Shown: one piece after another, positions 1 to 64,000 of the stretch
How the letters are laid out: every line of letters starts with the position of its first letter
Numbering within the stretch: position 1 is the stretch's first letter
Origin: Acidimicrobiales bacterium
GTDB taxonomy: Bacteria > Actinomycetota > Acidimicrobiia > Acidimicrobiales > Aldehydirespiratoraceae
DNA: 64,000 nucleotides
Assembly: GCA_040219515.1 (NCBI GenBank)
Contig: JAVJSI010000009.1
Location: 62,001 to 126,000, forward strand
Direction of reading: 5' to 3'
Translations under genes and position numbers: made by a program
The notes under the pieces: model-generated
Seen by the model: the letters and a program-made list of their open reading frames with translations, nothing else
Database searches by the model: none
Told to the model about the DNA's origin: nothing

Positions 1-64
1 CACCGATGACCGTGACGAGCCCCGTCGACTCGCTGTTCTCTTCGACCACGGGATCGTCGGACAT
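1..64 (-). CDS. N-terminus of an unidentified protein, cut by the window start
   Basis: Reading the minus strand from an ATG at 64 gives about 21 codons beginning MSDDPVVEENSESTGLVTVIG. A GGAAGG ribosome binding site lies about 7 bases upstream of the ATG. The acidic N-terminus followed by LVTVIG could be the first strand of a nucleotide-binding fold, but this is a guess. The gene is divergent from the epimerase at 145, with about 80 bases between the two starts. Confidence 0.5.
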   Translation of the reverse strand, partial: MSDDPVVEENSESTGLVTVIG

Positions 65-144
65 CTGGCCTTCCTTCTTCCAGTCTCGACTGCGTTATCG
101 ACTGCCGAACCCCGAGCGTAGACGAACCGTGAGATGCTGGCGGC

Positions 145-1041
145 ATGCGTGTTCTCGTGAGCGGTTCCACTGGTCTGATCGGCGAGGCCCTCGTCACCCG
201 GCTGGCGGCCGACGGTCACGAACCGGTTCGCCTCGTGCGTTCCGCGCCTCCCGACGACCGCCCGAGTGTGCGCTGGGACCCTGCCGCCGGAACGATCGAC
301 GACGATGCGCTGACCGACATCGACGCCGTCGTCCACCTGGCCGGCGAGGGCATCGCCGAACGACGCTGGACCGACGATCAGAAGGCCCGGATCCTGAACA
401 GTCGCGTCGACGGCACGACCCTGTTGGCCGAGACGATCGCTGCGGCCGACAACCCGCCCGCTGTCTTCCTCTCCGGTTCGGCCATCGGGTTCTACGGCGA
501 TCGTGGCGACGAACTCCTGACCGAAGCGAGCGCCGGTGGCGACGGGTTCCTCGCCCATGTGACCGTGGAGTGGGAGAAGGCAACGGCCGCTGCCGCATCC
601 TCGTCCCGGGTGGTGCACATCCGCACCGGGATCGTGTTGTCCGGTGACGGCGGCGCGCTCGCACCACTCCTGCCGTTCTTCAAGCTCGGCGTCGGCGGCC
701 GCATCGGTGACGGTGAACAGTGGTGGAGTTGGATCGCCATCGACGACATGGTGGGCGCGCTCACGTGGCTACTGACCAGCGACGTGTCCGGGCCGGTCAA
801 CCTCACCGGCCCCGCGCCGGTCACCAACGGCGAATTCACCGACACGCTCGGACGCGTGCTGCATCGACCGACATTGTTACCGACGCCCAAACCGGCGCTG
901 TGGCTGAAGCTCGGACGCGAACTCACCGAGGAGTTGCTCTACGCCAGCCAACGCGTGGCGCCCACCGTGCTGCTCGAACGGGGCTACCAGTTCGAGCACC
1001 CCGACCTCGAGAGCGCGCTGCGTGCCGCGCTCACCGACTGA
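145..1041 (+). CDS. NAD(P)-binding SDR epimerase, TIGR01777/YfcH family
   Basis: This 298-residue protein has an N-terminal Rossmann motif (SGSTGLIGEAL, residues 6-16). The last 45 or so residues fit the DUF1731 tail (RVAPTVLLERGYQFEHPDL), the usual layout and length of the TIGR01777 sugar-epimerase-like family. The Tyr region GFYGDRGDE after SGSAI is also typical. The physiological substrate of this family is not established; in cyanobacteria and plants a relative is tied to cell division, and in many actinobacteria the gene is a housekeeping one. It converges on the DUF427 gene and overlaps it by 11 bases. Confidence 0.85.
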   Translation: MRVLVSGSTGLIGEALVTRLAADGHEPVRLVRSAPPDDRPSVRWDPAAGTIDDDALTDIDAVVHLAGEGIAERRWTDDQKARILNSRVDGTTLLAETIAAADNPPAVFLSGSAIGFYGDRGDELLTEASAGGDGFLAHVTVEWEKATAAAASSSRVVHIRTGIVLSGDGGALAPLLPFFKLGVGGRIGDGEQWWSWIAIDDMVGALTWLLTSDVSGPVNLTGPAPVTNGEFTDTLGRVLHRPTLLPTPKPALWLKLGRELTEELLYASQRVAPTVLLERGYQFEHPDLESALRAALTD

Positions 1042-1315
1042 CGGTCACGACCGGATAGAACGCGACCCGACCGGCCACCGCTTCTGCGCCGGACTTCGGC
1101 TCCGGGTAGTACCAGGCGGCGTTCGTGGCCCGCTCATCGTCGACCACGAGGTCCCAATAGGCGGCATCACCCTTCCACGGGCAGTGCGTGGTGTGGTCGG
1201 ACTCGATCACGAACTGTCGGTCGAGTGCGTCGATCGGGAAGTAGGCGTTGCCCTCCACGATCTCGATGTCGTCGCTCTGGGCGATCACGGTGCCATTGAA
1301 GGTTGCGGTTGCCAT
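1031..1315 (-). CDS. DUF427 family protein
   Basis: A 94-residue protein starting MATATFNGTVIAQSDD. It carries the DUF427 signatures: YFPIDALDRQF, the THCPWKGDAAYWDL core and AAWYYPEP near the C-terminus. DUF427 is a small beta-rich fold of unknown function that is widespread in actinobacteria. The ATG at 1315 is preferred because AGAGGA precedes it and the family starts here. A longer reading from 1408 would run through the inverted repeat at 1326-1375. Confidence 0.85.
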   Translation of the reverse strand: MATATFNGTVIAQSDDIEIVEGNAYFPIDALDRQFVIESDHTTHCPWKGDAAYWDLVVDDERATNAAWYYPEPKSGAEAVAGRVAFYPVVTVSR

Positions 1316-1325
1316 GGAGTCCTCT

Positions 1326-1375
1326 GTCGTCGGGTGTGGCTGTCGTCGGGTGTGGCGGTTGCAACACCCGACGAC
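1326..1375. repeat. Perfect 12-bp hairpin plus an extra direct copy of one arm
   Basis: GTCGTCGGGTGT occurs at 1326-1337 and again at 1342-1353, and its exact reverse complement is at 1364-1375, leaving a 10-base loop. The element lies between the stop of the RNase HI gene (1390) and the start of the DUF427 gene (1315), both on the minus strand. It could be a U-less terminator for the former or a leader structure for the latter. The second copy allows two alternative pairings. Confidence 0.6.
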
Positions 1376-1389
1376 GGGGGCGCATTCCC

Positions 1390-2436
1390 TCAGGGCCCGA
1401 TCACCCACACGTCATCGGGCATCTCCTGCTCGAAGCGCGTGACCATCTCGCCGACCCGTCGCTCGGTGCCGTCCCACACGATCAGCGCCTCGTCGGCGAC
1501 CGTGCGGAACCAGCCGTTGCGACGGTCCATGGCCTGTCCGGCCCGAGACGTCGTGTCAGGTGCCTTGCGCTCGAGCAGCACCACCGCCGCCGCGGCCTCG
1601 ATCAGCTCGGCGAATCGGCGCCTCGATTCCGCTGGCCACTTCGCGTCGGCGTCGGGGTAGGGCAACACGGCTACGTAGGGCACGCCGGCGGCCGTCGCCG
1701 CTTCGGCGCCGAGTGTCTCGGCCCCGAGTCGCAGACCGGTGAGCACGACCAGGTCGGGATCGAGACGCTGTTTCGCCTCGATGATCTCGGCGAGCCGCCG
1801 GCGCACGTCGGCCGCCGTCTCGTTCTCGTCGTACCCGCCGAGACCCGGGGGCTGAAGACCGAGGACCACCATCGACCGGCCCGCGGGGCGCCATGTCGAA
1901 CCGAAACGGCCCTCCGCATCCGGGGTCGACGGCGCCGCCGCGGTCCCACCGATCACGGTCCCACCGATGTCGTCGGCCGGACCGAACTCGTCGGGTCGGC
2001 CCGTGCCGGAGCGGGATCGTTGGGTCTCGGCCGCTTCGACCGCCAGCCGGTCGGCCACGTCGTTCCACTCGTTGCCGGCGTGTCCTTTGACCCACCGAAA
2101 CGTCAGCTCGTCGTCGCGTGAGCGGTAGAGGTCGACGAGCGGTTCCCAGAGGTCCCGGTTGGCCACCGGCTCCTTCTTCGAGTTCTTCCAGCCTCGCTTC
2201 ATCCAACCCTCCCACCACCCGTCGCGGAAGCAGTTGACGACATAGGTCGAGTCGGACACCACCTCGACCCGCCCGGAAAGGTTTCGGAGGGCGTCGAGCA
2301 CCGCCATCAACTCCATGCGCTGGTTGGTGGAGTCCGCCTCTGCGCCATTCGCCCACGGGCCGTCGGGTACCACCCAGCCCCATCCGCCCGGTCCGGGATT
2401 CCCCTTGCACGCACCGTCCGTGTACACCTCGATCAC
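1390..2436 (-). CDS. rnhA: Ribonuclease HI fused to a C-terminal SLOG/YspA-like domain
   Basis: Residues 1-140 are a complete RNase HI, which cleaves the RNA strand of RNA:DNA hybrids. The catalytic residues are D7 (VYTDGACKGNPG), E42 (RMELMAVLDAL), D62 (VVSDSTYVVN) and D126 (WNDVADRLA), with the loop histidine H119. After a linker of about 45 residues, residues 185-348 form a second alpha/beta domain with LGGYDEN, LTGLRLGAETLGAEAA and LPYPDADAKWP. These resemble the SLOG nucleotide-binding superfamily (YpsA/YspA, DUF1273 type). A GTG start at 2436 places the first beta strand at the N-terminus; an ATG at 2484 is possible but lacks a ribosome binding site. The gene is divergent from aceE. Confidence 0.85.
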   Translation of the reverse strand: MIEVYTDGACKGNPGPGGWGWVVPDGPWANGAEADSTNQRMELMAVLDALRNLSGRVEVVSDSTYVVNCFRDGWWEGWMKRGWKNSKKEPVANRDLWEPLVDLYRSRDDELTFRWVKGHAGNEWNDVADRLAVEAAETQRSRSGTGRPDEFGPADDIGGTVIGGTAAAPSTPDAEGRFGSTWRPAGRSMVVLGLQPPGLGGYDENETAADVRRRLAEIIEAKQRLDPDLVVLTGLRLGAETLGAEAATAAGVPYVAVLPYPDADAKWPAESRRRFAELIEAAAAVVLLERKAPDTTSRAGQAMDRRNGWFRTVADEALIVWDGTERRVGEMVTRFEQEMPDDVWVIGP

Positions 2437-2513
2437 CGCCCGAGCCTGCCACGCTGATCGCGAAAGTCCGCGCCCCGGCACCACATCGGCTGTGGGGCTG
2501 CGATGATTGGGGC

Positions 2514-5234
2514 ATGGCCGCAGACCACTTCAGTCGCCAACTCCCCGACATCGATCCCGCAGAGACCAAGGAGTGGATCGACTCCCTCGACGCCGTGCAC
2601 GGGGCCCAGGGGCAGGCCCGGGCCCGCTACATCGTCGCCCGGTTGCTCCAACGAGCCAACGAACTCCAGCTCGGGGTGCCGCCCACCACGAGCACGCCCT
2701 ACATCAACACGATCCCGGCCGAGGAGCAGCCGTTCTTCCCCGGCGACGAACACGTCGAGCGCCGTATTCGGGCCTTCATCCGGTGGAACGCGGCGGCGAT
2801 GGTCATCCGCGCCAACAAGACCGCTGATGGCATCGGTGGTCATCTGTCGACCTACGCGTCGAGTGCCTCGCTCTACGAGGTCGGCTTCAACCACTTCTTC
2901 AAGGGCAAGGAGGACGGGCTGGCCGGCGACCACGTCTACTTCCAGGGTCACGCCGCACCGGGGATCTACGCCCGGGCCTTCCTCGAGGGCCGCCTGAACG
3001 AGTCCCAACTCGACCGGTTCCGCATGGAAGTCGGCGGCGACGGTCTCTCGAGCTATCCCCACCCGCGACTCATGCCCGAGTTCTGGGAGTACCCCACGGT
3101 CTCGATGGGGCTCGGCCCGATCAACTCCATCTACCAGGCCCGATTCAACAAGTACCTGCACCAGCGTCGGCTCGACGACACGTCGAAGAGCAACGTGTGG
3201 AGCTTCCTCGGCGACGGTGAGTGCGACGAGCCCGAGACGCTCGGCGCCATCTCGCTCGCCGGCCGCGCCCAGCTCGGCAACCTCAAGTGGATCATCAACT
3301 GCAACCTCCAGCGGCTCGACGGACCCGTGCGCGGCAACGGCAAGATCATCCAGGAGCTCGAAGGCGTCTTCCGGGGTGCCGGCTGGAACGTCATCAAGGT
3401 CGTCTGGGGTTCCCGGTGGGACGAACTCCTCCACCGCGACGTCGACGGCGTGCTGCTCAACAAGATGGGCGAGACGATCGACGGCGCGTACCAGCGCTAC
3501 GCGGTCGAGGACGGTGCCTACATCCGCGAGCACTTCTTCGGCCCCGACCCGCGTCTGCGCAAGCTCGTCGAACACCTCAGCGACGACGAGATCCGTGCCC
3601 TGCCGCGCGGCGGCCACGACTACCAGAAGGTCTACGCCGCCTTCAAGGCGGCCGCGGAGACAACCGACCAGCCCACCGTCATCCTCGCGAAGACCATCAA
3701 GGGTTGGACACTGGGCGAAGGCTTCGAGGGTCGCAACGCCACGCACCAGATCAAGAAGATGACCAAGAAGCAGCTGCTCGAGTTGCGCGAACGCCTCCAC
3801 ATGGAGGACGAGATCGCCGAGGACGCGCTCGAGGACGGCGTTCCGCCCTACTTCCGGCCCTCGCCCGACTCCCCGGAGCGTGCCTACCTCATGGAACGTC
3901 GGCGGGCCCTCGACGGCCCGCTCCCGTCTCGCATCATCCGCGACCGCCGACCGCTGAAACTCCCCGGCGAGTCGCCCTTCCTCGATCTCATGAAGGGCTC
4001 GGCCGGACGAGCCGTGTCGACCACGATGGCGTTCACCTCGCTGCTGCGCGACCTCCTGCGCGACGAAGCCTTCGGTGATCGCGTCGTCCCGATCGTGCCC
4101 GACGAGGCCCGCACCTTCGGTATGGACTCGCTCTTCCGCGAATTCGGGATCTACGCCCCCACCGGCCAGCTCTACGAACCCGTCGACCACGATCTGTTGC
4201 TCTCCTACACCGAGAGCGAGGACGGCCAGATCCTCGAAGAGGGCATCACCGAGTGCGGTTCCACGGCCTCGTGGATCGCGGCCGGCACTGCGTATGCCAA
4301 CAACGGCATTCCGATGGTGCCCTTCTACACGTTCTATTCGATGTTCGGATTCCAGCGGGTCGGCGACTCGATCTGGGCTGCGGCCGACGCGCGCACGCGC
4401 GGGTTCCTCATGGGTGCCACCGCGGGACGCACGACGCTGCTGGGCGAGGGCCTGCAACACCAGGACGGCCACAGCATGCTGCTCGCCTCCACGGTCCCCT
4501 CGTGTGAGGCCTACGACCCGGCCTTCGCCTACGAACTCTCCACCATCGTGCGCGACGGCCTGCACCGCATGTACCCCGACGGCAGCGCGGTCGATGGCGA
4601 GGACGTCTTCTACTACCTCGCGATCTACAACGAGAACTACGAGCAACCGCCTCGTCCCGACCATGTCGACGATCGCGACATCACGAGCGGTCTCTACAAG
4701 TGGGCCGAGGGCCCCGACGGCCCGTCCAAGCGGGCGACGATCCTCTTCTCCGGTCCGGCCAACCTGGCCGCCCGCGAAGCCCAGGCCATCCTCGCCGAGT
4801 ATCACGACGTCTCGGCCGAGCTGTGGAGCGTCACCTCCTACAAGCGCCTGCGGGCCAACGCGCTCGACGTCGAGCGGCGCAACCGTCTCCAGCCCGAAGG
4901 CACTCCCGACGTGCCCATGATCACCAGCAAGCTCCGCACCAGCGAAGGTCCGATCGTCGCCGTCTCCGACTGGATGGGCCTCGTCCCCGGCCAGGTCAGT
5001 CGGTGGACCCCCCGCCCGATGCGGGTGCTCGGCACCGACGGGTTCGGCCGGTCCGACACCCGCGAAGCGCTGCGGAGCTTCTTCGAGGTCGACGCGTTCT
5101 CGGTGGTCGTCACCGTTCTCGCCGCGTTGGCCGAGGACGGCCAGGTCCCCGCCGCGGAGGTCAGCGCGGCGATCCGCACCTACGGCATCGATCCCTACCG
5201 GCCCGACCCGGCTCACCCCGACACCGGCAGCTGA
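2514..5234 (+). CDS. aceE: Pyruvate dehydrogenase E1 component, homodimeric type
   Basis: A 906-residue thiamine-diphosphate enzyme that decarboxylates pyruvate and acetylates the lipoyl groups of E2. The length and start (IDPAETKEWIDSLDAVH) match the homodimeric AceE of actinobacteria and enterobacteria. The ThDP/Mg motif begins with GDGECDEPET near residue 233 and closes with the Asn of IINCNLQRLDGPVRGN. The transketolase-like middle and C-terminal domains follow (EEGITECGS, FGFQRVGDSIW). No E2 or E3 gene is adjacent, as is usual for unlinked actinobacterial aceE. It is followed 11 bases later by the HhH-GPD gene, so the two are probably cotranscribed. Confidence 0.95.
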   Translation: MAADHFSRQLPDIDPAETKEWIDSLDAVHGAQGQARARYIVARLLQRANELQLGVPPTTSTPYINTIPAEEQPFFPGDEHVERRIRAFIRWNAAAMVIRANKTADGIGGHLSTYASSASLYEVGFNHFFKGKEDGLAGDHVYFQGHAAPGIYARAFLEGRLNESQLDRFRMEVGGDGLSSYPHPRLMPEFWEYPTVSMGLGPINSIYQARFNKYLHQRRLDDTSKSNVWSFLGDGECDEPETLGAISLAGRAQLGNLKWIINCNLQRLDGPVRGNGKIIQELEGVFRGAGWNVIKVVWGSRWDELLHRDVDGVLLNKMGETIDGAYQRYAVEDGAYIREHFFGPDPRLRKLVEHLSDDEIRALPRGGHDYQKVYAAFKAAAETTDQPTVILAKTIKGWTLGEGFEGRNATHQIKKMTKKQLLELRERLHMEDEIAEDALEDGVPPYFRPSPDSPERAYLMERRRALDGPLPSRIIRDRRPLKLPGESPFLDLMKGSAGRAVSTTMAFTSLLRDLLRDEAFGDRVVPIVPDEARTFGMDSLFREFGIYAPTGQLYEPVDHDLLLSYTESEDGQILEEGITECGSTASWIAAGTAYANNGIPMVPFYTFYSMFGFQRVGDSIWAAADARTRGFLMGATAGRTTLLGEGLQHQDGHSMLLASTVPSCEAYDPAFAYELSTIVRDGLHRMYPDGSAVDGEDVFYYLAIYNENYEQPPRPDHVDDRDITSGLYKWAEGPDGPSKRATILFSGPANLAAREAQAILAEYHDVSAELWSVTSYKRLRANALDVERRNRLQPEGTPDVPMITSKLRTSEGPIVAVSDWMGLVPGQVSRWTPRPMRVLGTDGFGRSDTREALRSFFEVDAFSVVVTVLAALAEDGQVPAAEVSAAIRTYGIDPYRPDPAHPDTGS

Positions 5235-5245
5235 ACGACAGAGAG

Positions 5246-5824
5246 ATGACCGGCACCCTCGCGGTGACCGGGGACGCCTCGGCGGACCGGTTGCTGAACA
5301 ATGATCCCCTGGCCCTGATGATCGGCATGCTGCTCGACCAGCAGATCTCCATCGAACTCGCCTTCATCGGTCCCTTCCGACTGGCCCATCGTCTGGGCGG
5401 GGCCCTCGACGCCCACACCATCGCGGCCATGGACCCCGATCGATTCGCGGATCTTTGTCGCACGAAGCCGGCCCTGCACCGCTTCCCGGCGGCGATGGGA
5501 GGACGGATCCAGCAGATGTGTCAGCACCTCGTCGACCACTACGACGGCGATGCGGCGACGATCTGGCGCCACGTACGACGCGCCGAAGTGCTCCAGGAAC
5601 GGCTCTACGAAGTGCCGGGGTTCGGACCGGAGAAGGTGAAGATCTTCACCGCCGTGCTCGCGAAGCGATTCGATCGCCGACCCGACGGTTGGGAGGAAGT
5701 GGCCGGGGTGTTCGCCGACGACGAACTCCGCTCCGTCGCCGACCTCGACTCATCCGAGGCGCTGGTGGCGCTGCGGGCGAAGCGTCGGGCGATGAAGGCG
5801 GCCGGACAGTCGAAGTCCGACTGA
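5246..5824 (+). CDS. HhH-GPD family protein (TIGR03252-like)
   Basis: This 192-residue protein starts 11 bases after the aceE stop. It contains the HhH-GPD fold of base-excision repair glycosylases: LMIGMLLDQQISIELAFIGP near the N-terminus and a helix-hairpin-helix VPGFGPEKVKIF around residue 125. It matches the size of the uncharacterised actinobacterial HhH-GPD family TIGR03252. No clear catalytic Lys/Asp pair of the EndoIII type is visible and there is no iron-sulfur loop, so glycosylase activity is unproven. It converges on the hydrolase at 5825 with no gap. Confidence 0.8.
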   Translation: MTGTLAVTGDASADRLLNNDPLALMIGMLLDQQISIELAFIGPFRLAHRLGGALDAHTIAAMDPDRFADLCRTKPALHRFPAAMGGRIQQMCQHLVDHYDGDAATIWRHVRRAEVLQERLYEVPGFGPEKVKIFTAVLAKRFDRRPDGWEEVAGVFADDELRSVADLDSSEALVALRAKRRAMKAAGQSKSD

Positions 5825-6595
5825 TCACCCCGCGGCGTTCAGCAGATGGTTGCGTTGGCGGTCGAGCCAGCCCAACAACACGGCGATGGCCCGTGGATCG
5901 TGACGAAGATGATGTCCGGCGCCGGCGATCACCCGGAGATCCGCGCTGCCGTGGGCATCGGCGACCTCACGGGCGTCGAACAGGGGAACGACCTCGTCGT
6001 CGGACCCGTGCACGATCATGAGTTCCCGTGGCGCCAGTCGGCCGGCCGCCTGTGACGCGCGGGTCGACGAGATCTCCGCCGCCCACGCATCGAACGAGCG
6101 AGGGAAGTCGTCGTCGCGGACGATCCCCATCTCGCGGGCGAGGACCAGGAGCTTGCGGGGGTTTCGGGCCCAGTCGTGGAAGTCGGCGGGCACGCCGACG
6201 GCCGCGACGCCGTTGATCGAGGGGTCGCGGGCACCCACATCGATGGCCAGCGCGCCGCCCGTGCCGAAACCGACGATCCACACGCCGTCGCAGGGAACCG
6301 ATTCCCGCAGGTGGGCGACGGCACCGTCGAGGTCGCGACGCCACCCCTCGAGGGAGAAGTCGCCCTCGGATTCGCCGACCCCGCGACTCGAGAAGGCCAG
6401 CGCTGCCCAGCCGGCCTCGGTCGCCGTACGATCGGCGAGCTCCGGGAAGCTGGCGGTGGAGTTGATGCCGCCGCCGGCCTCGGCGGGAAAGCCGTGGGCG
6501 ATCACCAATCCCGGCTGCGCGGTCGGGTGGATCTGCGCCGGCCGCGCCAGGTGGGCAGCCAGTTCGTTGCCGTCGACCGTGAACCGCCGGTCCAC
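5825..6595 (-). CDS. Alpha/beta hydrolase fold protein with a glycine at the nucleophile position
   Basis: A 256-residue alpha/beta hydrolase of the dienelactone/S9 peptidase type. The oxyanion-hole region is VIAHGFPAE. The acid is likely the Asp of HGSDDEVVP and the catalytic His lies in AGAGHHLRHD. At the nucleophile elbow, where GxSxG is expected, the sequence reads GFGTGG (codons GGT TTC GGC ACG GGC GGC), so the serine is replaced by glycine. The GTG at 6595 lies 4 bases after the stop of the upstream small gene, so the two are probably translationally linked. The longer reading from 6835 is rejected because it covers that small gene in another frame. Confidence 0.75.
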   Translation of the reverse strand: MDRRFTVDGNELAAHLARPAQIHPTAQPGLVIAHGFPAEAGGGINSTASFPELADRTATEAGWAALAFSSRGVGESEGDFSLEGWRRDLDGAVAHLRESVPCDGVWIVGFGTGGALAIDVGARDPSINGVAAVGVPADFHDWARNPRKLLVLAREMGIVRDDDFPRSFDAWAAEISSTRASQAAGRLAPRELMIVHGSDDEVVPLFDAREVADAHGSADLRVIAGAGHHLRHDPRAIAVLLGWLDRQRNHLLNAAG

Positions 6596-6599
6596 GAGG

Positions 6600-6791
6600 T
6601 CAGATCTTCCGGAGGCGGTAACCCCGGTTGCGAGCTTCGGCGAGGGTGTCGGGGCCGAAGGTCTGCGCGTGCGACCCGCCGACGAGCTCCTCGATGACCG
6701 ACTCGTCGTCGATGTCATCGAGGTCGTAGACGACCTGCACCCGCTTGTCGCCGAGGAATCGGTTCTCTTCGAATCGGGTCGGTCGCTCCAT
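6600..6791 (-). CDS. Small conserved hypothetical protein, 63 residues
   Basis: It encodes MERPTRFEENRFLGDKRV followed by an acidic stretch (YDLDDIDDE) and a basic C-terminus (RNRGYRLRKI). I do not recognise a named family. It looks real because it has a -10 box (TATATT) 8 bases before the ATG, ends 4 bases before the hydrolase start, and has ordinary codon use. An upstream in-frame ATG at 6809 would overlap the -10 box. Confidence 0.7.
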   Translation of the reverse strand: MERPTRFEENRFLGDKRVQVVYDLDDIDDESVIEELVGGSHAQTFGPDTLAEARNRGYRLRKI

Positions 6792-6799
6792 GGTCGACG

Positions 6800-6825
6800 A
6801 ATATAGCAACGAACGTGGCGGTCAA
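6800..6825 (-). promoter_or_regulatory. Promoter for the 63-residue gene and hydrolase
   Basis: On the minus strand TTGACC (6825-6820) and TATATT (6805-6800) are 14 bases apart, and the ATG at 6791 follows the -10 box by 8 bases. This arrangement predicts a leaderless or nearly leaderless mRNA. The spacer is shorter than the usual 16-18 bases, so the -35 call is weak. Confidence 0.45.
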
Positions 6826-6832
6826 AACGGAG

Positions 6833-6860
6833 CATCCCGGGACCTCGTGGTCCCGGGATG
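6833..6860. repeat. Perfect 12-bp inverted repeat with a 4-base loop
   Basis: CATCCCGGGACC at 6833-6844 is followed by TCGT and the exact reverse complement GGTCCCGGGATG at 6849-6860. There is no T-run on either side, so it is not a standard terminator. It sits in the gap between the small gene (minus) and the candidate small RNA (plus). It could be the 5' hairpin of that RNA, or a protein-binding palindrome upstream of the minus-strand promoter. Confidence 0.65.
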
Positions 6861-6949
6861 GCCCGAATACATGCTGGATTCCCAGGGGTGGTCGCGAAGC
6901 GCTCGTGAACCGAGCGCCGGCCGACAGGCGTGACGTGTCCCGTCCCACT

Positions 6950-7112
6950 GATCCCGGGGGTGGAGCTGGCGTGGTTTGCGCCAGAGGTCCAGCGGCCGTA
7001 GCTAGCGGCCAGCCACCTCCAAAGTCACAGATCTACTACTCACGTCTGGACCACCTCCTCTCTTTGGTCCTGCCAGTGAAGCACATCTCACGCGGCTTTG
7101 GCAGGCTTTTTT
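6950..7112 (+). ncRNA. Candidate structured small RNA with anti-Shine-Dalgarno motifs
   Basis: The gap has no credible ORF but folds well on the plus strand. GGGGGTGG (6956-6963) pairs with CCACCTCC (7013-7020) and closes two hairpins: CTGGCG/CGCCAG at 6966-6971/6979-6984 and GGCCG/CGGCC at 6994-6998/7006-7010. A third hairpin, GGACCA/TGGTCC (7048-7053/7065-7070), exposes the loop CCTCCTCTCTT, complementary to GAGG-type ribosome binding sites. CCACCTCC occurs twice (7013 and 7051-7058). An intrinsic terminator ends the unit at 7112. The 5' end is not defined: no good -10 box was found, and the hairpin at 6833 may belong to it. I cannot assign it to a known RNA family. Confidence 0.5.
7069..7112 (+). 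terminator. Intrinsic terminator with a T6 tract
   Basis: CCTGCCA (7069-7075) pairs with TGGCAGG (7099-7105), with an inner GTGA/TCAC pairing (7076-7079/7088-7091). A run of six T follows at 7107-7112. The T-run is only on the plus strand, yet no plus-strand protein gene ends here, which is the main evidence for a non-coding transcript upstream. Its 5' arm shares two bases with the preceding hairpin. Confidence 0.7.
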
Positions 7113-7131
7113 CACAGAGGTCAGTGGCGAT

Positions 7132-7572
7132 TCAGTCGTCGGCCTCGGAGCCGACGGCACCGATGGCCACGAGGTACTTCATCTGGAGGTCGAGCACGCA
7201 GACGACGTCGACCGCGTCGGGCCCGTTCTCGGCCAACGACCGGGCGACGACGGCGTCGATTGCCGCATCCTCTGGCGCGATGGCGCCCTCGGTTCGCACC
7301 GCCTCGCCCGCGAGTTCCTGGCCGTAGCGCGACGACGCGCCCATCTCCCCGAACCAGTCGAGGTGCCAACCGAGGACCCGGGCGACGTCGTCGTAGCTCA
7401 GACGGGCCGTGACCTCGTCGGGCAGTCGGTCACCGATCCACACGGCGGCGTCGTGAAGGTCGTAGACCGCGGGCGGCCGCTCGACCGCCATGCGCCCCAC
7501 GGCCTGACCGACCGCGACGAAGGCGATCGCCGTCACGACGACCGCCCCCACGATGAACAGCACCAACGTCAT
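7132..7572 (-). CDS. Membrane-anchored conserved hypothetical protein
   Basis: A 146-residue protein with one N-terminal membrane segment (LVLFIVGAVVVTAIAFVAVG, about residues 3-22) and a soluble remainder. The soluble part has an acidic C-terminus and a conserved-looking centre (LSYDDVARVLGWHLDWF). I recognise no catalytic motif; similar short proteins of unknown function occur in actinobacteria. It is downstream of the acyl-CoA dehydrogenase gene on the same strand but separated from it by a strong hairpin, so it may be transcribed independently. Confidence 0.7.
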   Translation of the reverse strand: MTLVLFIVGAVVVTAIAFVAVGQAVGRMAVERPPAVYDLHDAAVWIGDRLPDEVTARLSYDDVARVLGWHLDWFGEMGASSRYGQELAGEAVRTEGAIAPEDAAIDAVVARSLAENGPDAVDVVCVLDLQMKYLVAIGAVGSEADD

Positions 7573-7590
7573 CAGTTCACCAATCCCTCG

Positions 7591-7637
7591 TTCTGTGAGC
7601 TTGAACGGGCCCCACGGGGACGTTCGAGCTCACAGAA
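7591..7637 (-). terminator. 17-bp stem-loop after the acyl-CoA dehydrogenase gene
   Basis: TTCTGTGAGCTTGAACG (7591-7607) pairs with CGTTCGAGCTCACAGAA (7621-7637), with 16 Watson-Crick pairs and one G-T. The 13-base loop itself contains GGCCCC/GGGG. It begins 12 bases past the stop of the minus-strand acyl-CoA dehydrogenase gene. There is no U-tract, so it fits the U-poor terminators common in GC-rich actinobacteria. Confidence 0.6.
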
Positions 7638-7648
7638 GCGAGAACGGG

Positions 7649-8764
7649 TCAGATGCCGATGCGTTGGGCGAGGAGCTCACGGTGGTAGGTGGGATCACCG
7701 AAGAGGAGCTCGGAGCTCTTGGCCCGCTTGAAGTAGAGGTGGGCGGGGTGTTCCCAGGTGAAGCCGATGCCACCGTGGATCTGGATGTTCTCGGCCGCGG
7801 CGTGGAAGTAGGCCTCGGAGCAGTAGCTCTTGGCGAGCGAGGCGACCTGGCCGAGCTCGTCGTTCATCTCGGCGGCACACCAGCCCGCGTAGTAGGCGGC
7901 GGACTTGGCCGACTCGACCTCGAGCAGCATGTCGGCGCACTTGTGCTTGATGGCCTGGAACGAGCCGATCGGGCGACCGAACTGGACGCGGACCTTGGCG
8001 TACTCGACCGACATGTCGAGACACATCTGGGCACCACCCACCTGCTCCGCGGCCAGGGCGACGGCGGCGAGATCCAGCACGGTCTCCAGGGTGTCCCAAC
8101 CCTTGCCGTCGTCGCCGATCAGCGTGGCGGCCACGCCGGAGAACTCGATCTTGGCCTGCTTGCGGGTCTGGTCCATGGTCGACAGCGAGGTGCGGGTGAG
8201 TCCGTCGGCGTCCGCGGCGACCTTGAAGAGCGACACGCCCTTGTCGCTGCGGGCCGCCACGATCAGGAGGTTGGCGGTGGCCCCGTCGAGCACGTACATC
8301 TTCGTGCCGTCGAGCGTCCACGAGTCGCCCGATCCGGAGGCCTGCATCGTGATGCCGCCCTCGTCCCAGCGGCCGCTCTCCTCGGTGAACGCGAGCGTGG
8401 CGCGGGTCTCGCCCGACGCGATGCCCGGGAGCAGCTCGCTCTTGGCCGAATCGTCGCCGCTGTGCAGGATCGCGTTGGCCGCGAGCACGCAGCTCGAGAA
8501 GTAGGGGGCGCACAACAGGGCCCGGCCCATCTCCTCGAGGACGACGACCTGCTCGACGAAGCCGTAGCCCTGACCGCCGTACTCCTCGGGAATGGCCAGC
8601 GCCTGGAGACCCATCTGCTCGGCCATCTGGCTCCACACGGCCTCGTCGAAGCCCTGCTCGGTGTCCATCTGCTCGCGGACGGCCTCTTCGGAGGACTTGG
8701 TCTGGAGGAAGTTGCGCACGAACTCGCGCAGCTGCTCTTGTTCTTCGGAGAATGCAAAGTTCAT
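7649..8764 (-). CDS. Acyl-CoA dehydrogenase family protein
   Basis: A 371-residue flavoprotein expected to dehydrogenate an acyl-CoA thioester at C2-C3. The start MNFAFSEEQEQLREFVRNFL is the family N-terminus, so the ATG at 8764 is chosen over the ATG/GTG-like start at 8818. EEYGGQGYGF is the usual N-terminal domain motif, and IQHGGIGFTWEHPAHLYFKRA near the C-terminus is typical of actinobacterial FadE proteins that often work as one subunit of a heteromeric enzyme. The expected glutamate base is not obvious, in line with that role. It is divergent from the VapB-like gene, with a palindromic site between them. Confidence 0.85.
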   Translation of the reverse strand: MNFAFSEEQEQLREFVRNFLQTKSSEEAVREQMDTEQGFDEAVWSQMAEQMGLQALAIPEEYGGQGYGFVEQVVVLEEMGRALLCAPYFSSCVLAANAILHSGDDSAKSELLPGIASGETRATLAFTEESGRWDEGGITMQASGSGDSWTLDGTKMYVLDGATANLLIVAARSDKGVSLFKVAADADGLTRTSLSTMDQTRKQAKIEFSGVAATLIGDDGKGWDTLETVLDLAAVALAAEQVGGAQMCLDMSVEYAKVRVQFGRPIGSFQAIKHKCADMLLEVESAKSAAYYAGWCAAEMNDELGQVASLAKSYCSEAYFHAAAENIQIHGGIGFTWEHPAHLYFKRAKSSELLFGDPTYHRELLAQRIGI

Positions 8765-8807
8765 GGGCGAGAAGCTACCCAGTGCGACCGACCTCGCCAA
8801 ATCGTTC

Positions 8808-8821
8808 TGTGTACACATGTG
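8808..8821. promoter_or_regulatory. Two overlapping palindromes between divergent genes
   Basis: TGTGTACACA (8808-8817) and CACATGTG (8814-8821) are perfect overlapping palindromes. They lie 22-35 bases upstream of the VapB-like -10 box (8843-8848), and also upstream of the divergent acyl-CoA dehydrogenase gene. Type II antitoxins usually bind such sites to repress their own operon, so a VapB operator is the simplest reading. Confidence 0.4.
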
Positions 8822-8842
8822 CTACAACTCATGGGTCGGGAG

Positions 8843-8848
8843 TAGGCT
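8843..8848 (+). promoter_or_regulatory. -10 box TAGGCT, leaderless start
   Basis: TAGGCT ends 6 bases before the ATG at 8855, which predicts that the mRNA begins at or next to the start codon of the antitoxin gene. Confidence 0.5.
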
Positions 8849-8854
8849 GGGTCC

Positions 8855-9136
8855 ATGCAACGAGTCGGGATTCGTAGCCTGCGCAACGACGTCGCCGCGA
8901 TCGTGCGGCGCGCCGGTGGCGGCGAGCGCATCATCGTGACGGTCGACGGCGAGCCGGTCGCCCAGCTCGGCCCGCTCGAGCCGACGGGTGAACCGACGAT
9001 CGACGACCTCGCCGCGGCCGGACTCGTACGGCTCCCCGGGCGAGCCGACCGCCCGCCCCCGCCGGATCCCTTCGGCGTCCCCGTCGACGTCCGTCTGTCG
9101 TCGGTGATCGGTGAACTGCGGGGCGAGTCGGGATGA
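8855..9136 (+). CDS. vapB: Type II antitoxin, Phd/YefM (VapB-like)
   Basis: The 93-residue protein begins MQRVGIRSLRNDVAAIVRRAGGGERIIVT, the Phd/YefM DNA-binding fold. VTVDGEPVAQLGPL follows, then a proline-rich linker (RPPPPDPFG) and a C-terminal tail that would wrap the toxin. It overlaps the PIN toxin gene by 4 bases (ATGA), the classic arrangement. It is expected to neutralise the toxin and autoregulate the operon through the palindromes at 8808-8821. Confidence 0.85.
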   Translation: MQRVGIRSLRNDVAAIVRRAGGGERIIVTVDGEPVAQLGPLEPTGEPTIDDLAAAGLVRLPGRADRPPPPDPFGVPVDVRLSSVIGELRGESG

Positions 9137-9546
9137 CCCTCGTGATCGATCCGTCCGCCCTCATCGCGCGCTACGTCCCCGGTCCCGACCGCGCCCTGGT
9201 CAACGCCACGATGTCCGCCGATCCGGTCTGGTGCGCCAGCGACCTGGCCCGCACCGAGGTCATGCTCGCCCTGCACCGGATCGCCGGGGCCGAGGTGCTC
9301 ACCGACGACCTGTGGACGGCAGCCCGGGCCGATCTCGACGCCTTCGTGTTGGTGCCGGTCGACGAGCGCTGCATCGCCCGGGCCACCGAGCTCGGCGCCG
9401 CCTACGGACTGCGGACGGTCGATGCCGTCCACCTCGCCGCGGCCGACCGACTGCCTCGCCCGATCAGCTACCTCACCCTCGACCGCCACCAGATTCCGGC
9501 GGCCGCCGCGCTCGGCTTCGAACTCGTTACCCCTCTGGCGCGCTAG
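9133..9546 (+). CDS. vapC: PIN-domain toxin ribonuclease, VapC family
   Basis: A 137-residue PIN domain. The acidic metal-binding residues are visible: the Asp of VIDPSALIARY near the N-terminus, the Glu of ARTEVMLAL, and the Asp of RTVDAVHLAAA near residue 97. VapC toxins cut tRNA or rRNA and are held inactive by VapB. All catalytic acids seem present, so the toxin should be active. The gene is translationally coupled to the antitoxin. Confidence 0.88.
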   Translation: MTLVIDPSALIARYVPGPDRALVNATMSADPVWCASDLARTEVMLALHRIAGAEVLTDDLWTAARADLDAFVLVPVDERCIARATELGAAYGLRTVDAVHLAAADRLPRPISYLTLDRHQIPAAAALGFELVTPLAR

Positions 9547-9556
9547 ACAATCGGGC

Positions 9557-11296
9557 ATGACCCGACGCCTTCCCAAGGCTCTCATCGCCGTTCTCGCCGC
9601 TGCCGCACTCGCGGCGGCGAGCTGCGCCGACGACAGCTCCGACACCCCAGCCGCCGATCCCGCGCCCGACGACGCGAGCACCACGACGACCGAGCCCGGC
9701 GAGGACGTGGTCGCCTCCGACGACCCGATCCAGGTCGCCACGGTGGTCACCCCGTCGGAGGTCAGCCCCATCGCCGCGCGCGTCACGGTCGAGAGCAACG
9801 TCGCCGTGACGGTGCAGATCACCGCGACCGCCGACGACCACGAAGTCACCACGCCGGTCACCGCGCAGTCGGCGACCGAACACGACCTCCCTCTCGTCGG
9901 CATGCGTCAGGCGCGGGACTACGAGGTGGCCATGACGGTGGTCGACGCCGCGGGCAACGTCCTCACGACCACCGAACCGTTCACGACCGGCACGATCGAC
10001 GACAACGTGCCCGACTTCGAGATCGTCGAGCACGACCCGGACCGCCGCTCACCCGGCATCACCATCGTCGAGACCAACACCGTTCGCGCCGCCCTCCCCG
10101 GTGATTTCGGCGGCAACGCCGTCGTCGGGCTGGACGAGGACGACGAGATCGTCTGGTACTACAACACCGATCGGTTCAACGGCGCCGTCCAGCAGACGCC
10201 AGCCGGCGAGGTCGCCGCCCAGAACGATCCGTTCGGCATGACCGTCCACGCCATCACCGGCGAAGCGCTCCGTCGCTACTACCCCGACCCGGAGGGCGAC
10301 GACGAGATCACCGTCGAGGACGGCGTGGCGCTGACGCCGTACCACGCCGACTGGGTCGACCTCGGCACGGTCCACCACGATCTTCAGTGGCAGCCCGACG
10401 GCACGGCGTTCGCCATCTCCCGCACGATCCACGAGATTCCGGTCGCGCGACAACAGGAGCTGTGCCCGGGCGACGAGCTCGAGTGGGGTGTCATCTCCGA
10501 CGTGATCATGCACATCGAGCCCGACGGCACAGTCCTGCGCACCTGGGACCTCTGGGACATCTCGAGCTTCGACGACCTGCCCGGCGAGTTCCTCTGCCAG
10601 ACGCAGGGATTGGGCATCACCCCGACCGAACGCGACTGGACCCACGCCAATGCGCTCTGGTTCGACGAGACCCGCGACGTCGTCCTCGTCTCGTCCCGGC
10701 ACACCGACCAGATCATCGCGTTGGCCATGACCGACGAAACGGGCCCCCAGACCGAGGCTCGCTGGATCCTGGGCGCCGACGGCACGATTCCCTACGCCGG
10801 CGAGAGCTTCCACCACACGCACGGCGTGAAGACCACGGCCGACGGCGACATCCTCTTCTACGACAACGGCAACTTCCGGCCGGGGAGCCTGTCGGCGGGT
10901 GGCGATGACCCCAACTACAGCCGCGCGGTGCGGATCGCGGTCGACGACAGCGGCGACGATCCCTCGACCTGGAGCGCCACGCAGGTCTGGGACCATCGCA
11001 TGATCGACCCCGTCACCGACGAGCTGATCTACGCGCCGTTCATCAGCGACGCCGACGAGTTGAGCAACGGCAACATCCTGGTGACCCACGGTGGCGCCAC
11101 CGTCGACCCGAACGACTACACGGCCTCCCACGTCCATCTCGTCGAGATCGACCCGATCACCCAGGACGAGGGCGGCGATGCGTTCGGCGGGGACATCGTG
11201 TGGGAGCTGCGGGCCGGCGGCGACCAGCCCGAATCGACGTATCGCGCCGACCGGTGGGCGTCGCTCTACTTCGGGCCGCTGTGGGCCACGGAATGA
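9557..11296 (+). CDS. Arylsulfotransferase (ASST)-family lipoprotein
   Basis: A 579-residue exported protein. The N-terminus is basic and hydrophobic and ends in a lipobox (LAAASC), so it should be a lipoprotein, followed by a low-complexity D/T linker. Residues 70-170 look like an Fn3 or Ig-like domain. The rest resembles the beta-propeller of arylsulfotransferases (TVHHDLQWQPDGTAFAIS, DWTHANALWFDE, HHTHGVKTTADGDILFYDNG, DELSNGNILVTHGG). ASST enzymes move sulfate between phenolic compounds, but many actinobacterial relatives are uncharacterised. The start at 9557 is used because earlier codons overlap vapC in another frame. A TAGACA box ends 7 bases upstream. Confidence 0.78.
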   Translation: MTRRLPKALIAVLAAAALAAASCADDSSDTPAADPAPDDASTTTTEPGEDVVASDDPIQVATVVTPSEVSPIAARVTVESNVAVTVQITATADDHEVTTPVTAQSATEHDLPLVGMRQARDYEVAMTVVDAAGNVLTTTEPFTTGTIDDNVPDFEIVEHDPDRRSPGITIVETNTVRAALPGDFGGNAVVGLDEDDEIVWYYNTDRFNGAVQQTPAGEVAAQNDPFGMTVHAITGEALRRYYPDPEGDDEITVEDGVALTPYHADWVDLGTVHHDLQWQPDGTAFAISRTIHEIPVARQQELCPGDELEWGVISDVIMHIEPDGTVLRTWDLWDISSFDDLPGEFLCQTQGLGITPTERDWTHANALWFDETRDVVLVSSRHTDQIIALAMTDETGPQTEARWILGADGTIPYAGESFHHTHGVKTTADGDILFYDNGNFRPGSLSAGGDDPNYSRAVRIAVDDSGDDPSTWSATQVWDHRMIDPVTDELIYAPFISDADELSNGNILVTHGGATVDPNDYTASHVHLVEIDPITQDEGGDAFGGDIVWELRAGGDQPESTYRADRWASLYFGPLWATE

Positions 11297-11694
11297 GCAG
11301 CGACAGCGACCGCCCTCTGCCGGCCGACCAACGCCCCTACGACGACACACCGGTCCACACCGCCGACCTGCCGGCCACCCCCACCCGCGATCGCAACATC
11401 AGCGTCGAGGCGTGGGTTGAAGCGCCGGATCATCTTCGCCGCGCCGGCGATGACATCGGCGGTGTGCGTGTGGCCTACAAGCGCCGCATCGGCGACTGGC
11501 TGCTCTGGCGGGCCGGGCCGGCGGTGAAGGCCGATGCCCGTTACGTTGCGGTGAGAGCCGACGATCTGGCGGAGCACCACGAGTTCCGACTGTTCCCCGA
11601 CGGTACCGGCGACGGTCTCGGCCCGTCCGGCGAGCGCCACGCCCGGTTCCGGGCCTGGAAGGAAGATCTCCTCGGCCGCACGCCGGGTTCCTGA
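11293..11694 (+). CDS. Conserved hypothetical protein downstream of the ASST-like gene
   Basis: The 133-residue protein starts at an ATG overlapping the ASST stop by 4 bases (ATGA), so the pair is an operon. It has a disordered N-terminus rich in D, P and T. The C-terminal half (RRIGDWLLWRAGPAVKADARY, FRLFPDGTGDG, RFRAWKEDL) has no motif I recognise. No signal peptide or membrane segment is visible, so it is probably cytoplasmic. Confidence 0.65.
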   Translation: MSSDSDRPLPADQRPYDDTPVHTADLPATPTRDRNISVEAWVEAPDHLRRAGDDIGGVRVAYKRRIGDWLLWRAGPAVKADARYVAVRADDLAEHHEFRLFPDGTGDGLGPSGERHARFRAWKEDLLGRTPGS

Positions 11695-11724
11695 CGCGCG
11701 CCGCCCATTACCACTATGCCCGTA

Positions 11725-11758
11725 GGACAAACCTCGGCCGTCCCATAGACTTTTGTCC
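11725..11758 (+). promoter_or_regulatory. Promoter and inverted repeat before sufC1
   Basis: A -10 box TAGACT (11746-11751) ends 7 bases before the sufC ATG at 11759, predicting a leaderless mRNA. GGACAAA (11725-11731) and TTTGTCC (11752-11758) form a 7-bp inverted repeat that brackets the -10 box with a 20-base centre, a possible operator for an iron-sulfur responsive regulator. Confidence 0.45.
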
Positions 11759-12516
<758 letters not shown>

Positions 12517-12520
<4 letters not shown>

Positions 12521-13758
12521 GTCTCCGCCCCGACGTCAAGAACGACTTTCCCGTCCTCGCGCAATCGTTTCACGGGCACCAGGTCGTCTATCTCGATTCC
12601 GGCAACACCTCACAGAAGCCGCAGGCGGTCATCGATGCGATGGCCCGCTACTACGAGCACGACAACGCCAACGTGCACCGGGGCAGCTACGAGCTCGCCG
12701 TTCGGGCAACCGCGGCGCTCGAGGAATCCCGCGCCACCGTGGCCCGTTTCATCAACGCGCCGTCGCCCAGCGAGGTGGTGTTCACGAAGAACGCCACCGA
12801 GTCGATGAACCTGCTCGCTCGTTCCTGGGGAGGCGCCAACCTCGGCCCCGGCGACGCCGTCGTCATCTCCGAGATGGAACACCACGCGAACATCGTGCCG
12901 TGGCACATGCTGGTCGCCGAGAAGGGCATCGAGCTCCGCTGGATCCCGGTGGGGGCCGACGGCCACCTCGACCTCACCGATCTCGACCGCCTCCTCGACG
13001 GCGCGAAGCTGGTGTCGATCACCGCCATGTCCAACGTGCTCGGCACGCTCAACGACATCCCCCGACTGTCCGAGGCCGCGCATCGTGCCGGCGCCCTCAT
13101 GGCCGTCGACGCCAGCCAGTACGTGCCCCACCTCCCCACCGACGTGCAGGCCATGGGCGCCGACTTCGTCGTCTTCACCGGCCACAAGATGCTCGGGCCG
13201 ATGGGTATCGGCGTGCTCTGGGCCCGCGCCGAGATCCTCGACGCCATGCCCCCGTTCCTCGGTGGCGGCGAGATGATCCTCCAGGTGACCAAGGAGGGCT
13301 TCACCACCAACGAGATCCCCTGGAAGTTCGAGGCCGGCACCCCCATGGTCGCCGAGGCGGTCGGTCTCGCGGCCGCCATCGACTACCTCACCGACCTGGG
13401 GATGGACGAGGTCCGTCGCCACGAGGTCGAGCTCACCGCCTACGCGATGCGCCGCCTCGAGGAGGTCCACGGCGACAAGATCACGATCCACGGCCCGAGC
13501 GAGCCGTCGGAACGCGGCGGCGTACTGTCCTTCGTCTACGAGGGCTCGTCGGGCGAGGTCCACCCCCACGACATCGCCCAGGTCCTCGACCAGGCCGGCG
13601 TCTGTGTGCGGGCCGGGCATCATTGCGCCAAACCACTGATGACCGTGCTCGGCGCCAACGCCACCTCCCGTGCCTCGCTCTACGTCTACAACGACGAGTC
13701 CGACATCGATCAGCTGGTCGATGCCCTGTCCGCCGCCGACGAGATGTTCTCGTTCTAG
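12517..13758 (+). CDS. sufS: Cysteine desulfurase SufS
   Basis: A 413-residue PLP enzyme that takes sulfur from cysteine for cluster assembly. It starts at a GTG overlapping the sufC stop (MSLRPDVKNDFPVL). The PLP lysine is K224 in FTGHKMLGPMGIGVLW, and the active cysteine C370 is in RAGHHCAKPL. ESMNLLARSWG and the EMEHHANIVPWHML motif match class II desulfurases that need SufU or SufE. It is followed after 37 bases by sufU, consistent with a SufS-SufU pair. Confidence 0.94.
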
Positions 13759-13795
13759 CAAGCCCTCCAGCACGCCTTCTCTCCAGGAAAACCAG

Positions 13796-14302
13796 ATGCC
13801 CGGCCTCGAAGACCTCTACCGAGAGATCATCCTCGATCATTACCGCTCCCCGCGAAACCGCGGTGAACTGGAGACCCCACCGGCGGTTCGCGCCGACGGG
13901 TTCAATCCGCTGTGCGGCGACGAGATCGTGGTCTACATCGATGTCGACGATGCGGGCACCATCCAGGAGGTCGCCATCGGCGGCCAGGGGTGTTCGATCA
14001 GCCAGTCATCGGCGTCGATGATGTCCGCCGCGATCAAGGGCAAGTCGGTGGCCGACGCCCGCCAGCTGATCGTCGCGTTCAAGGGCCTCATGTCGATCCA
14101 CGAGACCGAGCTCGGTGGCGACGGCACCGAGTCCGAGATGGGCATCTCCGCCGCCGACATGAGCATCGACAACACCGACGACGTGTCGCTCGGCGACCTC
14201 GAGGCGCTGCGCGGCGTGGTGAAGTTCCCGGTCCGCATCAAGTGCGCCACCCTCGGCTGGAACACGCTCGCCCAGGCGCTCGACGAGGTCGCGCCGAACT
14301 AG
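13796..14302 (+). CDS. sufU: SufU zinc-dependent sulfurtransferase
   Basis: A 168-residue SufU. The zinc ligands are C40 and D42 (FNPLCGDEI), C66 (GGQGCSISQSS) and C150 (RIKCATLGW). The insertion between the second and third cysteines distinguishes SufU from IscU scaffolds. In Gram-positive SUF systems it accepts sulfur from SufS by ligand swapping. AGGA lies upstream of the ATG at 13796. It ends one base before the convergent Cys-rich gene at 14304. Confidence 0.92.
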   Translation: MPGLEDLYREIILDHYRSPRNRGELETPPAVRADGFNPLCGDEIVVYIDVDDAGTIQEVAIGGQGCSISQSSASMMSAAIKGKSVADARQLIVAFKGLMSIHETELGGDGTESEMGISAADMSIDNTDDVSLGDLEALRGVVKFPVRIKCATLGWNTLAQALDEVAPN

Positions 14303-14303
14303 C

Positions 14304-14954
14304 TCAGCGCACGCGGTCGCGAATGGCCACGGCCACTTCGGGGCCGACCAGGGCCTGGAGTTCATCGGCGAGTTCGTCGGCCGTGGTCTGCTCCCCCGCC
14401 TGGGCGTTGTCGCCCTCGGTGCAGCACCACACCATCGTCGCTCCGTCGGGGCCCCGATCGTCACGGCCCCAGCGTCGGAGTCGAGCAGTGCCGTCGTCGG
14501 CGTGCTCGGCGATCAGCGGCAACTGCCAGCACACCGACGGCTTCACATCGATCGGCCGTTCACCGTCGCGCACCGCCTGGAGGTGCAGCGCACATCCCGA
14601 CCCGCCGGCGAAACCCGGACGGTTCAGGAACACGCAGGCGCCTTCGACGGTGGCGGTCCGGGCCCGCCGCTCGTCCTCGTAGATCCCGTGCTCCGCCGCC
14701 CACTCCCGGAACTGGAACAGGTCGGCGTCGAGCAGCGCGGCGTGGGCCGAGATGGTCATGGCCTCGTCCTCGTCGAGGAGTTCGGTGCCGACGGAGCAGC
14801 ATCCGTGGCCGAGCACCTCGGCCGGCGTGTCGAGGATGCCCTGGCACCCTTCGCCCCAGATGCACTTCCAACGCGAGCCGAGGAAGCCGACGTCGACGGT
14901 CCAACGGGTGCCGTCGACCGGGTCGACGAACTCCTCGAAACGGGCGGAGACCAT
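14304..14954 (-). CDS. Cysteine-rich hypothetical protein (DUF3109/YkgJ-like)
   Basis: A 216-residue protein with a pattern of paired cysteines: CIWGEGCQG, HGCCSVG, GACVFLNR, GSGCALH, SVCWQLP and MVWCCTEGD. This resembles DUF3109/YkgJ-type metal-binding proteins; the metal and role are unknown. The start at 14954 is used because a TACCCT box ends 6 bases upstream, although the frame stays open to 15074. Being next to a SUF locus, an iron-sulfur or zinc role is tempting but unproven. It ends one base from the sufU stop on the opposite strand. Confidence 0.65.
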   Translation of the reverse strand: MVSARFEEFVDPVDGTRWTVDVGFLGSRWKCIWGEGCQGILDTPAEVLGHGCCSVGTELLDEDEAMTISAHAALLDADLFQFREWAAEHGIYEDERRARTATVEGACVFLNRPGFAGGSGCALHLQAVRDGERPIDVKPSVCWQLPLIAEHADDGTARLRRWGRDDRGPDGATMVWCCTEGDNAQAGEQTTADELADELQALVGPEVAVAIRDRVR

Positions 14955-14960
14955 GACGCG

Positions 14961-14966
14961 AGGGTA
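14961..14966 (-). promoter_or_regulatory. -10 box TACCCT, leaderless start
   Basis: TACCCT on the minus strand ends 6 bases before the ATG at 14954. Its divergent partner at 14975-14980 is only 8 bases away, so the two polymerase footprints would overlap. Confidence 0.5.
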
Positions 14967-14974
14967 GGCCGCAC

Positions 14975-14980
14975 TACGGT
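14975..14980 (+). promoter_or_regulatory. -10 box TACGGT, leaderless start
   Basis: TACGGT ends 7 bases before the ATG at 14988, back to back with the minus-strand box at 14961-14966. Confidence 0.5.
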
Positions 14981-14987
14981 CTGTGCC

Positions 14988-16010
14988 ATGACCGACATCC
15001 CGGCCGGCTGGTACAACGATCCCGAGGACGTCACCCAACTCCGATACTGGAACGGCAACGAGTGGACCGAACACCGCTCACCCAGAGCGCTGGCCGGGGC
15101 CGCCGCCCCCGACGGCGGCGCGTGGGGGATCGTCGGTGCCACGTTCCGCCTGATCGTCGAGGGGTGGGCGCAACTCCTCGTCCTGGCGCTCCCGCTGATC
15201 GTCTCCAGCATCGGGGCCGCCATCCTCGCCTACGTGTCGCTGGACTCGATGCTCGATCCGGGGATCGAGACGATTCTCGACCGGGTCACCCAGCCGGGCT
15301 TCGATCCGGTCGACAACGGTGCCGACGAGGCCTTCATCGATTCGATCGACGTCTCCATCGGGACGATCGGCATCCTGGGCCTCATCGGCGCTGGGCTCGC
15401 GGTCGTCCTCGGCACCTTCATCAGCTCCACCTCGTTCTCGATATTCCTGGCCCGTGTCCGCGCCGGACGAGGCACGTCGATCGGCGAGACCTACCAGCGC
15501 CTCGCCCGGCGGCTCCCCCGCATGATCGGCATCGCTCTGCTGTGGAGCCTCTTGGGACTCATCGCAGCGACGATCGTCGTCGGCCTCTTCGTCGTGGCCA
15601 TCCTCGTCTCGCCGGCGCTGCTGCTCGCCCTCGTCCCCGCGCTGCTCGTGGCCGTCATCTACTTCTGGCCGGTCGGCGCGCTCGCCTACACGGCGCTGGC
15701 GTTGTCGCCCAGGGAAGCCCCGCCGTTGCGACACGCCTTCCGCATCGTTCGCCCGCTCTGGGGGCCGATCGCCGGCCGGCTTCTCATCCTGACACTGGTC
15801 GGCTTCGTCGTGTCGTTCGCGTTCAACCTCGGCACCAGCTGGATCAGCAGCGTCGGCGTCGTGGCTGCCTTCGTCGTCCCTCTCCTGCTACAGGCACTGC
15901 AGAGCATGCTCAACAGCGCCGGCTCGGTGGTGCTCTACGAGTTCGCCGGCGGCAGTGTCGATCCGGCCATCACCGCCGAGCACGTCGGCTCGCCGGCGCC
16001 GTTCAGCTGA
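14988..16010 (+). CDS. DUF2510-containing polytopic membrane protein
   Basis: Residues 1-27 ([20 protein letters not shown]) are a DUF2510 motif, a short actinobacterial module found at the cytoplasmic N-terminus of membrane proteins. About five or six membrane segments follow (near residues 60-80, 125-150, 182-208, 210-235, 265-285 and 290-310), with loops rich in acidic residues. The protein is 340 residues long. The function is unknown; the membrane part resembles the uncharacterised glycerophosphoryl-diester-phosphodiesterase-membrane type. It converges on the pterin dehydratase gene and overlaps it by 8 bases. Confidence 0.75.
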
Positions 16011-16287
16011 GGCCGTCGACCCGCTCGACGAAGTCCCGGTCGTTGGTGGAGATGCCGCCGGCGTCGTGGTCGGTGATCCGGATCTCTACCGTGTCGTAGA
16101 CGTTGCGCCATTCGGGGTGGTGAAAGAGCCGCTCGGCGACGAGCGCCACCCGGGTCATGAATCCGAACGCCTCGTTGAAGTCGGCGAAGGTGAAGGTGCG
16201 GGTGAGCCCGTCCCCGTCTCGCTGCCACTCGGGGTGCGCGGACAGCAGCGCCCCGATCTCGTCATCGGTGAGGAGGGTGCCGGCCAT
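16003..16287 (-). CDS. 4a-hydroxytetrahydrobiopterin dehydratase (PCD/DCoH)
   Basis: This 94-residue protein has the pterin-4a-carbinolamine dehydratase fold, with the signature [21 protein letters not shown] and an upstream [18 protein letters not shown]. Family members recycle pterin cofactors or act in molybdopterin or other pterin metabolism. The ATG shares a base with the stop of sufC2 (TGATG), so it is translationally coupled to the SUF operon. A possible link between pterin chemistry and cluster assembly is inference only. Confidence 0.85.
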
Positions 16288-17072
16288 CACGCCAGTGGAT
16301 CAGCAAAGGGATCGTCGGGCAAGCCGTTCGCCGGCTTGGCCGGCGCCGGTTCGACCCAGCGTTCGTAGCCGGTGGACTCGAGCTCCGTGGCGAGTTCGGC
16401 ACCGCCGGTCTCCTGGATGCGACCCGCCGCGAACACATGGACCTTGTCGGGCCGTAGCTCCTGGAAGAGCTTGCTGTAGTGGGTGATGGCGAGCACGCCG
16501 AGTCCGTCCTCCTCGGTTGCCTGCTCGACGCGGCTGCTGACGAGGCGCAGCGCGTCGACATCGAGGCCCGAATCGAGCTCATCGAGGATCGCGAACTTCG
16601 GGCGCAGCACGCCGAGCTGCAACGTCTCGTTGCGCTTCTTCTCGCCGCCGGACAGGTCGACGTTGAGCGGCCGTTCGAGGAACTTCTCGCCGAAGCCGAT
16701 GCGGACCGCCTCGGCCCGCATGCGTTCGTCGATGACCTCGGGATCGTCGCTGGTGCCGACCGAGGCCCGCAGCAGATCGCGCAGGGCGACACCGGGCACC
16801 TCGGTCGGGTACTGCATCGCCAGGAACAGACCGGCCTCGGCTCGCTGCCAGGCCGGAAGAGTGAGGATCTCGACGTCGTCGATACGAACCGACCCGCCGA
16901 GCACCTCGTAGCCCGGACGGCCTGCGACCACGTGGCCGAGTGTGGACTTGCCGGACCCGTTGGGCCCCATCACGGCGTGCACCTCGCCGGACTTCACCAC
17001 GAGGTCGACGCCCTTGAGTATCTCCTGCCCGTCGACAGCCGCTCGCAGCCCCTCGATCACCAGTTCACTCAT
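16287..17072 (-). CDS. sufC: Fe-S cluster assembly ATPase SufC, copy 2
   Basis: A 261-residue SufC with intact Walker A (GPNGSGKST), signature ([10 protein letters not shown]), Walker B ([11 protein letters not shown]) and [10 protein letters not shown]. It has a C-terminal extension of about 25 residues ([19 protein letters not shown]) missing from copy 1. The two copies share only the core motifs and clearly differ between them, so they are old paralogues, not a recent duplication. It overlaps the Rieske gene by 4 bases (ATGA). Being in the sufB/sufD operon, this copy is the more likely partner of the SufBCD scaffold. Confidence 0.93.
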
Positions 17073-17419
17073 GAGGGATCCTCGTCGTCGGATTCGGCTT
17101 CTTCGGGGGCGAGCGTCAACGTGACCTGCCCGTCGACGACGGCGACCTCGTAGACCGGCACCGGTCGCACGGCGGGCAGGCTCTCGGGCTCGCCGGTCCT
17201 CAGGTCGAACAGGGCGCCGTGTTGGCCGCACTCGATCATGCAGTCCTCGGCTTCGACGAAGCCCTCGGACAGCGACACGTCGGCGTGGCTGCAGGTGTCG
17301 CCGATCGCGTAGACGTCGTCGTCGATGCGCACGACGGCGATCTCGCGATCGCCGATCACGACCTTGCGGGCGGTACCCGCCTCGATCTCGGTCAACGGGA
17401 AGAGCGTGTGGACGGTCAT
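17069..17419 (-). CDS. Rieske-type [2Fe-2S] ferredoxin of the SUF operon
   Basis: A 116-residue single-domain Rieske protein. The cluster ligands C43/H45 (DTCSHADVSLSEG) and C64/H67 (ECGQHGALFDLRTGEP) are present. Such non-heme-oxygenase ferredoxin-like proteins are found inside actinobacterial suf operons between sufD and sufC, as here; an electron-donor role in assembly is likely but not proven. It overlaps sufD by 4 bases and sufC2 by 4 bases. The C-terminus is a short acidic tail. Confidence 0.9.
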   Translation of the reverse strand: MTVHTLFPLTEIEAGTARKVVIGDREIAVVRIDDDVYAIGDTCSHADVSLSEGFVEAEDCMIECGQHGALFDLRTGEPESLPAVRPVPVYEVAVVDGQVTLTLAPEEAESDDEDPS

Positions 17420-18687
17420 CCGACCGCCACCCGCTCCTGCCGGGCCAACTTGGCCGCGACCGCCGTGCGGATCTTGTGACCGGCGGCCGCCACCGGCATC
17501 GATTCGAGCACTTCGGCGAGGAAGCCGGCCACGATGAGCCGTTCGGCCTCGCCCGACGGCACCCCTCGACTCTCGACGTAGAAACGCTGCTCCTCGTCGA
17601 CGGGGCTGACGGTGGACGCATGGCTGCACCGCACGTCGTTGTTCTCGATCTCCAGGTTGGGCACCGACTCGGCCCATGCCGTGTCGCTCAGCTTGAGGTT
17701 GCGGTTGGTCTGGAACGCATTGGTGCCCCGGGCTTCGGGACGCACCCGGATGAGGCCGGTGTAGATGCTCTTCGCCTCGCCGGCGACCACGCCCTTGTAG
17801 AGCAGGTTGCTCGTCGTGTCGGGCGCGACATGGTCCTGGTAGGTGCGGAAGTCGAGCGTCTGGTCGGCCTCGCCGAAGTACAGGGCCAGGAGGTCACCGT
17901 GGGCGCCACGACCCACGAGGCGGGTGTCGGACCGGGTACGGGCGTAAGTGCCGCCGAACGCTGCGGTGGCGCCGGTGAGGGTGGCGTCGCGGTCGGCCCG
18001 AGCGAGGAGAGAGCCGATCTGCCAGGTGGCATCACCGAGCTCCTGCACGTTGAGGTAGCCGAGTCGCCCGGCCGGGGCCACGTCGAGCTCGACCACCGGA
18101 CACACCAGGAGTCGGTCGCCATCGTCGGAGGTATGGTGGTCGAGCACCTCCACCTGCGCATTCTCCTCGATGCGTACGACCAGTCGGGGGAACGCCGCCG
18201 AGCCGTCACCGGCCGCGTGATGGGTGACCACGATCGGGCGATCGATCACGACGCCCTTCGGGACGTGGATCAGCACCGGGGCCGGAGCGAAGCCGTCGTT
18301 GAGCAGCGTGAAGTGATCGCCCGCCGCCTCGGCGACCGACCCGAGCAGATCTTTGCCGGCGGCATGGTCGACCAGCGGGCCGACATGCACACCGGCGGCG
18401 AGCAGTTCGTCGTCGACGTCGACCGCCACGATGCGGCCGTTGACCGTGCGAACGAGGGCCGCGGGCTCGATGTCGAGGCGCGGCATCGGCGCGTCGCCCA
18501 ATCCGTCGGTGGGACTGAAGGACGTCAGGTCGAGGTCGCCGATGGGGCTGTAGCGCCATTCCTCGGCTGTCGCGTCGGGCATGTCGGCGGCCACGAACGT
18601 CTCGGCCGCAGCGACACGGCGATCGACGAGCCAGGATGGTCCGGCAAGGGCGCGGGCGGCGTCGGGGGAAAATTCGGTCACAGGCAT
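17416..18687 (-). CDS. sufD: Fe-S cluster assembly protein SufD
   Basis: A 423-residue SufD, partner of SufB in the scaffold complex. The central beta-helix region and C-terminal signature are clear (TTSNLLYKGVVAGEAKSIYT, NNDVRCSHASTVSPVDEEQ, YVESRGVPSGEAERLIV). The N-terminal region contains EEWRYSPIGDLDL. The ATG at 18687 has no strong ribosome binding site. An 88-base gap upstream holds a TAGGGT box (18738-18733 on the minus strand), so sufD-Rieske-sufC2-PCD may have its own promoter besides the sufB one. Confidence 0.92.
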   Translation of the reverse strand: MPVTEFSPDAARALAGPSWLVDRRVAAAETFVAADMPDATAEEWRYSPIGDLDLTSFSPTDGLGDAPMPRLDIEPAALVRTVNGRIVAVDVDDELLAAGVHVGPLVDHAAGKDLLGSVAEAAGDHFTLLNDGFAPAPVLIHVPKGVVIDRPIVVTHHAAGDGSAAFPRLVVRIEENAQVEVLDHHTSDDGDRLLVCPVVELDVAPAGRLGYLNVQELGDATWQIGSLLARADRDATLTGATAAFGGTYARTRSDTRLVGRGAHGDLLALYFGEADQTLDFRTYQDHVAPDTTSNLLYKGVVAGEAKSIYTGLIRVRPEARGTNAFQTNRNLKLSDTAWAESVPNLEIENNDVRCSHASTVSPVDEEQRFYVESRGVPSGEAERLIVAGFLAEVLESMPVAAAGHKIRTAVAAKLARQERVAVG

Positions 18688-18775
18688 CCGCGGGGGTCGG
18701 GCCGGTCGAGGATCGATCCGGCAGCGACATTAACCCTACCGACGTAGTGCTAATCGCCCAACGCTCGAAACCGGG

Positions 18776-19264
18776 TCAGCGACCGTCGCGGTAGCGCCGA
18801 CGCAGCCGGTCGCCGAAGCTCTCACCCGTCGGCCGCCGAGACGGCGGCTTCGGCTTCCTACCCTTCGGCTTCTTGCCCTTCGGCTTCTTGCCCTTCGGTG
18901 TCGTGCTCCTCGGTGAGGGGCGACCGAGCATTCGTCGGACACGGCCACCCCGGCGCTTCTGGCGCTCGGCATCGAGATCGGCGAGGGCACCGGGCACCGC
19001 CTCGTTGATGATGTCCTCGGCCGCGTCCAAGAGGGCCGCAATACTGTCGTCGTCGCCCAGACCGGCCGGTTCGGGCGGCGTCTCGGGCGTGACCAGCGCC
19101 CCGTGGACCCAGTTCACGTCGGCCAGGCGGCGGGTGTACCGCGCACAGTCGTCGGGGCAGCGCCATGGCGCTTCGGGTGCCAGATCGAGGTCGCACTTCC
19201 GGACGGTGTCCCCGTTCGGATAGCTCCGCGACTCGAAGTACTTGCAGTCCTGGCGCATCGGCAT
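18776..19264 (-). CDS. Hypothetical protein with a Cys motif and lysine-rich tail
   Basis: Residues 1-65 are cysteine-containing and look conserved (RQDCKYFESRSYPNGDTVRKCDL, then RCPDDCARYTRR). The middle is acidic, and the C-terminus is very basic with three imperfect PKGKK repeats followed by RRPTGESFGDRLRRRYRDG. The tail suggests nucleic-acid or ribosome binding. Several in-frame ATGs exist at 19291, 19273, 19264 and 19258; GGAG lies just upstream of the last two. It sits inside the sufB-sufD cluster, after the Nudix gene. The function is unknown. Confidence 0.65.
   Translation of the reverse strand: MPMRQDCKYFESRSYPNGDTVRKCDLDLAPEAPWRCPDDCARYTRRLADVNWVHGALVTPETPPEPAGLGDDDSIAALLDAAEDIINEAVPGALADLDAERQKRRGGRVRRMLGRPSPRSTTPKGKKPKGKKPKGRKPKPPSRRPTGESFGDRLRRRYRDGR
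18846..18905. repeat. 15-bp tandem repeat encoding PKGKK units
   Basis: The 15-base unit CCCTTCGGCTTCTTG is exact at 18861-18875 and 18876-18890, and degenerate in the flanking 15 bases on each side. It keeps the reading frame of the minus-strand gene, so copy number would change the length of the basic tail without a frameshift. Confidence 0.8.
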
Positions 19265-19306
19265 GTGCTCCATTGTGGCGTGCCATCCCACGGTTCGGGC
19301 ACCGGG

Positions 19307-19861
19307 TCAGGCGGCGGAGATCCCCGCGAGTTCCGACAACAGACCCATGACGCTGAGGCCGTCACCGAGCAGTCCGTCCCGCACGAAGCCGGCGATGCGG
19401 TCGAGGGCGACCCACTCGACCCGAAGGGCCTCGTCGGGATCGGTGGGCTCGCCCACCTCGACGGCCTGGGTGGCGCGGACGACGTGGAACCGCTGATCGG
19501 TGGCACCATTGCTCGGATGCCAGGTCATCACCGGTGTCAGCGGCCCCGGCGCCCATCCGCTCTCCTCGACGCATTCGCGGTGGCCGGCCTCGGTGACCGT
19601 CTCACCGGCATCGACGCCGCCGGCGGGCAGCTCCCACCCCCAGGTGTCGGTGATGAATCGATGTCGCCAGATCAGCAGCACGTGGGCATCGACGACCACC
19701 AGCGTGCCCACGGCCTCGTTCGGGAACCGCACGGCATGATGCTCGAACCGCCGCCCCGACGGCGTCTCGACATCGACGAGGGCCATCGACATCCAGTCGC
19801 TCTCGTAGACGAAGCGCTGCCCGTGCTCGATCCAGCGGCCGGGTTCACGACCGTCCGGCAT
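19307..19861 (-). CDS. Nudix hydrolase, ADP-ribose pyrophosphatase-like
   Basis: A 184-residue Nudix protein. The box G-x5-E-x7-REUxEExGU is complete: GVDAGETVTEAGHRECVEESGW. The preceding strand AVGTLVVVDAHVLLIWRHRF fits the ADP-sugar or nucleotide pyrophosphatase type. The ATG at 19861 begins 5 bases after the sufB stop, so it is part of the suf operon. The substrate cannot be read from the sequence. A longer frame to 19912 would overlap sufB and is not supported. Confidence 0.82.
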   Translation of the reverse strand: MPDGREPGRWIEHGQRFVYESDWMSMALVDVETPSGRRFEHHAVRFPNEAVGTLVVVDAHVLLIWRHRFITDTWGWELPAGGVDAGETVTEAGHRECVEESGWAPGPLTPVMTWHPSNGATDQRFHVVRATQAVEVGEPTDPDEALRVEWVALDRIAGFVRDGLLGDGLSVMGLLSELAGISAA

Positions 19862-19866
19862 CGGCG

Positions 19867-21267
19867 TTAACCGACACTGCCTTCCATCTGGAGTTCGATG
19901 AGGCGACTCCACTCGACCGCGTATTCCATGGGCAGGGTGCGGGTGATCGGCTCGATGAATCCGTTGACGATCATGCCCATCGCCTGTTCCTCGGTGAGCC
20001 CGCGACTGCGCAGGTAGAACAGTTGCTCGTCGGCGACGCGGGACACGGTGGCTTCGTGGCCGATGACGGCGTCACCCGAGCCCACCTCCATGTAGGGGTA
20101 GGTGTCGGAAACGGAGTCCTCGTCGAGGATCAGGGCGTCGCACTGCACATGGCTCTTGCAGCCGTAGGCATCGTCCTCCACTCGCACGAGGCCTCGATAG
20201 GAGGTGCGGCCGCCGTCCTTCGAGATGGATTTGGACACGATCTTCGAGGTGGTCTCGGGTGCCGCGTGGATCATCTTGGCGCCGGTGTCCTGGTGCTGAC
20301 CGGGGCCGGCGTAGGCCACGGAGAGCACCTCGCCCGACGCCTTGGGGCCGGCGAGCACGACGGCCGGGTACTTCATCGTGAGCTTGGAGCCGATGTTGCC
20401 GTCGATCCACTCCATGTGGCCCTCGGCTTCGACATAGGCCCGCTTGGTGACGAGGTTGTAGACGTTGTCGGACCAGTTCTGGATGGTCGTGTAGGTGACC
20501 CGGGCCGACGGCTTCACCACGATCTCGACCACGGCGGAGTGCAATGAGTCCGACGTGTAGGTGGGCGCCGAGCATCCTTCGATGTAGTGCACCTGCGAAC
20601 CCTCGTCGGCGATGATGAGGGTGCGTTCGAACTGACCCATGTTCTCGGCGTTGATGCGGAAGTAGGCCTGCAACGGCATCTCGACCTGCACGCCGGGCGG
20701 GACGTAGATGAACGAGCCGCCCGACCAGGCCGAGCTGTTCAGCGCGGAGAACTTGTTGTCGTTGGGCGGGATGATCTTGCCGAAGTACTGCTGCACGAGT
20801 TCGGGGTACTCGCGCAGTGCGGTGTCCATGTCGGAGAACAGGACACCCTGGGCCTCGAGATCCTCACGGTTCTTGTGGTAGACGACCTCGGATTCGTACT
20901 GGGCGGTGACGCCGGCCAGGTACTTTCGCTCGGCTTCGGGGATGCCCAGCTTCTCGTAGGTGTTCTTGATCGACTCGGGCACCTCGTCCCAGTCGTCGTT
21001 GAGGCCGCCCTTGGGCTTGATGTAGTAGAAGATGTCGTCGAAATCGATCCCGGACATGTCGCCACCCCAGTGGGGCATCGGGCGCGCGCCGAAGCGTCGA
21101 TAGGACTTCAGGCGCATGTCGAGCATCCACTGCGGCTCGCCCTTGAGCCAGGACATCTCGCGGAGGATCTCCTCGTTGAGGCCCTTCTTGGGCTTGAAGA
21201 CGTAGTCCTCTTCGTCGGCCCAGCCGAGCTGGTACTTGCCGAGGTCCAGGCTGTCAGCGGTGCTCAT
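19867..21267 (-). CDS. sufB: Fe-S cluster assembly scaffold SufB
   Basis: A 466-residue SufB, the main scaffold protein for new clusters. The family blocks are present: [75 protein letters not shown] and [21 protein letters not shown]. The ATG at 21267 is preceded by GGAG at a good distance. It is the first gene of the minus-strand suf cluster. No SufR regulator gene is seen in the window, but a palindrome overlaps the promoter. Confidence 0.95.
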
Positions 21268-21300
21268 TGCGATCTCCGTGTCTGCCGCGGTCTTGGAATT

Positions 21301-21318
21301 TCTCCTATGGAGATAGTA
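21301..21318 (-). promoter_or_regulatory. sufB: sufB promoter overlapped by a palindrome
   Basis: On the minus strand TACTAT (21318-21313) is a good -10 box, with TTGCCG 19 bases further upstream. TCTCC-TAT-GGAGA (21301-21313) is an inverted repeat that begins at the last base of the -10 box and covers the likely transcription start, the usual position for a repressor such as SufR. The -10 box lies inside the last codons of the DUF1501 gene. Confidence 0.5.
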
Positions 21319-22546
21319 ACAAACCCAGCGACCGGTTCGGCAACGGCAGCTGTTGGAACACCCCGCCGCGCCACGGACGGAAGCCGTGGCTGGCGGCAGC
21401 ATCGGCGAGTACGCGGCGGACATCGACGGTCACCGGCCACACCTCGTCGTCGGCGAGCGACGGCATGTCACCGTGGATTCCCCCGACCACCTGATCACCG
21501 AGGACGATGGCCACTCCGCCACGGCCGTGCTCGGTGCCGCCACTGTCGTTCTCGTCGATCGCCCGACCGAACTCGCTGACCAGGATGATGGTGACCGGCC
21601 CGGGATCGCGACCGTCGCCGGTCCCCCGCGTGCGCGCGAGGTCGCTCCAGAAGGCCGTGAGGGCCCGGGCGAGCCGGTCGAGCTTGTGGGTGAGCACGCC
21701 GGCGCGCCCATCACCCTGATCGACGTGGGTGTCATAGCCCGGGTGGTCGATCGCCACGATGCGCAGCCGCGGATCGGTGCGGATCATGTCGGCGGTCGCG
21801 GCGAGCGAGCGACTGAGACCGCCTTCGGGGTAGCCGCGGGCGAGCCGGTCGGCGGGCGCGGTCCAGCTTGCATCAGACCAGCGCGCCTCGATGGACGAGC
21901 CGCCCAGCGTTCCGACATGACTGTTGCGAGGGTCGATCGGCGGCGGTGACTCGTCGAAGTGACGGCCCACCGACACCACGGGGACTTGTTCGACCATCGC
22001 GGTCGCCAGCCCGTCGAACATGGCGTGCGGGGCGGAACCGAACGACCAGACCGACTCGCTGCCCAGTCCCTCGAAGCGCAACAGGCGCGTCGCCCATCCG
22101 TCGGGCTCGTCCCGGCCCCCCTGGTGGAGGAACTCCCGGGATGGCAGGTGGTTGCGGTCCCCGCCGTGCACGTCGGGCACGCCGACCCCGCAGATCAGCG
22201 CCAGATGGTCCGAACGTCCGAACATCGCGTGCAGCGGGGAAAGGGCCGGATGGAGTCCGAGTCCGCGACCCATGTCGATGGCGCCGTAGCGCTCACCGGG
22301 TGGCGAGATCGCGAGAGCGGGTCGGCGAATCGCATACGCGGGGTCGGCGTGGGGAACCACCACGCTGAGCCCGTCGACGCCGCCCACGAGATTGATGAAC
22401 ACGAGCGTGCCCGAGGGCGCACCCACGCCTCGCCCGAGCGCCCCGGGCGACGGAATGCCCACGGCGGCCGAGCCCGCGCGTGAACTCCGGTTGTCGATCT
22501 CCCGGAGGAAACCCTCGCGATGCCTCGCCGGCAGCGGCAGGTCCAC
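21305..22546 (-). CDS. DUF1501 domain protein
   Basis: A 413-residue protein of the DUF1501 family, sulfatase-superfamily-like proteins that usually carry a Tat signal. Motifs are [24 protein letters not shown], the [18 protein letters not shown] core, [15 protein letters not shown] and [24 protein letters not shown]. The GTG at 22546 is inferred because the frame upstream overlaps the phosphatase gene and contains no family sequence. The short N-terminus ([18 protein letters not shown]) is only weakly signal-like. The function of the family is not established. Confidence 0.75.
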
Positions 22547-22596
22547 ACCGATGCTTCGGCTCGCGGGGCAACGAGCTGTAGGTATTCTGGCCCATC

Positions 22597-23184
22597 TCAG
22601 CGCTCCGGCGAACCGACCTGCTGCGGGGTGCCGCCATAGAGCCCGTCGAGCAGCCCGGTACAGAGATCCTCGATCCGCGCCGCGGCCTTGCGATGCAACC
22701 GCTTGGAGCGACCGTGGGGGTCCTCGACCTCGTCGGTGCCCGAGCCGAGGAGGTCCGAGGGCCGGCGCTGCTCGGCGAACGCACGCACGCGTCGGTCGGG
22801 CGAACCGTCGAGCTCCTCCTGCGTCCGCAGCCAGTCCACCAGCGCGCCGAGCGTGTGGATGTTGGTGCTGTCGCCCTCGGTGGCCATGGTGATCTCGCGG
22901 GCGTGGGCGCGCTCCATGGTGACGATCAGGTCGGCACCGTTCACCAGCTCCGGGGTGACGACACGCGACCGATGATCCGCGGCGTCGAGCGAGGACTCGG
23001 CGAGCACCGAGAGCACCGTGTCCGAGGCCGGCTCGCCATCGAACAGGAGCCCACAGGAGGACACGGCGACGCCGGCCAGGCCGCGCTGTTCGACGTCGCG
23101 GACCAGGAACCGTTCGGCCATCACCGAGCGGCAGATGTTGGCCGTGCAGACCACCAGGATTCGAAAGGGATCGGCCGACGGCAC
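22597..23184 (-). CDS. Low-molecular-weight protein tyrosine phosphatase family
   Basis: This 195-residue protein opens with ILVVCTANICRSVMAERFL, the C-x5-R loop (C13, R19) of LMW phosphatases and arsenate reductases. The Asp-Pro acid lies in VEDPHGRS and a typical ADLIVTMERAHAREI block is present. The start is a GTG at 23184. It is 21 bases downstream of the gamma-carbonic anhydrase gene and probably cotranscribed. Substrates could be phosphotyrosine proteins, for example of polysaccharide export systems; the context does not say. Confidence 0.85.
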   Translation of the reverse strand: MPSADPFRILVVCTANICRSVMAERFLVRDVEQRGLAGVAVSSCGLLFDGEPASDTVLSVLAESSLDAADHRSRVVTPELVNGADLIVTMERAHAREITMATEGDSTNIHTLGALVDWLRTQEELDGSPDRRVRAFAEQRRPSDLLGSGTDEVEDPHGRSKRLHRKAAARIEDLCTGLLDGLYGGTPQQVGSPER

Positions 23185-23205
23185 GGGCAGCAGAATCGGG
23201 TGGGC

Positions 23206-23724
23206 TCAGTCGATCCGGCGAAGTTCGGACGCGAACAACTCGGCGCGACGGATGTAGGTGTCGACGTTGAGTTGGGAATGCCCCTCGGGCACTGCGTCCT
23301 CGCGGATCTTGACGGGCACGCCGAGCGCCATCGCGCAACGGGGCACCTCGACCTTGCCGGGCACCATCGCGGCCGCACCGACGAGGGCGTGCTCGCCGAT
23401 GATCGCCTCGTGCAGCACGATGCTGCCGGTGCCGATGAGCGCGTGATCGAGCACCCGGCAACCCTCGAGGTGGGCGAGGTGTCCCACCGTCACGAAACGC
23501 CCCACGGTGGTGGGGTGAAACGGGGTGCAGTGCAACACCGCGCCGTCCTGGATCGACGATCCCTCGCCGACCTCGATGGTGTTGTCATCGGCTCGGATCA
23601 CGGCCTGCGGCCACACCGAAGCGCGCGGCCCGATCACGGCACTGCCGATGATGGTGGCCTCCGGGTGGATGTAGGCCGTCTCGTGGATCTCGGGTACCCG
23701 GTCGCCGATCGCGTAGATCGGCAC
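23206..23724 (-). CDS. Gamma-class carbonic anhydrase family protein (YrdA/PaaY-like)
   Basis: A 172-residue left-handed beta-helix protein with hexapeptide repeats (YIHPEATIIGSAVIGPRASVW, HALIGTGSIVLHEAIIG). The metal-binding His pattern is in VLHCTPFHPTTVG and GHLAHLEG. It starts at GTG 23724, which shares one base context with the stop of the flavin reductase gene upstream. Many members bind zinc without proven carbonic anhydrase activity. The long frame running to 24042 lies over the flavin reductase gene and is not used. Confidence 0.85.
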   Translation of the reverse strand: MPIYAIGDRVPEIHETAYIHPEATIIGSAVIGPRASVWPQAVIRADDNTIEVGEGSSIQDGAVLHCTPFHPTTVGRFVTVGHLAHLEGCRVLDHALIGTGSIVLHEAIIGEHALVGAAAMVPGKVEVPRCAMALGVPVKIREDAVPEGHSQLNVDTYIRRAELFASELRRID

Positions 23725-23726
23725 GA

Positions 23727-24215
23727 CTAGAGCCCCTGGTAGCGGCCGTAGCCGCCCTGGAAGAACACGAGCGGCCCGCGGGCCGGCGCATCCTCGGAGG
23801 TCTTCATGGACTGCACCAGACCGACGACGATGTCGTGGTCGCCGCCGTCGTGGACGGCGTGGATCGAGCAGTCGATCGTGGCCAGCGCGCCCGGGATCAA
23901 CGGCGCCCCCGTGTGGTCGGTGGTCCATTCGATGCCCGCGAACTTGTCGTCCACCTTGCTGGCGAAGACCCCGCAGACGTCGGCTTGGTCGTGACCGAGC
24001 ACGTTGACGCAGAACGCCCCGGTCTCCTGGATGCGCAGCCATGTGGCCGAGGTCGCGCTCGGACAGAACATGACCAGCGGCGGATCGAGCGAGACGCTGG
24101 CGAACGATCCGATCGCCATCCCCGTGGGGCCGGCGTCGTCGACCCCCGTCACGACCGTCACACCGGTCGGGAAGTGTCCGAGCACCCGTCGGTATTCGCT
24201 GGAATCGATCGTCAT
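23727..24215 (-). CDS. Flavin reductase domain protein
   Basis: A 162-residue flavin reductase-like protein (HpaC/FRP type) that would supply reduced FMN or FAD to a monooxygenase. Motifs are RRVLGHFPTGVTVVTGVD, GMAIGSFASVSLDPPLVMFCPS and CVNVLGHDQADVC. GAGGAGC is a strong ribosome binding site just upstream of the ATG at 24215. No obvious oxygenase partner is adjacent. Confidence 0.88.
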   Translation of the reverse strand: MTIDSSEYRRVLGHFPTGVTVVTGVDDAGPTGMAIGSFASVSLDPPLVMFCPSATSATWLRIQETGAFCVNVLGHDQADVCGVFASKVDDKFAGIEWTTDHTGAPLIPGALATIDCSIHAVHDGGDHDIVVGLVQSMKTSEDAPARGPLVFFQGGYGRYQGL

Positions 24216-24286
24216 GTTCTGCTCCTCAACTGTCCTTCCACCCGGGCCTACCCGGCCTGCCTTCGGCAGGGCACGGTAGCGCCGTC

Positions 24287-25150
24287 TCAGGAGCGGGCGG
24301 TGACCGAGAGTTTCAGACCCTCGGTGGCGCAGACGACGGCGTCGATTCCACGGCACGCGGCGCGAGCGGTGATGCGCTCGGTCATCTCGTCGAGGTCTTC
24401 GTCGGTGTGCGACGGGTCGTGATGGAAGAGCACGAGCGTGGACACGCCCGCCTGCGCCGCCACCTCGACCGCATACTCCGGCGTGCAGTGTCCCCAGTTC
24501 GACTTCAGCGCGAACTCGTCGGGCCACAGCTGGGCGTCGTGGATCAACACGTCGACCCCGGCGCAGAGTTCGAGTACGGCCGGATCGACGTAGCCGGGTC
24601 GATCCACCGGCTCCTGGTGGTCGGGGATGTAGGCGACCGAGACACCATTGCGGGTGACTCGATACCCGTTCGTTTTCCCACAGTGCGGAACCGGCCGGAC
24701 CATCACCGCCGACCCGTCGATGACCAGATCGTCGTGGTGGGCGTCGTGGAACTCGACGGTCGCCGGCAGGTCGGCGACCTCGATCGGGAAGTAGGGCGGA
24801 CTCATGAACTTCGCGAATGTCTCGGCCATGGTCTGGCCGCCGTCGGCGGGGCCGTAGACGTGCACTTCCGTCTCGGCCGACTGGAGCGGCATGAAGAAGG
24901 GAAGGCCCTGCACATGGTCCCAGTGCAGATGAGTGACGAGGGCGTGCACCGTGACCGGATCTCCCGGGGTCATCGAGCATCCCCAGGGCCGCAGGCCGGT
25001 ACCGAGGTCGAGCACGATCGGGTCGTGGCCGGGCGCTTCGATCGAGACGCAGCTCGTGTTGCCGCCGTAGCGTTGCACCGAGGGACAGCTGCACGGCGTG
25101 GAGCCGCGGACGCCGTGAAAGGAAACGTCAATCGAATATTCATCCCCCAT
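24287..25150 (-). CDS. Metallo-beta-lactamase-fold hydrolase
   Basis: A 287-residue MBL-fold protein related to RNase Z and cAMP phosphodiesterase-type enzymes. The metal motif is THLHWDHVQGLPFF, with further ligands in IPDHQEP, IHDAQLW and FHHDPSHTD. The N-terminal FHGVRGSTPCSCPSVQRYGGNTSC is typical of the subgroup found beside sensor proteins. ATGs at 25156 and 25150 are both possible; the second lies 9 bases after a TAGTTT box. It is divergent from the thioredoxin-fold gene at 25238. Confidence 0.85.
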   Translation of the reverse strand: MGDEYSIDVSFHGVRGSTPCSCPSVQRYGGNTSCVSIEAPGHDPIVLDLGTGLRPWGCSMTPGDPVTVHALVTHLHWDHVQGLPFFMPLQSAETEVHVYGPADGGQTMAETFAKFMSPPYFPIEVADLPATVEFHDAHHDDLVIDGSAVMVRPVPHCGKTNGYRVTRNGVSVAYIPDHQEPVDRPGYVDPAVLELCAGVDVLIHDAQLWPDEFALKSNWGHCTPEYAVEVAAQAGVSTLVLFHHDPSHTDEDLDEMTERITARAACRGIDAVVCATEGLKLSVTARS

Positions 25151-25225
25151 GAACATTCGAAACTAGTCAACGTAACCCCGTCCCGTCGAGGGTCGTGTGA
25201 CGGAATTCTCACCCGCAGTCGTCGC

Positions 25226-25231
25226 TAGGGT
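25226..25231 (+). promoter_or_regulatory. -10 box TAGGGT for the selenoprotein operon
   Basis: TAGGGT ends 6 bases before the ATG at 25238, predicting a leaderless transcript that should also carry the UGSC selenoprotein gene. Confidence 0.5.
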
Positions 25232-25237
25232 GACGAG

Positions 25238-26698
25238 ATGCCTCCGCCAACATCACCGAACTCGGCTCCCCCACGGTTGCCCGACGGGCTGGTCGCCATC
25301 GTCAAGCGGGACTGCCCGACGTGCGTGCTCGTGGCACCGGTGCTCGAGGACCTCGCGGCCCGAGCCGCGCTCACGGTCATCAGCCAGGACGACGCCGGGT
25401 TCCCGACGGTGGCCGACTGGGTGATCCACGACGAGGATCTGGCGCTCTCGTGGCACCACGACATCGACGCGGTGCCCACGCTGGTCCGCGTCGACGACGG
25501 GCAGGTGACCGAACGCATCGAGGGCTGGTCACGAGATCAGTGGGAGACCTTCACCGGCACCAGCGGTCTCGGCGAGGGGCTGCCCGACTGGCGTCCCGGG
25601 TGCGGGTCGCTGAGCGTCGACCCCAACCTCGCCGACGAGTTGGCCGTGCGGTTCTCCGGCTCCACGCTGCGGAGCCGCCGGGTCGAGATCGCGGTACTGG
25701 AGGACGAGTGGGAGGCGATGTGGGATCGCGGCTGGAGTGACGGGCTTCCCGTCGTACCGCCCACCGAGGCCCGCGTTCTCCGCATGCTCGAGGGCACCAC
25801 CCGGGCCCCCGACGACATCGTCGCCATCGCGCCGCCCGACCTCGTGGAATGCACCGTCGAGAAGGTCGCGATCAACGCGGTGATGGCCGGCTGCAAGCCG
25901 GAATATCTTCCCGTCGTGCTCACCGCGGTCGAAGCCGCGTGCACCGACGAGTTCAACATGCACGGCCTGCTCGCCACCACGATGCCGGTCGGTCCGGTAC
26001 TCGTCGTCAACGGGCCGATCTGCGAACAGATCGGCATGAACAGCGGGCTCAACCTGCTCGGCCAGGGCAACCGGGCGAACAGCACCATCGGCCGTGCACT
26101 CCAGCTCGTCATCCGCAATGTGGGAGGCGGCAAGCCCGGCGGCGTCGACCGTGCGACGCAGGGCAACCCCGGCAAGATCGGCTTGTGCTTCGCCGAGGAC
26201 GAGGCGGGTTCGCCATGGGAGTCGCTGGCCCGGTCCCGGGGATTCGACGCCTCGGCCTCCACCGTCACGTTGTTCCCGGGTGAGGGACCCCGCCTCCTTT
26301 TCGACCAGAAGTCCCGCTCGGCGGACTCGCTGACCCGCCACTTTGCCCAGATGCTGCGCACCTACGCGAGCCCCCGGATGGTGATGCAGTTCGAGACCAT
26401 CATCGTGATGTCCCCCGAACACATGAACCGCTACCGCGACGCCGGTTGGGACCGAGCCCGCTTCCTCGAGGAACTCGAGTCCCACCTGATGGTCGACGGT
26501 GCCGACATCATCGCCGGTGCCGACGGCATCGAGGAGGGCATGCCCGAGTTCGTGAAGGACATGCAGCTGTCGAAGTTCCCGCCCGGCGGCATCCACGTGG
26601 TCCACGGCGGCAGCCACGCGGGGCTCTTCTCCGCAGCCATCGGCGGGTGGGTGACCGGCGAGATGGGTAGTCTCACCGTCACGAGGGAGATCACGTGA
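25238..26698 (+). CDS. Thioredoxin-fold domain fused to an uncharacterised UGSC-associated domain
   Basis: Residues 15-115 look like a thioredoxin fold: LVAIVKRDCPTCVLVAPVLEDL has a CPTC redox pair and the cis-Pro loop is IDAVPTLVRVDDG. Residues 145-486 are a large domain of unknown function with WSDGLPVVPPTEARVLRML, NMHGLLATTMPVGPVLVVNG, MNSGLNLLGQGNRANSTIG and VHGGSHAGLFSAAIGGW. It is followed after 16 bases by the UGSC selenoprotein gene on the same strand. The pair therefore probably forms one redox system, with the CPTC domain a possible reductant for the Sec protein. That role is inference. Confidence 0.75.
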   Translation: MPPPTSPNSAPPRLPDGLVAIVKRDCPTCVLVAPVLEDLAARAALTVISQDDAGFPTVADWVIHDEDLALSWHHDIDAVPTLVRVDDGQVTERIEGWSRDQWETFTGTSGLGEGLPDWRPGCGSLSVDPNLADELAVRFSGSTLRSRRVEIAVLEDEWEAMWDRGWSDGLPVVPPTEARVLRMLEGTTRAPDDIVAIAPPDLVECTVEKVAINAVMAGCKPEYLPVVLTAVEAACTDEFNMHGLLATTMPVGPVLVVNGPICEQIGMNSGLNLLGQGNRANSTIGRALQLVIRNVGGGKPGGVDRATQGNPGKIGLCFAEDEAGSPWESLARSRGFDASASTVTLFPGEGPRLLFDQKSRSADSLTRHFAQMLRTYASPRMVMQFETIIVMSPEHMNRYRDAGWDRARFLEELESHLMVDGADIIAGADGIEEGMPEFVKDMQLSKFPPGGIHVVHGGSHAGLFSAAIGGWVTGEMGSLTVTREIT

Positions 26699-26710
26699 CG
26701 AGGGAGATCA
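26681..26710 (+). repeat. Direct repeat doubling the ribosome binding site
   Basis: ACGAGGGAGATCA occurs at 26681-26693 and again at 26698-26710. The second copy supplies the GGGAG ribosome binding site of the selenoprotein gene; the first is in the last codons of the preceding gene. Confidence 0.7.
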
Positions 26711-26714
26711 AGCC

Positions 26715-27251
26715 ATGACGACAGTGCTCTCGAAGACCACGGTGCTCGACCCCACCGGGGAACTTCGACCCGAGGTCCGAGAACGGGTCGCCCGGCCCGA
26801 ATCACTCAACGGTCTGACCGTCGGTCTGCTCGACATCTCCAAGCCTCGCGGCAACGTGTTCCTCGACCGGGTGGAAGAGAAGCTCACTGCGCTGGGCGCC
26901 TCGGTGAAGCGCTTCGCGAAACCGACGTTCACCAAGCCGGCGCCCGTCGATCTCCGTCACGAGATCGCCACGAGCTGTGACGCGGTGATCGAAGCACTCG
27001 CCGATTGAGGCAGCTGCACGACGTGCAGTGTGCACGACATCAACGATCTCGAACGACGAGGCATTCCGGGGGTCTTCGTGGCCACCGTCGAGTTCGCCGA
27101 CGCCGCCGACGGCCAGTCGAAGGCCCTCGGACTCGACGTGGCCCACGTACTCACACCGCACCCGATCCAGGATCGGACCGACGAGGAGATGGTCGCGATC
27201 GCCGATCAGGCGATCGATGCACTCCTGGGTGCGCTCACCGGCCCCGACTGA
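26715..27251 (+). CDS. UGSC-family selenoprotein, in-frame TGA read as selenocysteine
   Basis: The frame is 179 codons with one internal TGA at 27006-27008. Read as Sec it gives ...ALAD-U98-G-S-C101-T-T-C104-SVHDINDLERRG, the motif that names the UGSC (seleno)protein family known from genome and ocean metagenome surveys. The N-terminal part contains LNGLTVGLLDISKPRGNVFLD and the C-terminal part GIPGVFVATVEFADAADGQ. It ends FADQ-independent at the stop TGA 27249-27251. Without readthrough it would appear as a 97-residue protein and a separate 73-residue one. A hairpin lies directly after the TGA. U98/C101 and C101/C104 could form redox pairs. It overlaps the convergent mutY end by 46 bases. 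Confidence 0.87.
27010..27033 (+). promoter_or_regulatory. SECIS-like hairpin after the UGSC TGA
   Basis: CTGCAC (27014-27019) pairs with GTGCAG (27023-27028) around a GAC loop. The stem extends through a G-T pair and, past a bulged G at 27030, through GCA/TGC to 27010-27033. It begins two bases after the TGA, the place of bacterial SECIS elements bound by SelB. The loop begins with G as in known elements, but it is small. Confidence 0.5.
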
Positions 27252-28117
27252 GCATCACCCGGTAGTCGCAACAGGTCGTCGTGCCGTTCGACCAGGCCAT
27301 CGGCGACGAGTCCATCGATCACCCGAATCCCTCGGTCCGCATCGTCGGGCGCGACGGTGGCCGCGAACGCCGCCGCGATCTGGGGTCCTCGCCGCAACAC
27401 GTCGATCACGCGACCGCGAAGCTGGCGATCCGACCCCTCGAAGGCGGCCTGGCGGCGGCTCACGCCGGCCGAGCCGTCGGCCGGATCCGGACCGGACCCG
27501 AGCCACGTGCAGCCGGACGCGACCGGACACGACGCACAGCCCGGCGAGCGCTTCGTGCACACCAGCGCGCCGAGTTCCATGATCGCCTGGTTCCACTGCC
27601 ACACCCTCCCGGCCGGCACGAGGTCGTCGGCGATCTGCTGCGCCTCCCGTGGCGCCAGCCGACGTCCCGTGACCCGAGCCAGCACCCGCCCGATGTTCGT
27701 GTCGACCGGCGCCGAGGCGAGCTCGAATGCGAAAGCGCGCACCGCCCGAGCCGTGTAGGGGCCGACGCCCGGCAGGGCGCGCAGCGAATCCAGATCCGAC
27801 GGCACCACTCCCCCGTGCCGCTCGTGAATGGCCTGCGCCGCCCGATGCAGCATGAGGGCGCGGCGGTTGTAGCCGAGCCCCGCCCACTCCCGCAGGATCT
27901 CGGCCGCCGGTTCCGTCGCGCAGGTCGCCGGGTCGGGAAAGCGTTCGAGGAAGACAACCCATCGGTCGACGACGCGATCGACCTGGGTTTGTTGCAACAT
28001 GGTCTCCGAGACGAGGACCGCCCAGGGGTCACGGGTCCGCCGCCAGGGGAGGTCACGAAGCCCTTCATCCGCCCACGCCAGCAGCATCGACTCGAGTGAT
28101 TCCGACCGTTCGACCAT
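27206..28117 (-). CDS. mutY: A/G-specific adenine glycosylase MutY
   Basis: A 303-residue MutY that removes adenine opposite 8-oxoguanine. Catalytic E38 (VSETMLQQTQV) and D139 (APVDTNIGRV), the HhH LPGVGPYTA (115-123) and the [4Fe-4S] loop C187-x6-C194-x2-C197-x5-C203 are all present. The protein ends without the full MutT-like C-terminal domain, as in many actinobacterial short forms. A TAGGTT box ends 7 bases before the ATG at 28117. The last 15 codons overlap the selenoprotein gene on the other strand. Confidence 0.92.
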   Translation of the reverse strand: MVERSESLESMLLAWADEGLRDLPWRRTRDPWAVLVSETMLQQTQVDRVVDRWVVFLERFPDPATCATEPAAEILREWAGLGYNRRALMLHRAAQAIHERHGGVVPSDLDSLRALPGVGPYTARAVRAFAFELASAPVDTNIGRVLARVTGRRLAPREAQQIADDLVPAGRVWQWNQAIMELGALVCTKRSPGCASCPVASGCTWLGSGPDPADGSAGVSRRQAAFEGSDRQLRGRVIDVLRRGPQIAAAFAATVAPDDADRGIRVIDGLVADGLVERHDDLLRLPGDAQSGPVSAPRSASIA

Positions 28118-28124
28118 TTCCCGA

Positions 28125-28130
28125 AACCTA
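28125..28130 (-). promoter_or_regulatory. -10 box TAGGTT, leaderless mutY start
   Basis: TAGGTT on the minus strand ends 7 bases before the mutY ATG at 28117. Confidence 0.5.
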
Positions 28131-28190
28131 CGCGATCCGGCACTCAGGTCACATGACGGGCGCGCCGAAGGAGAACGAAGGGAGGCACGC

Positions 28191-30731
28191 GTGAGGCGAC
28201 TTCAGCGGCGACCGCTCGCCTCGTTCGAACGAGATCTGTGGCGGCTGTTCTTCGAGATCAGGATCGTGGCCCTCGCGCTGCTGGGCGCCGTCGCGCTGAT
28301 TCCCGCAGCCGCCGTCGACACGGCCATAGCCGTGTTCATCCTGGGGTTCTCGGTTCCGGCCAATGTCGCCCTCCGCGCACTGATGGCGCATGTCCGGTCG
28401 GCTCCCTGGTGGCTCCCGATCGCCGATGCTGCGCTCAGCGCTGCGGTCATCTCCATCCAACCCGAACTCGCCCCGGCTGCGCTCATCGTCATGCTGGGTT
28501 CGACCAGCCAGGCCGCAACGACCGGGTGGCGACCGACGCTCGCCGCCACGCTCGCCGGCGCGCCGCTGTTGTTCGGTGCGGCGCTGCGCTACGACGTCGG
28601 CGACGGCGCGCTCTACGTCGCCACCTATCTCGCCGTCTCGACCGGCGTGACGGTCTTCGTCGCCGTCATCGCCGATGCCGAACGCGCCGCTCGGCAGGGC
28701 ACCGACGATCTCCTCTCCGGTATCGATGCCGTCGTCTGGGAAGCCCACCCCTACCCGTTCGACGACGTCGCGGTGTCCGGCGACACGCAGGCCGTTCTCG
28801 GCATCGACCCGGAGTGCCTGGTCGGCCCCGGCACCTGGCTGGGGCGGGTTCCGGCCCTCGAACGGGCGCTGGTGGCCCAACAGTCCAAGGAGGCCATCGA
28901 TGCCGGCCGTGCGCACGAGATCACCTATCGGATCACCGACGACGCCGGCGAACTCCGCCACGTCCGCGACCGCGTCCGAGTGGAGTCCGATGCCCAGGGC
29001 CGGGTGACGGCGCGCGGTGTGGTCGTCGACATCACCGACGAGGTCGAGGTCCGCGAATCGAACCGAAACCTCGCCGAACTGGTCGACCGGGTGCCGGTGG
29101 GGCTCCTCGTCGTGCGGGCCGAGCCGGACGGCCGGTTCACGACCATTTCGGTCAACCCCGCATACGAAGCGTTGACCGGCCTCCCGGCGAGTGCGCTCGT
29201 CCACTCGACGCTGGCCGACGCGCTCGACGGCCCCGGGGTGGCCGGCATGGTCCGCCTCCTCACCGACGCCCGGCGAACAGGCCAGCCTCAGCGACAGGCC
29301 GAGGCCGGCGACCTCCGCGCCGAAGGCGAACGCATCATCAGCCTCGAGGCCTTCCCCATCTCCGGTGAACTGCTCGGACTGAACGTGGTCGATGTGACCG
29401 CTCGCGTCATCACCGCCCGCGCCCTTCGCCACCAGGCGTTGCACGACGAGCTCACGGGACTACCGAACCGGGCGTTGCTCGAGGATCGTCTCCGCCACGG
29501 CATCGACGCAGCTCGCCGCGACCAGCAACCCGTCGCACTGCTGCTGCTCGACCTGAATCAGTTCAAGGAGGTCAACGACACGCTCGGACACGACCAGGGA
29601 GATCGTCTGCTCGTCATGGTCGCCGAACGTCTCCGCACTTCGCTGCGGGCGGTCGACACGGTGGCTCGCCTCGGCGGTGACGAGTTCGCCGTGCTGCTCA
29701 CGGACGACGTGTCGCCCCGGCGCACGCTGCGGGCGGCCGAGCGGGTACTCGCCTGTTTCGACGAGCCCCACGACATCAACGGCATGTCGCTGCACTGCGG
29801 CGCCAGCGTCGGCGTCGCGCTCTATCCCGATCACGGTGATGACGCGGAGTCGCTCCGCAAGCACGCCGACATCGCCATGTACGTCGCGAAACGGCGCGGG
29901 GGCGGCGTCGCCGTCTACGACCCCGTCCGCGATCAGCCGAACCTCGATCGTCTCACGCTGGTCGGGCAGCTCCGTCACGCCGTGGACGACGACCAACTCG
30001 AGGTGCACTATCAGCCCGTGATCGAGCTCTCCTCGGCCCGCGTGGTCCGGGTCGAGGCGCTCGTTCGCTGGAACCACCCCGAACGCGGACTGATCGGCCC
30101 CGCCGAGTTCATCGACGTCGCCGAGGTCTCCGGCGTCATCCGGCCGCTGACCCGCTGGGTGTTCGGGACCGCAGCCCACGACGTCAGCCGCCTCGCGCGG
30201 GCCGGTTTCCCCGTCGACCTCGCCGTCAACGTGTCGGTCCGCAACCTCTACGAGTCGACCTTCGTCGACACGATCCGCAACACCCTCGAGCAGAGCGGAC
30301 TCCCCGGCGGCCGCACGATCATCGAGCTCGCCGAGACCCAGATGATGGACGACCCGCTGCTCGCCCACGGCGTGTTCGAGCGCCTCCGCCGCCTCGGCAT
30401 CCGCGGATCGGTCGACGACTTCGGCACCGGTCATTCGAGCCTGTCGAATCTCCAGAGTCTGCCGGTGTCGGAGATCAAGGTCGACAAGTCCTACATCATC
30501 GCCATGGGCGAGGGCGACGAATCCGCCGCGACCATCGTGAAGTCGATCGTGGCGCTCGGCCAGAACCTCGGTCTCGACGTCGTGGCCGAGGGCGTGGAGA
30601 CCCCGTCGGCCATGACCCGGCTGTCGATGCTCGGCTGCGACTACGCCCAGGGCTTCCTGTTCGCCCGGCCGATGACCTTCGAGGAACTCCTCGCCTACCT
30701 CGACGTCTCGAAGAACGGCGTGGCGTTCTAG
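28191..30731 (+). CDS. Membrane-bound PAS-GGDEF-EAL cyclic-di-GMP protein
   Basis: An 846-residue protein. About six hydrophobic segments in residues 15-160 form a membrane sensor. PAS-like regions span about 175-285 and 290-400. A GGDEF domain (RLGGDEFAVLL near 495) follows, with an RxxD I-site (RAVD) five residues before it. An EAL domain comes last (VEALVRWNHP near 622, DDFGTGHSSL, KVDKSYI, EGVET). Both catalytic motifs look intact, so it may both make and break c-di-GMP. The GTG at 28191 has GGAGG 5 bases upstream; the longer frame to 27999 lies over mutY. Confidence 0.9.
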   Translation: MRRLQRRPLASFERDLWRLFFEIRIVALALLGAVALIPAAAVDTAIAVFILGFSVPANVALRALMAHVRSAPWWLPIADAALSAAVISIQPELAPAALIVMLGSTSQAATTGWRPTLAATLAGAPLLFGAALRYDVGDGALYVATYLAVSTGVTVFVAVIADAERAARQGTDDLLSGIDAVVWEAHPYPFDDVAVSGDTQAVLGIDPECLVGPGTWLGRVPALERALVAQQSKEAIDAGRAHEITYRITDDAGELRHVRDRVRVESDAQGRVTARGVVVDITDEVEVRESNRNLAELVDRVPVGLLVVRAEPDGRFTTISVNPAYEALTGLPASALVHSTLADALDGPGVAGMVRLLTDARRTGQPQRQAEAGDLRAEGERIISLEAFPISGELLGLNVVDVTARVITARALRHQALHDELTGLPNRALLEDRLRHGIDAARRDQQPVALLLLDLNQFKEVNDTLGHDQGDRLLVMVAERLRTSLRAVDTVARLGGDEFAVLLTDDVSPRRTLRAAERVLACFDEPHDINGMSLHCGASVGVALYPDHGDDAESLRKHADIAMYVAKRRGGGVAVYDPVRDQPNLDRLTLVGQLRHAVDDDQLEVHYQPVIELSSARVVRVEALVRWNHPERGLIGPAEFIDVAEVSGVIRPLTRWVFGTAAHDVSRLARAGFPVDLAVNVSVRNLYESTFVDTIRNTLEQSGLPGGRTIIELAETQMMDDPLLAHGVFERLRRLGIRGSVDDFGTGHSSLSNLQSLPVSEIKVDKSYIIAMGEGDESAATIVKSIVALGQNLGLDVVAEGVETPSAMTRLSMLGCDYAQGFLFARPMTFEELLAYLDVSKNGVAF

Positions 30732-30735
30732 CGCG

Positions 30736-31977
30736 CTACTGCTCCGGAGAGGCCGCGGTCAGTCCGTCGGCCGGACCGAGTCGGCTCATGACCACCTCGG
30801 CCGTACGGGCCGCCGATGCCGCCAGTGTGTCGGCCAAGCCCTCGCGACCGGGGGTGCCGTCGGCCACCCGGATGACGTAGCCCTCGGCTCGATCGACCCA
30901 GGTCGGGGTATAGGCGACCCCGTCGACGGCGATCGAACCGTCGGCGCCCTCGAGCAGGGTGACATGGGCGATCATGCCGTCCTGCGAGGCGGCCACACAG
31001 CAGTTGGCCGACTGGTTCGACAAGAAGTTGCCGAGGCCGAAGACGACCCACTCGTCGCCGACCTTGTCGACCGGCTGCACGACGTGGGCGTGGTGGCCGA
31101 TGACGAGATCGACCTCGTCACTCGGGAGGATCTCCGAGAGCCACTGGTCCTGGGCGGCCGACGGGGTGTGCTGGTACTCGTTGCCCCAGTGCAGGCTCAC
31201 CATCACGAACTCGGCGCCGGCCTCCTTGGCCAGGGCGGCCTCGGCGATGATCTGCGCCGGATCGATCAGGTCGACGAGGTAGGGCGCGTCGTCGGGAAGC
31301 ACGAAGCCGTTGAGCGAGTAGGTCGCCGAGATGTGGGCGATGGCGATGCCGTTCACGTCGTAGATCACGGGCTCGAGGTCGTGGGCGGCATCGGCAGCCA
31401 TGCCGGCCTGGGGCAACCCGAGCTGCTCGAACACCTCGATCGTGGACAGGACCCCATCGCTGCGGCGGTCGAAGGCATGGTTCGATGCCGTACTGCACCC
31501 GTCGTAGCCGGCGTCGATCGCCGCTTCGACCAGCGCCCGCGGGGCGTTGAACACCGGATAGCCGCTCAGGTTGGTGTCGTCGCTCGAGACCGGCGACTCG
31601 ACGTGGCAGATCGCGAGATCGGCGGCGGAGAGAATCGGCCGCACCTCGTCGAACATCGGGCGGAAGTCCCAGCCCGTGCTGCCATCGGCACTCGAGTAGT
31701 TGGCGGCGGCCGCGTTCACCACCGGCGAATGCGGCAGGAGATCGCCGGTGAAGGCGAGCGTTGCGGTGCGGGGCGGCGGCACGGTGGTGGTGGTGCTCGC
31801 GGTCGTGGTCGACGTCGACGAGGGCGCCTCCGCGGTGTCGGAGCCACCATCGACGTCGGCCGCCATGGTCGGCCCATCGTCATCGGCGGTGTCCAGGGTG
31901 TTCGCCCCGAGCACCGCCCCCGCCGCGAACACGCCGACGAACCCGAGCGCGACCAGCGCCCGACGACCTGCGCTCAC
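30736..31977 (-). CDS. CapA family metallophosphatase-like exported protein
   Basis: A 413-residue protein with an N-terminal membrane anchor or signal (residues 5-26), a T/S/P-rich linker (STSTTTASTTTTVPPP) and a CapA/PgsA domain. Motifs are LAFTGDLLPHS, CHVESPVSSDD, STASNHAFDR, SLHWGNEYQH, GHHAHVVQPV and FGLGNFLSNQ. CapA proteins act in poly-gamma-glutamate or other capsule synthesis, but many stand alone as calcineurin-like phosphoesterases. The start GTG overlaps the upstream gene by 4 bases (GTGA). No other capsule genes are nearby. Confidence 0.85.
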   Translation of the reverse strand: MSAGRRALVALGFVGVFAAGAVLGANTLDTADDDGPTMAADVDGGSDTAEAPSSTSTTTASTTTTVPPPRTATLAFTGDLLPHSPVVNAAAANYSSADGSTGWDFRPMFDEVRPILSAADLAICHVESPVSSDDTNLSGYPVFNAPRALVEAAIDAGYDGCSTASNHAFDRRSDGVLSTIEVFEQLGLPQAGMAADAAHDLEPVIYDVNGIAIAHISATYSLNGFVLPDDAPYLVDLIDPAQIIAEAALAKEAGAEFVMVSLHWGNEYQHTPSAAQDQWLSEILPSDEVDLVIGHHAHVVQPVDKVGDEWVVFGLGNFLSNQSANCCVAASQDGMIAHVTLLEGADGSIAVDGVAYTPTWVDRAEGYVIRVADGTPGREGLADTLAASAARTAEVVMSRLGPADGLTAASPEQ

Positions 31978-32762
31978 CGGAACAGTTCCGGCGCGATCGG
32001 ACAGTCGATGCGGTACGGGATCTCGGCGACGGGTTGGGGGCCGGACGGCCCGATGACCGAGTCGACGAGGGTGAGCGGCAAGGCTTCCACGGTGTCATCC
32101 CAGGGGTCCACGTCGGCGGACCGGTCGGCCACCCAATCGAACATGCGGGCGGGAACCACCCGACCGACGCCGGCGACGAGCCACACCGGGATCCCGCAAT
32201 AGTGCCCCACAGCGGCGGCCGCCAGCGATCCGCTGCGGGCCAGCGCCGCCGCGTCGTGCATGACATCGGCTTCGAGCAACACGACGTCGACGGCGGCCGC
32301 GGCGGCGCCGAGTCCGGCCGCCGGCACGTCGATGACCTGGTGGTCACGGGCCTCGAGCGTGCGGACCAGCCCGTAGCCCTCGCCCACGGTGTCGGCGACA
32401 AGGACCTCGACATCCGGACGGGCCAGGACGGCCTCACCGCAGATCTCCGCGGCACCGATGACGAGGACCGAGGCATCGGCGGGCAGGGCGTGGGCCAGCT
32501 CCCGCATCGTGGTGTCGCGTTCGAGGGCTTCGACGGCGTCCCACGCCTCGGTACCGGGGTCGGCGCCCGTCACCATTCTCGCCGCGAGCCACAGGAGCGG
32601 CCCTGAGGTGGGCCGGCGTTCGATCAGCTGGCGACACGCCGTGAGCAGCTCCACGGGGTCGTGTGCGAACGAGGCGAGCGCCAGCGCAGCCTCACGGACC
32701 AGCGGCGCCGTCGGCGCATCGCCGGCACGAGCCACGTAGCGGAGACGCTCCATCGGGTGCAC
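31974..32762 (-). CDS. eIF-2B/aIF-2B-like family protein
   Basis: A 262-residue protein with weak but recognisable eIF-2B/methylthioribose-1-phosphate isomerase-type features. Examples are VLVIGAAEICGEAVL, VDVVLLEADVMHDAAAL and SGSLAAAAVGHYCGIPVWLVAGVGRVVP. This superfamily includes sugar-phosphate isomerases and translation factor subunits; a sugar-phosphate ligand is likely but the reaction is unknown. The GTG at 32762 follows a TACGAT box by 6 bases, so it is taken as the start; an ATG lies 3 codons later. It is coupled to the CapA-like gene. Confidence 0.6.
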   Translation of the reverse strand: MHPMERLRYVARAGDAPTAPLVREAALALASFAHDPVELLTACRQLIERRPTSGPLLWLAARMVTGADPGTEAWDAVEALERDTTMRELAHALPADASVLVIGAAEICGEAVLARPDVEVLVADTVGEGYGLVRTLEARDHQVIDVPAAGLGAAAAAVDVVLLEADVMHDAAALARSGSLAAAAVGHYCGIPVWLVAGVGRVVPARMFDWVADRSADVDPWDDTVEALPLTLVDSVIGPSGPQPVAEIPYRIDCPIAPELFR

Positions 32763-32768
32763 GCTGGG

Positions 32769-32774
32769 ATCGTA
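32769..32774 (-). promoter_or_regulatory. -10 box TACGAT, leaderless start
   Basis: TACGAT on the minus strand ends 6 bases before the GTG at 32762. The divergent box at 32811 serves the thioredoxin-fold gene. Confidence 0.5.
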
Positions 32775-32810
32775 TCCTCCCCGATGTGACCCGTGGGCCG
32801 CACGCTGCGC

Positions 32811-32816
32811 TAGCTT
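32811..32816 (+). promoter_or_regulatory. -10 box TAGCTT
   Basis: TAGCTT ends 8 bases before the GTG at 32825, which supports that late start for the thioredoxin-fold gene. Confidence 0.45.
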
Positions 32817-32824
32817 TCACGTCC

Positions 32825-33307
32825 GTGGTGACCGCTGCTCTCGACCTCGATCTCCAGCCGCTCGAAGGTGAGCCTCGCCCCCTCGGCGACTGGCTGACGA
32901 CCTTCCCGCTCGTTCCCGTGGTGCTCGACCCGTTCACCCACGAGAGCGCGTGGCTGCTCGACACCTCGAGGCGCATCCTCCAGCACTTCCGAGAGGCCGA
33001 TTGCCGGAACTGCTGGATCGTCACGTGTTCCGTCGACGACGCCAAGCGCTTCCTCGGCCCCTACGCCGACGACGTCCTCGCATTCGCCGACCCCGACGGC
33101 GCCGTCGTGAAGAGCCTCGGAATCGAGCAGGCACCGGCGTTCGCCCTGCTCCGCCAGGACGGCCAGGTCACGGCGAAGGCCGAAGGCTGGGACCCCGTCG
33201 AGTGGCGTGTCGTGGCCGAAGCCGTCGCCGCGCTCACGAGTTGGAGCCGGCCGAACATTCCGGCGGCCGGCGACCCGGTCGCCTATTCGGGCACCCCGCT
33301 CGGCTGA
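32825..33307 (+). CDS. Thioredoxin-fold protein without the classical CxxC
   Basis: A 160-residue protein with a thioredoxin-like order of elements: a first strand FPLVPVVLDPFT, a second strand NCWIVTCSVDD, a cis-Pro loop LGIEQAPAFALLRQDG and a C-terminal helix. At the usual active-site place the sequence reads FTHESAW, so no CxxC is there; a CRNC lies about 30 residues later, just before the second strand. Its role is unclear. Tandem GTGs at 32825 and 32828 follow a TAGCTT box; the longer frame to 32663 overlaps the divergent gene. Confidence 0.65.
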   Translation: MVTAALDLDLQPLEGEPRPLGDWLTTFPLVPVVLDPFTHESAWLLDTSRRILQHFREADCRNCWIVTCSVDDAKRFLGPYADDVLAFADPDGAVVKSLGIEQAPAFALLRQDGQVTAKAEGWDPVEWRVVAEAVAALTSWSRPNIPAAGDPVAYSGTPLG

Positions 33308-33546
33308 GCGGCCCGCCACTCTCGCACGGTTCGCCTCACCAGCAGCGGCACCACCACGGCCACGAGAGCGCCATGAATGCCGGTGATCACCCACGCCATG
33401 GTGCTGTCGGAGACCAACGCCCGTTGCACCACGGTGACCACGGCGACGAACACGAACACCACGATGGCGATCACCAGGGAGCGGCCTCGCCACTCTGCCG
33501 GGTTGAACGCGTGGGCGATGCGATCGAGGGTCTCGTCGGCGCTCAT
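33283..33546 (-). CDS. Small membrane protein with two transmembrane segments
   Basis: An 87-residue protein with an acidic N-terminus (MSADETLDRIAHAFNP) and two hydrophobic segments (SLVIAIVVFVFVAVVTVVQ, about 26-44, and AWVITGIHGALVAVVVPLLV, about 53-72), ending in a basic, soluble tail. I recognise no family. The ATG at 33546 overlaps the stop of a 7-codon upstream ORF. It converges on the thioredoxin-fold gene and overlaps it by 25 bases. Confidence 0.65.
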   Translation of the reverse strand: MSADETLDRIAHAFNPAEWRGRSLVIAIVVFVFVAVVTVVQRALVSDSTMAWVITGIHGALVAVVVPLLVRRTVREWRAAQPSGVPE

Positions 33547-33566
33547 CGCGTCCCCTTCCGGCTCAT
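33543..33566 (-). CDS. Possible leaderless upstream mini-ORF (7 codons)
   Basis: ATG at 33566 starts MSRKGTR and stops at TGA 33545-33543, which overlaps the ATG of the downstream membrane protein gene (ATGA). A TACCCT box (33578-33573, minus strand) ends 6 bases before this mini-ORF, the spacing seen for leaderless starts elsewhere in the window. It also contains GGAAGGGG, which would be the ribosome binding site of the main gene. Confidence 0.35.
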   Translation of the reverse strand: MSRKGTR

Positions 33567-33572
33567 GACGAG

Positions 33573-33592
33573 AGGGTACTGAGCAGTAGCGT
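33573..33592. promoter_or_regulatory. Divergent -10 boxes for the membrane gene and fumarase
   Basis: On the minus strand TACCCT (33578-33573) serves the mini-ORF and membrane protein gene. On the plus strand TAGCGT (33587-33592) ends 6 bases before the fumarase ATG at 33599. The boxes are 8 bases apart, so the two promoters should compete. Confidence 0.5.
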
Positions 33593-33598
33593 GGAGCC

Positions 33599-35237
<1,639 letters not shown>

Positions 35238-35248
<11 letters not shown>

Positions 35249-36752
35249 ACCCGGGGGCGACGAGGGGCCACGGCCGTTCGCGTTCGACATGCAGTGCGAG
35301 GTCGAGCAGCAGGGCGTCCTCGTGGTGGCGTCCGATCACTTGGAGGCCGATCGGGAGCCCGCCGACCTCGCCGGCGGGGATCGACACTGCGGGGTTTCCC
35401 GACAGGTTGGCCGGCATCGTGAGCGCGCCCATGTCGAGCAGCTCGGGGGAGCCCTTCGTGCCGGCGGCGAGAAGACGTTGCGGTGTCTTCGGAGCGAACC
35501 CGGCCATGACCCGAGCGCCCTTGAGCACACCGGAAAATCCCTTCTGGGCCATCGTGTTGCCGCGGGCGTAGTCGATGAACGTCCGGGCATCGCTGCTCAT
35601 GCCGTCGGCGGCCGGGAAGGCAGGCCCGGGGTTGCTCGAGGTGATCACGAAGTCGACCTCGTCGAACAGGCTGGCCATGGCGTCGTTCGCTCGGCGACGG
35701 AGCATCTCGCCCGCCGCGGCCACCCGCATGTTGAACAGGTTCTCCGAGAGCTGGACGGCCACCCGGATCTCGTCGGTGAGGTCGGTCGCGCACTTCGGCC
35801 ACAAGTGTTCGATCTCGCCATAGAGGCTCGAGATGTTGCCCATCATCCACTCGCCGCCCATGCGGGGGATCTCGACCGGGAGGTCGACGCGCACGAGCCC
35901 GAGATCGGCCACGAGCTGGTCGGCCGCATCGTCGACGACCGCGCGCGCCGCATCGTCGATGGCCACACCGCCGAGCGTCGGGTCGATCACGACCCTGCGG
36001 CCCCGCAGGTCGTGGCGGCCGAGACCCCGCTCCCACCCGTCGACGGCGGGGAGGCTCGTGGGATCGTGGGCATCGTGACCGGCGGTGACGTCGTAGTAGC
36101 GGGCGGCGTCACGCACCGACCGGGCCAGACAACCCAGTACGACAGTGTGGGGATTGAGCGAGGTGTGGGGACCACGGGGAATGCGCCCGTAGGTGCCCTT
36201 CATGCCCAGCAGGCCGTTGTAGCCGGCCGGAATACGGATCGAGCCACCACCGTCGCCACCGCAGGCCAACGGAATCAGACCGCCGGCAACCGCCGCCGCA
36301 CTTCCGCCCGACGACCCCCCAGCACTGCGCGTCGGATCCCAGGCGTTGCCGGTGACCCCGTTGATCTTGGTGACGCTGACGTTCAGTCCGCCGAATTCGC
36401 TGGCCGTGGTGGAGCCGACCGGCACGATCCCGGCCGCTTTCAGCCGGGTGACCATAGTGGTGTCGTGGGTGCCGATCCGATCCTTGAAGATCAGCGATGC
36501 CTCCGTGTAGGGCCACCCCTTCACCTGCTCGAGCTCCTTGATCCCGAACGGCACCCCACCGAACGGCAGGGACACATCGGCGGCCGCCGCCACCTCGCGT
36601 GCGCCGTCCGGGTCCAGGTGTGCGAACGCGTTCAGTCCGCTGCGCTCGATCGCGCCGAGACACGCCTCGAGTTCTTCCGCGGGCGAGCGTTCACCGGCAC
36701 GGAACGCATCCACGAGCGAGCAGGCATCACCTGACCAGGGGGTGTCGACCAT
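35238..36752 (-). CDS. Amidase signature family protein
   Basis: A 504-residue amidase-signature enzyme. The catalytic Lys is in [11 protein letters not shown], and the glycine/serine-rich core is [33 protein letters not shown], from which the cis-Ser and nucleophile Ser are drawn. The C-terminus ([22 protein letters not shown]) is also typical. Members cleave amides such as indoleacetamide, nylon oligomers or acylated amines; the substrate cannot be told. The gatCAB context is absent, so it is not the tRNA amidotransferase. The start follows a TAGGTT box by 6 bases. Confidence 0.9.
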
Positions 36753-36758
36753 CCGCCG

Positions 36759-36764
36759 AACCTA
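36759..36764 (-). promoter_or_regulatory. -10 box TAGGTT, leaderless amidase start
   Basis: TAGGTT on the minus strand ends 6 bases before the amidase ATG at 36752, 8 bases downstream of the HNH gene stop. Confidence 0.5.
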
Positions 36765-36771
36765 GTCGGGG

Positions 36772-37992
36772 CTAGCCGGGCCTGGGTTTCCAGTTGCGGT
36801 GGTGGTAGCTGCAGCGGGCTTTGCCGTTGGTGTGCACCGTATGGCCACCGTGGTCCCAATCCTGGACATGGTCGATTTCGCAGTGTCGGGCGGGGATCTC
36901 GCAGCCGTCGTGATCACACACCCGGTCTCTGGCGCACACCGCTTCTCGCAGAGCGCCGGTGAACAGTCGTTGTTTGCGGCCGTAGTCGAGAATCACCCCC
37001 GGTGATTCGAACACCAACCGCCGGACATGACCGGCCAGGGCTTGTTCGATCATCTGCGCCGGGCTGATGACGGTGCCGTCGTCGAGCTCGCACAGCCGCT
37101 CGCTGTTGCCATCCGTGCCACCGACCGGTCCGGGGCCCTCGACACCGAGATACTTCGACAACGCCACGGTGAAGGTGTCGAGGTCGGTGTGGATGATCAC
37201 CAACGGCAGCGGCCGTTTCCCACCCGCCGGCGCAGTGGAGGCCCGCACCGCCATCTCGACCAGCGCATCGGCACGCCGCTGCGCCGGGGTGCGCCACAGC
37301 CGGTCTACGGTGACGGCGTCGCCGTGTTCGGCCCTGGCTTGTTGCCAGTCAGCCTCGAACAGTTCTTGCTCGATCCGGCGCAGCGCCTCGCTGAACGCCG
37401 CTCCGCCGACCGGGTCGAGCCACGCATCCACGCGAACCATGTCCGACAGTGTCGTCGACACGTACGCCTCGCGCTTCTGCTCGCGCGGGTCCGGAGGCTC
37501 CGGGTCATCGCCGCGGCGGGCCTCGTCGACGACCTGCTCCCAATACGCGACCGCCCGCTCGAAATCACGAAACGACAACGACCCGGCCTTGCCCAACAGA
37601 AACGCCTCCGCGTCGGCGAACTCCGGCCGAGACGACGCCCGCACCAGACGCCGCGCATGATTCGCTGTGATGACCCCATCAGCCAACGCCAACGCGGTAC
37701 CCGGCATCGACCGCAACGCCCGCGCCAAGGACACCACCGCGGAGGCCTCACCACCGTGCATCCGACAGCGATGCCGCAGTGCCACCTTCACCGAACGATG
37801 CTGCCCCGCGGCCCACGCCATCGACGCGTCGTACGCGCCGACCACCTCGGCCTCCAACGCCGCCAACTGCGCCTTCAACCGCTGCACCACCTCAGCCGAC
37901 GCCTCGGCCTCAGACCCGGGCAGCCGCGCGTAGTCGACCTTCGCCGCCAACCCGATCGCCTCGCTCAGATCATCCAACTCCGAAACCGCCAT
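36772..37992 (-). CDS. DUF222/HNH endonuclease domain protein (13E12-repeat type)
   Basis: A 406-residue protein with an N-terminal DUF222 region (LDDLSEAIGLAAKVDY, RHRCRMHGGEASAVVSLARALR) and a C-terminal HNH nuclease motif (CDHDGCEIPARHCEIDHVQDW, then HHRNW). This is the actinobacterial family exemplified by the mycobacterial REP13E12 proteins, often multi-copy and spread between genomes. Codon use looks less GC-biased in the third position than in its neighbours, as in runs with AAA, GAA and ATC around 37550, which may mean transfer. It has its own palindrome and -10 box. No flanking repeat or integrase was seen. Confidence 0.85.
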   Translation of the reverse strand: MAVSELDDLSEAIGLAAKVDYARLPGSEAEASAEVVQRLKAQLAALEAEVVGAYDASMAWAAGQHRSVKVALRHRCRMHGGEASAVVSLARALRSMPGTALALADGVITANHARRLVRASSRPEFADAEAFLLGKAGSLSFRDFERAVAYWEQVVDEARRGDDPEPPDPREQKREAYVSTTLSDMVRVDAWLDPVGGAAFSEALRRIEQELFEADWQQARAEHGDAVTVDRLWRTPAQRRADALVEMAVRASTAPAGGKRPLPLVIIHTDLDTFTVALSKYLGVEGPGPVGGTDGNSERLCELDDGTVISPAQMIEQALAGHVRRLVFESPGVILDYGRKQRLFTGALREAVCARDRVCDHDGCEIPARHCEIDHVQDWDHGGHTVHTNGKARCSYHHRNWKPRPG

Positions 37993-37998
37993 ACACGA

Positions 37999-38017
37999 AA
38001 CATACCGAAAGGGTATG
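37999..38017 (-). promoter_or_regulatory. Promoter and palindrome of the HNH gene
   Basis: TATGTT (38004-37999, minus strand) ends 6 bases before the ATG at 37992. CATACC (38001-38006) and GGTATG (38012-38017) form an inverted repeat with a 5-base centre that overlaps this -10 box, a likely operator. Confidence 0.5.
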
Positions 38018-38032
38018 ACACTCCAGATATCG

Positions 38033-39493
38033 CTAGCCCCGGTCGGCGAGGTCGTATTCGGCGATGTAGTACGGGTGATCGGGGTTCCACACCGTGAGCG
38101 GCACGGGATCGTCGACCCGGCCGACGGGACGCACGTCGGCGCCCTTCGTGGACGACACGCCGTCACCGAGATCGGCGCGGGCGCGGGCCAGGTGGGCCCG
38201 CAGCTCGGTGACGACGTCGGGATGGTCGGCCGCCACGTCGATCGTCTCACCGACGTCGGACTCGAGGTCGTAGAGCTCCTCGATGTCGGCGCTGTCCTCG
38301 GAGAAGAACGACGTCTTCGCGACGTGGAGCTTCCACTTCCCGGCCCGCACCGCTTCGAGGTTCTTGCCCTGGTAGTAGAAGAACGCCTCGTGCGGCGAAG
38401 CGGGGTCGCTCCCCTCCAACAGCGGCACGAGGCTGCGTCCGTCGATCGTGCGGTCGTCGGGCACCGCACCACCACACCAATCGGCGAACGTCGGCAGGAA
38501 GTCCATGGCCGTCGCCACCTCCGACGAGGTGGTCCCCGCGGGGACGTGGCCGGGCCAGCGCACGATGCACGGCACCCGCTGCCCGCCCTCCCAGGTGGTG
38601 CCCTTGTTGGCTCGCAGCGGGAGGTTGCTGCCCTCCCCGGGCCGCGCCAATGCACCGTTGTCGCTCGTGAAGATCACGACGGTGTCGTCGGTGAGCCCGA
38701 GCGCGTCGAGCTCGTGGAGGAGCACGTCGAGGGCCCAGTCGATGCAGCGGACGGCCGCGCCATAGGTCCCGTTGCGAGATTCGTCGCGGAAACGGTCCTG
38801 CACGTAGATCGGCAGGTGGACGTACATGTGGGCGAAGTAGAGGAAGAACGGATCGTCTGCGTTCGCCCGCATGAACCGGATCGACTCCTGGAGATAGCGC
38901 TCGGTGAGGGCGGCTTGGTCGGGCTGCTCCTCCTGCACCGTGTCGTCGAGCATCAGCGGCAGCGGCGGATAGTCGCCGTCCTGGAGCTCGATGCCGAGGA
39001 AGTCCACCATGCCCTGACGCATCTCCGGGGTCATGTCGTTGCGCTGACGGCCCATGTCGTTGCTGTAGGGCAGACCGAACCACGAGTCGAACCCGTGGTT
39101 GGTGGGCAGGAACTCCTGCTGATCGCCGCAGTGCCACTTCCCCACCATCTGGGTGGCGTAGCCCGCGTCCTTCAACATCCGGGCGATGGTGACCTCCGAG
39201 GGGCTGAGGCCGTAGGGCATGCCCGGGAAGAGCACGTGCACCCCGTTGAAGTCGTCGAAGCCGAACCGTGACGGGTAGCAGCCCGTCATCAGGGCACCGC
39301 GGGACGGCGTGCACACCGGCGAAGCCACGTAGAAGTCGGTCAGCCGCATCCCGTCGGCCGCGAGCTGATCGAGCACCGGCGTGTCGTGCACCTCGGACCC
39401 GTAGCAACCGAGGTCGCCGTAGCCGAGATCGTCACAGTTGATCAGGATGACATTCGGCCGGGTCGAGGCGCGGGTCGTGCGGGAGTCGGTCAT
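38033..39493 (-). CDS. Sulfatase (arylsulfatase type) with formylglycine motif
   Basis: A 486-residue S1-type sulfatase that would hydrolyse sulfate esters. The CTPSR motif (C61) is the site converted to formylglycine. Metal and active-site motifs NVILINCDDLGYGDLGCYG, GKWHCGDQ, IFTSDNGA and DFLPTFADWCGG are present. No signal peptide is seen, so it may be cytoplasmic. No maturase (FGE or anSME) gene is in the window. With the arylsulfotransferase-like protein at 9557 it hints at use of sulfated organic matter. A TACGTT box ends 9 bases before the ATG. Confidence 0.9.
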   Translation of the reverse strand: MTDSRTTRASTRPNVILINCDDLGYGDLGCYGSEVHDTPVLDQLAADGMRLTDFYVASPVCTPSRGALMTGCYPSRFGFDDFNGVHVLFPGMPYGLSPSEVTIARMLKDAGYATQMVGKWHCGDQQEFLPTNHGFDSWFGLPYSNDMGRQRNDMTPEMRQGMVDFLGIELQDGDYPPLPLMLDDTVQEEQPDQAALTERYLQESIRFMRANADDPFFLYFAHMYVHLPIYVQDRFRDESRNGTYGAAVRCIDWALDVLLHELDALGLTDDTVVIFTSDNGALARPGEGSNLPLRANKGTTWEGGQRVPCIVRWPGHVPAGTTSSEVATAMDFLPTFADWCGGAVPDDRTIDGRSLVPLLEGSDPASPHEAFFYYQGKNLEAVRAGKWKLHVAKTSFFSEDSADIEELYDLESDVGETIDVAADHPDVVTELRAHLARARADLGDGVSSTKGADVRPVGRVDDPVPLTVWNPDHPYYIAEYDLADRG

Positions 39494-39517
39494 ACCGGGC
39501 CGAACGTAGCCCGCCGC

Positions 39518-40297
39518 TCAGCGCGGGTCGATCAACAGGCTCTTGAGCGATCGGCCGATCCCGCCGGTGAGATCGAACAGCTGGGCGTCGGTCTGGCCGA
39601 AGCCGTCGGGTGACACCCGAACGAGAGCGGTGTGGCCGATCCACTCCCCCACCGGCAGCCGATGGAAATGCATCGAGAGATCGGGGTTGACCGAGAGGTA
39701 ATTCTCGAAGTCCATCACGCTGCCTGCGCTCGGGATCATGTCGGCCACGGCGGCGGCGAACATCAACGGCGACGTCGTCTCACCGGCCACGAACGGCACG
39801 TTCAACCGCAGCCAGCTCACGCTGCGGCCGGGCTCCGGCTCGGTTCGTCGCATCGTGAAGTTCTGCACGAAGTCGAGTCCGTCGAACATGAAGTGCGGGT
39901 CGCCGATCTCGTCGGGTCCGGGCGGAGGTGTGTCCTCGGGCCACGGGGCAACTCGGTTGTCGGCACCCACCACGCCACCGTCGAGACGGATGCGCATGGC
40001 CGATGCCCGACCCACGATGTCGCCGTCGACCACGTAGCGGCACTCGAGTGCCTGCACCCGTTTGCCGTCGCGCACGACCTCGACGTCGACCTTGGTCGGC
40101 CCCATCGGCACCTTCCGGCTCATGTCGACGGTCAGCCGGGTGAGCATCATCGGCTGGGCCGAGGGTGTGGCCTCGATCGCCCGGGCGATCAGTCCGGTGA
40201 TGGCGCCACCGTGTTGTACGCCCGGGAACCACGGTCCGCAGGCGGTCGGCTGGGGAATCAGGAGTTCGCCATCGGGCACGAAGATCGCATCGGTCAC
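39518..40297 (-). CDS. Acyl-CoA thioesterase-like double-hotdog protein
   Basis: A 259-residue protein of the TesB-like thioesterase superfamily. The first hotdog is GPWFPGVQHGGAITGLIARAIE, then LTVDMSRKVPMGPTKVDVEVV; the second ends with FHRLPVGEWIGHTALVRVSPDGFGQTDAQLFD. Actinobacterial homologues lie beside lipid and steroid catabolism genes. The start GTG follows TAGCCT by 7 bases. The natural acyl-CoA is unknown. Confidence 0.82.
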   Translation of the reverse strand: MTDAIFVPDGELLIPQPTACGPWFPGVQHGGAITGLIARAIEATPSAQPMMLTRLTVDMSRKVPMGPTKVDVEVVRDGKRVQALECRYVVDGDIVGRASAMRIRLDGGVVGADNRVAPWPEDTPPPGPDEIGDPHFMFDGLDFVQNFTMRRTEPEPGRSVSWLRLNVPFVAGETTSPLMFAAAVADMIPSAGSVMDFENYLSVNPDLSMHFHRLPVGEWIGHTALVRVSPDGFGQTDAQLFDLTGGIGRSLKSLLIDPR

Positions 40298-40304
40298 GGC
40301 GGCG

Positions 40305-40310
40305 AGGCTA
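40305..40310 (-). promoter_or_regulatory. -10 box TAGCCT, leaderless start
   Basis: TAGCCT on the minus strand ends 7 bases before the GTG at 40297. It overlaps the end of the upstream permease gene. Confidence 0.5.
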
Positions 40311-41099
40311 CGGATTCGGCGACCCGGTACCCACTTCGAGCCGATGGTCGGGAGTGAACAACCGGCGGGTGAGGCCGAGCGCCATCACCGACGCGGTGGT
40401 GGCGACCGACCCGAGCACGAGGTACATCACGGCCACCTGCACCCGCACGGCATCGACCGGTTCGACCCCGGCCAGGATCAGGCCGGTCATCGCTCCGGGC
40501 AGCGCGATGAGGCCGACCGTCTTCGTCGTCTCGATCTGGGGGACGAGCCCGGTGCGCAGCGCATCACGCAGGTGGGGGGCGAAGGCATCACTCGACGACA
40601 GACCGAGGGCGAGACGCGCCTCGATCAGGTCGCGGTGGTCTCGTGCTTCGGCGACGATTCGTCGAGCGACCACCACGGTGGCCGTCATCGAGTTGCCCAC
40701 CATCATCCCGGCGATGGGCACGATCGCCCGACCGGTCGGCTCGAACACGCGCAGACCGAACAGCACGCCCAGCGTGACGACGGCCGCAGCGGTGAACGAG
40801 ACGAGGGCGAGCGGGATCACGTTCGGCACCTCGGGAGCCCGTCGATGCACGGTCCACGCGGCGACGAGCACCATGAGCACCACCCAGATCCAGGTGAAGA
40901 CGAGCGGGTCGTCGTCGTCGACGACGATCCTCAGCGCGAAACCGACGAGCAGGAGCTGCACGAGGGCCCGCACCGATGCCACGACGATGTCGCGTTCGAG
41001 ACCGAGCCTTCGCACGAGCGACAAGGCGACGGCCAGCGCGATCAGCCCTCCCGAGATCGCCAGGCCACCCAGGCCGATGTCGGCAAGATCGTCGTTCAC
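40308..41099 (-). CDS. fetB: ABC transporter permease, FetB/UPF0014 family
   Basis: A 263-residue membrane protein with about six hydrophobic segments and the UPF0014 signatures ASVRALVQLLLVGFALRIV, PIAGMMVGNSMTATVVVARRI, EARLALGLSS and GLIALPGAMTGLILAGV. The E. coli FetAB pair exports iron and protects against oxidative stress. The GTG at 41099 overlaps the ATP-binding gene by 4 bases. Confidence 0.88.
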   Translation of the reverse strand: MNDDLADIGLGGLAISGGLIALAVALSLVRRLGLERDIVVASVRALVQLLLVGFALRIVVDDDDPLVFTWIWVVLMVLVAAWTVHRRAPEVPNVIPLALVSFTAAAVVTLGVLFGLRVFEPTGRAIVPIAGMMVGNSMTATVVVARRIVAEARDHRDLIEARLALGLSSSDAFAPHLRDALRTGLVPQIETTKTVGLIALPGAMTGLILAGVEPVDAVRVQVAVMYLVLGSVATTASVMALGLTRRLFTPDHRLEVGTGSPNP

Positions 41100-41830
41100 A
41101 CCGTGCCTCCGACCGCTCGCCGCACGTGGGGATCGTCGGAGGTCGCCAGTTCTTCAGCGGTACCCGTCGCCAGGATGCGACCGTCGCTCAGCACCACCAC
41201 CCGGTCGGCGAGTCGCTGGACCTGCGCCGGGTCGTGCGACACCCAGATCCAGCCGATGGGCATCGGGCTCTGCGGATGGGCGAACCGCAGGGCGAGGTCC
41301 TCGATGATCTCGGTCGCCGCCGGGTCGAGCGACGAGGTGGGCTCGTCGGCGAGGATGACCTCGGGCCCGGTCGCGATCGTTCGGGCCAGACACACGCGCT
41401 GACGCTCGCCGCCCGACAGCTCGGCGGCGTTGCGGTCGAGAAGGTCGGGGTCGAGGTGCACGAGACGGCACAGGTCGCCGGCCGACTCGTCGTCGATGTC
41501 GGTCGCCCCGATGCGCAGGTTCTCGATGACGGTGCCGGGCGCGACGGTGGGCCGCTGGAACACCATCCCGACCCGGCGCCGGTGCTCCAGGGTGTTGAGC
41601 TCGTCGAGGTCACGACCGCGCCACGAGATCGTTCCGCCGTCGGGCCGGTCGAGACGGTTCAGCAGGCGCAGCAACGTGCTCTTGCCCGAGCCCGACGGCC
41701 CGGCAAGCACGGTGATGCCGGTCTCGGCGAGCTCGAGGTCGACATGATCGAGACGAGGACGCGCGGTCCCGTCGACGAGCACCTCGCGCAGCACGAACCC
41801 GGTCTCCGGCATCGCCAGACTCTGCCCCAT
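41096..41830 (-). CDS. fetA: ABC transporter ATP-binding protein, FetA-like
   Basis: A 244-residue ABC ATPase with Walker A GPSGSGKST, Q-loop VGMVFQRP, signature AELSGGERQRV and Walker B VILADEPTSSLD. With the UPF0014 permease downstream it makes a two-gene FetAB-type exporter. ATGs at 41830 and 41812 are possible; the first gives a few extra residues (MGQSLA). The frame upstream to 42115 has no supporting sequence. It is divergent from the giant secreted protein gene. Confidence 0.88.
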   Translation of the reverse strand: MGQSLAMPETGFVLREVLVDGTARPRLDHVDLELAETGITVLAGPSGSGKSTLLRLLNRLDRPDGGTISWRGRDLDELNTLEHRRRVGMVFQRPTVAPGTVIENLRIGATDIDDESAGDLCRLVHLDPDLLDRNAAELSGGERQRVCLARTIATGPEVILADEPTSSLDPAATEIIEDLALRFAHPQSPMPIGWIWVSHDPAQVQRLADRVVVLSDGRILATGTAEELATSDDPHVRRAVGGTV

Positions 41831-41984
41831 TGCTCGGGGCAGGTGCGTGATTCGAAGTGACGGACGATCTTTCCCGAATCTGGCTGGGGAAACTCTCAAC
41901 GGGCCCGCCACTCTTCGTTGGTGATCCGTTGGTGGGCAACACATACCGTGGTCGGCGCTATCGATCATGTGTTGGAGAACCTCA

Positions 41985-44900
41985 ATGCGTCGTGTATTCG
42001 CCACGTTCCTCACCCTCGTCGTCTGTGTGTCCGGCCTGGCCGTCGTGGGCCCGCCCGAGCGCGCCGGAGCGACCGAACCGAGCCCGCAGCCTCGTCCCGA
42101 GTGTGGGGAGGACACCTACGAATGCCCGCCGGACAGTCCCGACAACCAGGTCACCGCGTCCGGCAACGTGGGTGAGGGCCAGACCGTCGAGGTCGTCATG
42201 GACCCGTCCGTGCCGGCCTGCAACCGCAATGTCGGTCCGGTTCCCGGTGGTTGGGAGAACGCGCCCTGCTACTCGTCGCTCAACTTCGGCGGCTCCCCGT
42301 CGCTGTGTCTCGCGATCGACGAGTTCGACGACAACCGCATCCGTACGGGCTCCTGCAGCGCACTGCTCTACGAAGACGGCACGTCCGCGCGGTTCGAGCT
42401 GGCCAGCGAGGACGCCCGAAACAACGACTTCGAGACTCCCCGCGCCAGCTGCGGCTGGAACTCGAGCTTCGGTGTCTATATCGAGGGCGGTCCCTCGAAC
42501 CGCGACTACGGCCCCTGGGCCGCGAAGGCCGCGACCATGCTCGACTGCCGCTACACCCTCGTCTCCGAACGTCCCAACGGCCTCTACGGCCCGACCTGGG
42601 CCTACTTCGTCGGCTCGGTGTCCGTGCGCGACAACGGGAGTGGCAGCACCTACTCGGGCTACAGCGCGACCTCCGGCGCCTGGGTCTCCGTCGACGGTGA
42701 TCTCCGAGACGGCGGCGTCGAGGCCGACATCGACGCCCAGGAGTTGAGTGCCCTCGGCGGATTCTTCCAGTACCTCCTCGACGGGTCGGGCTCCACTGCA
42801 CCGGCGAGCGACCCGATCGAGACGTACGAGTTCGAGATCTCGACACCCGGCGGCTCGTCGACGGAGCACACGCAGTCCACCCCGACCTGGGAGTTCGCCT
42901 TCGAGCAGGATCCCGAGGGGGAACTGACCCGGACCGTGTCGCTGACCGTCACCAGCGAGTCGGGCGCCACCGACACCGATGAGACCGAGATCACGATCCC
43001 GGCCGGCATCAACATCGAGGACTTCGACGTGACCGTGGTCCCCGAGATCGACGAGGAGGCCGAGGAGGAACCGGAACCGGTCGTGTCGGAGCGGGTCGAC
43101 CTGGCCATCCTCGGAATCGACCACGACATCCTCAACGAGGAGGGCGACTACGACATCGAACTCGAGTGGCTCGACCCGATCGACGACGAACCGGGTGTCT
43201 CCCTGGGTACTCCCACGGAGACGTTCCGGACGTCGGAGGCGCCCTACAGCGACGACGACGCCTTCGACGTGTTCAGCAAGTGGGACCCGCCGAGCGACGC
43301 CGGCACCTACCGCGTCCGGGCCAACCTCGACCTCACCACGACCGACGGCACGCACGCGCAGGCGTCGCGCACATCGGGCACATTCGACGTCATCGGCGGC
43401 GACCTCGAGGCCGAGGTGTCGGAGGAGGTCGCCGACGAGGAGGAGCCGGCGTTCGGGATCGTGGACCAGGAGTTCGAGTTCGATCTCACGCTCCGCAGCA
43501 CGGGCTGGGACGATGTGACGATCACTTCGGTGGAGCTCACCCGCGAAGTCGAGGCGGTCGAGATCGACTTCGAGGAACCCGACGACACCCTCGTCCCCGA
43601 GGGCGAGATCGTCGTCCCCGTGTCGCTGTCGACCAGCCGGCCCGGCCGGGCGGAGATCCCGTTCACCATCACGTTCGAGGACACCGCCGTTGGCGCGGAC
43701 AGCGAGCGGACCCTCGAGGTGTCGGCCCACGTCAACATCCTCGGTGATTTCGAGTGGGAGGTGCCGGCCCGCATCCAACGGCCGACCGGCAACTCCATCC
43801 CCTCGATACCCGATGCCCCCGGCGACGTCGACGACGTCCAGCACGAGACCTATCCGCTCGACATCACCATCGTGGCCGAGGACTGCACCACCGACTACGA
43901 CTGGACCGCGAACGGTGAGGAGATCGATGCGCCCGAGCCCACCCCGGATCGTGAAGACCCCTGCCAGTTCCGGTTCGAGTTCGAGGACGAGGGTGAGTAC
44001 GCCCTGGTCGGCTCGGTCGATGGCGCCGAGGTGTTGAGCGGCACGGTGGTGGTCGAGGACGTGCTCTGGGTCGTCGTGGGCGACTCGGTGGCGTCGGGCG
44101 AGGGCAACCCCGACACGGGCACCTCCGGCGGCTGGATGGACGCCACCTGCCATCGTTCGGCCAACGCCGGAGCGGTGCAGGCCGCGTACGACTACGAGGA
44201 AGAGTACGAGCAGTCCTCGGTGACACTCGTCCACGTCGCCTGCTCCGGGGCGACCATCTTCGGTGGCGTGATCGGCCCGCAGATCCCCAACGACTTCTTC
44301 GGCGCCCGGGCCTCGGCGCACCAGCTCGCCGTGGTCGAAACGCTCGTGGGTGATCGCGAGATCGATGCGCTCGTGATGCAGGTTGGCGGCAACGACATGC
44401 TCTTCGGTCCGGCCGCCAAGTTCTGCTTCGCGAACGGCACGCCGGAGTCGCCGTGTGACGACTACGGATTCGCCGCCGAGGCCGACTTCCAGAGCGGCAA
44501 CACCACCGTCGTGCGCGGGGTGCCGGTCCCCGAGGTCCTCTCGCCGTTCGTCGGTGCCGTGTGCCGCGACGTATCGGCCGGGGCGACGAAGGTCAATGCG
44601 GCCGGCGACGGCGACATCAGCGCGACTTCAGCCGACGAGTGGGAGGTGACGATCAACGCCGCGGGAACCGACTGGACCGGTCGCACGCCGACCGATGTCG
44701 ACGACGCCGGCGCCCTTCCGACCGAGTCCGAGAAGTTCGACGTCGTCGCCATCTCCCCCCGGCTCTGTCCGGGCGACTGGGCGTCACGGGTTCTCACCGG
44801 TGGCCAGGACACATCGGTCTCGCTCGACTTCACCCTCGACGAACCCCTGGAGCAGAGCCACTACTCGAGCTACCTCCCCACTCGGCTTCCCAGCCTGAGG

Positions 44901-46373
44901 AACCCTGAACCGCTCACGGAGACCGTGATCGCCCGCGGGCCGAGTCTCGACGACGCCGTCGAGCTTGCCTCGGATCGCCTCGAGGGCAGCCTGGACGCGC
45001 TGGACAGTCGCATCGATCGGCTCGATGTGGACCCGGCCAACGTCTTCATGGTCGAGTACTACAACCCGACCCGTGGCAGTGACGGTCAGACCTGCGAGGA
45101 GATCATGACGATCCCCTTCACCAATTTCGGCCTGAACGAGGCCGAGTCGATGTGGGCGGAGAACTCGATCCTCGACCCGCTCAACGCCCATATTGCTTCC
45201 ACCCGGTCGCGATTCGGCTGGACGGTGGTCGGGGGTGTGGCATCGGCCTTCACCTCCCACGGGTACTGTGCCTCGGACTCGTGGATCGTGACGCTCTCCG
45301 ACGAGACCGGCGCCGGCAACGCCGGAGTGCTCCACCCGAACGCGGCCGGCCACGTGGCCATCGCAGAACGGGTCTTCAACGCCGTCGACGGCGTGGTCGA
45401 GGATCCCTCCGAGGTGCGGGGGTCCGATCCGACAGCCTCCGACCGTCTGGCCGAAGCGGCGGAGCAGGGCAGCAATGTGCTTCGCTTCGCGGGGGTTCCC
45501 CTCGGCGGCGAGGGCGTCGGGAATGACCGGTACCTCCTGGCCGGTCTCTCCACCGACGTCGCGGTCGGTGACTGGTTGGTCGTCGGCGCGGGGAACGAGC
45601 TGACCGCCGACTACGCGTTTCCGCTGCCGGCCCCCCAGCTCGTGGAAGTCGTGCGGGTATCGGGTCGTGACGTCACCGTCGCTCCGGCGCTGAACGCGAC
45701 CTTCCCGGTGGGAACTCGGGTGGGGAGGGTTCCCGACGTGAGTCGCTCAGAGGTCGACGACCCCTGGGAGGGCGGCAGCATCGCCGCTGGACTCGTGTTC
45801 GAGTGCGACGACGCGGCGACCACGCCGTTCACCGACATGCCCGGCCTCTCGTGGGGTGACCCGGCTATCGCCTGCCTCTACGACCTGGGGGTGACCACCG
45901 GCACCACCGCGACGACCTACTCCCCCTTCGGGTCGGTCACGCGCATGCAGATGGCTGCCTTCATGGCCCGGCTCTACGAGGCGATGGTGGGCGAGCCCTG
46001 TCCGGTCGCCGACACCCCGTTCACCGACCTCACCGGAAGCTCGTGGGGTGATCCCGCCATCGGGTGCATTTACGGGCTCGGCGTCACGACGGGCACCTCG
46101 CCCACCACCTACTCGCCCGGTGACCCGGTGCGCCGTGAGCAGATGGCGGCGTTCCTCGATCGGCTCTGGCAGGCGATCCGCGAGCAAACCGCGCCGATCG
46201 TCGACGTGCCGTTCACCGACATGCCCGGCAACTACGCCGACGACTCGATCGCCCGGGTCTTCGGGCTCGGAATCACCACGGGAACCTCGCCCTCCACCTA
46301 CTCCCCCGGTGACGACGTCACCAGGGTCCAGATGGCGGCGTTCCTCACCCGCTTCTACGAAGCGGAGCCGTAG
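41985..46373 (+). CDS. Giant secreted SGNH hydrolase-like protein with SLH repeats
   Basis: A 1462-residue exported protein. A signal peptide (RRVFATFLTLVVCVSGLAVV, cleavage near AGA-TEP) leads into a cysteine-containing region. A PKD-like domain spans about 250-340. Acidic beta-rich Ig-like segments follow to about 690. An SGNH/GDSL hydrolase domain (VVVGDSVASGEGN near 699, VGGNDM, HPNAAGHVAIAERV near 1117) is next, with an insertion. Three S-layer homology repeats close the protein, from about 1280 (each FTD...GVTTGTxxTTYSP...MAAF). It should be surface-bound and esterase-like. GGAG precedes the ATG at 41985. Confidence 0.85.
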   Translation: MRRVFATFLTLVVCVSGLAVVGPPERAGATEPSPQPRPECGEDTYECPPDSPDNQVTASGNVGEGQTVEVVMDPSVPACNRNVGPVPGGWENAPCYSSLNFGGSPSLCLAIDEFDDNRIRTGSCSALLYEDGTSARFELASEDARNNDFETPRASCGWNSSFGVYIEGGPSNRDYGPWAAKAATMLDCRYTLVSERPNGLYGPTWAYFVGSVSVRDNGSGSTYSGYSATSGAWVSVDGDLRDGGVEADIDAQELSALGGFFQYLLDGSGSTAPASDPIETYEFEISTPGGSSTEHTQSTPTWEFAFEQDPEGELTRTVSLTVTSESGATDTDETEITIPAGINIEDFDVTVVPEIDEEAEEEPEPVVSERVDLAILGIDHDILNEEGDYDIELEWLDPIDDEPGVSLGTPTETFRTSEAPYSDDDAFDVFSKWDPPSDAGTYRVRANLDLTTTDGTHAQASRTSGTFDVIGGDLEAEVSEEVADEEEPAFGIVDQEFEFDLTLRSTGWDDVTITSVELTREVEAVEIDFEEPDDTLVPEGEIVVPVSLSTSRPGRAEIPFTITFEDTAVGADSERTLEVSAHVNILGDFEWEVPARIQRPTGNSIPSIPDAPGDVDDVQHETYPLDITIVAEDCTTDYDWTANGEEIDAPEPTPDREDPCQFRFEFEDEGEYALVGSVDGAEVLSGTVVVEDVLWVVVGDSVASGEGNPDTGTSGGWMDATCHRSANAGAVQAAYDYEEEYEQSSVTLVHVACSGATIFGGVIGPQIPNDFFGARASAHQLAVVETLVGDREIDALVMQVGGNDMLFGPAAKFCFANGTPESPCDDYGFAAEADFQSGNTTVVRGVPVPEVLSPFVGAVCRDVSAGATKVNAAGDGDISATSADEWEVTINAAGTDWTGRTPTDVDDAGALPTESEKFDVVAISPRLCPGDWASRVLTGGQDTSVSLDFTLDEPLEQSHYSSYLPTRLPSLRNPEPLTETVIARGPSLDDAVELASDRLEGSLDALDSRIDRLDVDPANVFMVEYYNPTRGSDGQTCEEIMTIPFTNFGLNEAESMWAENSILDPLNAHIASTRSRFGWTVVGGVASAFTSHGYCASDSWIVTLSDETGAGNAGVLHPNAAGHVAIAERVFNAVDGVVEDPSEVRGSDPTASDRLAEAAEQGSNVLRFAGVPLGGEGVGNDRYLLAGLSTDVAVGDWLVVGAGNELTADYAFPLPAPQLVEVVRVSGRDVTVAPALNATFPVGTRVGRVPDVSRSEVDDPWEGGSIAAGLVFECDDAATTPFTDMPGLSWGDPAIACLYDLGVTTGTTATTYSPFGSVTRMQMAAFMARLYEAMVGEPCPVADTPFTDLTGSSWGDPAIGCIYGLGVTTGTSPTTYSPGDPVRREQMAAFLDRLWQAIREQTAPIVDVPFTDMPGNYADDSIARVFGLGITTGTSPSTYSPGDDVTRVQMAAFLTRFYEAEP

Positions 46374-46418
46374 ACGGCGAAGTGACCCGGGTCGCGGAGA
46401 GTGTGCGACGCTGACGTC

Positions 46419-47330
46419 ATGAAGGTGCGGATCGGATACGGCATCGGTGCGGTGCCCACGCTCATGGCTCGGCCCGACGGGCTCGGGCAGGTGGTCGACG
46501 AGCTCGAGCGGCTCCGCTTCGACTCGCTCTGGTTTCCCGAGCGGGTCAACAGCCCGCAGCTCGACCCGATCGTGGCGATGGCGTTCGTGGCCGGACGCAC
46601 CCGCAAGCTCAAGTTCGGCTCGGCCGTGGCGGTCCTGCCCGGCCGCAACCCGATCCTGATGGCCAAGATGCTGGCCAGCCTCGATGTGGTCTCCGGCGGC
46701 CGCTGCCTTCCTGCCGTCGGGCTCGGTATCGCCAACACGGCTGAGCACCAGGCGTTCCAGGTCGACCGCAAGGAACGGGCGTCCTGGCTCGACGAGGCAT
46801 TGCCGCTCATGCGTCGGCTCTGGGCCGAGGACACCGTCGACCACGAGGGCGAACGGTTCACCGTGAAGGGTGCGTCCGTTCTCCCCAAGCCGTTGCAGCA
46901 GCCGCTCGAGGTGTGGATGGGCGGCCAGGCGCCGTCGGAGCTTCGCCGCACCGGCCGGTTGGCCGACGGCTGGCTCGCGTCGTTCACCACCCCCGGCGAT
47001 GTCGCGGACGGCATTGCGGCGATCGATGCTGCCGCGTCCGACGCGGGCCGGACGATCGACTCCGAGCACTTTGGCGTGCTGATCCCCTACCTGCCGGGCG
47101 AGGCCGAGACGGCGATTCCCGAGCCGCTGGCCGCCGTGGTCAGCGCCCGCCGACCCGACGCCGACCCTCGCGATGTGGTGGCCACGAGCCGGGCCCGCAT
47201 CGTCGAGCTCGTGAACGAGTACGTCTCCATCGGCGCGTCGAAGTTCGTGCTCTTCCCGTTCGCCGAACCCGACGACTGGCATGCCGAGCTCGACGGCCTC
47301 GCCGATGTGGCGCTCCCGCTCCAGACCTGA
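46419..47330 (+). CDS. LLM-class F420-dependent oxidoreductase (Rv-type)
   Basis: A 303-residue luciferase-like monooxygenase-fold protein. Motifs are VDELERLRFDSLWFPERV, GRNPILMAKMLASLDVVSGGR and GLGIANTAEHQAF. Such proteins use reduced F420 (sometimes FMN) to reduce or oxidise diverse substrates. The ATG at 46419 is chosen to start with MKVRIGYGIGAVPT. It ends 26 bases inside the next gene. The substrate is unknown. Confidence 0.85.
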   Translation: MKVRIGYGIGAVPTLMARPDGLGQVVDELERLRFDSLWFPERVNSPQLDPIVAMAFVAGRTRKLKFGSAVAVLPGRNPILMAKMLASLDVVSGGRCLPAVGLGIANTAEHQAFQVDRKERASWLDEALPLMRRLWAEDTVDHEGERFTVKGASVLPKPLQQPLEVWMGGQAPSELRRTGRLADGWLASFTTPGDVADGIAAIDAAASDAGRTIDSEHFGVLIPYLPGEAETAIPEPLAAVVSARRPDADPRDVVATSRARIVELVNEYVSIGASKFVLFPFAEPDDWHAELDGLADVALPLQT

Positions 47331-47820
47331 CCGGCGGGCCGGCGCATCGGTCCTGCTCGTCACGTTCTTCGTCGCGATGTTCGCCATCGGGGTCGGTGGG
47401 TGTGGCGATTGTCAGACCGATTGCGGCGAGCCCCAGGATCTGACCACGTTCACCGGCGAACTGCTGGTCGTCGAGGACCCGATCGCGACCTTCGACGGCC
47501 CGGAGGGACGCCTCGAGATCCGGATCGAGGACAACCTGAAGTTCCTCGATGTCGGCGAGTCCTACCGGGTCACGGTGTACGCCGACGACGACCGTCCCGA
47601 CGATCCGTACGCCCTGATCAACCCGAGCTGCAGTTGCGGTGGCAGCATCGTCCACGCCGACGGCCAGAGGATCGACACCAGCTACTGGCGCTCCGTCAAG
47701 GAGGAGCCGGCGCTACGCCTCGGCCTTGGACTGTTCGTCGGGGTGCCCGCGCTGACGCTGGTGCTCGTCACCCTCGGTCGTGTCACGCGGGGCCTCCGCA
47801 GTCGCGCCCTCGACGAGTGA
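47305..47820 (+). CDS. Hypothetical membrane protein with two hydrophobic segments
   Basis: A 171-residue protein with an N-terminal hydrophobic segment (VLLVTFFVAMFAIGVGG), an external-looking middle with two Cys pairs (CGDCQTDCG and PSCSCGG) and a C-terminal membrane segment (LGLGLFVGVPALTLVLVTL). It overlaps the F420-oxidoreductase gene by 26 bases in another frame. The start could also be at 47281. I recognise no family; it is probably a small envelope protein. Confidence 0.6.
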   Translation: MWRSRSRPDRRAGASVLLVTFFVAMFAIGVGGCGDCQTDCGEPQDLTTFTGELLVVEDPIATFDGPEGRLEIRIEDNLKFLDVGESYRVTVYADDDRPDDPYALINPSCSCGGSIVHADGQRIDTSYWRSVKEEPALRLGLGLFVGVPALTLVLVTLGRVTRGLRSRALDE

Positions 47821-47843
47821 ACCCTCCCTGATCAGCACCGCGC

Positions 47844-49010
47844 TCAGAGTCGGTCGAAGGCCGCCTCGAGATCGCCCAGCAGGTCGGGCAACGACTCGAT
47901 GCCGACGCTCAGGCGGATGAGGTCGTCGGGCACTTCGAGGGGCGACCCGGCCGCCGACGCATGGGTCATTGCGCCGGGATGCTCGATCAAGGACTCGACC
48001 GCACCGAGCGACTCGGCCAGGGAGAACACGCGGGTCGACGCGGCGAGACGGACGGCTGCATCTCGCCCCCCGGCCACCCGGAACGACACCATGCCGCCGA
48101 ACCCCGACATCTGCCGTGCGGCGACCTCGTGACCGGGGTGCCCGGGCAGACCCGGATAGAGAACCTCGGCCACTTCGTTGCGGCCCTGGAGGAACTCGGC
48201 GACGGCCGCGGCGTTCTCGCAGTGGCGGTCCATCCGCACGGCCAGTGTCTTGAGGCCCCGCAGGGTCAGGTAGTTGTCGAACGGACTCCCGATCGCACCG
48301 ATCGCGTTCTGGAGATAGGCGAGCCGGTCGGCCAGCGCGTCGTCGTCGAGCGCCAGGAACCCGCCGACCACGTCGGAGTGACCGCCGCAGTACTTGGTGG
48401 TGGAGTGGACGACCACGTCGGCGCCGAGCGACAGCGGCTGCTGGAGATAGGGCGTGGCGAACGTGTTGTCGACGACGAACATGGCGTCGCCGGCATGGGC
48501 GACCTCGGCGATCGCGTCGAGGTCGATCACCGTGAGCAGCGGATTCGTGGGAGTCTCGGCCCAGACGATCCGGGTGTTCGGCCGCATCGCCGCTGCGAGA
48601 GCGGCCGGATCGGTGAGGTCGGCGGCCGACCACTCGATGCCGGTCGGGGCCAGGATCGCGGAGATCAGCCGGAACGTGCCGCCGTAGGCATCGTTGCCGA
48701 GCACCACATGGTCGCCGGGCGCGAGGATGCGCAGGAGGGTGTCCTCCGCGGCCATGCCCGAGCCGAAGGCGAGGCCGTGAGCCGCGCCCTCGAGCGACGC
48801 GAGACAGTCCTGCAACGCCGACCGCGTGGGGTTGCCGGTGCGCGAGTACTCGTAGCCCCGATGCACGCCCACGTCCTCCTGCACGAAGGTGGTGGCCAGC
48901 GAGATCGGCGTGACGACGGCGCCGCTGGTGGGGTCGTGGGGCTGACCGGCTCTGATGGCACGGGTCTCGAAGCCCCACGTCTCGGCGTCGGCGAAGATGT
49001 CGTCAGCCAT
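47844..49010 (-). CDS. metB: Cystathionine gamma-synthase/lyase
   Basis: A 388-residue PLP enzyme of Cys/Met metabolism. The PLP lysine is in VVHSTTKYCGGHSD; other blocks are GYEYSRTGNPTRSAL, AFGSGMAAEDTL and WAETPTNPLLTVIDLDAI. The ATG at 49010 overlaps the last 8 bases of the cystathionine beta-synthase gene, so the two are one operon. Together they suggest reverse transsulfuration, so gamma-lyase activity (cystathionine to cysteine) is as likely as synthase activity. Confidence 0.88.
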   Translation of the reverse strand: MADDIFADAETWGFETRAIRAGQPHDPTSGAVVTPISLATTFVQEDVGVHRGYEYSRTGNPTRSALQDCLASLEGAAHGLAFGSGMAAEDTLLRILAPGDHVVLGNDAYGGTFRLISAILAPTGIEWSAADLTDPAALAAAMRPNTRIVWAETPTNPLLTVIDLDAIAEVAHAGDAMFVVDNTFATPYLQQPLSLGADVVVHSTTKYCGGHSDVVGGFLALDDDALADRLAYLQNAIGAIGSPFDNYLTLRGLKTLAVRMDRHCENAAAVAEFLQGRNEVAEVLYPGLPGHPGHEVAARQMSGFGGMVSFRVAGGRDAAVRLAASTRVFSLAESLGAVESLIEHPGAMTHASAAGSPLEVPDDLIRLSVGIESLPDLLGDLEAAFDRL

Positions 49011-50376
49011 TGAAGGCGCCTTTCGACAGGAACGCGAGCACATCGCTCGACGAGATCACCGCACGCGGCCGCCCACCGTCGAGCACCAGCAGCGCCGAGC
49101 ACGATTCGAGCATTTCCACGGCCAAGGCGACCGGTTGGCCGCTGCCGATCGTGCGGAGCTTCGGGCTCATGATGTCCTCCACCGTCTTGTCGAGCACCGA
49201 GTCGGTGTCGAAGGCGAGATCCATCAGCCGCAACTCGCTCACCGAGCCCATCACCTCGGCGGCGGCCAACGGCATGTCGTTCTTGGCCACCGGCAACTGC
49301 GACACGCCGTACTCGCTCATCATCTGGGCGGCCTCTCGGACGGTCTGCTGCGGCTGGACGTAGAGCAGTTCGGGCACCCCTTCGCGTCGCGAGCCGAGCA
49401 CGTCGGCCACCACGGGGCCGTCGGCGCGGATGAAGCCGAAGCCGGCCATCCATTCGTCGTCGAACACGGTGGACAGGTAGAGCCGGCCGTTGTCGGGCAC
49501 GAGCACGACGACGAGATCGTCGGGTCCGCAGTTCTCGGCCACCTTCAGCGCCGCGTTGACCGCGGTGCCGCCGGAACCACCGATGAGCAGGCCCTCCTCG
49601 CGGGTGACGGCCCGGGCGGTGAGGAACGAGTCCTGGTCGCTGACCGGAATGGTCTCGTCGACGAGATCGGCGTGGTAGGTCTCCGGGAAGAAGTCCTCGC
49701 CCACGCCCTCGACCAGATACGGACGACCGGAACCACCCGAGTAGACGGAGCCCTCGGGGTCGGCCGCGATGATCCTGATGTCGGGGTTCTGTTCCTTGAG
49801 GTAGCGCCCGACGCCGCTGAGCGTGCCGCCCGTACCCGCGCCGGCGATGAAGTGGGTGACCTTGCCGTCGGTCTGACGCCAGATCTCGGGTCCGGTTGCT
49901 TCGTAGTGGGCCCGGGGGTTGTCCTGGTTCTGGTACTGGTTGGGCCGGTAGGCGCCGGGGATCTCTTTCACCAGTCGCTCCGCGGTCGAGTAGTACGACG
50001 CCGGATCTTCCGGCGCGACGGCGACGGGGCACACGACCACCTCGGCGCCGTAGGCCCGCAGCAGGTCGACCTTCTCGCTGCCGACCTTGTCGGTCATCAC
50101 GAAGATGCACTTGTAACCCCGCTGGGCCGCCACGATGGCGAGACCGACGCCGGTGTTGCCCGAGGTGGGCTCGATGATGGTGCCCCCCGGCTTCAGCAAT
50201 CCGTCTCGTTCGGCCGCGTCGATCATCGCGATCGCGGGCCGGTCCTTGGAGGAACCGCCCGGGTTCGTCATCTCCGCCTTGACGACGACGGGGCACGGGA
50301 GACCCTGGCCGACCTGGCGGAGCCGTACCAGCGGGGTCTCGCCGACCATGTCGAGTACCGAGTCGAAGATCTCCAT
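49003..50376 (-). CDS. cbs: Cystathionine beta-synthase with C-terminal CBS domains
   Basis: A 457-residue PLP enzyme. K44 (GGSSKDRPAIAMI) binds PLP; IEPTSGNTGVGLAIVAA and FIAGAGTGGTLSGVGRYLK are the family motifs. The tandem CBS pair near 340-457 (VREAAQMMSEYGVSQLPV and LVLDGGRPRAVISSSDVL) is the regulatory module. It condenses serine or cysteine with homocysteine. The ATG at 50376 has GGGGGA upstream; the extra residues to 50394 are not needed. It is divergent from the CaiB gene, with the TetR-like operator between. Confidence 0.9.
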   Translation of the reverse strand: MEIFDSVLDMVGETPLVRLRQVGQGLPCPVVVKAEMTNPGGSSKDRPAIAMIDAAERDGLLKPGGTIIEPTSGNTGVGLAIVAAQRGYKCIFVMTDKVGSEKVDLLRAYGAEVVVCPVAVAPEDPASYYSTAERLVKEIPGAYRPNQYQNQDNPRAHYEATGPEIWRQTDGKVTHFIAGAGTGGTLSGVGRYLKEQNPDIRIIAADPEGSVYSGGSGRPYLVEGVGEDFFPETYHADLVDETIPVSDQDSFLTARAVTREEGLLIGGSGGTAVNAALKVAENCGPDDLVVVLVPDNGRLYLSTVFDDEWMAGFGFIRADGPVVADVLGSRREGVPELLYVQPQQTVREAAQMMSEYGVSQLPVAKNDMPLAAAEVMGSVSELRLMDLAFDTDSVLDKTVEDIMSPKLRTIGSGQPVALAVEMLESCSALLVLDGGRPRAVISSSDVLAFLSKGAFNG

Positions 50377-50469
50377 GCGTCCCCCTGGGAGCAATCACGT
50401 GTCCACGGTCAACGTTAGGCCGCCGACGAAACCGACAACCGGGATGTCCCACCCGGCATTCCCAGACGA

Positions 50470-50491
50470 TAGTTTCTGACGGTCCGTCAGA
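50470..50491 (+). promoter_or_regulatory. Operator-promoter of the CaiB gene at 50514 (copy 1 of a shared palindrome)
   Basis: TAGTTT (50470-50475) is a -10 box whose last T is the first base of the perfect 17-bp palindrome TCTGACGGTCCGTCAGA (50475-50491). The identical palindrome, overlapping a -10 box in the same way, occurs at 59727-59743. A TetR-family repressor is the expected binder. The ATG is 22 bases after the palindrome, so this mRNA has a short leader. Confidence 0.75.
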
Positions 50492-50513
50492 TTTCTCAGA
50501 GGTGTCTCCCGCA

Positions 50514-51773
50514 ATGTCTGAACCGTCAGCTTCCGATCAGTCCCAGCTTCTCTCCGGTGTCCGGGTGATCGAGTCCAGCCTTCTCGGTCCCGGTCATGTC
50601 GCCACGTTCTTCGCCGATCTCGGCGCCGACGTGATCAAGGTCGAGTCGCCGGCCGGTGACTACATCCGCCAGATGACCTGGCCGATCGTCGAGGGCGTGT
50701 CGCTGCTGCACCTCCACACCCATCGCGGCAAGCGGGGCATCACCCTCGACCTCAAGTCAGAAGAGGGCAAGCAGCTCTACAAGGAGCTCGTCGCCACCGC
50801 CGACGTCGTCGTGGAGGCGATGCGACCGGGCGCGCTGGCCAAGCTCGGCCTCGGCTACGAGGACCTCAAGAAGGTCAACCCCAAGATCGTCTTCGCGACC
50901 CTCTCGGGCTATGGCGCCACCGGCCCCTACAAGGACATGCCCAGCCACGGCATCGCCTACGACACCTGGGCCGGCATCGTGCAGCCGGTCGTCGACGACG
51001 AGGGCTTCGCCCACATTCCGCCCACCATGCCCAACGTGGGCATCAACGTCGGCCCCATGGTCGGCGCGATGGCCATCCTCGCCGGCATCATCAAGGCTCG
51101 CGAAACCGGTGAGGGTTGCCAGATGGAGATGGCCCAGTCCGACGCCGCCGCCTACATGGACTGGTACCGCATCGAGTCCGAGCGGGCCTATCTGCGCCCC
51201 GAGGACGAGGTCACCGGCAACCCCAGCGACAACTACGAGCGCCGTCCCGCGGGGCTGGCCGGCATGTGGGAGGGCGTGCGCTACCAGATGTACGAAGCGT
51301 CAGACGGCCATGTGCTGTTCATGGCCAGCGAGCAGGCGTTCTGGAAGAACTTCTGCGAAGGCGCCGGCCGCATGGACCTCTTCGACAAGTGGCCCGGCTC
51401 GAAGTACGCCGATCACGCCAAGGGCAACAAGGAACTCCAGCGCGAACTGCAGCAGGTGTTCAAGACCAAGACGTGTGCGGAATGGCTCGAGTTTTCCAAC
51501 GAGTTCAATACCACGATCGCCCCGGTGAACACGCCGGCCAACATCGGCGACGACCCGCAGTTCCAGGCACGGATGGGCTTCTACCCGACCGAGGCCGTCG
51601 GCTGCGAGCAGCTGCCCCTGCCGGTGTTCGTCAACGGTGCGCTCCCCCCGACACCGACCATGGCGCCGACGGTCGGCGAGCACAACGACGACGTGATGGC
51701 CGACGTGCTCGGCAAGTCCGCCGACGAGATCGCAGCGCTGAAGGCCGCCGGCGCGTTCGGCACACCGACCTGA
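50514..51773 (+). CDS. CaiB/BaiF family CoA-transferase
   Basis: A 419-residue family III CoA-transferase. The N-terminal LLSGVRVIESSLLGPGHVATFFADLGADVIKVESPAGD is standard, and the catalytic Asp is in SHGIAYDTWAGIV. It would move CoA between carboxylic acids. The ATG at 50514 is used; GTG/ATG alternatives lie 4 codons upstream. Its promoter carries the palindrome shared with the acyl-CoA dehydrogenase at 59764, linking it to that catabolic group. Confidence 0.88.
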   Translation: MSEPSASDQSQLLSGVRVIESSLLGPGHVATFFADLGADVIKVESPAGDYIRQMTWPIVEGVSLLHLHTHRGKRGITLDLKSEEGKQLYKELVATADVVVEAMRPGALAKLGLGYEDLKKVNPKIVFATLSGYGATGPYKDMPSHGIAYDTWAGIVQPVVDDEGFAHIPPTMPNVGINVGPMVGAMAILAGIIKARETGEGCQMEMAQSDAAAYMDWYRIESERAYLRPEDEVTGNPSDNYERRPAGLAGMWEGVRYQMYEASDGHVLFMASEQAFWKNFCEGAGRMDLFDKWPGSKYADHAKGNKELQRELQQVFKTKTCAEWLEFSNEFNTTIAPVNTPANIGDDPQFQARMGFYPTEAVGCEQLPLPVFVNGALPPTPTMAPTVGEHNDDVMADVLGKSADEIAALKAAGAFGTPT

Positions 51774-51792
51774 TCCTCCGCCTCTCGGTGTC

Positions 51793-53112
51793 TCAGGCCG
51801 GTGCGGGCTCCGGCTCCGGCTCTGGTTCGGGGACCGGCTCGAGCAGGCTCGTGCGGCGGAAGAACGCCGCCGCTTGACCGCGGGTGGCGTTGCCGTCGGG
51901 ATCGAACGTGGTCGGCGTCGTGCCGGTCGTGACCCCCACCTCGGCCGCCCAGGCGACCGCACCGAACGCGAAGCTCGTGTCGTCGATGTCGCCGAACCCC
52001 GGCGCGAGGTTCGTCGCCTCCGGTGATGCCAGATACCGCCAGAGGAACGTCACGAACTCCGCACGGGTCAACGGTCGGTCCGGGCTGAACGTGGTCGGCG
52101 TGGTGCCCGTGGTCAGTTCCTCGGCCACCAGCCACGCGACGGCGTCCTCGTAGAACGCGTCCGCCCGCAGGTCGGTGAACGGGACGACCACTTCCCCATT
52201 GCCGTCGGCCGGGGGCTCGCCGGCCAGCCGCCACAGCATCGTGGCTGTCTCGGCCCGGGTGATCGTGCGGTCCTCGCAGAATCGACCGGGTCGACAACCG
52301 GTCGTGATCGCTTCGTCGACCAGCCAGTCGATGTCGTCGGCGAAGGTGGAGCCGGTGGTGTCACAGAAGGGGGTGTCGGCATTGGGAGCGAACTTCGCAC
52401 AGAGGATGTTCTCGGTGCCGATCCAGACGAACTCCCACGGCTCGGGGACCGGCCCGACCGGCGACGAACCCTCCGGGTAGCTCGGGATCCACCCGTGAAG
52501 TTTGGCATTGGCGAAGTTGTCCGCCGCCAACCACTGGTAGGTCCCCGAGTTGCGGAACGCGAAACCGCTCGCACTGGCCGACCTCACATCGACGGCGTAG
52601 CCGGTGTGGTGCTTCGAGTAACCGGGCACCGCCACAGTGCGCAACACCGTGTCGATGGAGCCGTCGCTCGTGCCCCCGAGCCGGCTGAGGAAGATGCCGA
52701 CCTGGCTGGACTGGCTGCGATACGCGGACGTGAGCTGAAGCGAGTGACCGGCGGCGTTGGCGGCCGCCTGGAGGGACTCCCACGCGGCGGCCGCGCCGGC
52801 CTGGAGCTGGCGCCCGTCGACCGCGACCAGGCCCACGTTCGCCTGGGCTCGGCGCTTGTAGCCACGCCCTTCGCCGATGCCACGAATCCGCGCGTCGACC
52901 TCGGCGTTGCCGGTGATCGACGGTGGGGCGCCGATCGGACCCAGACCGGAGAGTTCGGCATTGTCGAACGCGGCGAGGAACTCGTCGGGCGTGAAGTTCG
53001 TCGCTCGAACCGCGGCGGCAACCTCGTCGACGTCGACGGCGGCGGCGGGCGAGGCCGCCATGAGGCTCGCCACCACGAGCACACTCAGCATCACTCCACT
53101 CAACCTGCGCAC
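51793..53112 (-). CDS. Secreted VanY-like (M15) protein with SLH repeats
   Basis: A 439-residue protein with a signal peptide (GVMLSVLVVASLMAASPAAA). Residues 100-235 form a D-Ala-D-Ala carboxypeptidase-like M15 domain: TSAYRSQSSQ and YSKHHTGYAVDVR hold the first His and Asp ligands. The last motif reads EPWEFVW where ExxH is usual, so the third zinc His is replaced by Glu. Three S-layer homology repeats follow (ITTGCRPG, LTTGTTPTTFSPDRPLTRAEF, VTTGTTPTTFDPDG), and a Pro-Glu tail ends it. GGAGG lies 7 bases before the GTG start. The repeats match those of the giant protein at 41985. Confidence 0.85.
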   Translation of the reverse strand: MRRLSGVMLSVLVVASLMAASPAAAVDVDEVAAAVRATNFTPDEFLAAFDNAELSGLGPIGAPPSITGNAEVDARIRGIGEGRGYKRRAQANVGLVAVDGRQLQAGAAAAWESLQAAANAAGHSLQLTSAYRSQSSQVGIFLSRLGGTSDGSIDTVLRTVAVPGYSKHHTGYAVDVRSASASGFAFRNSGTYQWLAADNFANAKLHGWIPSYPEGSSPVGPVPEPWEFVWIGTENILCAKFAPNADTPFCDTTGSTFADDIDWLVDEAITTGCRPGRFCEDRTITRAETATMLWRLAGEPPADGNGEVVVPFTDLRADAFYEDAVAWLVAEELTTGTTPTTFSPDRPLTRAEFVTFLWRYLASPEATNLAPGFGDIDDTSFAFGAVAWAAEVGVTTGTTPTTFDPDGNATRGQAAAFFRRTSLLEPVPEPEPEPEPAPA

Positions 53113-53213
53113 TGCTGTTCCTCCGTCGTCGACGGCGCCACGCTACTGGGGCTGCCGCCGAGCCGGTGAGATCCAGTCTTGCCACTGCCGCACTCGCCCT
53201 GCGATCCTCACGC

Positions 53214-54104
53214 ATGCCCATCGACATCCGCAACCGCCTCGAGACCACCGGCGTGTGGTTCTTCACCGACACCCTGACGACCGAGCAGTCGCGCGAAACC
53301 GCGGCTCGGATCGAATCACTCGGCTATTCGACACTGTGGATCCCCGACACCCTCGGCCGCGATCCGTTCGTCAACGCCGCCACCCTGCTCGATGCCACGA
53401 CCGAACTGCTCGTGGCCACCGGCATCGCCAACATCCACATGCGTCACCCCGGGATGATGAAGCAGGGAGCGTTCGCGCTCGCCGAGTTCTCCGGGGGCCG
53501 CTTCGTACTCGGACTCGGTGTGTCCCACGCGCCGATGGTCGAAGGACTCCGACAACTCCCCTACGAGAAGCCACTGTCGACCATGCGCACCTATGTCGAC
53601 GCCATGAACGCCTCGATGTACATGGCCACACCACCGGCCGAGGAGCCGACCGTCGTACTCGCCGCCCTCGGACCCAAGATGCTCGCCATGGCGGCCGAGA
53701 AGACCGCCGGCGCCCACCCCTACTGGACCACCCCCGATCACACTGCCCAGGCCCGCGAGATCATGGGCCCCGACGCCCTGTTGTGCGTCGAGCAGAAGTG
53801 CGTGCTCACCACCGACAAGGAGGTGGCCCACCAGGCCACCAGGGACCAGCTGGGTCTCTACGCCGACCTGCCGAATTATCGCAACAACTGGCTCCGCCTC
53901 GGCTTCACCGAGGACGAGATCGAGTCCCGCGATCCCCGATTCCTCGATGCCGTGATGGCCTGGGGCGACGAATCCACCATCGCCGCTCGCGTGCAGGCCC
54001 ACTACGACGCCGGCGCGACCCACGTGTGCATCCAGCCGGTCAACCCGGTTGACCGAACGCAGCCGGACTGGCGCCTCCTCGAGGCATTGAGCCCGAAGGG
54101 CTGA
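53214..54104 (+). CDS. LLM-class F420-dependent oxidoreductase (TIGR03620-like)
   Basis: A 296-residue F420-type oxidoreductase with the family blocks IESLGYSTLWIPDTLGRDPF, ATGIANIHMRHPGMMKQGAFAL and GGRFVLGLGVSHAPMVEG. It reads into the phosphotransferase gene with only 5 bases between. Relatives in actinobacteria are linked to lipid catabolism. The ATG at 53214 is preferred because the codons before it are arginine/serine-rich and outside the family. Confidence 0.85.
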   Translation: MPIDIRNRLETTGVWFFTDTLTTEQSRETAARIESLGYSTLWIPDTLGRDPFVNAATLLDATTELLVATGIANIHMRHPGMMKQGAFALAEFSGGRFVLGLGVSHAPMVEGLRQLPYEKPLSTMRTYVDAMNASMYMATPPAEEPTVVLAALGPKMLAMAAEKTAGAHPYWTTPDHTAQAREIMGPDALLCVEQKCVLTTDKEVAHQATRDQLGLYADLPNYRNNWLRLGFTEDEIESRDPRFLDAVMAWGDESTIAARVQAHYDAGATHVCIQPVNPVDRTQPDWRLLEALSPKG

Positions 54105-54109
54105 CGAGG

Positions 54110-55144
54110 ATGGACGCGCCGCGCGGCATCGATGCCGGTCCCGTCACCGCCTGGATCCTCGACCGACGACCCGATCTCACCACGCCGCTCACCTTCGAGA
54201 TGATCACCGGGGGCGCGTCGAACCTGACGTTCCGGGTGACCGATGCGAAGGGAGTCCGGCTCGTGCTGCGCCGCCCGCCGACCGGGCACGTGCTCGCCAG
54301 CGCGCACGACATGGCCCGCGAGCACCGGATCATGGATGCCCTCCGCTCCACCGCAGTTCCCGTCCCATCGATGATCGGTCTCTGCCAGGACGACGCCGTC
54401 AACGGGGCCGACTTCTACGTGATGGATTTCGTCGAGGGTTCGATCGTGTTCGACCGGGCCGACGGCGAGGCCGTGGCGCCCGATCTTCGGCCGGTGATGA
54501 CCAACTCGCTGACCGACACGCTGGCCGCCCTCCACGCCGTCGACCCCGACGAGGTCGGGCTCGGCGACCTCGGCCGCAAGGAGGATTACTGCGCCCGCCA
54601 GCTCCGCCGGTGGAAACGTCAGATCGACGAGGGATCCGACCGCGAGATGCCGCTCTTCCAGGATCTGCACGACCGCTTCGTCGCCGCGATCCCACCCCAG
54701 CAGGGTGCCGGCATCGTCCACGGCGACTATCGCATGGACAACTGCATGATGGCGGCCGACGGCCGAGTGGCCGCCGTGCTCGACTGGGAACTGTGCACCC
54801 TGGGCGACGTGCTCGCCGACGTGGCCGGCATGGCCATGTGGTGGGGTGACGACCCCGCCGCGTCCGGACGCCTGGCCGACGTGCCCACCCGGGCCGAGGG
54901 CTTCGGTACCCGCGTCGACATGCTCGAGCGCTACGCCACACACTCGGCGCGCGATGTCTCCGATCTGCCCTGGTACGTGGCCTTCCAGCACTGGCGTCTC
55001 GCGGCCATCAGCGAGGGCGTCCGGGTGCGATTCGCCGCCGGCGCGATGGGCGATCAGGTGGGCACGGCCGAGGCCGACGCCCGTGTCGCCGTCGACCGGC
55101 TGGTCGAGATGGCCGACCGCATCCTGCGGGCCGGCACACTGTGA
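54110..55144 (+). CDS. Phosphotransferase family protein (APH/ACAD10-like)
   Basis: A 344-residue kinase-like fold protein. The catalytic loop is IVHGDYRMDNCMMAADGR and the metal Asp is in AVLDWELCTLGDVLADVAG. These proteins resemble the N-terminal domain of ACAD10/ACAD11, which phosphorylate hydroxyacyl-CoA in fatty acid breakdown, so a role in 4-hydroxyacyl-CoA metabolism is plausible, in keeping with the neighbouring genes. It starts 5 bases after the F420 gene. Confidence 0.85.
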   Translation: MDAPRGIDAGPVTAWILDRRPDLTTPLTFEMITGGASNLTFRVTDAKGVRLVLRRPPTGHVLASAHDMAREHRIMDALRSTAVPVPSMIGLCQDDAVNGADFYVMDFVEGSIVFDRADGEAVAPDLRPVMTNSLTDTLAALHAVDPDEVGLGDLGRKEDYCARQLRRWKRQIDEGSDREMPLFQDLHDRFVAAIPPQQGAGIVHGDYRMDNCMMAADGRVAAVLDWELCTLGDVLADVAGMAMWWGDDPAASGRLADVPTRAEGFGTRVDMLERYATHSARDVSDLPWYVAFQHWRLAAISEGVRVRFAAGAMGDQVGTAEADARVAVDRLVEMADRILRAGTL

Positions 55145-55177
55145 GTCACTGGTCGTCGCGCCCTGAGGCGCCGACGC

Positions 55178-56428
55178 TCACAGCGACGCGGGAAGTCGCT
55201 TCACGCCGTTGATGAAGCTGCTGCGCAGCACGGCCGGCTCCGCCGTGGCGTGGATCGTGGGCACCTGGGTGAACAATTCGCGGAAGGCAACCGTGATCTC
55301 GCGACGAGCGAGATGGGCACCGAGGCAGAAGTGGGGACCTGGTGCCCCGAAACCGACATGCTCGTTGGGCGTCCGGGCGAGGTCGAAACGCAGCGGGTCG
55401 GTGAACACGGCCTCGTCGCGGTTCGCGGCCCAGTAGCTCAGGATCAGCTTGTCGCCCTCGTTCCAGGTGCGGCCACCGAGCTCGGCGCCGTCGCGGGTGA
55501 CGGTGCGGCGCATCGAGATGACCGGCGACGCGAGACGGACGATCTCCTCGACCGCCGCCGGCGCCTTCGCGTCGAACTCGGCCATCCACGCATCTCGCTG
55601 GTCGGGGTTCTCGGTGAGGAAATGGAGGCCCCAGCTGATCGCATTGCGGGTGGTCTCGTTGCCGGCCACGAGCAACAGGATGAAGAACGACGCCAGCTCC
55701 TGTTCGGTGAGACGTTCGCCGTCGAGTTCGGCCGACATGAGGGCGGTGGTGAGGTCGTCGGTGGGATTCTCGACCCGGGCGGCGCCGAGCTCGCCCATCA
55801 GCTGCGAGAGCCCCAGCCCAGCACCCAGGATGAGCCCGAGGAAGTCGTCGCCTTCGGACGCAAAGTCGGGATCGCTGGCCCCGAGGATCAGGTTCGACTG
55901 CTCGAGCACGAAGCCGTACTGGCTCTCGGGAATGCCCATCATCTGGCAGATGATGCGCAGCGGTAGCGGCGCCGCGAAGTCGGCGACGAAGTCGAACTCC
56001 CCCTTGTCGCGCAGATCGGCGGCGAGTTCGATGCCGACCTGCTCGACGGCGTGCATGGCCCGTTCGAGCTGGCGGGGCGTGAACCCGGCCGCGACGAGTC
56101 CGCGTAGGCGCTTGTGTCGCGGATCGTCCATGTTGATCATCGAGCCGAAGAAGTCGTTGACCTCCGGCGACTGATCGAGTGGACCGGTGGCGCCCTTGCC
56201 ACTGCAGAACAGCTCGGGGTTCTTGCTCGCCGCCACCACGTCGGAGTGGCGGGTGAGCACGTAGTAACCCGGTCCGTTGGGCCCCAGTGGGTTGTCGGGC
56301 TCCTCGAAGAACGGGAACGGGTTCTCGGTCCGGAAGCGACGGAAGACCTCGGCCCGCGTGCCCTGGTCGAGATCCCAGAACTCGAGCGTGGACAGGTCGA
56401 TCTCGTCGAGGGGCGGAATCGTCGTCAT
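55178..56428 (-). CDS. Cytochrome P450 (CYP125/142-like)
   Basis: A 416-residue soluble P450. The I-helix motif is LLVAGNETTRNAISW, the ExxR is EEIVR, and the heme-binding loop is GFGAPGPHFCLGAHLARRE (Cys about 368). The overall pattern (NPFPFFEEPD, DPRHKRLRGLVAAGFTPRQLE) resembles the bacterial CYP125/142/124 group that attack sterol side chains or methyl-branched lipids; the substrate is not shown. The ATG follows TAGCCT by 6 bases, and that box includes the stop codon of tpx. Confidence 0.9.
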   Translation of the reverse strand: MTTIPPLDEIDLSTLEFWDLDQGTRAEVFRRFRTENPFPFFEEPDNPLGPNGPGYYVLTRHSDVVAASKNPELFCSGKGATGPLDQSPEVNDFFGSMINMDDPRHKRLRGLVAAGFTPRQLERAMHAVEQVGIELAADLRDKGEFDFVADFAAPLPLRIICQMMGIPESQYGFVLEQSNLILGASDPDFASEGDDFLGLILGAGLGLSQLMGELGAARVENPTDDLTTALMSAELDGERLTEQELASFFILLLVAGNETTRNAISWGLHFLTENPDQRDAWMAEFDAKAPAAVEEIVRLASPVISMRRTVTRDGAELGGRTWNEGDKLILSYWAANRDEAVFTDPLRFDLARTPNEHVGFGAPGPHFCLGAHLARREITVAFRELFTQVPTIHATAEPAVLRSSFINGVKRLPASL

Positions 56429-56434
56429 CCCGTC

Positions 56435-56440
56435 AGGCTA
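56435..56440 (-). promoter_or_regulatory. -10 box TAGCCT overlapping the tpx stop
   Basis: TAGCCT (56440-56435, minus strand) ends 6 bases before the P450 ATG at 56428; its first three bases are the TAG stop of the upstream tpx gene. Confidence 0.45.
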
Positions 56441-56935
56441 ACCGAGCGCGCTGATCGCGGCCGAGTAGTCGGGCTCCTGGGCGATCTCGGGTACGAGCTC
56501 GGCGTGGGCGACGTAGCCGTCGGCGCCGATGACGACGACCGCACGGGCCGCGAGGCCTTCGAGCTTGCCGTCGATGATGCGGACGCCGTAGTCGTCGAGC
56601 ATCTCGGGGTTCTTGAAGGTGGACCCGGTCGACACGTTCTCGATGCCCTCGGCACCACAGAAGCGACCGGCTGCGGGAGGGAGGTCGGCCGACACGCAGA
56701 GCACGGTGGCGTCGAGGCCGGCCGCCTGCTCGTTGAAGGTGCGCACGCTCGTGGCGCACGTCGGCGTGTCGATCGACGGGAAGATGTTGAGGATGACCGG
56801 GCCACCGGCGAGATCGGTCGACGACACCGAGCTGAAGTCGGCCTTGGTGAGGGTGAAGGCCGGCGCCGGGGATCCGACCGCGGGCAGATCGCCGCTGGTG
56901 TGGACGGGGTTGCCTCCGAGTGTGATCTCAGCCAT
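56438..56935 (-). CDS. tpx: Thiol peroxidase, 2-Cys
   Basis: A 165-residue Tpx that reduces peroxides with thioredoxin. The peroxidatic C60 is in PSIDTPTCATSVR and the resolving C93 is in GRFCGAEG. The length and the N-terminal MAEITLGGNPVHTSG match. AGGAG lies 8 bases before the ATG. It runs into the P450 gene, whose promoter overlaps its stop codon. It is divergent from the ybaK gene. Confidence 0.93.
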   Translation of the reverse strand: MAEITLGGNPVHTSGDLPAVGSPAPAFTLTKADFSSVSSTDLAGGPVILNIFPSIDTPTCATSVRTFNEQAAGLDATVLCVSADLPPAAGRFCGAEGIENVSTGSTFKNPEMLDDYGVRIIDGKLEGLAARAVVVIGADGYVAHAELVPEIAQEPDYSAAISALG

Positions 56936-57029
56936 GGGGTGTACTCCTGGGGTCTTGGTGATCGAGCGTTCGTGCGTGAACCCGGCTCACGTTACCCACA
57001 CCGGGTCGTCGACTTGGCAGGATGAGGAG

Positions 57030-57500
57030 ATGACGCCGGCCATCGAGATGCTCCGTGAGCTCGGCATCGCCCACACCATCGCGGCGTACGACCACGATCC
57101 GGCCCGCGGCTCGTACGGCGACGAAGCAGTCGAGGCGCTGGGACTCGACCCCGAATCGGTCTTCAAGACCCTGATGGTCACGCTCGACGACGGCTCGTTT
57201 GCGATCGGCGTCGTCCCCGTCGGCGCACAACTCGATCTGAAGGCCATCGCCGCGGCCGCCGGTGCGAAGAAGGCGGTGATGACCGACTCGGCCGAGGCGC
57301 AGCGACGTTCCGGCTATGTGCTCGGCGGCATCAGCCCGTTCGGCCAGAAGCGACCCGCTCGGACCTTCGTCGACGAGTGGGCCGGTGCTCTCGCCATCGT
57401 GCACTGCAGCGGCGGTCGGCGGGGCCTCGAGATCGGCGTGGCACCGTCGGCCTTCGTCGACGCACTCGGTGCGACCTTCGCGGCGATCGCCGCGTGGTGA
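57030..57500 (+). CDS. ybaK: Cys-tRNA(Pro)/Cys-tRNA(Cys) deacylase YbaK
   Basis: A 156-residue YbaK/EbsC protein that removes wrongly attached cysteine from tRNA(Pro). Typical blocks are FKTLMVTLDDG, AIGVVPVGAQLDLKAIAAAAGAKKA, GYVLGGISPFGQKR and RRGLEIGVAP. The ATG at 57030 is preceded by GAGGAG; the longer frame is a shadow of tpx on the other strand. It ends 17 bases before the SelW-like gene. Confidence 0.88.
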   Translation: MTPAIEMLRELGIAHTIAAYDHDPARGSYGDEAVEALGLDPESVFKTLMVTLDDGSFAIGVVPVGAQLDLKAIAAAAGAKKAVMTDSAEAQRRSGYVLGGISPFGQKRPARTFVDEWAGALAIVHCSGGRRGLEIGVAPSAFVDALGATFAAIAAW

Positions 57501-57505
57501 GCCGC

Positions 57506-57511
57506 TACCCT
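57506..57511 (+). promoter_or_regulatory. -10 box TACCCT for the SelW-like gene
   Basis: TACCCT ends 6 bases before the ATG at 57518, predicting a leaderless selenoprotein mRNA. Confidence 0.5.
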
Positions 57512-57517
57512 CGACGT

Positions 57518-57784
57518 ATGGCCCATCGGATCGAAATCACCTATTGCGTCCCTTGAGACTATTCGAGCCGCGCCGTGAGCGCGACCGCTGATCTCCTGTC
57601 GAACTATCAGCACGTGATCGAGTCGTTGACACTGCGCACGGGCACCGCCGGGGTCTACGACGTGCGGGTCGACGATCAACTGATCTACTCGAAAGCCGAG
57701 ACGGGACGCCACGCCGAACCCGGCGAAGTCCTCGAGCTGTTCACCGCCCTCGTTGGCGACATCCGTCGCTACGGCGAGACCTGA
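57518..57784 (+). CDS. SelW/SelT/SelH-type (Rdx) selenoprotein, TGA read as Sec
   Basis: An 88-residue protein if the TGA at 57554-57556 is read as selenocysteine. It begins MAHRIEITYCVP-U13-DYSSRA, so C10-V-P-U13 is a CxxU pair in the first strand-loop of a thioredoxin fold. The rest (LLSNYQHVIESLTLRTGTAG, VYDVRVDDQLIYSK, PGEVLELF) is the standard SelW-like domain. Cys homologues read CxxC here. Without readthrough the first 12 codons and the TACCCT-N6-ATG start would be orphaned. The family are small redox proteins thought to work with glutathione or similar thiols. Tpx and YbaK lie next to it. Confidence 0.86.
57566..57589 (+). promoter_or_regulatory. SECIS-like hairpin after the SelW TGA
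   Basis: CGCGC (57569-57573) pairs with GCGCG (57579-57583) around the loop CGTGA; AGC/GCT (57566-57568/57587-57589) extends the stem past an ACC bulge. It starts about 10 bases after the TGA, in range for a bacterial SECIS. Its shape differs from the hairpin after the UGSC TGA. Confidence 0.45.
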
Positions 57785-57826
57785 TCACCGCACGACCCGC
57801 TCGCTGACCCGACGGACCGAACTGAC

Positions 57827-58354
57827 TCAGCGGGGAGTGGCCGCCCGCAGCCGCCCGGCCAGACGCTCGATCTGGAGATCCTGATCGGCGGATTGGGGAC
57901 CCGCCGCCGGGCGGGCCAGCCGCAGGTCGCGCAGCGCCATGTCGATCTCGGCGCCGGCCGCGCACATCACGAGGACGGCGATGACTCCCGCTCTCCCCCA
58001 TCCGGCCCCGCAATGTACGATCACCCGCTCCCCGGTGCGCAACCGACGGTGGATGTCGACGACCAGTTCCCTCACCTCGGTGTCGGCGGCGACCAGATGG
58101 TCGGCTGTGGGCAGCCGCAACGCGGTGTGGGGCGCGGGGGCGGCCAGCCAGTCCACATAGGCAGGGAAACGGCGGCGCAGCTCCTCGTCGGTCTGGAGGC
58201 AGACGACCGTGTCGCCTTCGACCTTCGTCAGCAAGCCGACGGGATCGGGGCCGATCGCGTCGAGCCCACAGAGGACGAGTGTTCCTTCGACGCGTGCGAC
58301 GGGCACCGCATGTACGCCACCCGTAGCGCGGTATTTATCGCCACCAATGTCCAT
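57827..58354 (-). CDS. Dual-specificity/tyrosine phosphatase-like protein
   Basis: A 175-residue protein with the loop VIVHCGAGWGRAG, the HCx5R active site of cysteine phosphatases, and a long preceding helix region (RELVVDIHRRLRTGERV). The C-terminus is helical. The target is unknown. The ATG at 58354 lies 9 bases after a TACTCT box; a longer frame to 58465 would overlap the divergent CaiB start. Confidence 0.75.
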   Translation of the reverse strand: MDIGGDKYRATGGVHAVPVARVEGTLVLCGLDAIGPDPVGLLTKVEGDTVVCLQTDEELRRRFPAYVDWLAAPAPHTALRLPTADHLVAADTEVRELVVDIHRRLRTGERVIVHCGAGWGRAGVIAVLVMCAAGAEIDMALRDLRLARPAAGPQSADQDLQIERLAGRLRAATPR

Positions 58355-58442
58355 GAGTTGCACAGAGTAGTCACGTCGGTCACGCAAGGTGGGGACTGCA
58401 CTCGGGTGTGCGCGCCCGGGTCCGCCGGTCCAGACTGACGAC

Positions 58443-59687
58443 ATGCGCCTCGGAGAAACCGTCAACCCTCAGGACCCCGACCAGCCGAGCCCCCTCGCCG
58501 GGATACGGATCCTCGCGGCCGAGCAGATGGCGGCACTCCCGTACGCGACCCAGTTGTTGGCCCGGCTCGGCGCCGAGGTCGTCAAGGTCGAGCATCCCAC
58601 CATGGGCGACAGCGGACGCGGCTCGGTTCCCTTCATCGAAGACCCGCAGGGGCGCAAGGTGGGCGCGACGTTCCTGCGCAACAACTTCAACAAGCGCAGC
58701 GTCGCACTGGACCTCAAGGCCCCCGAGGGGGTCGAGATCTTCCTCGACCTGTCGACCCGTTTCGACATCGTGTGCGAGAACTTCAAGGCCGGCACCGCCG
58801 ACCGGCTCGGGATCGGCTACGACGCAGTGGCCGCCCGTCACCCCGAGGTCGTCTATCTCTCGGTCTCGGGCTTCGGCAACGACCCACGGTCGCCCTACAT
58901 GCATCGCGCCGCCTACGCCGCGGTGGTCGAGGGAATGTCGGGCATCTACGAGTACAAGCGCCGCCCCGGTCGCCGCCCCACGGCCAATCCGGTCGGCGCA
59001 CTGGGCGACATCAGCAGCGCGCTGTTCGGCGTGATCGGCATCCTCGCGGCGCTGCGCCATCGCGACCTCACGGGCCGAGGTCAGCACATCGACATCGCCA
59101 TGCTCGACGCCACCATGGCGATGACCGACATCGTCTCCAACTTCTATTCGATGGGCATTCCCGACGAACAGTCGTCCGGCGTGGGCATCGTCGAGACGTT
59201 CTCCGCGGGCGAGGGCAGCTTCGTGCTCCAGATCGTCCGTGAGCCCCACTTCGAGAAGGTCGCCCGACTCACCGGCAACGAGGACTGGCTCACCGACGAA
59301 CGCTTCGAGTCCCGCGCCGGTTGGCAGGAGCACTTCGACGACGTGATCCGGCCGGGAGTCGAGCGCTGGGCCGCGGACAAGACCAACCGCGAGGCGGTGG
59401 CGATCCTCTCCGGCGAGGGCATCGCCGCCGGCGAGTCCAACACCAGCAAGGACATCGTGGAGGACGAACACGTCGCCGTGCGCAACATGTTGGTCGAGGT
59501 TCCTCGCGCCGACGGCGGCGACCCGGTGCTGGTGCCCGGCAACCCGGTGAAGATGTCGCGCACCCAGGAGGGCCCCGAGACCCGTTTCCCGTGGCTGGGC
59601 GAGCACACCGACGAGGTGCTGGCCGAGGAACTCGGCCTCTCCCCCGACCGCCTCGCTGCCCTCCGGGACGCCGGCACCACCTCCTGA
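58443..59687 (+). CDS. CaiB/BaiF-like CoA-transferase lacking the catalytic Asp
   Basis: A 414-residue family III CoA-transferase homologue: GIRILAAEQMAALPYATQLLARLGAEVVKVEHP, LRNNFNKRSVALDLKAPEG, RFDIVCENFKAGTADRLG and GRGQHIDIAMLDATMAM. Where other members have the catalytic Asp, as in IAYDTW, this one reads RAAYAAVVEGMSG, so the residue seems to be Ala. It may be inactive, partner with another subunit or use another residue. It is upstream of the acyl-CoA dehydrogenase gene, 76 bases away, with an operator between. Confidence 0.85.
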   Translation: MRLGETVNPQDPDQPSPLAGIRILAAEQMAALPYATQLLARLGAEVVKVEHPTMGDSGRGSVPFIEDPQGRKVGATFLRNNFNKRSVALDLKAPEGVEIFLDLSTRFDIVCENFKAGTADRLGIGYDAVAARHPEVVYLSVSGFGNDPRSPYMHRAAYAAVVEGMSGIYEYKRRPGRRPTANPVGALGDISSALFGVIGILAALRHRDLTGRGQHIDIAMLDATMAMTDIVSNFYSMGIPDEQSSGVGIVETFSAGEGSFVLQIVREPHFEKVARLTGNEDWLTDERFESRAGWQEHFDDVIRPGVERWAADKTNREAVAILSGEGIAAGESNTSKDIVEDEHVAVRNMLVEVPRADGGDPVLVPGNPVKMSRTQEGPETRFPWLGEHTDEVLAEELGLSPDRLAALRDAGTTS

Positions 59688-59721
59688 CCGCTCGGTTGCG
59701 GATCGCATCGGGAGGTGTGCG

Positions 59722-59743
59722 TAGAATCTGACGGTCCGTCAGA
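59722..59743 (+). promoter_or_regulatory. Operator-promoter of the acyl-CoA dehydrogenase (copy 2 of the palindrome)
   Basis: TAGAAT (59722-59727) is a -10 box whose last T begins the perfect 17-bp palindrome TCTGACGGTCCGTCAGA (59727-59743). Sequence and geometry are the same as at 50470-50491. The ATG at 59764 is 20 bases after the palindrome. Confidence 0.75.
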
Positions 59744-59763
59744 TCTGCAAGAGGCACCGACAC

Positions 59764-60984
59764 ATGGATTTCGAGTTCACCCCCGAGCAACAGCAGTTCG
59801 CGATCGATGTGCGGGAGTTCCTCGACGCCAACGACGACCCCGACGTCTTCGACGTCACCCGGGAGAACATGGCGCAGATCGTCGACACGCCGAAGCGCCG
59901 AGCGTTCATGAAGTCGCTCGGCCACAAGGGCTGGCTGGGCATCACCTGGCCCGAGGAGTACGGCGGCACCGACGGTGAGGGCGTCTACGAATACATCCTC
60001 AACGAGCAGTTGGCGGGCCGTGGCGGCCCCCAGATCGGCAAGGGCGTCGGCATCATCGGCAAGACGTTGATCGCCCACGGCTCCGATCACCTCAAGGCCG
60101 AGTTCCTCCCCCAGATCCTCGAGAACGACGTCGAGTTCGCGGTCGGCTACTCCGAACCCAACGCCGGGTCCGACGCCGCCTCGATGCGGCTCAAAGGGGA
60201 GCGCGTCACCAGCGATGCCGGCGAAGACGGCTGGCTCCTCAACGGCCAGAAGACCTGGACCACCTCGGCCCACTTCGCCGAGTGGTACTGGGTCGGCGTC
60301 CGCACCGATCCCGACAACAAACACATGGGCATCACCCTCATGCTCGTTCCCCTCGATCAGGAGGGCATCACCATCAACGGCATCTGGACGATGGGCGACG
60401 AGCGCACCAACGAGGTCTGGTTCGACGACGTCTTCGTCCCCGACGCCTATGTCGTCGGCCAGGTCAACTACGGCTTCCGCTACATCAGCCAGGCGCTCGA
60501 CCTCGAGCGGTTCACCATGTTCACCATGTCGCCGATCCTCCAGCGTCTCGACCTGCTGACCGACTACGTGAAGACCGCGGTGCGAGACGGCGAGCCGCTG
60601 AGGGACGACCCGAAGATCCGGGCCCGTCTCGCCCAGCTCCACACCGACGCCGAAGTGGCCCGGGTCATGGGCCTCAAGTTCGTGGCCGAGGCCGTCAAGG
60701 TCGAGTACCTGGTGAAGGCGGGCAAGCCGTATCAGCCGCCCACCGTGGAGGCGTCGGAGTACAAGCTCTTCGCCACCGAGCTGTCGAAGCGCCTCGCCGA
60801 CGCCGCGATGGACATCGGCGGCCCCGGTTCGCAGCTCCGGGTCAAGACCGAGGACGCGCCGATGAAGGGACGCTCCGAGTCGACCTACCGCTACACCGTC
60901 ATCGACACCATCGGCGGCGGTTCCTCGGAGATCCAGAAGAACATCATCTCCCGCCGGGCCATGGGCCTTCCGAAGAACTTCTGA
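59764..60984 (+). CDS. Acyl-CoA dehydrogenase, first gene of a catabolic operon
   Basis: A 406-residue acyl-CoA dehydrogenase (MDFEFTPEQQQFAIDVREFL, GYSEPNAGSDAASMRL, NGQKTWTTSAHFAEW). The likely base is the Glu in ALDLERFTMF, the position used by isovaleryl-CoA-type enzymes; the C-terminal IDTIGGGSSEIQKNIISRR lacks the medium-chain-type Glu. That pattern fits the active subunit of the heteromeric FadE pairs used in sterol side-chain breakdown. The partner may be the enzyme at 63207. It is under the shared operator. Confidence 0.9.
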   Translation: MDFEFTPEQQQFAIDVREFLDANDDPDVFDVTRENMAQIVDTPKRRAFMKSLGHKGWLGITWPEEYGGTDGEGVYEYILNEQLAGRGGPQIGKGVGIIGKTLIAHGSDHLKAEFLPQILENDVEFAVGYSEPNAGSDAASMRLKGERVTSDAGEDGWLLNGQKTWTTSAHFAEWYWVGVRTDPDNKHMGITLMLVPLDQEGITINGIWTMGDERTNEVWFDDVFVPDAYVVGQVNYGFRYISQALDLERFTMFTMSPILQRLDLLTDYVKTAVRDGEPLRDDPKIRARLAQLHTDAEVARVMGLKFVAEAVKVEYLVKAGKPYQPPTVEASEYKLFATELSKRLADAAMDIGGPGSQLRVKTEDAPMKGRSESTYRYTVIDTIGGGSSEIQKNIISRRAMGLPKNF

Positions 60985-61009
60985 GCGCCCTAACTGTGTT
61001 GGTTCAGCG

Positions 61010-62173
61010 ATGACTCCTGCCCTCGACGGCATCCGTGTACTCGACTTCGCGTCGGTCGGACCCGGCGCTCGCGCGTCGCGCATGCTGTCGGACTATGGCG
61101 CAGAGGTCATCAAGCTCGGCCCCACGCCGAAGGACGGCGGCAAACTGCTCGTGCCGCCGTACTACGCCTACAGCGGTCATCGTCTCATGCGCCGTGGCCT
61201 GCTCGATCTTAAGGCCGATGCCGGTCGCGAGGCGTACCTCGCCCTGGCCCGGACCGCCGACGTCGTGCTCGAGAGCTTCCGGCCCGGCGTGGTCGACCGC
61301 CTCGGCATCGGCTACGAGGCAACCCGCGCGGTGAACGACCGCATCGTGTACTGCTCGACCAGCGGTTTCGGCCAGACCGGTCCCCAGTCGGCGTGGGCCG
61401 GTCACGACGTGAACTATCTCGCCGTCTCGGGCTATCTCGACTGCACCGGCCGGCGGGCCGACGGCTCCCCTCCCCTGCCCGGGGCCACGGTGGCGGACAT
61501 CGCCGCCGGCGGCATGCACGCGGTCATGGCGATCATGGCCGGCCTCCTGCGCCGTGAGCGCACGGGAACCGGCGAGTTCCTCGATGTCTCGATCGCCGAC
61601 GGCGCCTTCGGGCTCATGTCGCTCTATGTCGACGAGTACCTCGCCACCGGTACGGAACCCGGCCCGGGGCACTACATCCTCACCGGGAAGTACGCCTGCT
61701 ACGACATCTACACCTGCGCCGACGGCCGCCACCTCTCGGTGGGCGCGATCGAGCCGGCGTTCTGGCGCAACCTGTGCCGTGAGCTCGATCTCGAGCAGTA
61801 CACGGCCGCGCAGATGGACGACGATCTCCAGGACGAGGTCCGCGCCGCCTTCGCCGCCGTCTTCGCCACGAAGACCCGCGACGAGTGGGCCGACCAACTC
61901 GGTCCGGCCGACTGTTGCGTCGCCCCGGTCAACACCGTGGCCGAGGCGGTCGACGACCAGCAGTACGCGGCCCGGGGCATGGTGGTCGAGGCCGACCACG
62001 CCACCGAAGGCATCTTCCGCCAGACCGGACCCGTCTGGGCCGGCACCACCCGGCCCGACGGCCCCTACCCGGTCCGCGCGGGAACGGTCACCGACACCGC
62101 CGACCTGCTCGCAGAAGCGGGCTACGAGCGGACGACCATCGACGGACTTCTCGAGAACGGAGTGATCGCGTGA
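61010..62173 (+). CDS. CaiB/BaiF family, alpha-methylacyl-CoA racemase-like
   Basis: A 387-residue protein with LDGIRVLDFASVGPGARASRMLSDYGAEVIKL and the AMACR-type active-site motif GHDVNYLAVSGYLDCTG, which supplies the catalytic His/Asp. AMACR inverts the 2-methyl stereocentre of branched acyl-CoA before beta-oxidation, as with sterol side chains and phytanic acid. It follows the dehydrogenase after 25 bases and is coupled to the next gene by a 4-base overlap (GTGA). Confidence 0.87.
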   Translation: MTPALDGIRVLDFASVGPGARASRMLSDYGAEVIKLGPTPKDGGKLLVPPYYAYSGHRLMRRGLLDLKADAGREAYLALARTADVVLESFRPGVVDRLGIGYEATRAVNDRIVYCSTSGFGQTGPQSAWAGHDVNYLAVSGYLDCTGRRADGSPPLPGATVADIAAGGMHAVMAIMAGLLRRERTGTGEFLDVSIADGAFGLMSLYVDEYLATGTEPGPGHYILTGKYACYDIYTCADGRHLSVGAIEPAFWRNLCRELDLEQYTAAQMDDDLQDEVRAAFAAVFATKTRDEWADQLGPADCCVAPVNTVAEAVDDQQYAARGMVVEADHATEGIFRQTGPVWAGTTRPDGPYPVRAGTVTDTADLLAEAGYERTTIDGLLENGVIA

Positions 62174-63207
62174 GCGACCTTCCCCCGTCCATTGCCGAGC
62201 TCATCGACAAGCCCCAGTACCCGGTCACCGCCAACTTCCCGGTCGAGCTCGGCTACAGCTTCAACACGCTCGCCGCCACCGAGAACGGCAACCCGCTCTA
62301 CTGGGACCCCGCGGTGGCCGACGAGCTCACCGGCGGCATGACGGTGCCGCCCACCACACTGTCGCTGTGGATGCGCCCCCACCGCTGGGAGCCGGGCGCC
62401 GAAGAGGAACTCGTCGCCCTCAAGGTCCACTTCGACCTGAAGGAGATGCTCGAACTCCCTGAGGCGATCATGAGCGACAACACGCTGATCCTCCACGAGC
62501 CGGTGCGCCCCGGCGACGTGATCAGCCACCACCAGGTACTCCGCTCGGTGAGCGACGAGAAGACCACCAAGCTCGGCTCCGGCCGTTTCTGGTCGATCGA
62601 CATCGTCTACACCAACCAGGACGACGAGCTCGTCGGCATCGAGAGCTACACCGGTTTCGGATACTCCAAATCGCTGCGAGATCGCGACGCCTCCGGCGTC
62701 GCTCTTGCGCAGACTCCCTCTCCGGCAGCTCGTCCCTCGCCGCCTCCCGACGGCGAACGTCTACCCGAGCTGATCTACGACGTCACCGCGACCACGGTGG
62801 TGCTCGGTGCGCTGGCCAGCCGCGACTGGCGGCCGATGCACCACGACTTCAAGTTCGCCACCGAACGCAACGGCACCCAGGACATCTTCCTCAACACACC
62901 CAACCTCGCCGCCTGGTTCGAGCGCTACATCACCGACTGGACCGGCCCTCGCGGCCGCATCGGCCGCATGACGTTCCGCATGCGCGACTCGATCTTCCCC
63001 GACGACCGCATGGTGTTCACCGGCACCGTGACCGGCGTGACCACCGACGACCAGGGCTGCGCCTGGGCCGAGCTCGACATCACCGTCGCCGTGCGCAACG
63101 ACGGCGAGCCCGAACGGCTCTGCTGCACCTGCAACGCCCGAGTGGCGATCCCGACCGACGAATCTGACAACCCGTGGGCCCGCAAGGGCCAGAACTGGAC
63201 TCCCTGA
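62170..63207 (+). CDS. Two-domain MaoC-like acyl-CoA hydratase
   Basis: A 345-residue protein with two hotdog domains. The N-terminal half (YPVTANFPVELGYSFNTLAATENGNPLYW, GGMTVPPTTLSLWM) is an FAS1-like dehydratase domain. The C-terminal half has SRDWRPMHHDFKFATERNG, the MaoC hydratase motif with His. Enoyl-CoA hydration after the dehydrogenase is the expected role, comparable to the MaoC-like hydratases of steroid pathways. A GTG overlapping the upstream stop is the start. Confidence 0.82.
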   Translation: MSDLPPSIAELIDKPQYPVTANFPVELGYSFNTLAATENGNPLYWDPAVADELTGGMTVPPTTLSLWMRPHRWEPGAEEELVALKVHFDLKEMLELPEAIMSDNTLILHEPVRPGDVISHHQVLRSVSDEKTTKLGSGRFWSIDIVYTNQDDELVGIESYTGFGYSKSLRDRDASGVALAQTPSPAARPSPPPDGERLPELIYDVTATTVVLGALASRDWRPMHHDFKFATERNGTQDIFLNTPNLAAWFERYITDWTGPRGRIGRMTFRMRDSIFPDDRMVFTGTVTGVTTDDQGCAWAELDITVAVRNDGEPERLCCTCNARVAIPTDESDNPWARKGQNWTP

Positions 63208-64000
63208 TGCTGAATCTCGATTTCTCCGAAGAACAGGAAATGCTGCGCGACATGGTGCGCGGCGTCTGCGCGCAGCACGCGCCGTTCGAGAAGGTACGCG
63301 AGCTCGAGGACGACCCCGACGGCATCGCCACCGAGCTGTGGGACCAGCTGGGCGAGCTGGGTGTCACCGGGCTGATGCTGCCCGAGGAGTACGGCGGGTC
63401 GGGCATGAGCCTCATCGAAGGCGTCATCGTCTACGAGGAGCTCGGCCGTTCGCTGGCGCCGGTGCCCCACTTCGTGAGCAGTGTCCTCAGCGCCGGCGCG
63501 ATCCTGCGCGGCGGGACCGACGAGCAGAAGTCGAGCCTGCTCCCCGAGCTCGCCGCCGGGTCCACCATCATCACCCCCGCCTGGCTGGAGCCCGACAACG
63601 GCTACTCGCCGAAGGGCGTCCAGCTGACCGCGACCGTCGATGGCGACCACGCGGTGCTCAACGGTTCGAAGATGCACGTCTACTTCGCCCGGGCCGCCGA
63701 CCAGATGCTCGTGCTCGCCCGTACCGGCGACGCCCCGACCGACATCGACCTCTTCCTCGTGCCCACCGACACCACCGGCGTCACCCTCGAGCAACGAATG
63801 TCGATCTCGTCCGACACCCAGTACCGGGTCGAGTTCGCCGACGTTTCCGTGCCCGTGGCCAACCGCATCGGCGCAGCCGGCACCGGTTGGGCCACATGGG
63901 ACGACGTGATGCTCGAAGCCGTGATCCTCGCCTCGGCCCAGGCCATGGGCGGCGCCGACTACGCCCTGGAGATCACCGCCCAGTACTCGAAGGACCGTGA
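63207..64000 (+). CDS. Acyl-CoA dehydrogenase, cut by the window end
   Basis: The frame is open to the last base (264 codons seen). ATG at 63207 shares one base with the preceding TGA (TGATG). It begins MLNLDFSEEQEMLRDMVRGV and has LPEEYGGSGMSLIEGVIVYEELGRSLAP, as in the protein at 7649. It would be the second dehydrogenase of this operon and a good candidate for the non-catalytic partner of the one at 59764. The catalytic region lies beyond the window. Confidence 0.85.
   Translation, partial: MLNLDFSEEQEMLRDMVRGVCAQHAPFEKVRELEDDPDGIATELWDQLGELGVTGLMLPEEYGGSGMSLIEGVIVYEELGRSLAPVPHFVSSVLSAGAILRGGTDEQKSSLLPELAAGSTIITPAWLEPDNGYSPKGVQLTATVDGDHAVLNGSKMHVYFARAADQMLVLARTGDAPTDIDLFLVPTDTTGVTLEQRMSISSDTQYRVEFADVSVPVANRIGAAGTGWATWDDVMLEAVILASAQAMGGADYALEITAQYSKDR

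Follow-up and report, generated by a model that had tools for sequence, protein, structure and literature searches.

UGSC was found to be a major selenoprotein family in the 2008 ocean survey, which also describes UGSC/Unknown_1 fusion proteins from ocean metagenomes, in which UGSC is joined to a conserved domain of unknown function (PMC2398784). Selenoproteins with the UGSC motif are also described in Geodermatophilaceae, together with a tRNA-Sec carrying the anticodon CUA (PMC5330540). In the table of 119 families in a 2026 review, where many of the models named are held by NCBIfam, UGSC is listed as predicted, not verified (PMC13188914).

Then, does UGSC have a regular partner? Here, we analyse a UGSC gene and the gene preceding it in one stretch of 64,000 nucleotides from an Acidimicrobiales bacterium (GCA_040219515.1, contig JAVJSI010000009.1, positions 62,001 to 126,000), which is called the window below. 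The UGSC gene itself is of an already known kind. The new part is the upstream partner, which gained selenocysteine (Sec) in one related group. The UGSC passages of the literature searched contain no mention of this partner, and the 119-family table offers no matchable family for it (PMC13188914). No report of the partner as a selenoprotein was found in the main texts of the freely accessible journal literature, and neither PGUGS nor GUGSL occurs among the best-ranked literature matches.

The UGSC gene and its in-frame TGA

The UGSC gene is located at 26715..27251 of the window, on the forward strand like its stem-loop and the partner gene described below, and encodes 178 aa if the in-frame TGA at 27006..27008 is translated as Sec (residue 98). 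The motif thus read is U98-G-S-C-T-T-C, i.e. UxxCxxC, and the second TGA is the true stop. A first-pass annotation, made from the letters alone, had proposed a UGSC selenoprotein gene split by a TGA, and the family profile searches agree with it. The joined protein scores 153.3 bits against NF041046 (cut-off 125) and 146.9 bits against PF24696, while its two pieces match NF041046 separately and end to end, with 56.7 bits (profile 2-68) and 75.4 bits (profile 70-147); the corresponding scores for PF24696 are 61.7 and 64.7 bits. The Sec lies at the UGSC position of NF041046 and its flanks are conserved. The gene, which occurs only once in the source genome, is an ordinary member of the family NF041046 / PF24696, full-length and above the cut-offs, with no essential difference from it. 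The frame does stay open after the TGA as had been claimed, although for 80 codons after the Sec codon and not for 81.

It should be noted that stops with at least 90 open codons before them and at least 80 after are common in the window, where 143 were counted on both strands (115 TGA and 28 TAG). Consequently, homology and not the open frame carries the Sec claim. The synonymous divergence exceeds the non-synonymous one on both sides of the TGA in 7/7 near relatives compared, the values for the nearest relative being 0.57 vs. 0.034 downstream of the TGA and 0.75 vs. 0.037 upstream. Strong conservation in relatives is also seen in the codons that follow the TGA, a point on which the first-pass annotation had made its reading depend. 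An ordinary stop, whether it ends a working protein of 97 aa or marks a pseudogene that has suffered a nonsense mutation, could appeal to the chance open frames just counted; however, with one family matched by both halves, the TGA kept in 80/80 named loci (the best 80 of 160), synonymous change well above non-synonymous change after the TGA and selenium machinery in the genome, this explanation can practically be discarded.

The machinery is complete. In the source assembly (4.0 Mb, 19 contigs, 99.98% complete), selA (394 bits, cut-off 268) adjoins selB (276 bits, cut-off 242), and the gene of tRNA-Sec (64 bits, gathering score 47), with the anticodon tca according to ARAGORN, shares its contig with selB at a distance of about 24 kb. 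As selD is also present (362 bits, cut-off 125), the source genome has the Sec-decoding trait, and all four of the genes named for checking in the first-pass annotation were recovered. The selD gene (G000:C16:95480-96403) is itself a selenoprotein gene, whose one in-frame TGA falls within GAGUGCK (GAG-U-GCK).

A SECIS-like stem-loop was identified at 27020..27038, with the arms 27020-27027 and 27031-27038 and the loop GTG at 27028-27030. The stem begins 11 nt after the TGA and contains up to 8 pairs around a 3-nt loop; the window copy forms 7/8 pairs, with an A.A mismatch at the second pair. Among 118 distinct TGA windows, drawn from 152 loci caught by motif, 67 form 8/8 pairs, 48 form 7/8 and 3 form 6/8, and one of the pairs is G-C in 106, A-U in 8 and G-U in 4. 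The third-position entropy is 0-0.47 bits for codons +4 to +10 after the TGA and 0.99-1.87 bits for codons +12 to +18. The folding energy of the 61-nt stretch around the window TGA is no better than that of shuffles (z -0.12). A conserved stem-loop right after the UGA, which is the mark of a bacterial SECIS, is supported here by conservation and not by fold energy. Note that all these windows are TGA forms, for the motif caught no Cys form, so that Sec and Cys stems could be contrasted for the partner only.

We regard it as almost certain that the UGSC TGA is decoded as Sec by the genome's own machinery, giving a full-length selenoprotein. SelA, SelB, SelD and tRNA-Sec would act on the TGA at the stem-loop just downstream, and U98-C101-C104 (UxxCxxC) would be the likely redox centre of the product.

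A thioredoxin fold was guessed as likely for UGSC in the ocean survey (PMC2398784). The UGSC model (pLDDT 89.5) displays an alternating alpha/beta fold, whose best match is 8s7v_H of the methyl-coenzyme M reductase activation complex (Z 11.3, rmsd 3.6, 134 aligned), closely followed by a designed protein, the Lac repressor and other folds; no thioredoxin occurs in the best 50 rows. The comparison with solved structures by sequence returned one row only (E 0.81). Upstream of the gene, a possible ribosome-binding site, GAGGGAG, could be read by eye at 26700..26706, 8 nt before the start. A 13-base direct repeat (ACGAGGGAGATCA) at 26681-26710 overlaps this presumed site and the end of the partner gene.

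The UGSC family is common in the order. It was matched in 207/397 genomes sampled from the order, in 166 of them above the cut-off. The TGA form occurs in 193 of the 207 and Cys forms only in 12, and two matches were too poor to judge; one TGA is present in every UGSC row among the matches listed (147 genomes), and the other 60 genomes were covered by two follow-up searches. The TGA, Cys and selB tallies were compiled by hand from search lists for the same 397 genomes, counting selB as present at E 1e-68 or better and setting aside values of 1e-63 to 1e-66 as borderline. On this basis, selB is missing in 16/193 TGA genomes vs. 8/12 Cys-only genomes, with 4 and 1 borderline cases, respectively. 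Without the latter, selB is present/missing in 173/16 TGA genomes vs. 3/8 Cys-only genomes (Fisher p 1.7e-6, which is only a guide because the genomes share ancestry). Of the 16 TGA genomes without selB, 11 are less than 90% complete. Against a strict link, a TGA form goes without a strong selB match in 5 genomes whose completeness is 90% or more, and three Cys-only genomes do carry selB. In addition, 6 to 10 UGSC matches per genome were observed in G012, G396, G319 and several genomes of genus g39, nearly all of them with an in-frame TGA, which is a large set for one selenoprotein family.

The partner gene and its pairing with UGSC

The partner gene (25238..26698) encodes 486 aa, and its stop is separated from the UGSC start by a spacer of 16 nt. 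The protein is composed of a thioredoxin-like domain (25238..25567) with C26 and C29 in CPTC, a PGCGS motif (25595..25609) in which C122 is encoded at 25601-25603, and a C-terminal domain without a curated family model. Across 59 aligned sequences, C26, C29, C122 and C235 never vary if Sec is counted as Cys. In the model (pLDDT 87), the thioredoxin domain lies near residues 9-108, and residues 11-108 match thioredoxin 1syr_H (Z 8.9, rmsd 2.3, 84 aligned). The partner shares CPTC and the thioredoxin fold with thioredoxin (TIGR01068) and with TraF/TrbB thioredoxin-like proteins; however, its sequence scores are weak (16.3 bits against TIGR01068, E 0.0079, under the family cut-off of 96.8), and its domain is fused to PGxGS and to a domain for which no family model exists.

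For this C-terminal domain (about 340 aa, residues 150-486), no Pfam or NCBIfam model was matched by the 59 members scanned at E 0.1, and the family matches of the window partner at that threshold fall only within residues 17-98. The 59 partners together match 8 NCBIfam families, which are thioredoxin-type or are weak ones seen in 1 to 4 members. The VPGUxxT thioredoxin-like selenoprotein (NF041383), which, going by its name in the review table, has a PGU-type motif in a thioredoxin-like protein (PMC13188914), is not among these 8 (E 0.1). Foldseek found no trustworthy fold match for the C-terminal part, which is also barely covered by the best 50 VIA-align rows; these are thioredoxin-type and span residues 9-123 at most. 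The comparison with solved structures by sequence gave thioredoxins plus two chance rows at E 0.8. Class I fumarase, which appeared in the top Foldseek rows, was rejected as the fold of the partner, the match being too poor (E 2.4e-4, TM 0.21, rmsd 16.6). When a frame of the locus was compared with the fumarase encoded in the source genome, E was 0.011 overall and 0.025 for the best stretch, in a tiny comparison set. A class I fumarase domain is encoded some 6.5 kb downstream, at 33740-34573 of the window and in the same orientation.

The partner precedes UGSC in 31/31 first loci, the window's own included. Among the best 80 of 160 relatives from named genomes, a TGA-type UGSC directly follows the partner in 80/80 loci; the automatic count was 79, since L156 is split into two pieces and the stop lies in the second. 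Acidimicrobiia, Acidimicrobiales and Acidimicrobiaceae predominate among the labels of these relatives, in keeping with the Acidimicrobiia-like setting supposed at first, and a few are labelled Deltaproteobacteria. In genomes selected because their selB or UGSC was weak, 22/26 further UGSC loci have a partner relative alongside; at L059, L060 and L063 none was found within about 1.5 kb to either side, and the contig of L062 is short. The partner is found in 198/397 genomes of the order sample (E 1e-60) and in 28/396 genomes of the phylum sample (E 1e-40). One phylum match (G694) has a TGA and a TAG near its start, which are taken as sequence before the real start. The UGSC/Unknown_1 fusion likewise links UGSC to a conserved domain, a likeness that holds at the level of description; the section of the survey that describes it mentions no Sec for Unknown_1, in contrast to the clade of PGUGS partners described below (PMC2398784).

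In 26/31 more distant loci, the match to the partner starts downstream of the PGxGS part, from profile position 120 onwards. As C122 corresponds to position 113, Sec could not be judged in these 26 paralogous partners. A relay from CPTC to PGxGS is therefore not general to UGSC, and the other pairs must obtain electrons elsewhere.

Beside the pair, a metallo-hydrolase gene is kept in 40/80 loci, a carbonic-anhydrase-like gene in 51/80 and MutY in 30/80, the flanks being unequal in length. In the window, the divergent genes at 24287-25156 and 23206-23760 are presumably the metallo-hydrolase-like and carbonic-anhydrase-like ones. A first clustering of the neighbours was discarded, for it had caught shadow frames of GC-rich DNA. 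Around paralogous pairs, ten neighbours were picked by eye from ten stretches and scanned against Pfam, without a control set. They include CoA-transferase III (L228, L229), acyl-CoA dehydrogenase (L228, L232), enoyl-CoA hydratase (L232), short-chain dehydrogenase (L225, L232), amidohydrolase (L225) and a part of a TRAP transporter (L229), as well as a class II aldolase at L226, where no UGSC was found. These neighbours hint at organic-acid catabolism and serve as a lead only. Three matches to the partner-type C-domain were also found on the single contig of L226 (G568:C272). They fall in two long frames (663 and 755 aa), next to a gene that we assume to be a monooxygenase.

Predicted selenocysteine in the partner

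The window copy of the partner has TGC (Cys) at C122. In 16/80 loci (the best 80 of 160; L109, L114, L116, L118, L121-L129, L135, L152 and L154), the codon at this position is TGA, never TAA or TAG, giving PGUGS. Stops occur in 18/80 partner loci altogether; of the other two, L079 has its TAG ahead of the start region and L101 is frameshifted. The TGA comes together with a stem, GTCGAYCC...GGRTCGAC, located 15 nt after the first base of the TGA. The motif scan covered 141 loci, with 26 TGA forms, 112 Cys forms and 3 missed. Among 17 distinct TGA windows, 13 form 8/8 pairs and 4 form 7/8 (one owing to an N), vs. 0 with 8/8 and 8 with 7/8 among 88 distinct Cys windows. U-A and C-G swap within the stem.

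A tree was built from 60 of these 80 partners after masking the Cys/Sec column. It places the Sec partners, 16 in number, in one clade inside the Cys forms (support 96/89). A single change of the Cys/Sec label is sufficient, and this is also the case in 93% of 200 bootstrap trees. Among the order-sample matches listed, the TGA partners all belong to family f54, where they occur in 16/16 genomes that have a partner, and all 16 f54 genomes with the partner carry selB at E 2.1e-77 or better. Note that several f54 sequences are identical to those from named relatives.

Could these TGAs reflect errors of sequencing or the decay of the genes? According to their titles, the sources are metagenome assemblies, and the two other loci above do have broken frames. 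However, 16 separately named contigs have a TGA every time, exactly at the Cys column, the stem-loop is confined to the TGA forms, non-synonymous change is low after the TGA, as it is before it, in 7/7 pairs tested, the clade is single and supported, and selB accompanies the partner throughout f54, so that such an explanation is very improbable. From the TGA at the Cys column, the SECIS-like stem and selB, the partner is predicted to be a selenoprotein (PGUGS) in one clade. It looks like a single Cys-to-Sec exchange, with the stem-loop going together with the TGA. The appearance of Sec at precisely the position of C122, next to a selenoprotein already in place, agrees with a redox role for this residue.

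Possible function of the pair

That UGSC is made by Sec decoding and that the two genes are functionally paired is, taken together, well supported and highly probable. As for what the pair does, we tentatively suggest that UGSC and the partner may be the two halves of one redox enzyme, with, in the simplest reading, a relay from CPTC through PG(C/U)GS to U98, though we hold this with less than even confidence. The thioredoxin domain of the partner (C26/C29) would hand electrons to the Cys of PGxGS (Sec in one clade), which would in turn reduce the UGSC centre when this has become oxidised in the course of reducing a small organic substrate, and this substrate would be handled jointly with the C-terminal domain of the partner. 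What the computations show is the machinery, the decoding signature, the pairing of the genes, the invariant positions of Cys/Sec and the exchange of Cys for Sec together with its own stem-loop, while the physical complex, the order of electron transfer and the kind of substrate are all inferred.

A general antioxidant thiol/peroxide system, rather than a catabolic enzyme, is the foremost alternative, which we consider unlikely, if by no means negligible. The thioredoxin domain of the partner is consistent with it, as is the view in the review that redox functions are likely for most of the uncharacterised selenoproteins (PMC13188914), and by eye no obvious catabolic cluster is located beside the window copy. 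However, neither UGSC nor the partner gave a peroxiredoxin match in these searches, some paralogous pairs adjoin CoA-transferase III, acyl-CoA dehydrogenase, enoyl-CoA hydratase or short-chain dehydrogenase genes, and the 6 to 10 UGSC matches in some genomes also argue against it.

GrdB, the selenoprotein B of glycine reductase, has the pyruvoyl subunit GrdE as its partner. UGSC could accordingly be a shortened selenoprotein B of glycine or proline reductase and the upstream protein a GrdE/PrdA-like pyruvoyl subunit, the two forming a reductase that cleaves C-N or C-X bonds. In GrdB (TIGR01917) and the related selenoprotein B families, the Sec motif region and the following stretch do align with UGSC, whose residues 83-153 weakly match the C-terminal Sec region of TIGR01917 (E 5.3e-6); a profile comparison pairs the Sec sites of the two, and GrdB is likewise a Sec subunit working with a larger one. 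The match is nevertheless confined to the C-terminal part and is far under the cut-off (25.6 bits vs. 602.2), and the hhalign probability is 13%. The partner is not GrdE-like (probability 0.1% in the profile comparison). We therefore judge this reading to be somewhat less likely still than an antioxidant role. Glycine-reductase-like GrdE/GrdB genes do occur in other genomes of the phylum (L188, L189-L192, L194, L195), and the GrdB-like gene of L188 has an in-frame TGA at 3762-3764.

Returning to the two-protein redox enzyme, in its broadest form it would be a new type of selenoenzyme whose two subunits are encoded by this gene pair, namely the Sec subunit UGSC and a subunit uniting a thioredoxin domain, the PGxGS electron shuttle and a domain, catalytic or for the substrate, from a family that still awaits description. 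The shuttle would itself be Sec in one family of Acidimicrobiales, so that two selenoproteins of one operon would exchange electrons, and pairs without the thioredoxin part would have multiplied, some of them in organic-acid/CoA-ester clusters. This is possible, though the odds are somewhat against it. If true, it would make UGSC and its partner a widespread, uncharacterised class of reductases. With UGSC matched in 207/397 and the partner in 198/397 genomes, we infer that annotations of the group may often split or miss both genes. With a thioredoxin-domain protein that carries a putative Cys/Sec shuttle as its regular companion, UGSC now has definite proteins and residues on which its function can be tested, and the exchange of Cys for Sec in that partner is useful for asking how new selenoproteins arise.
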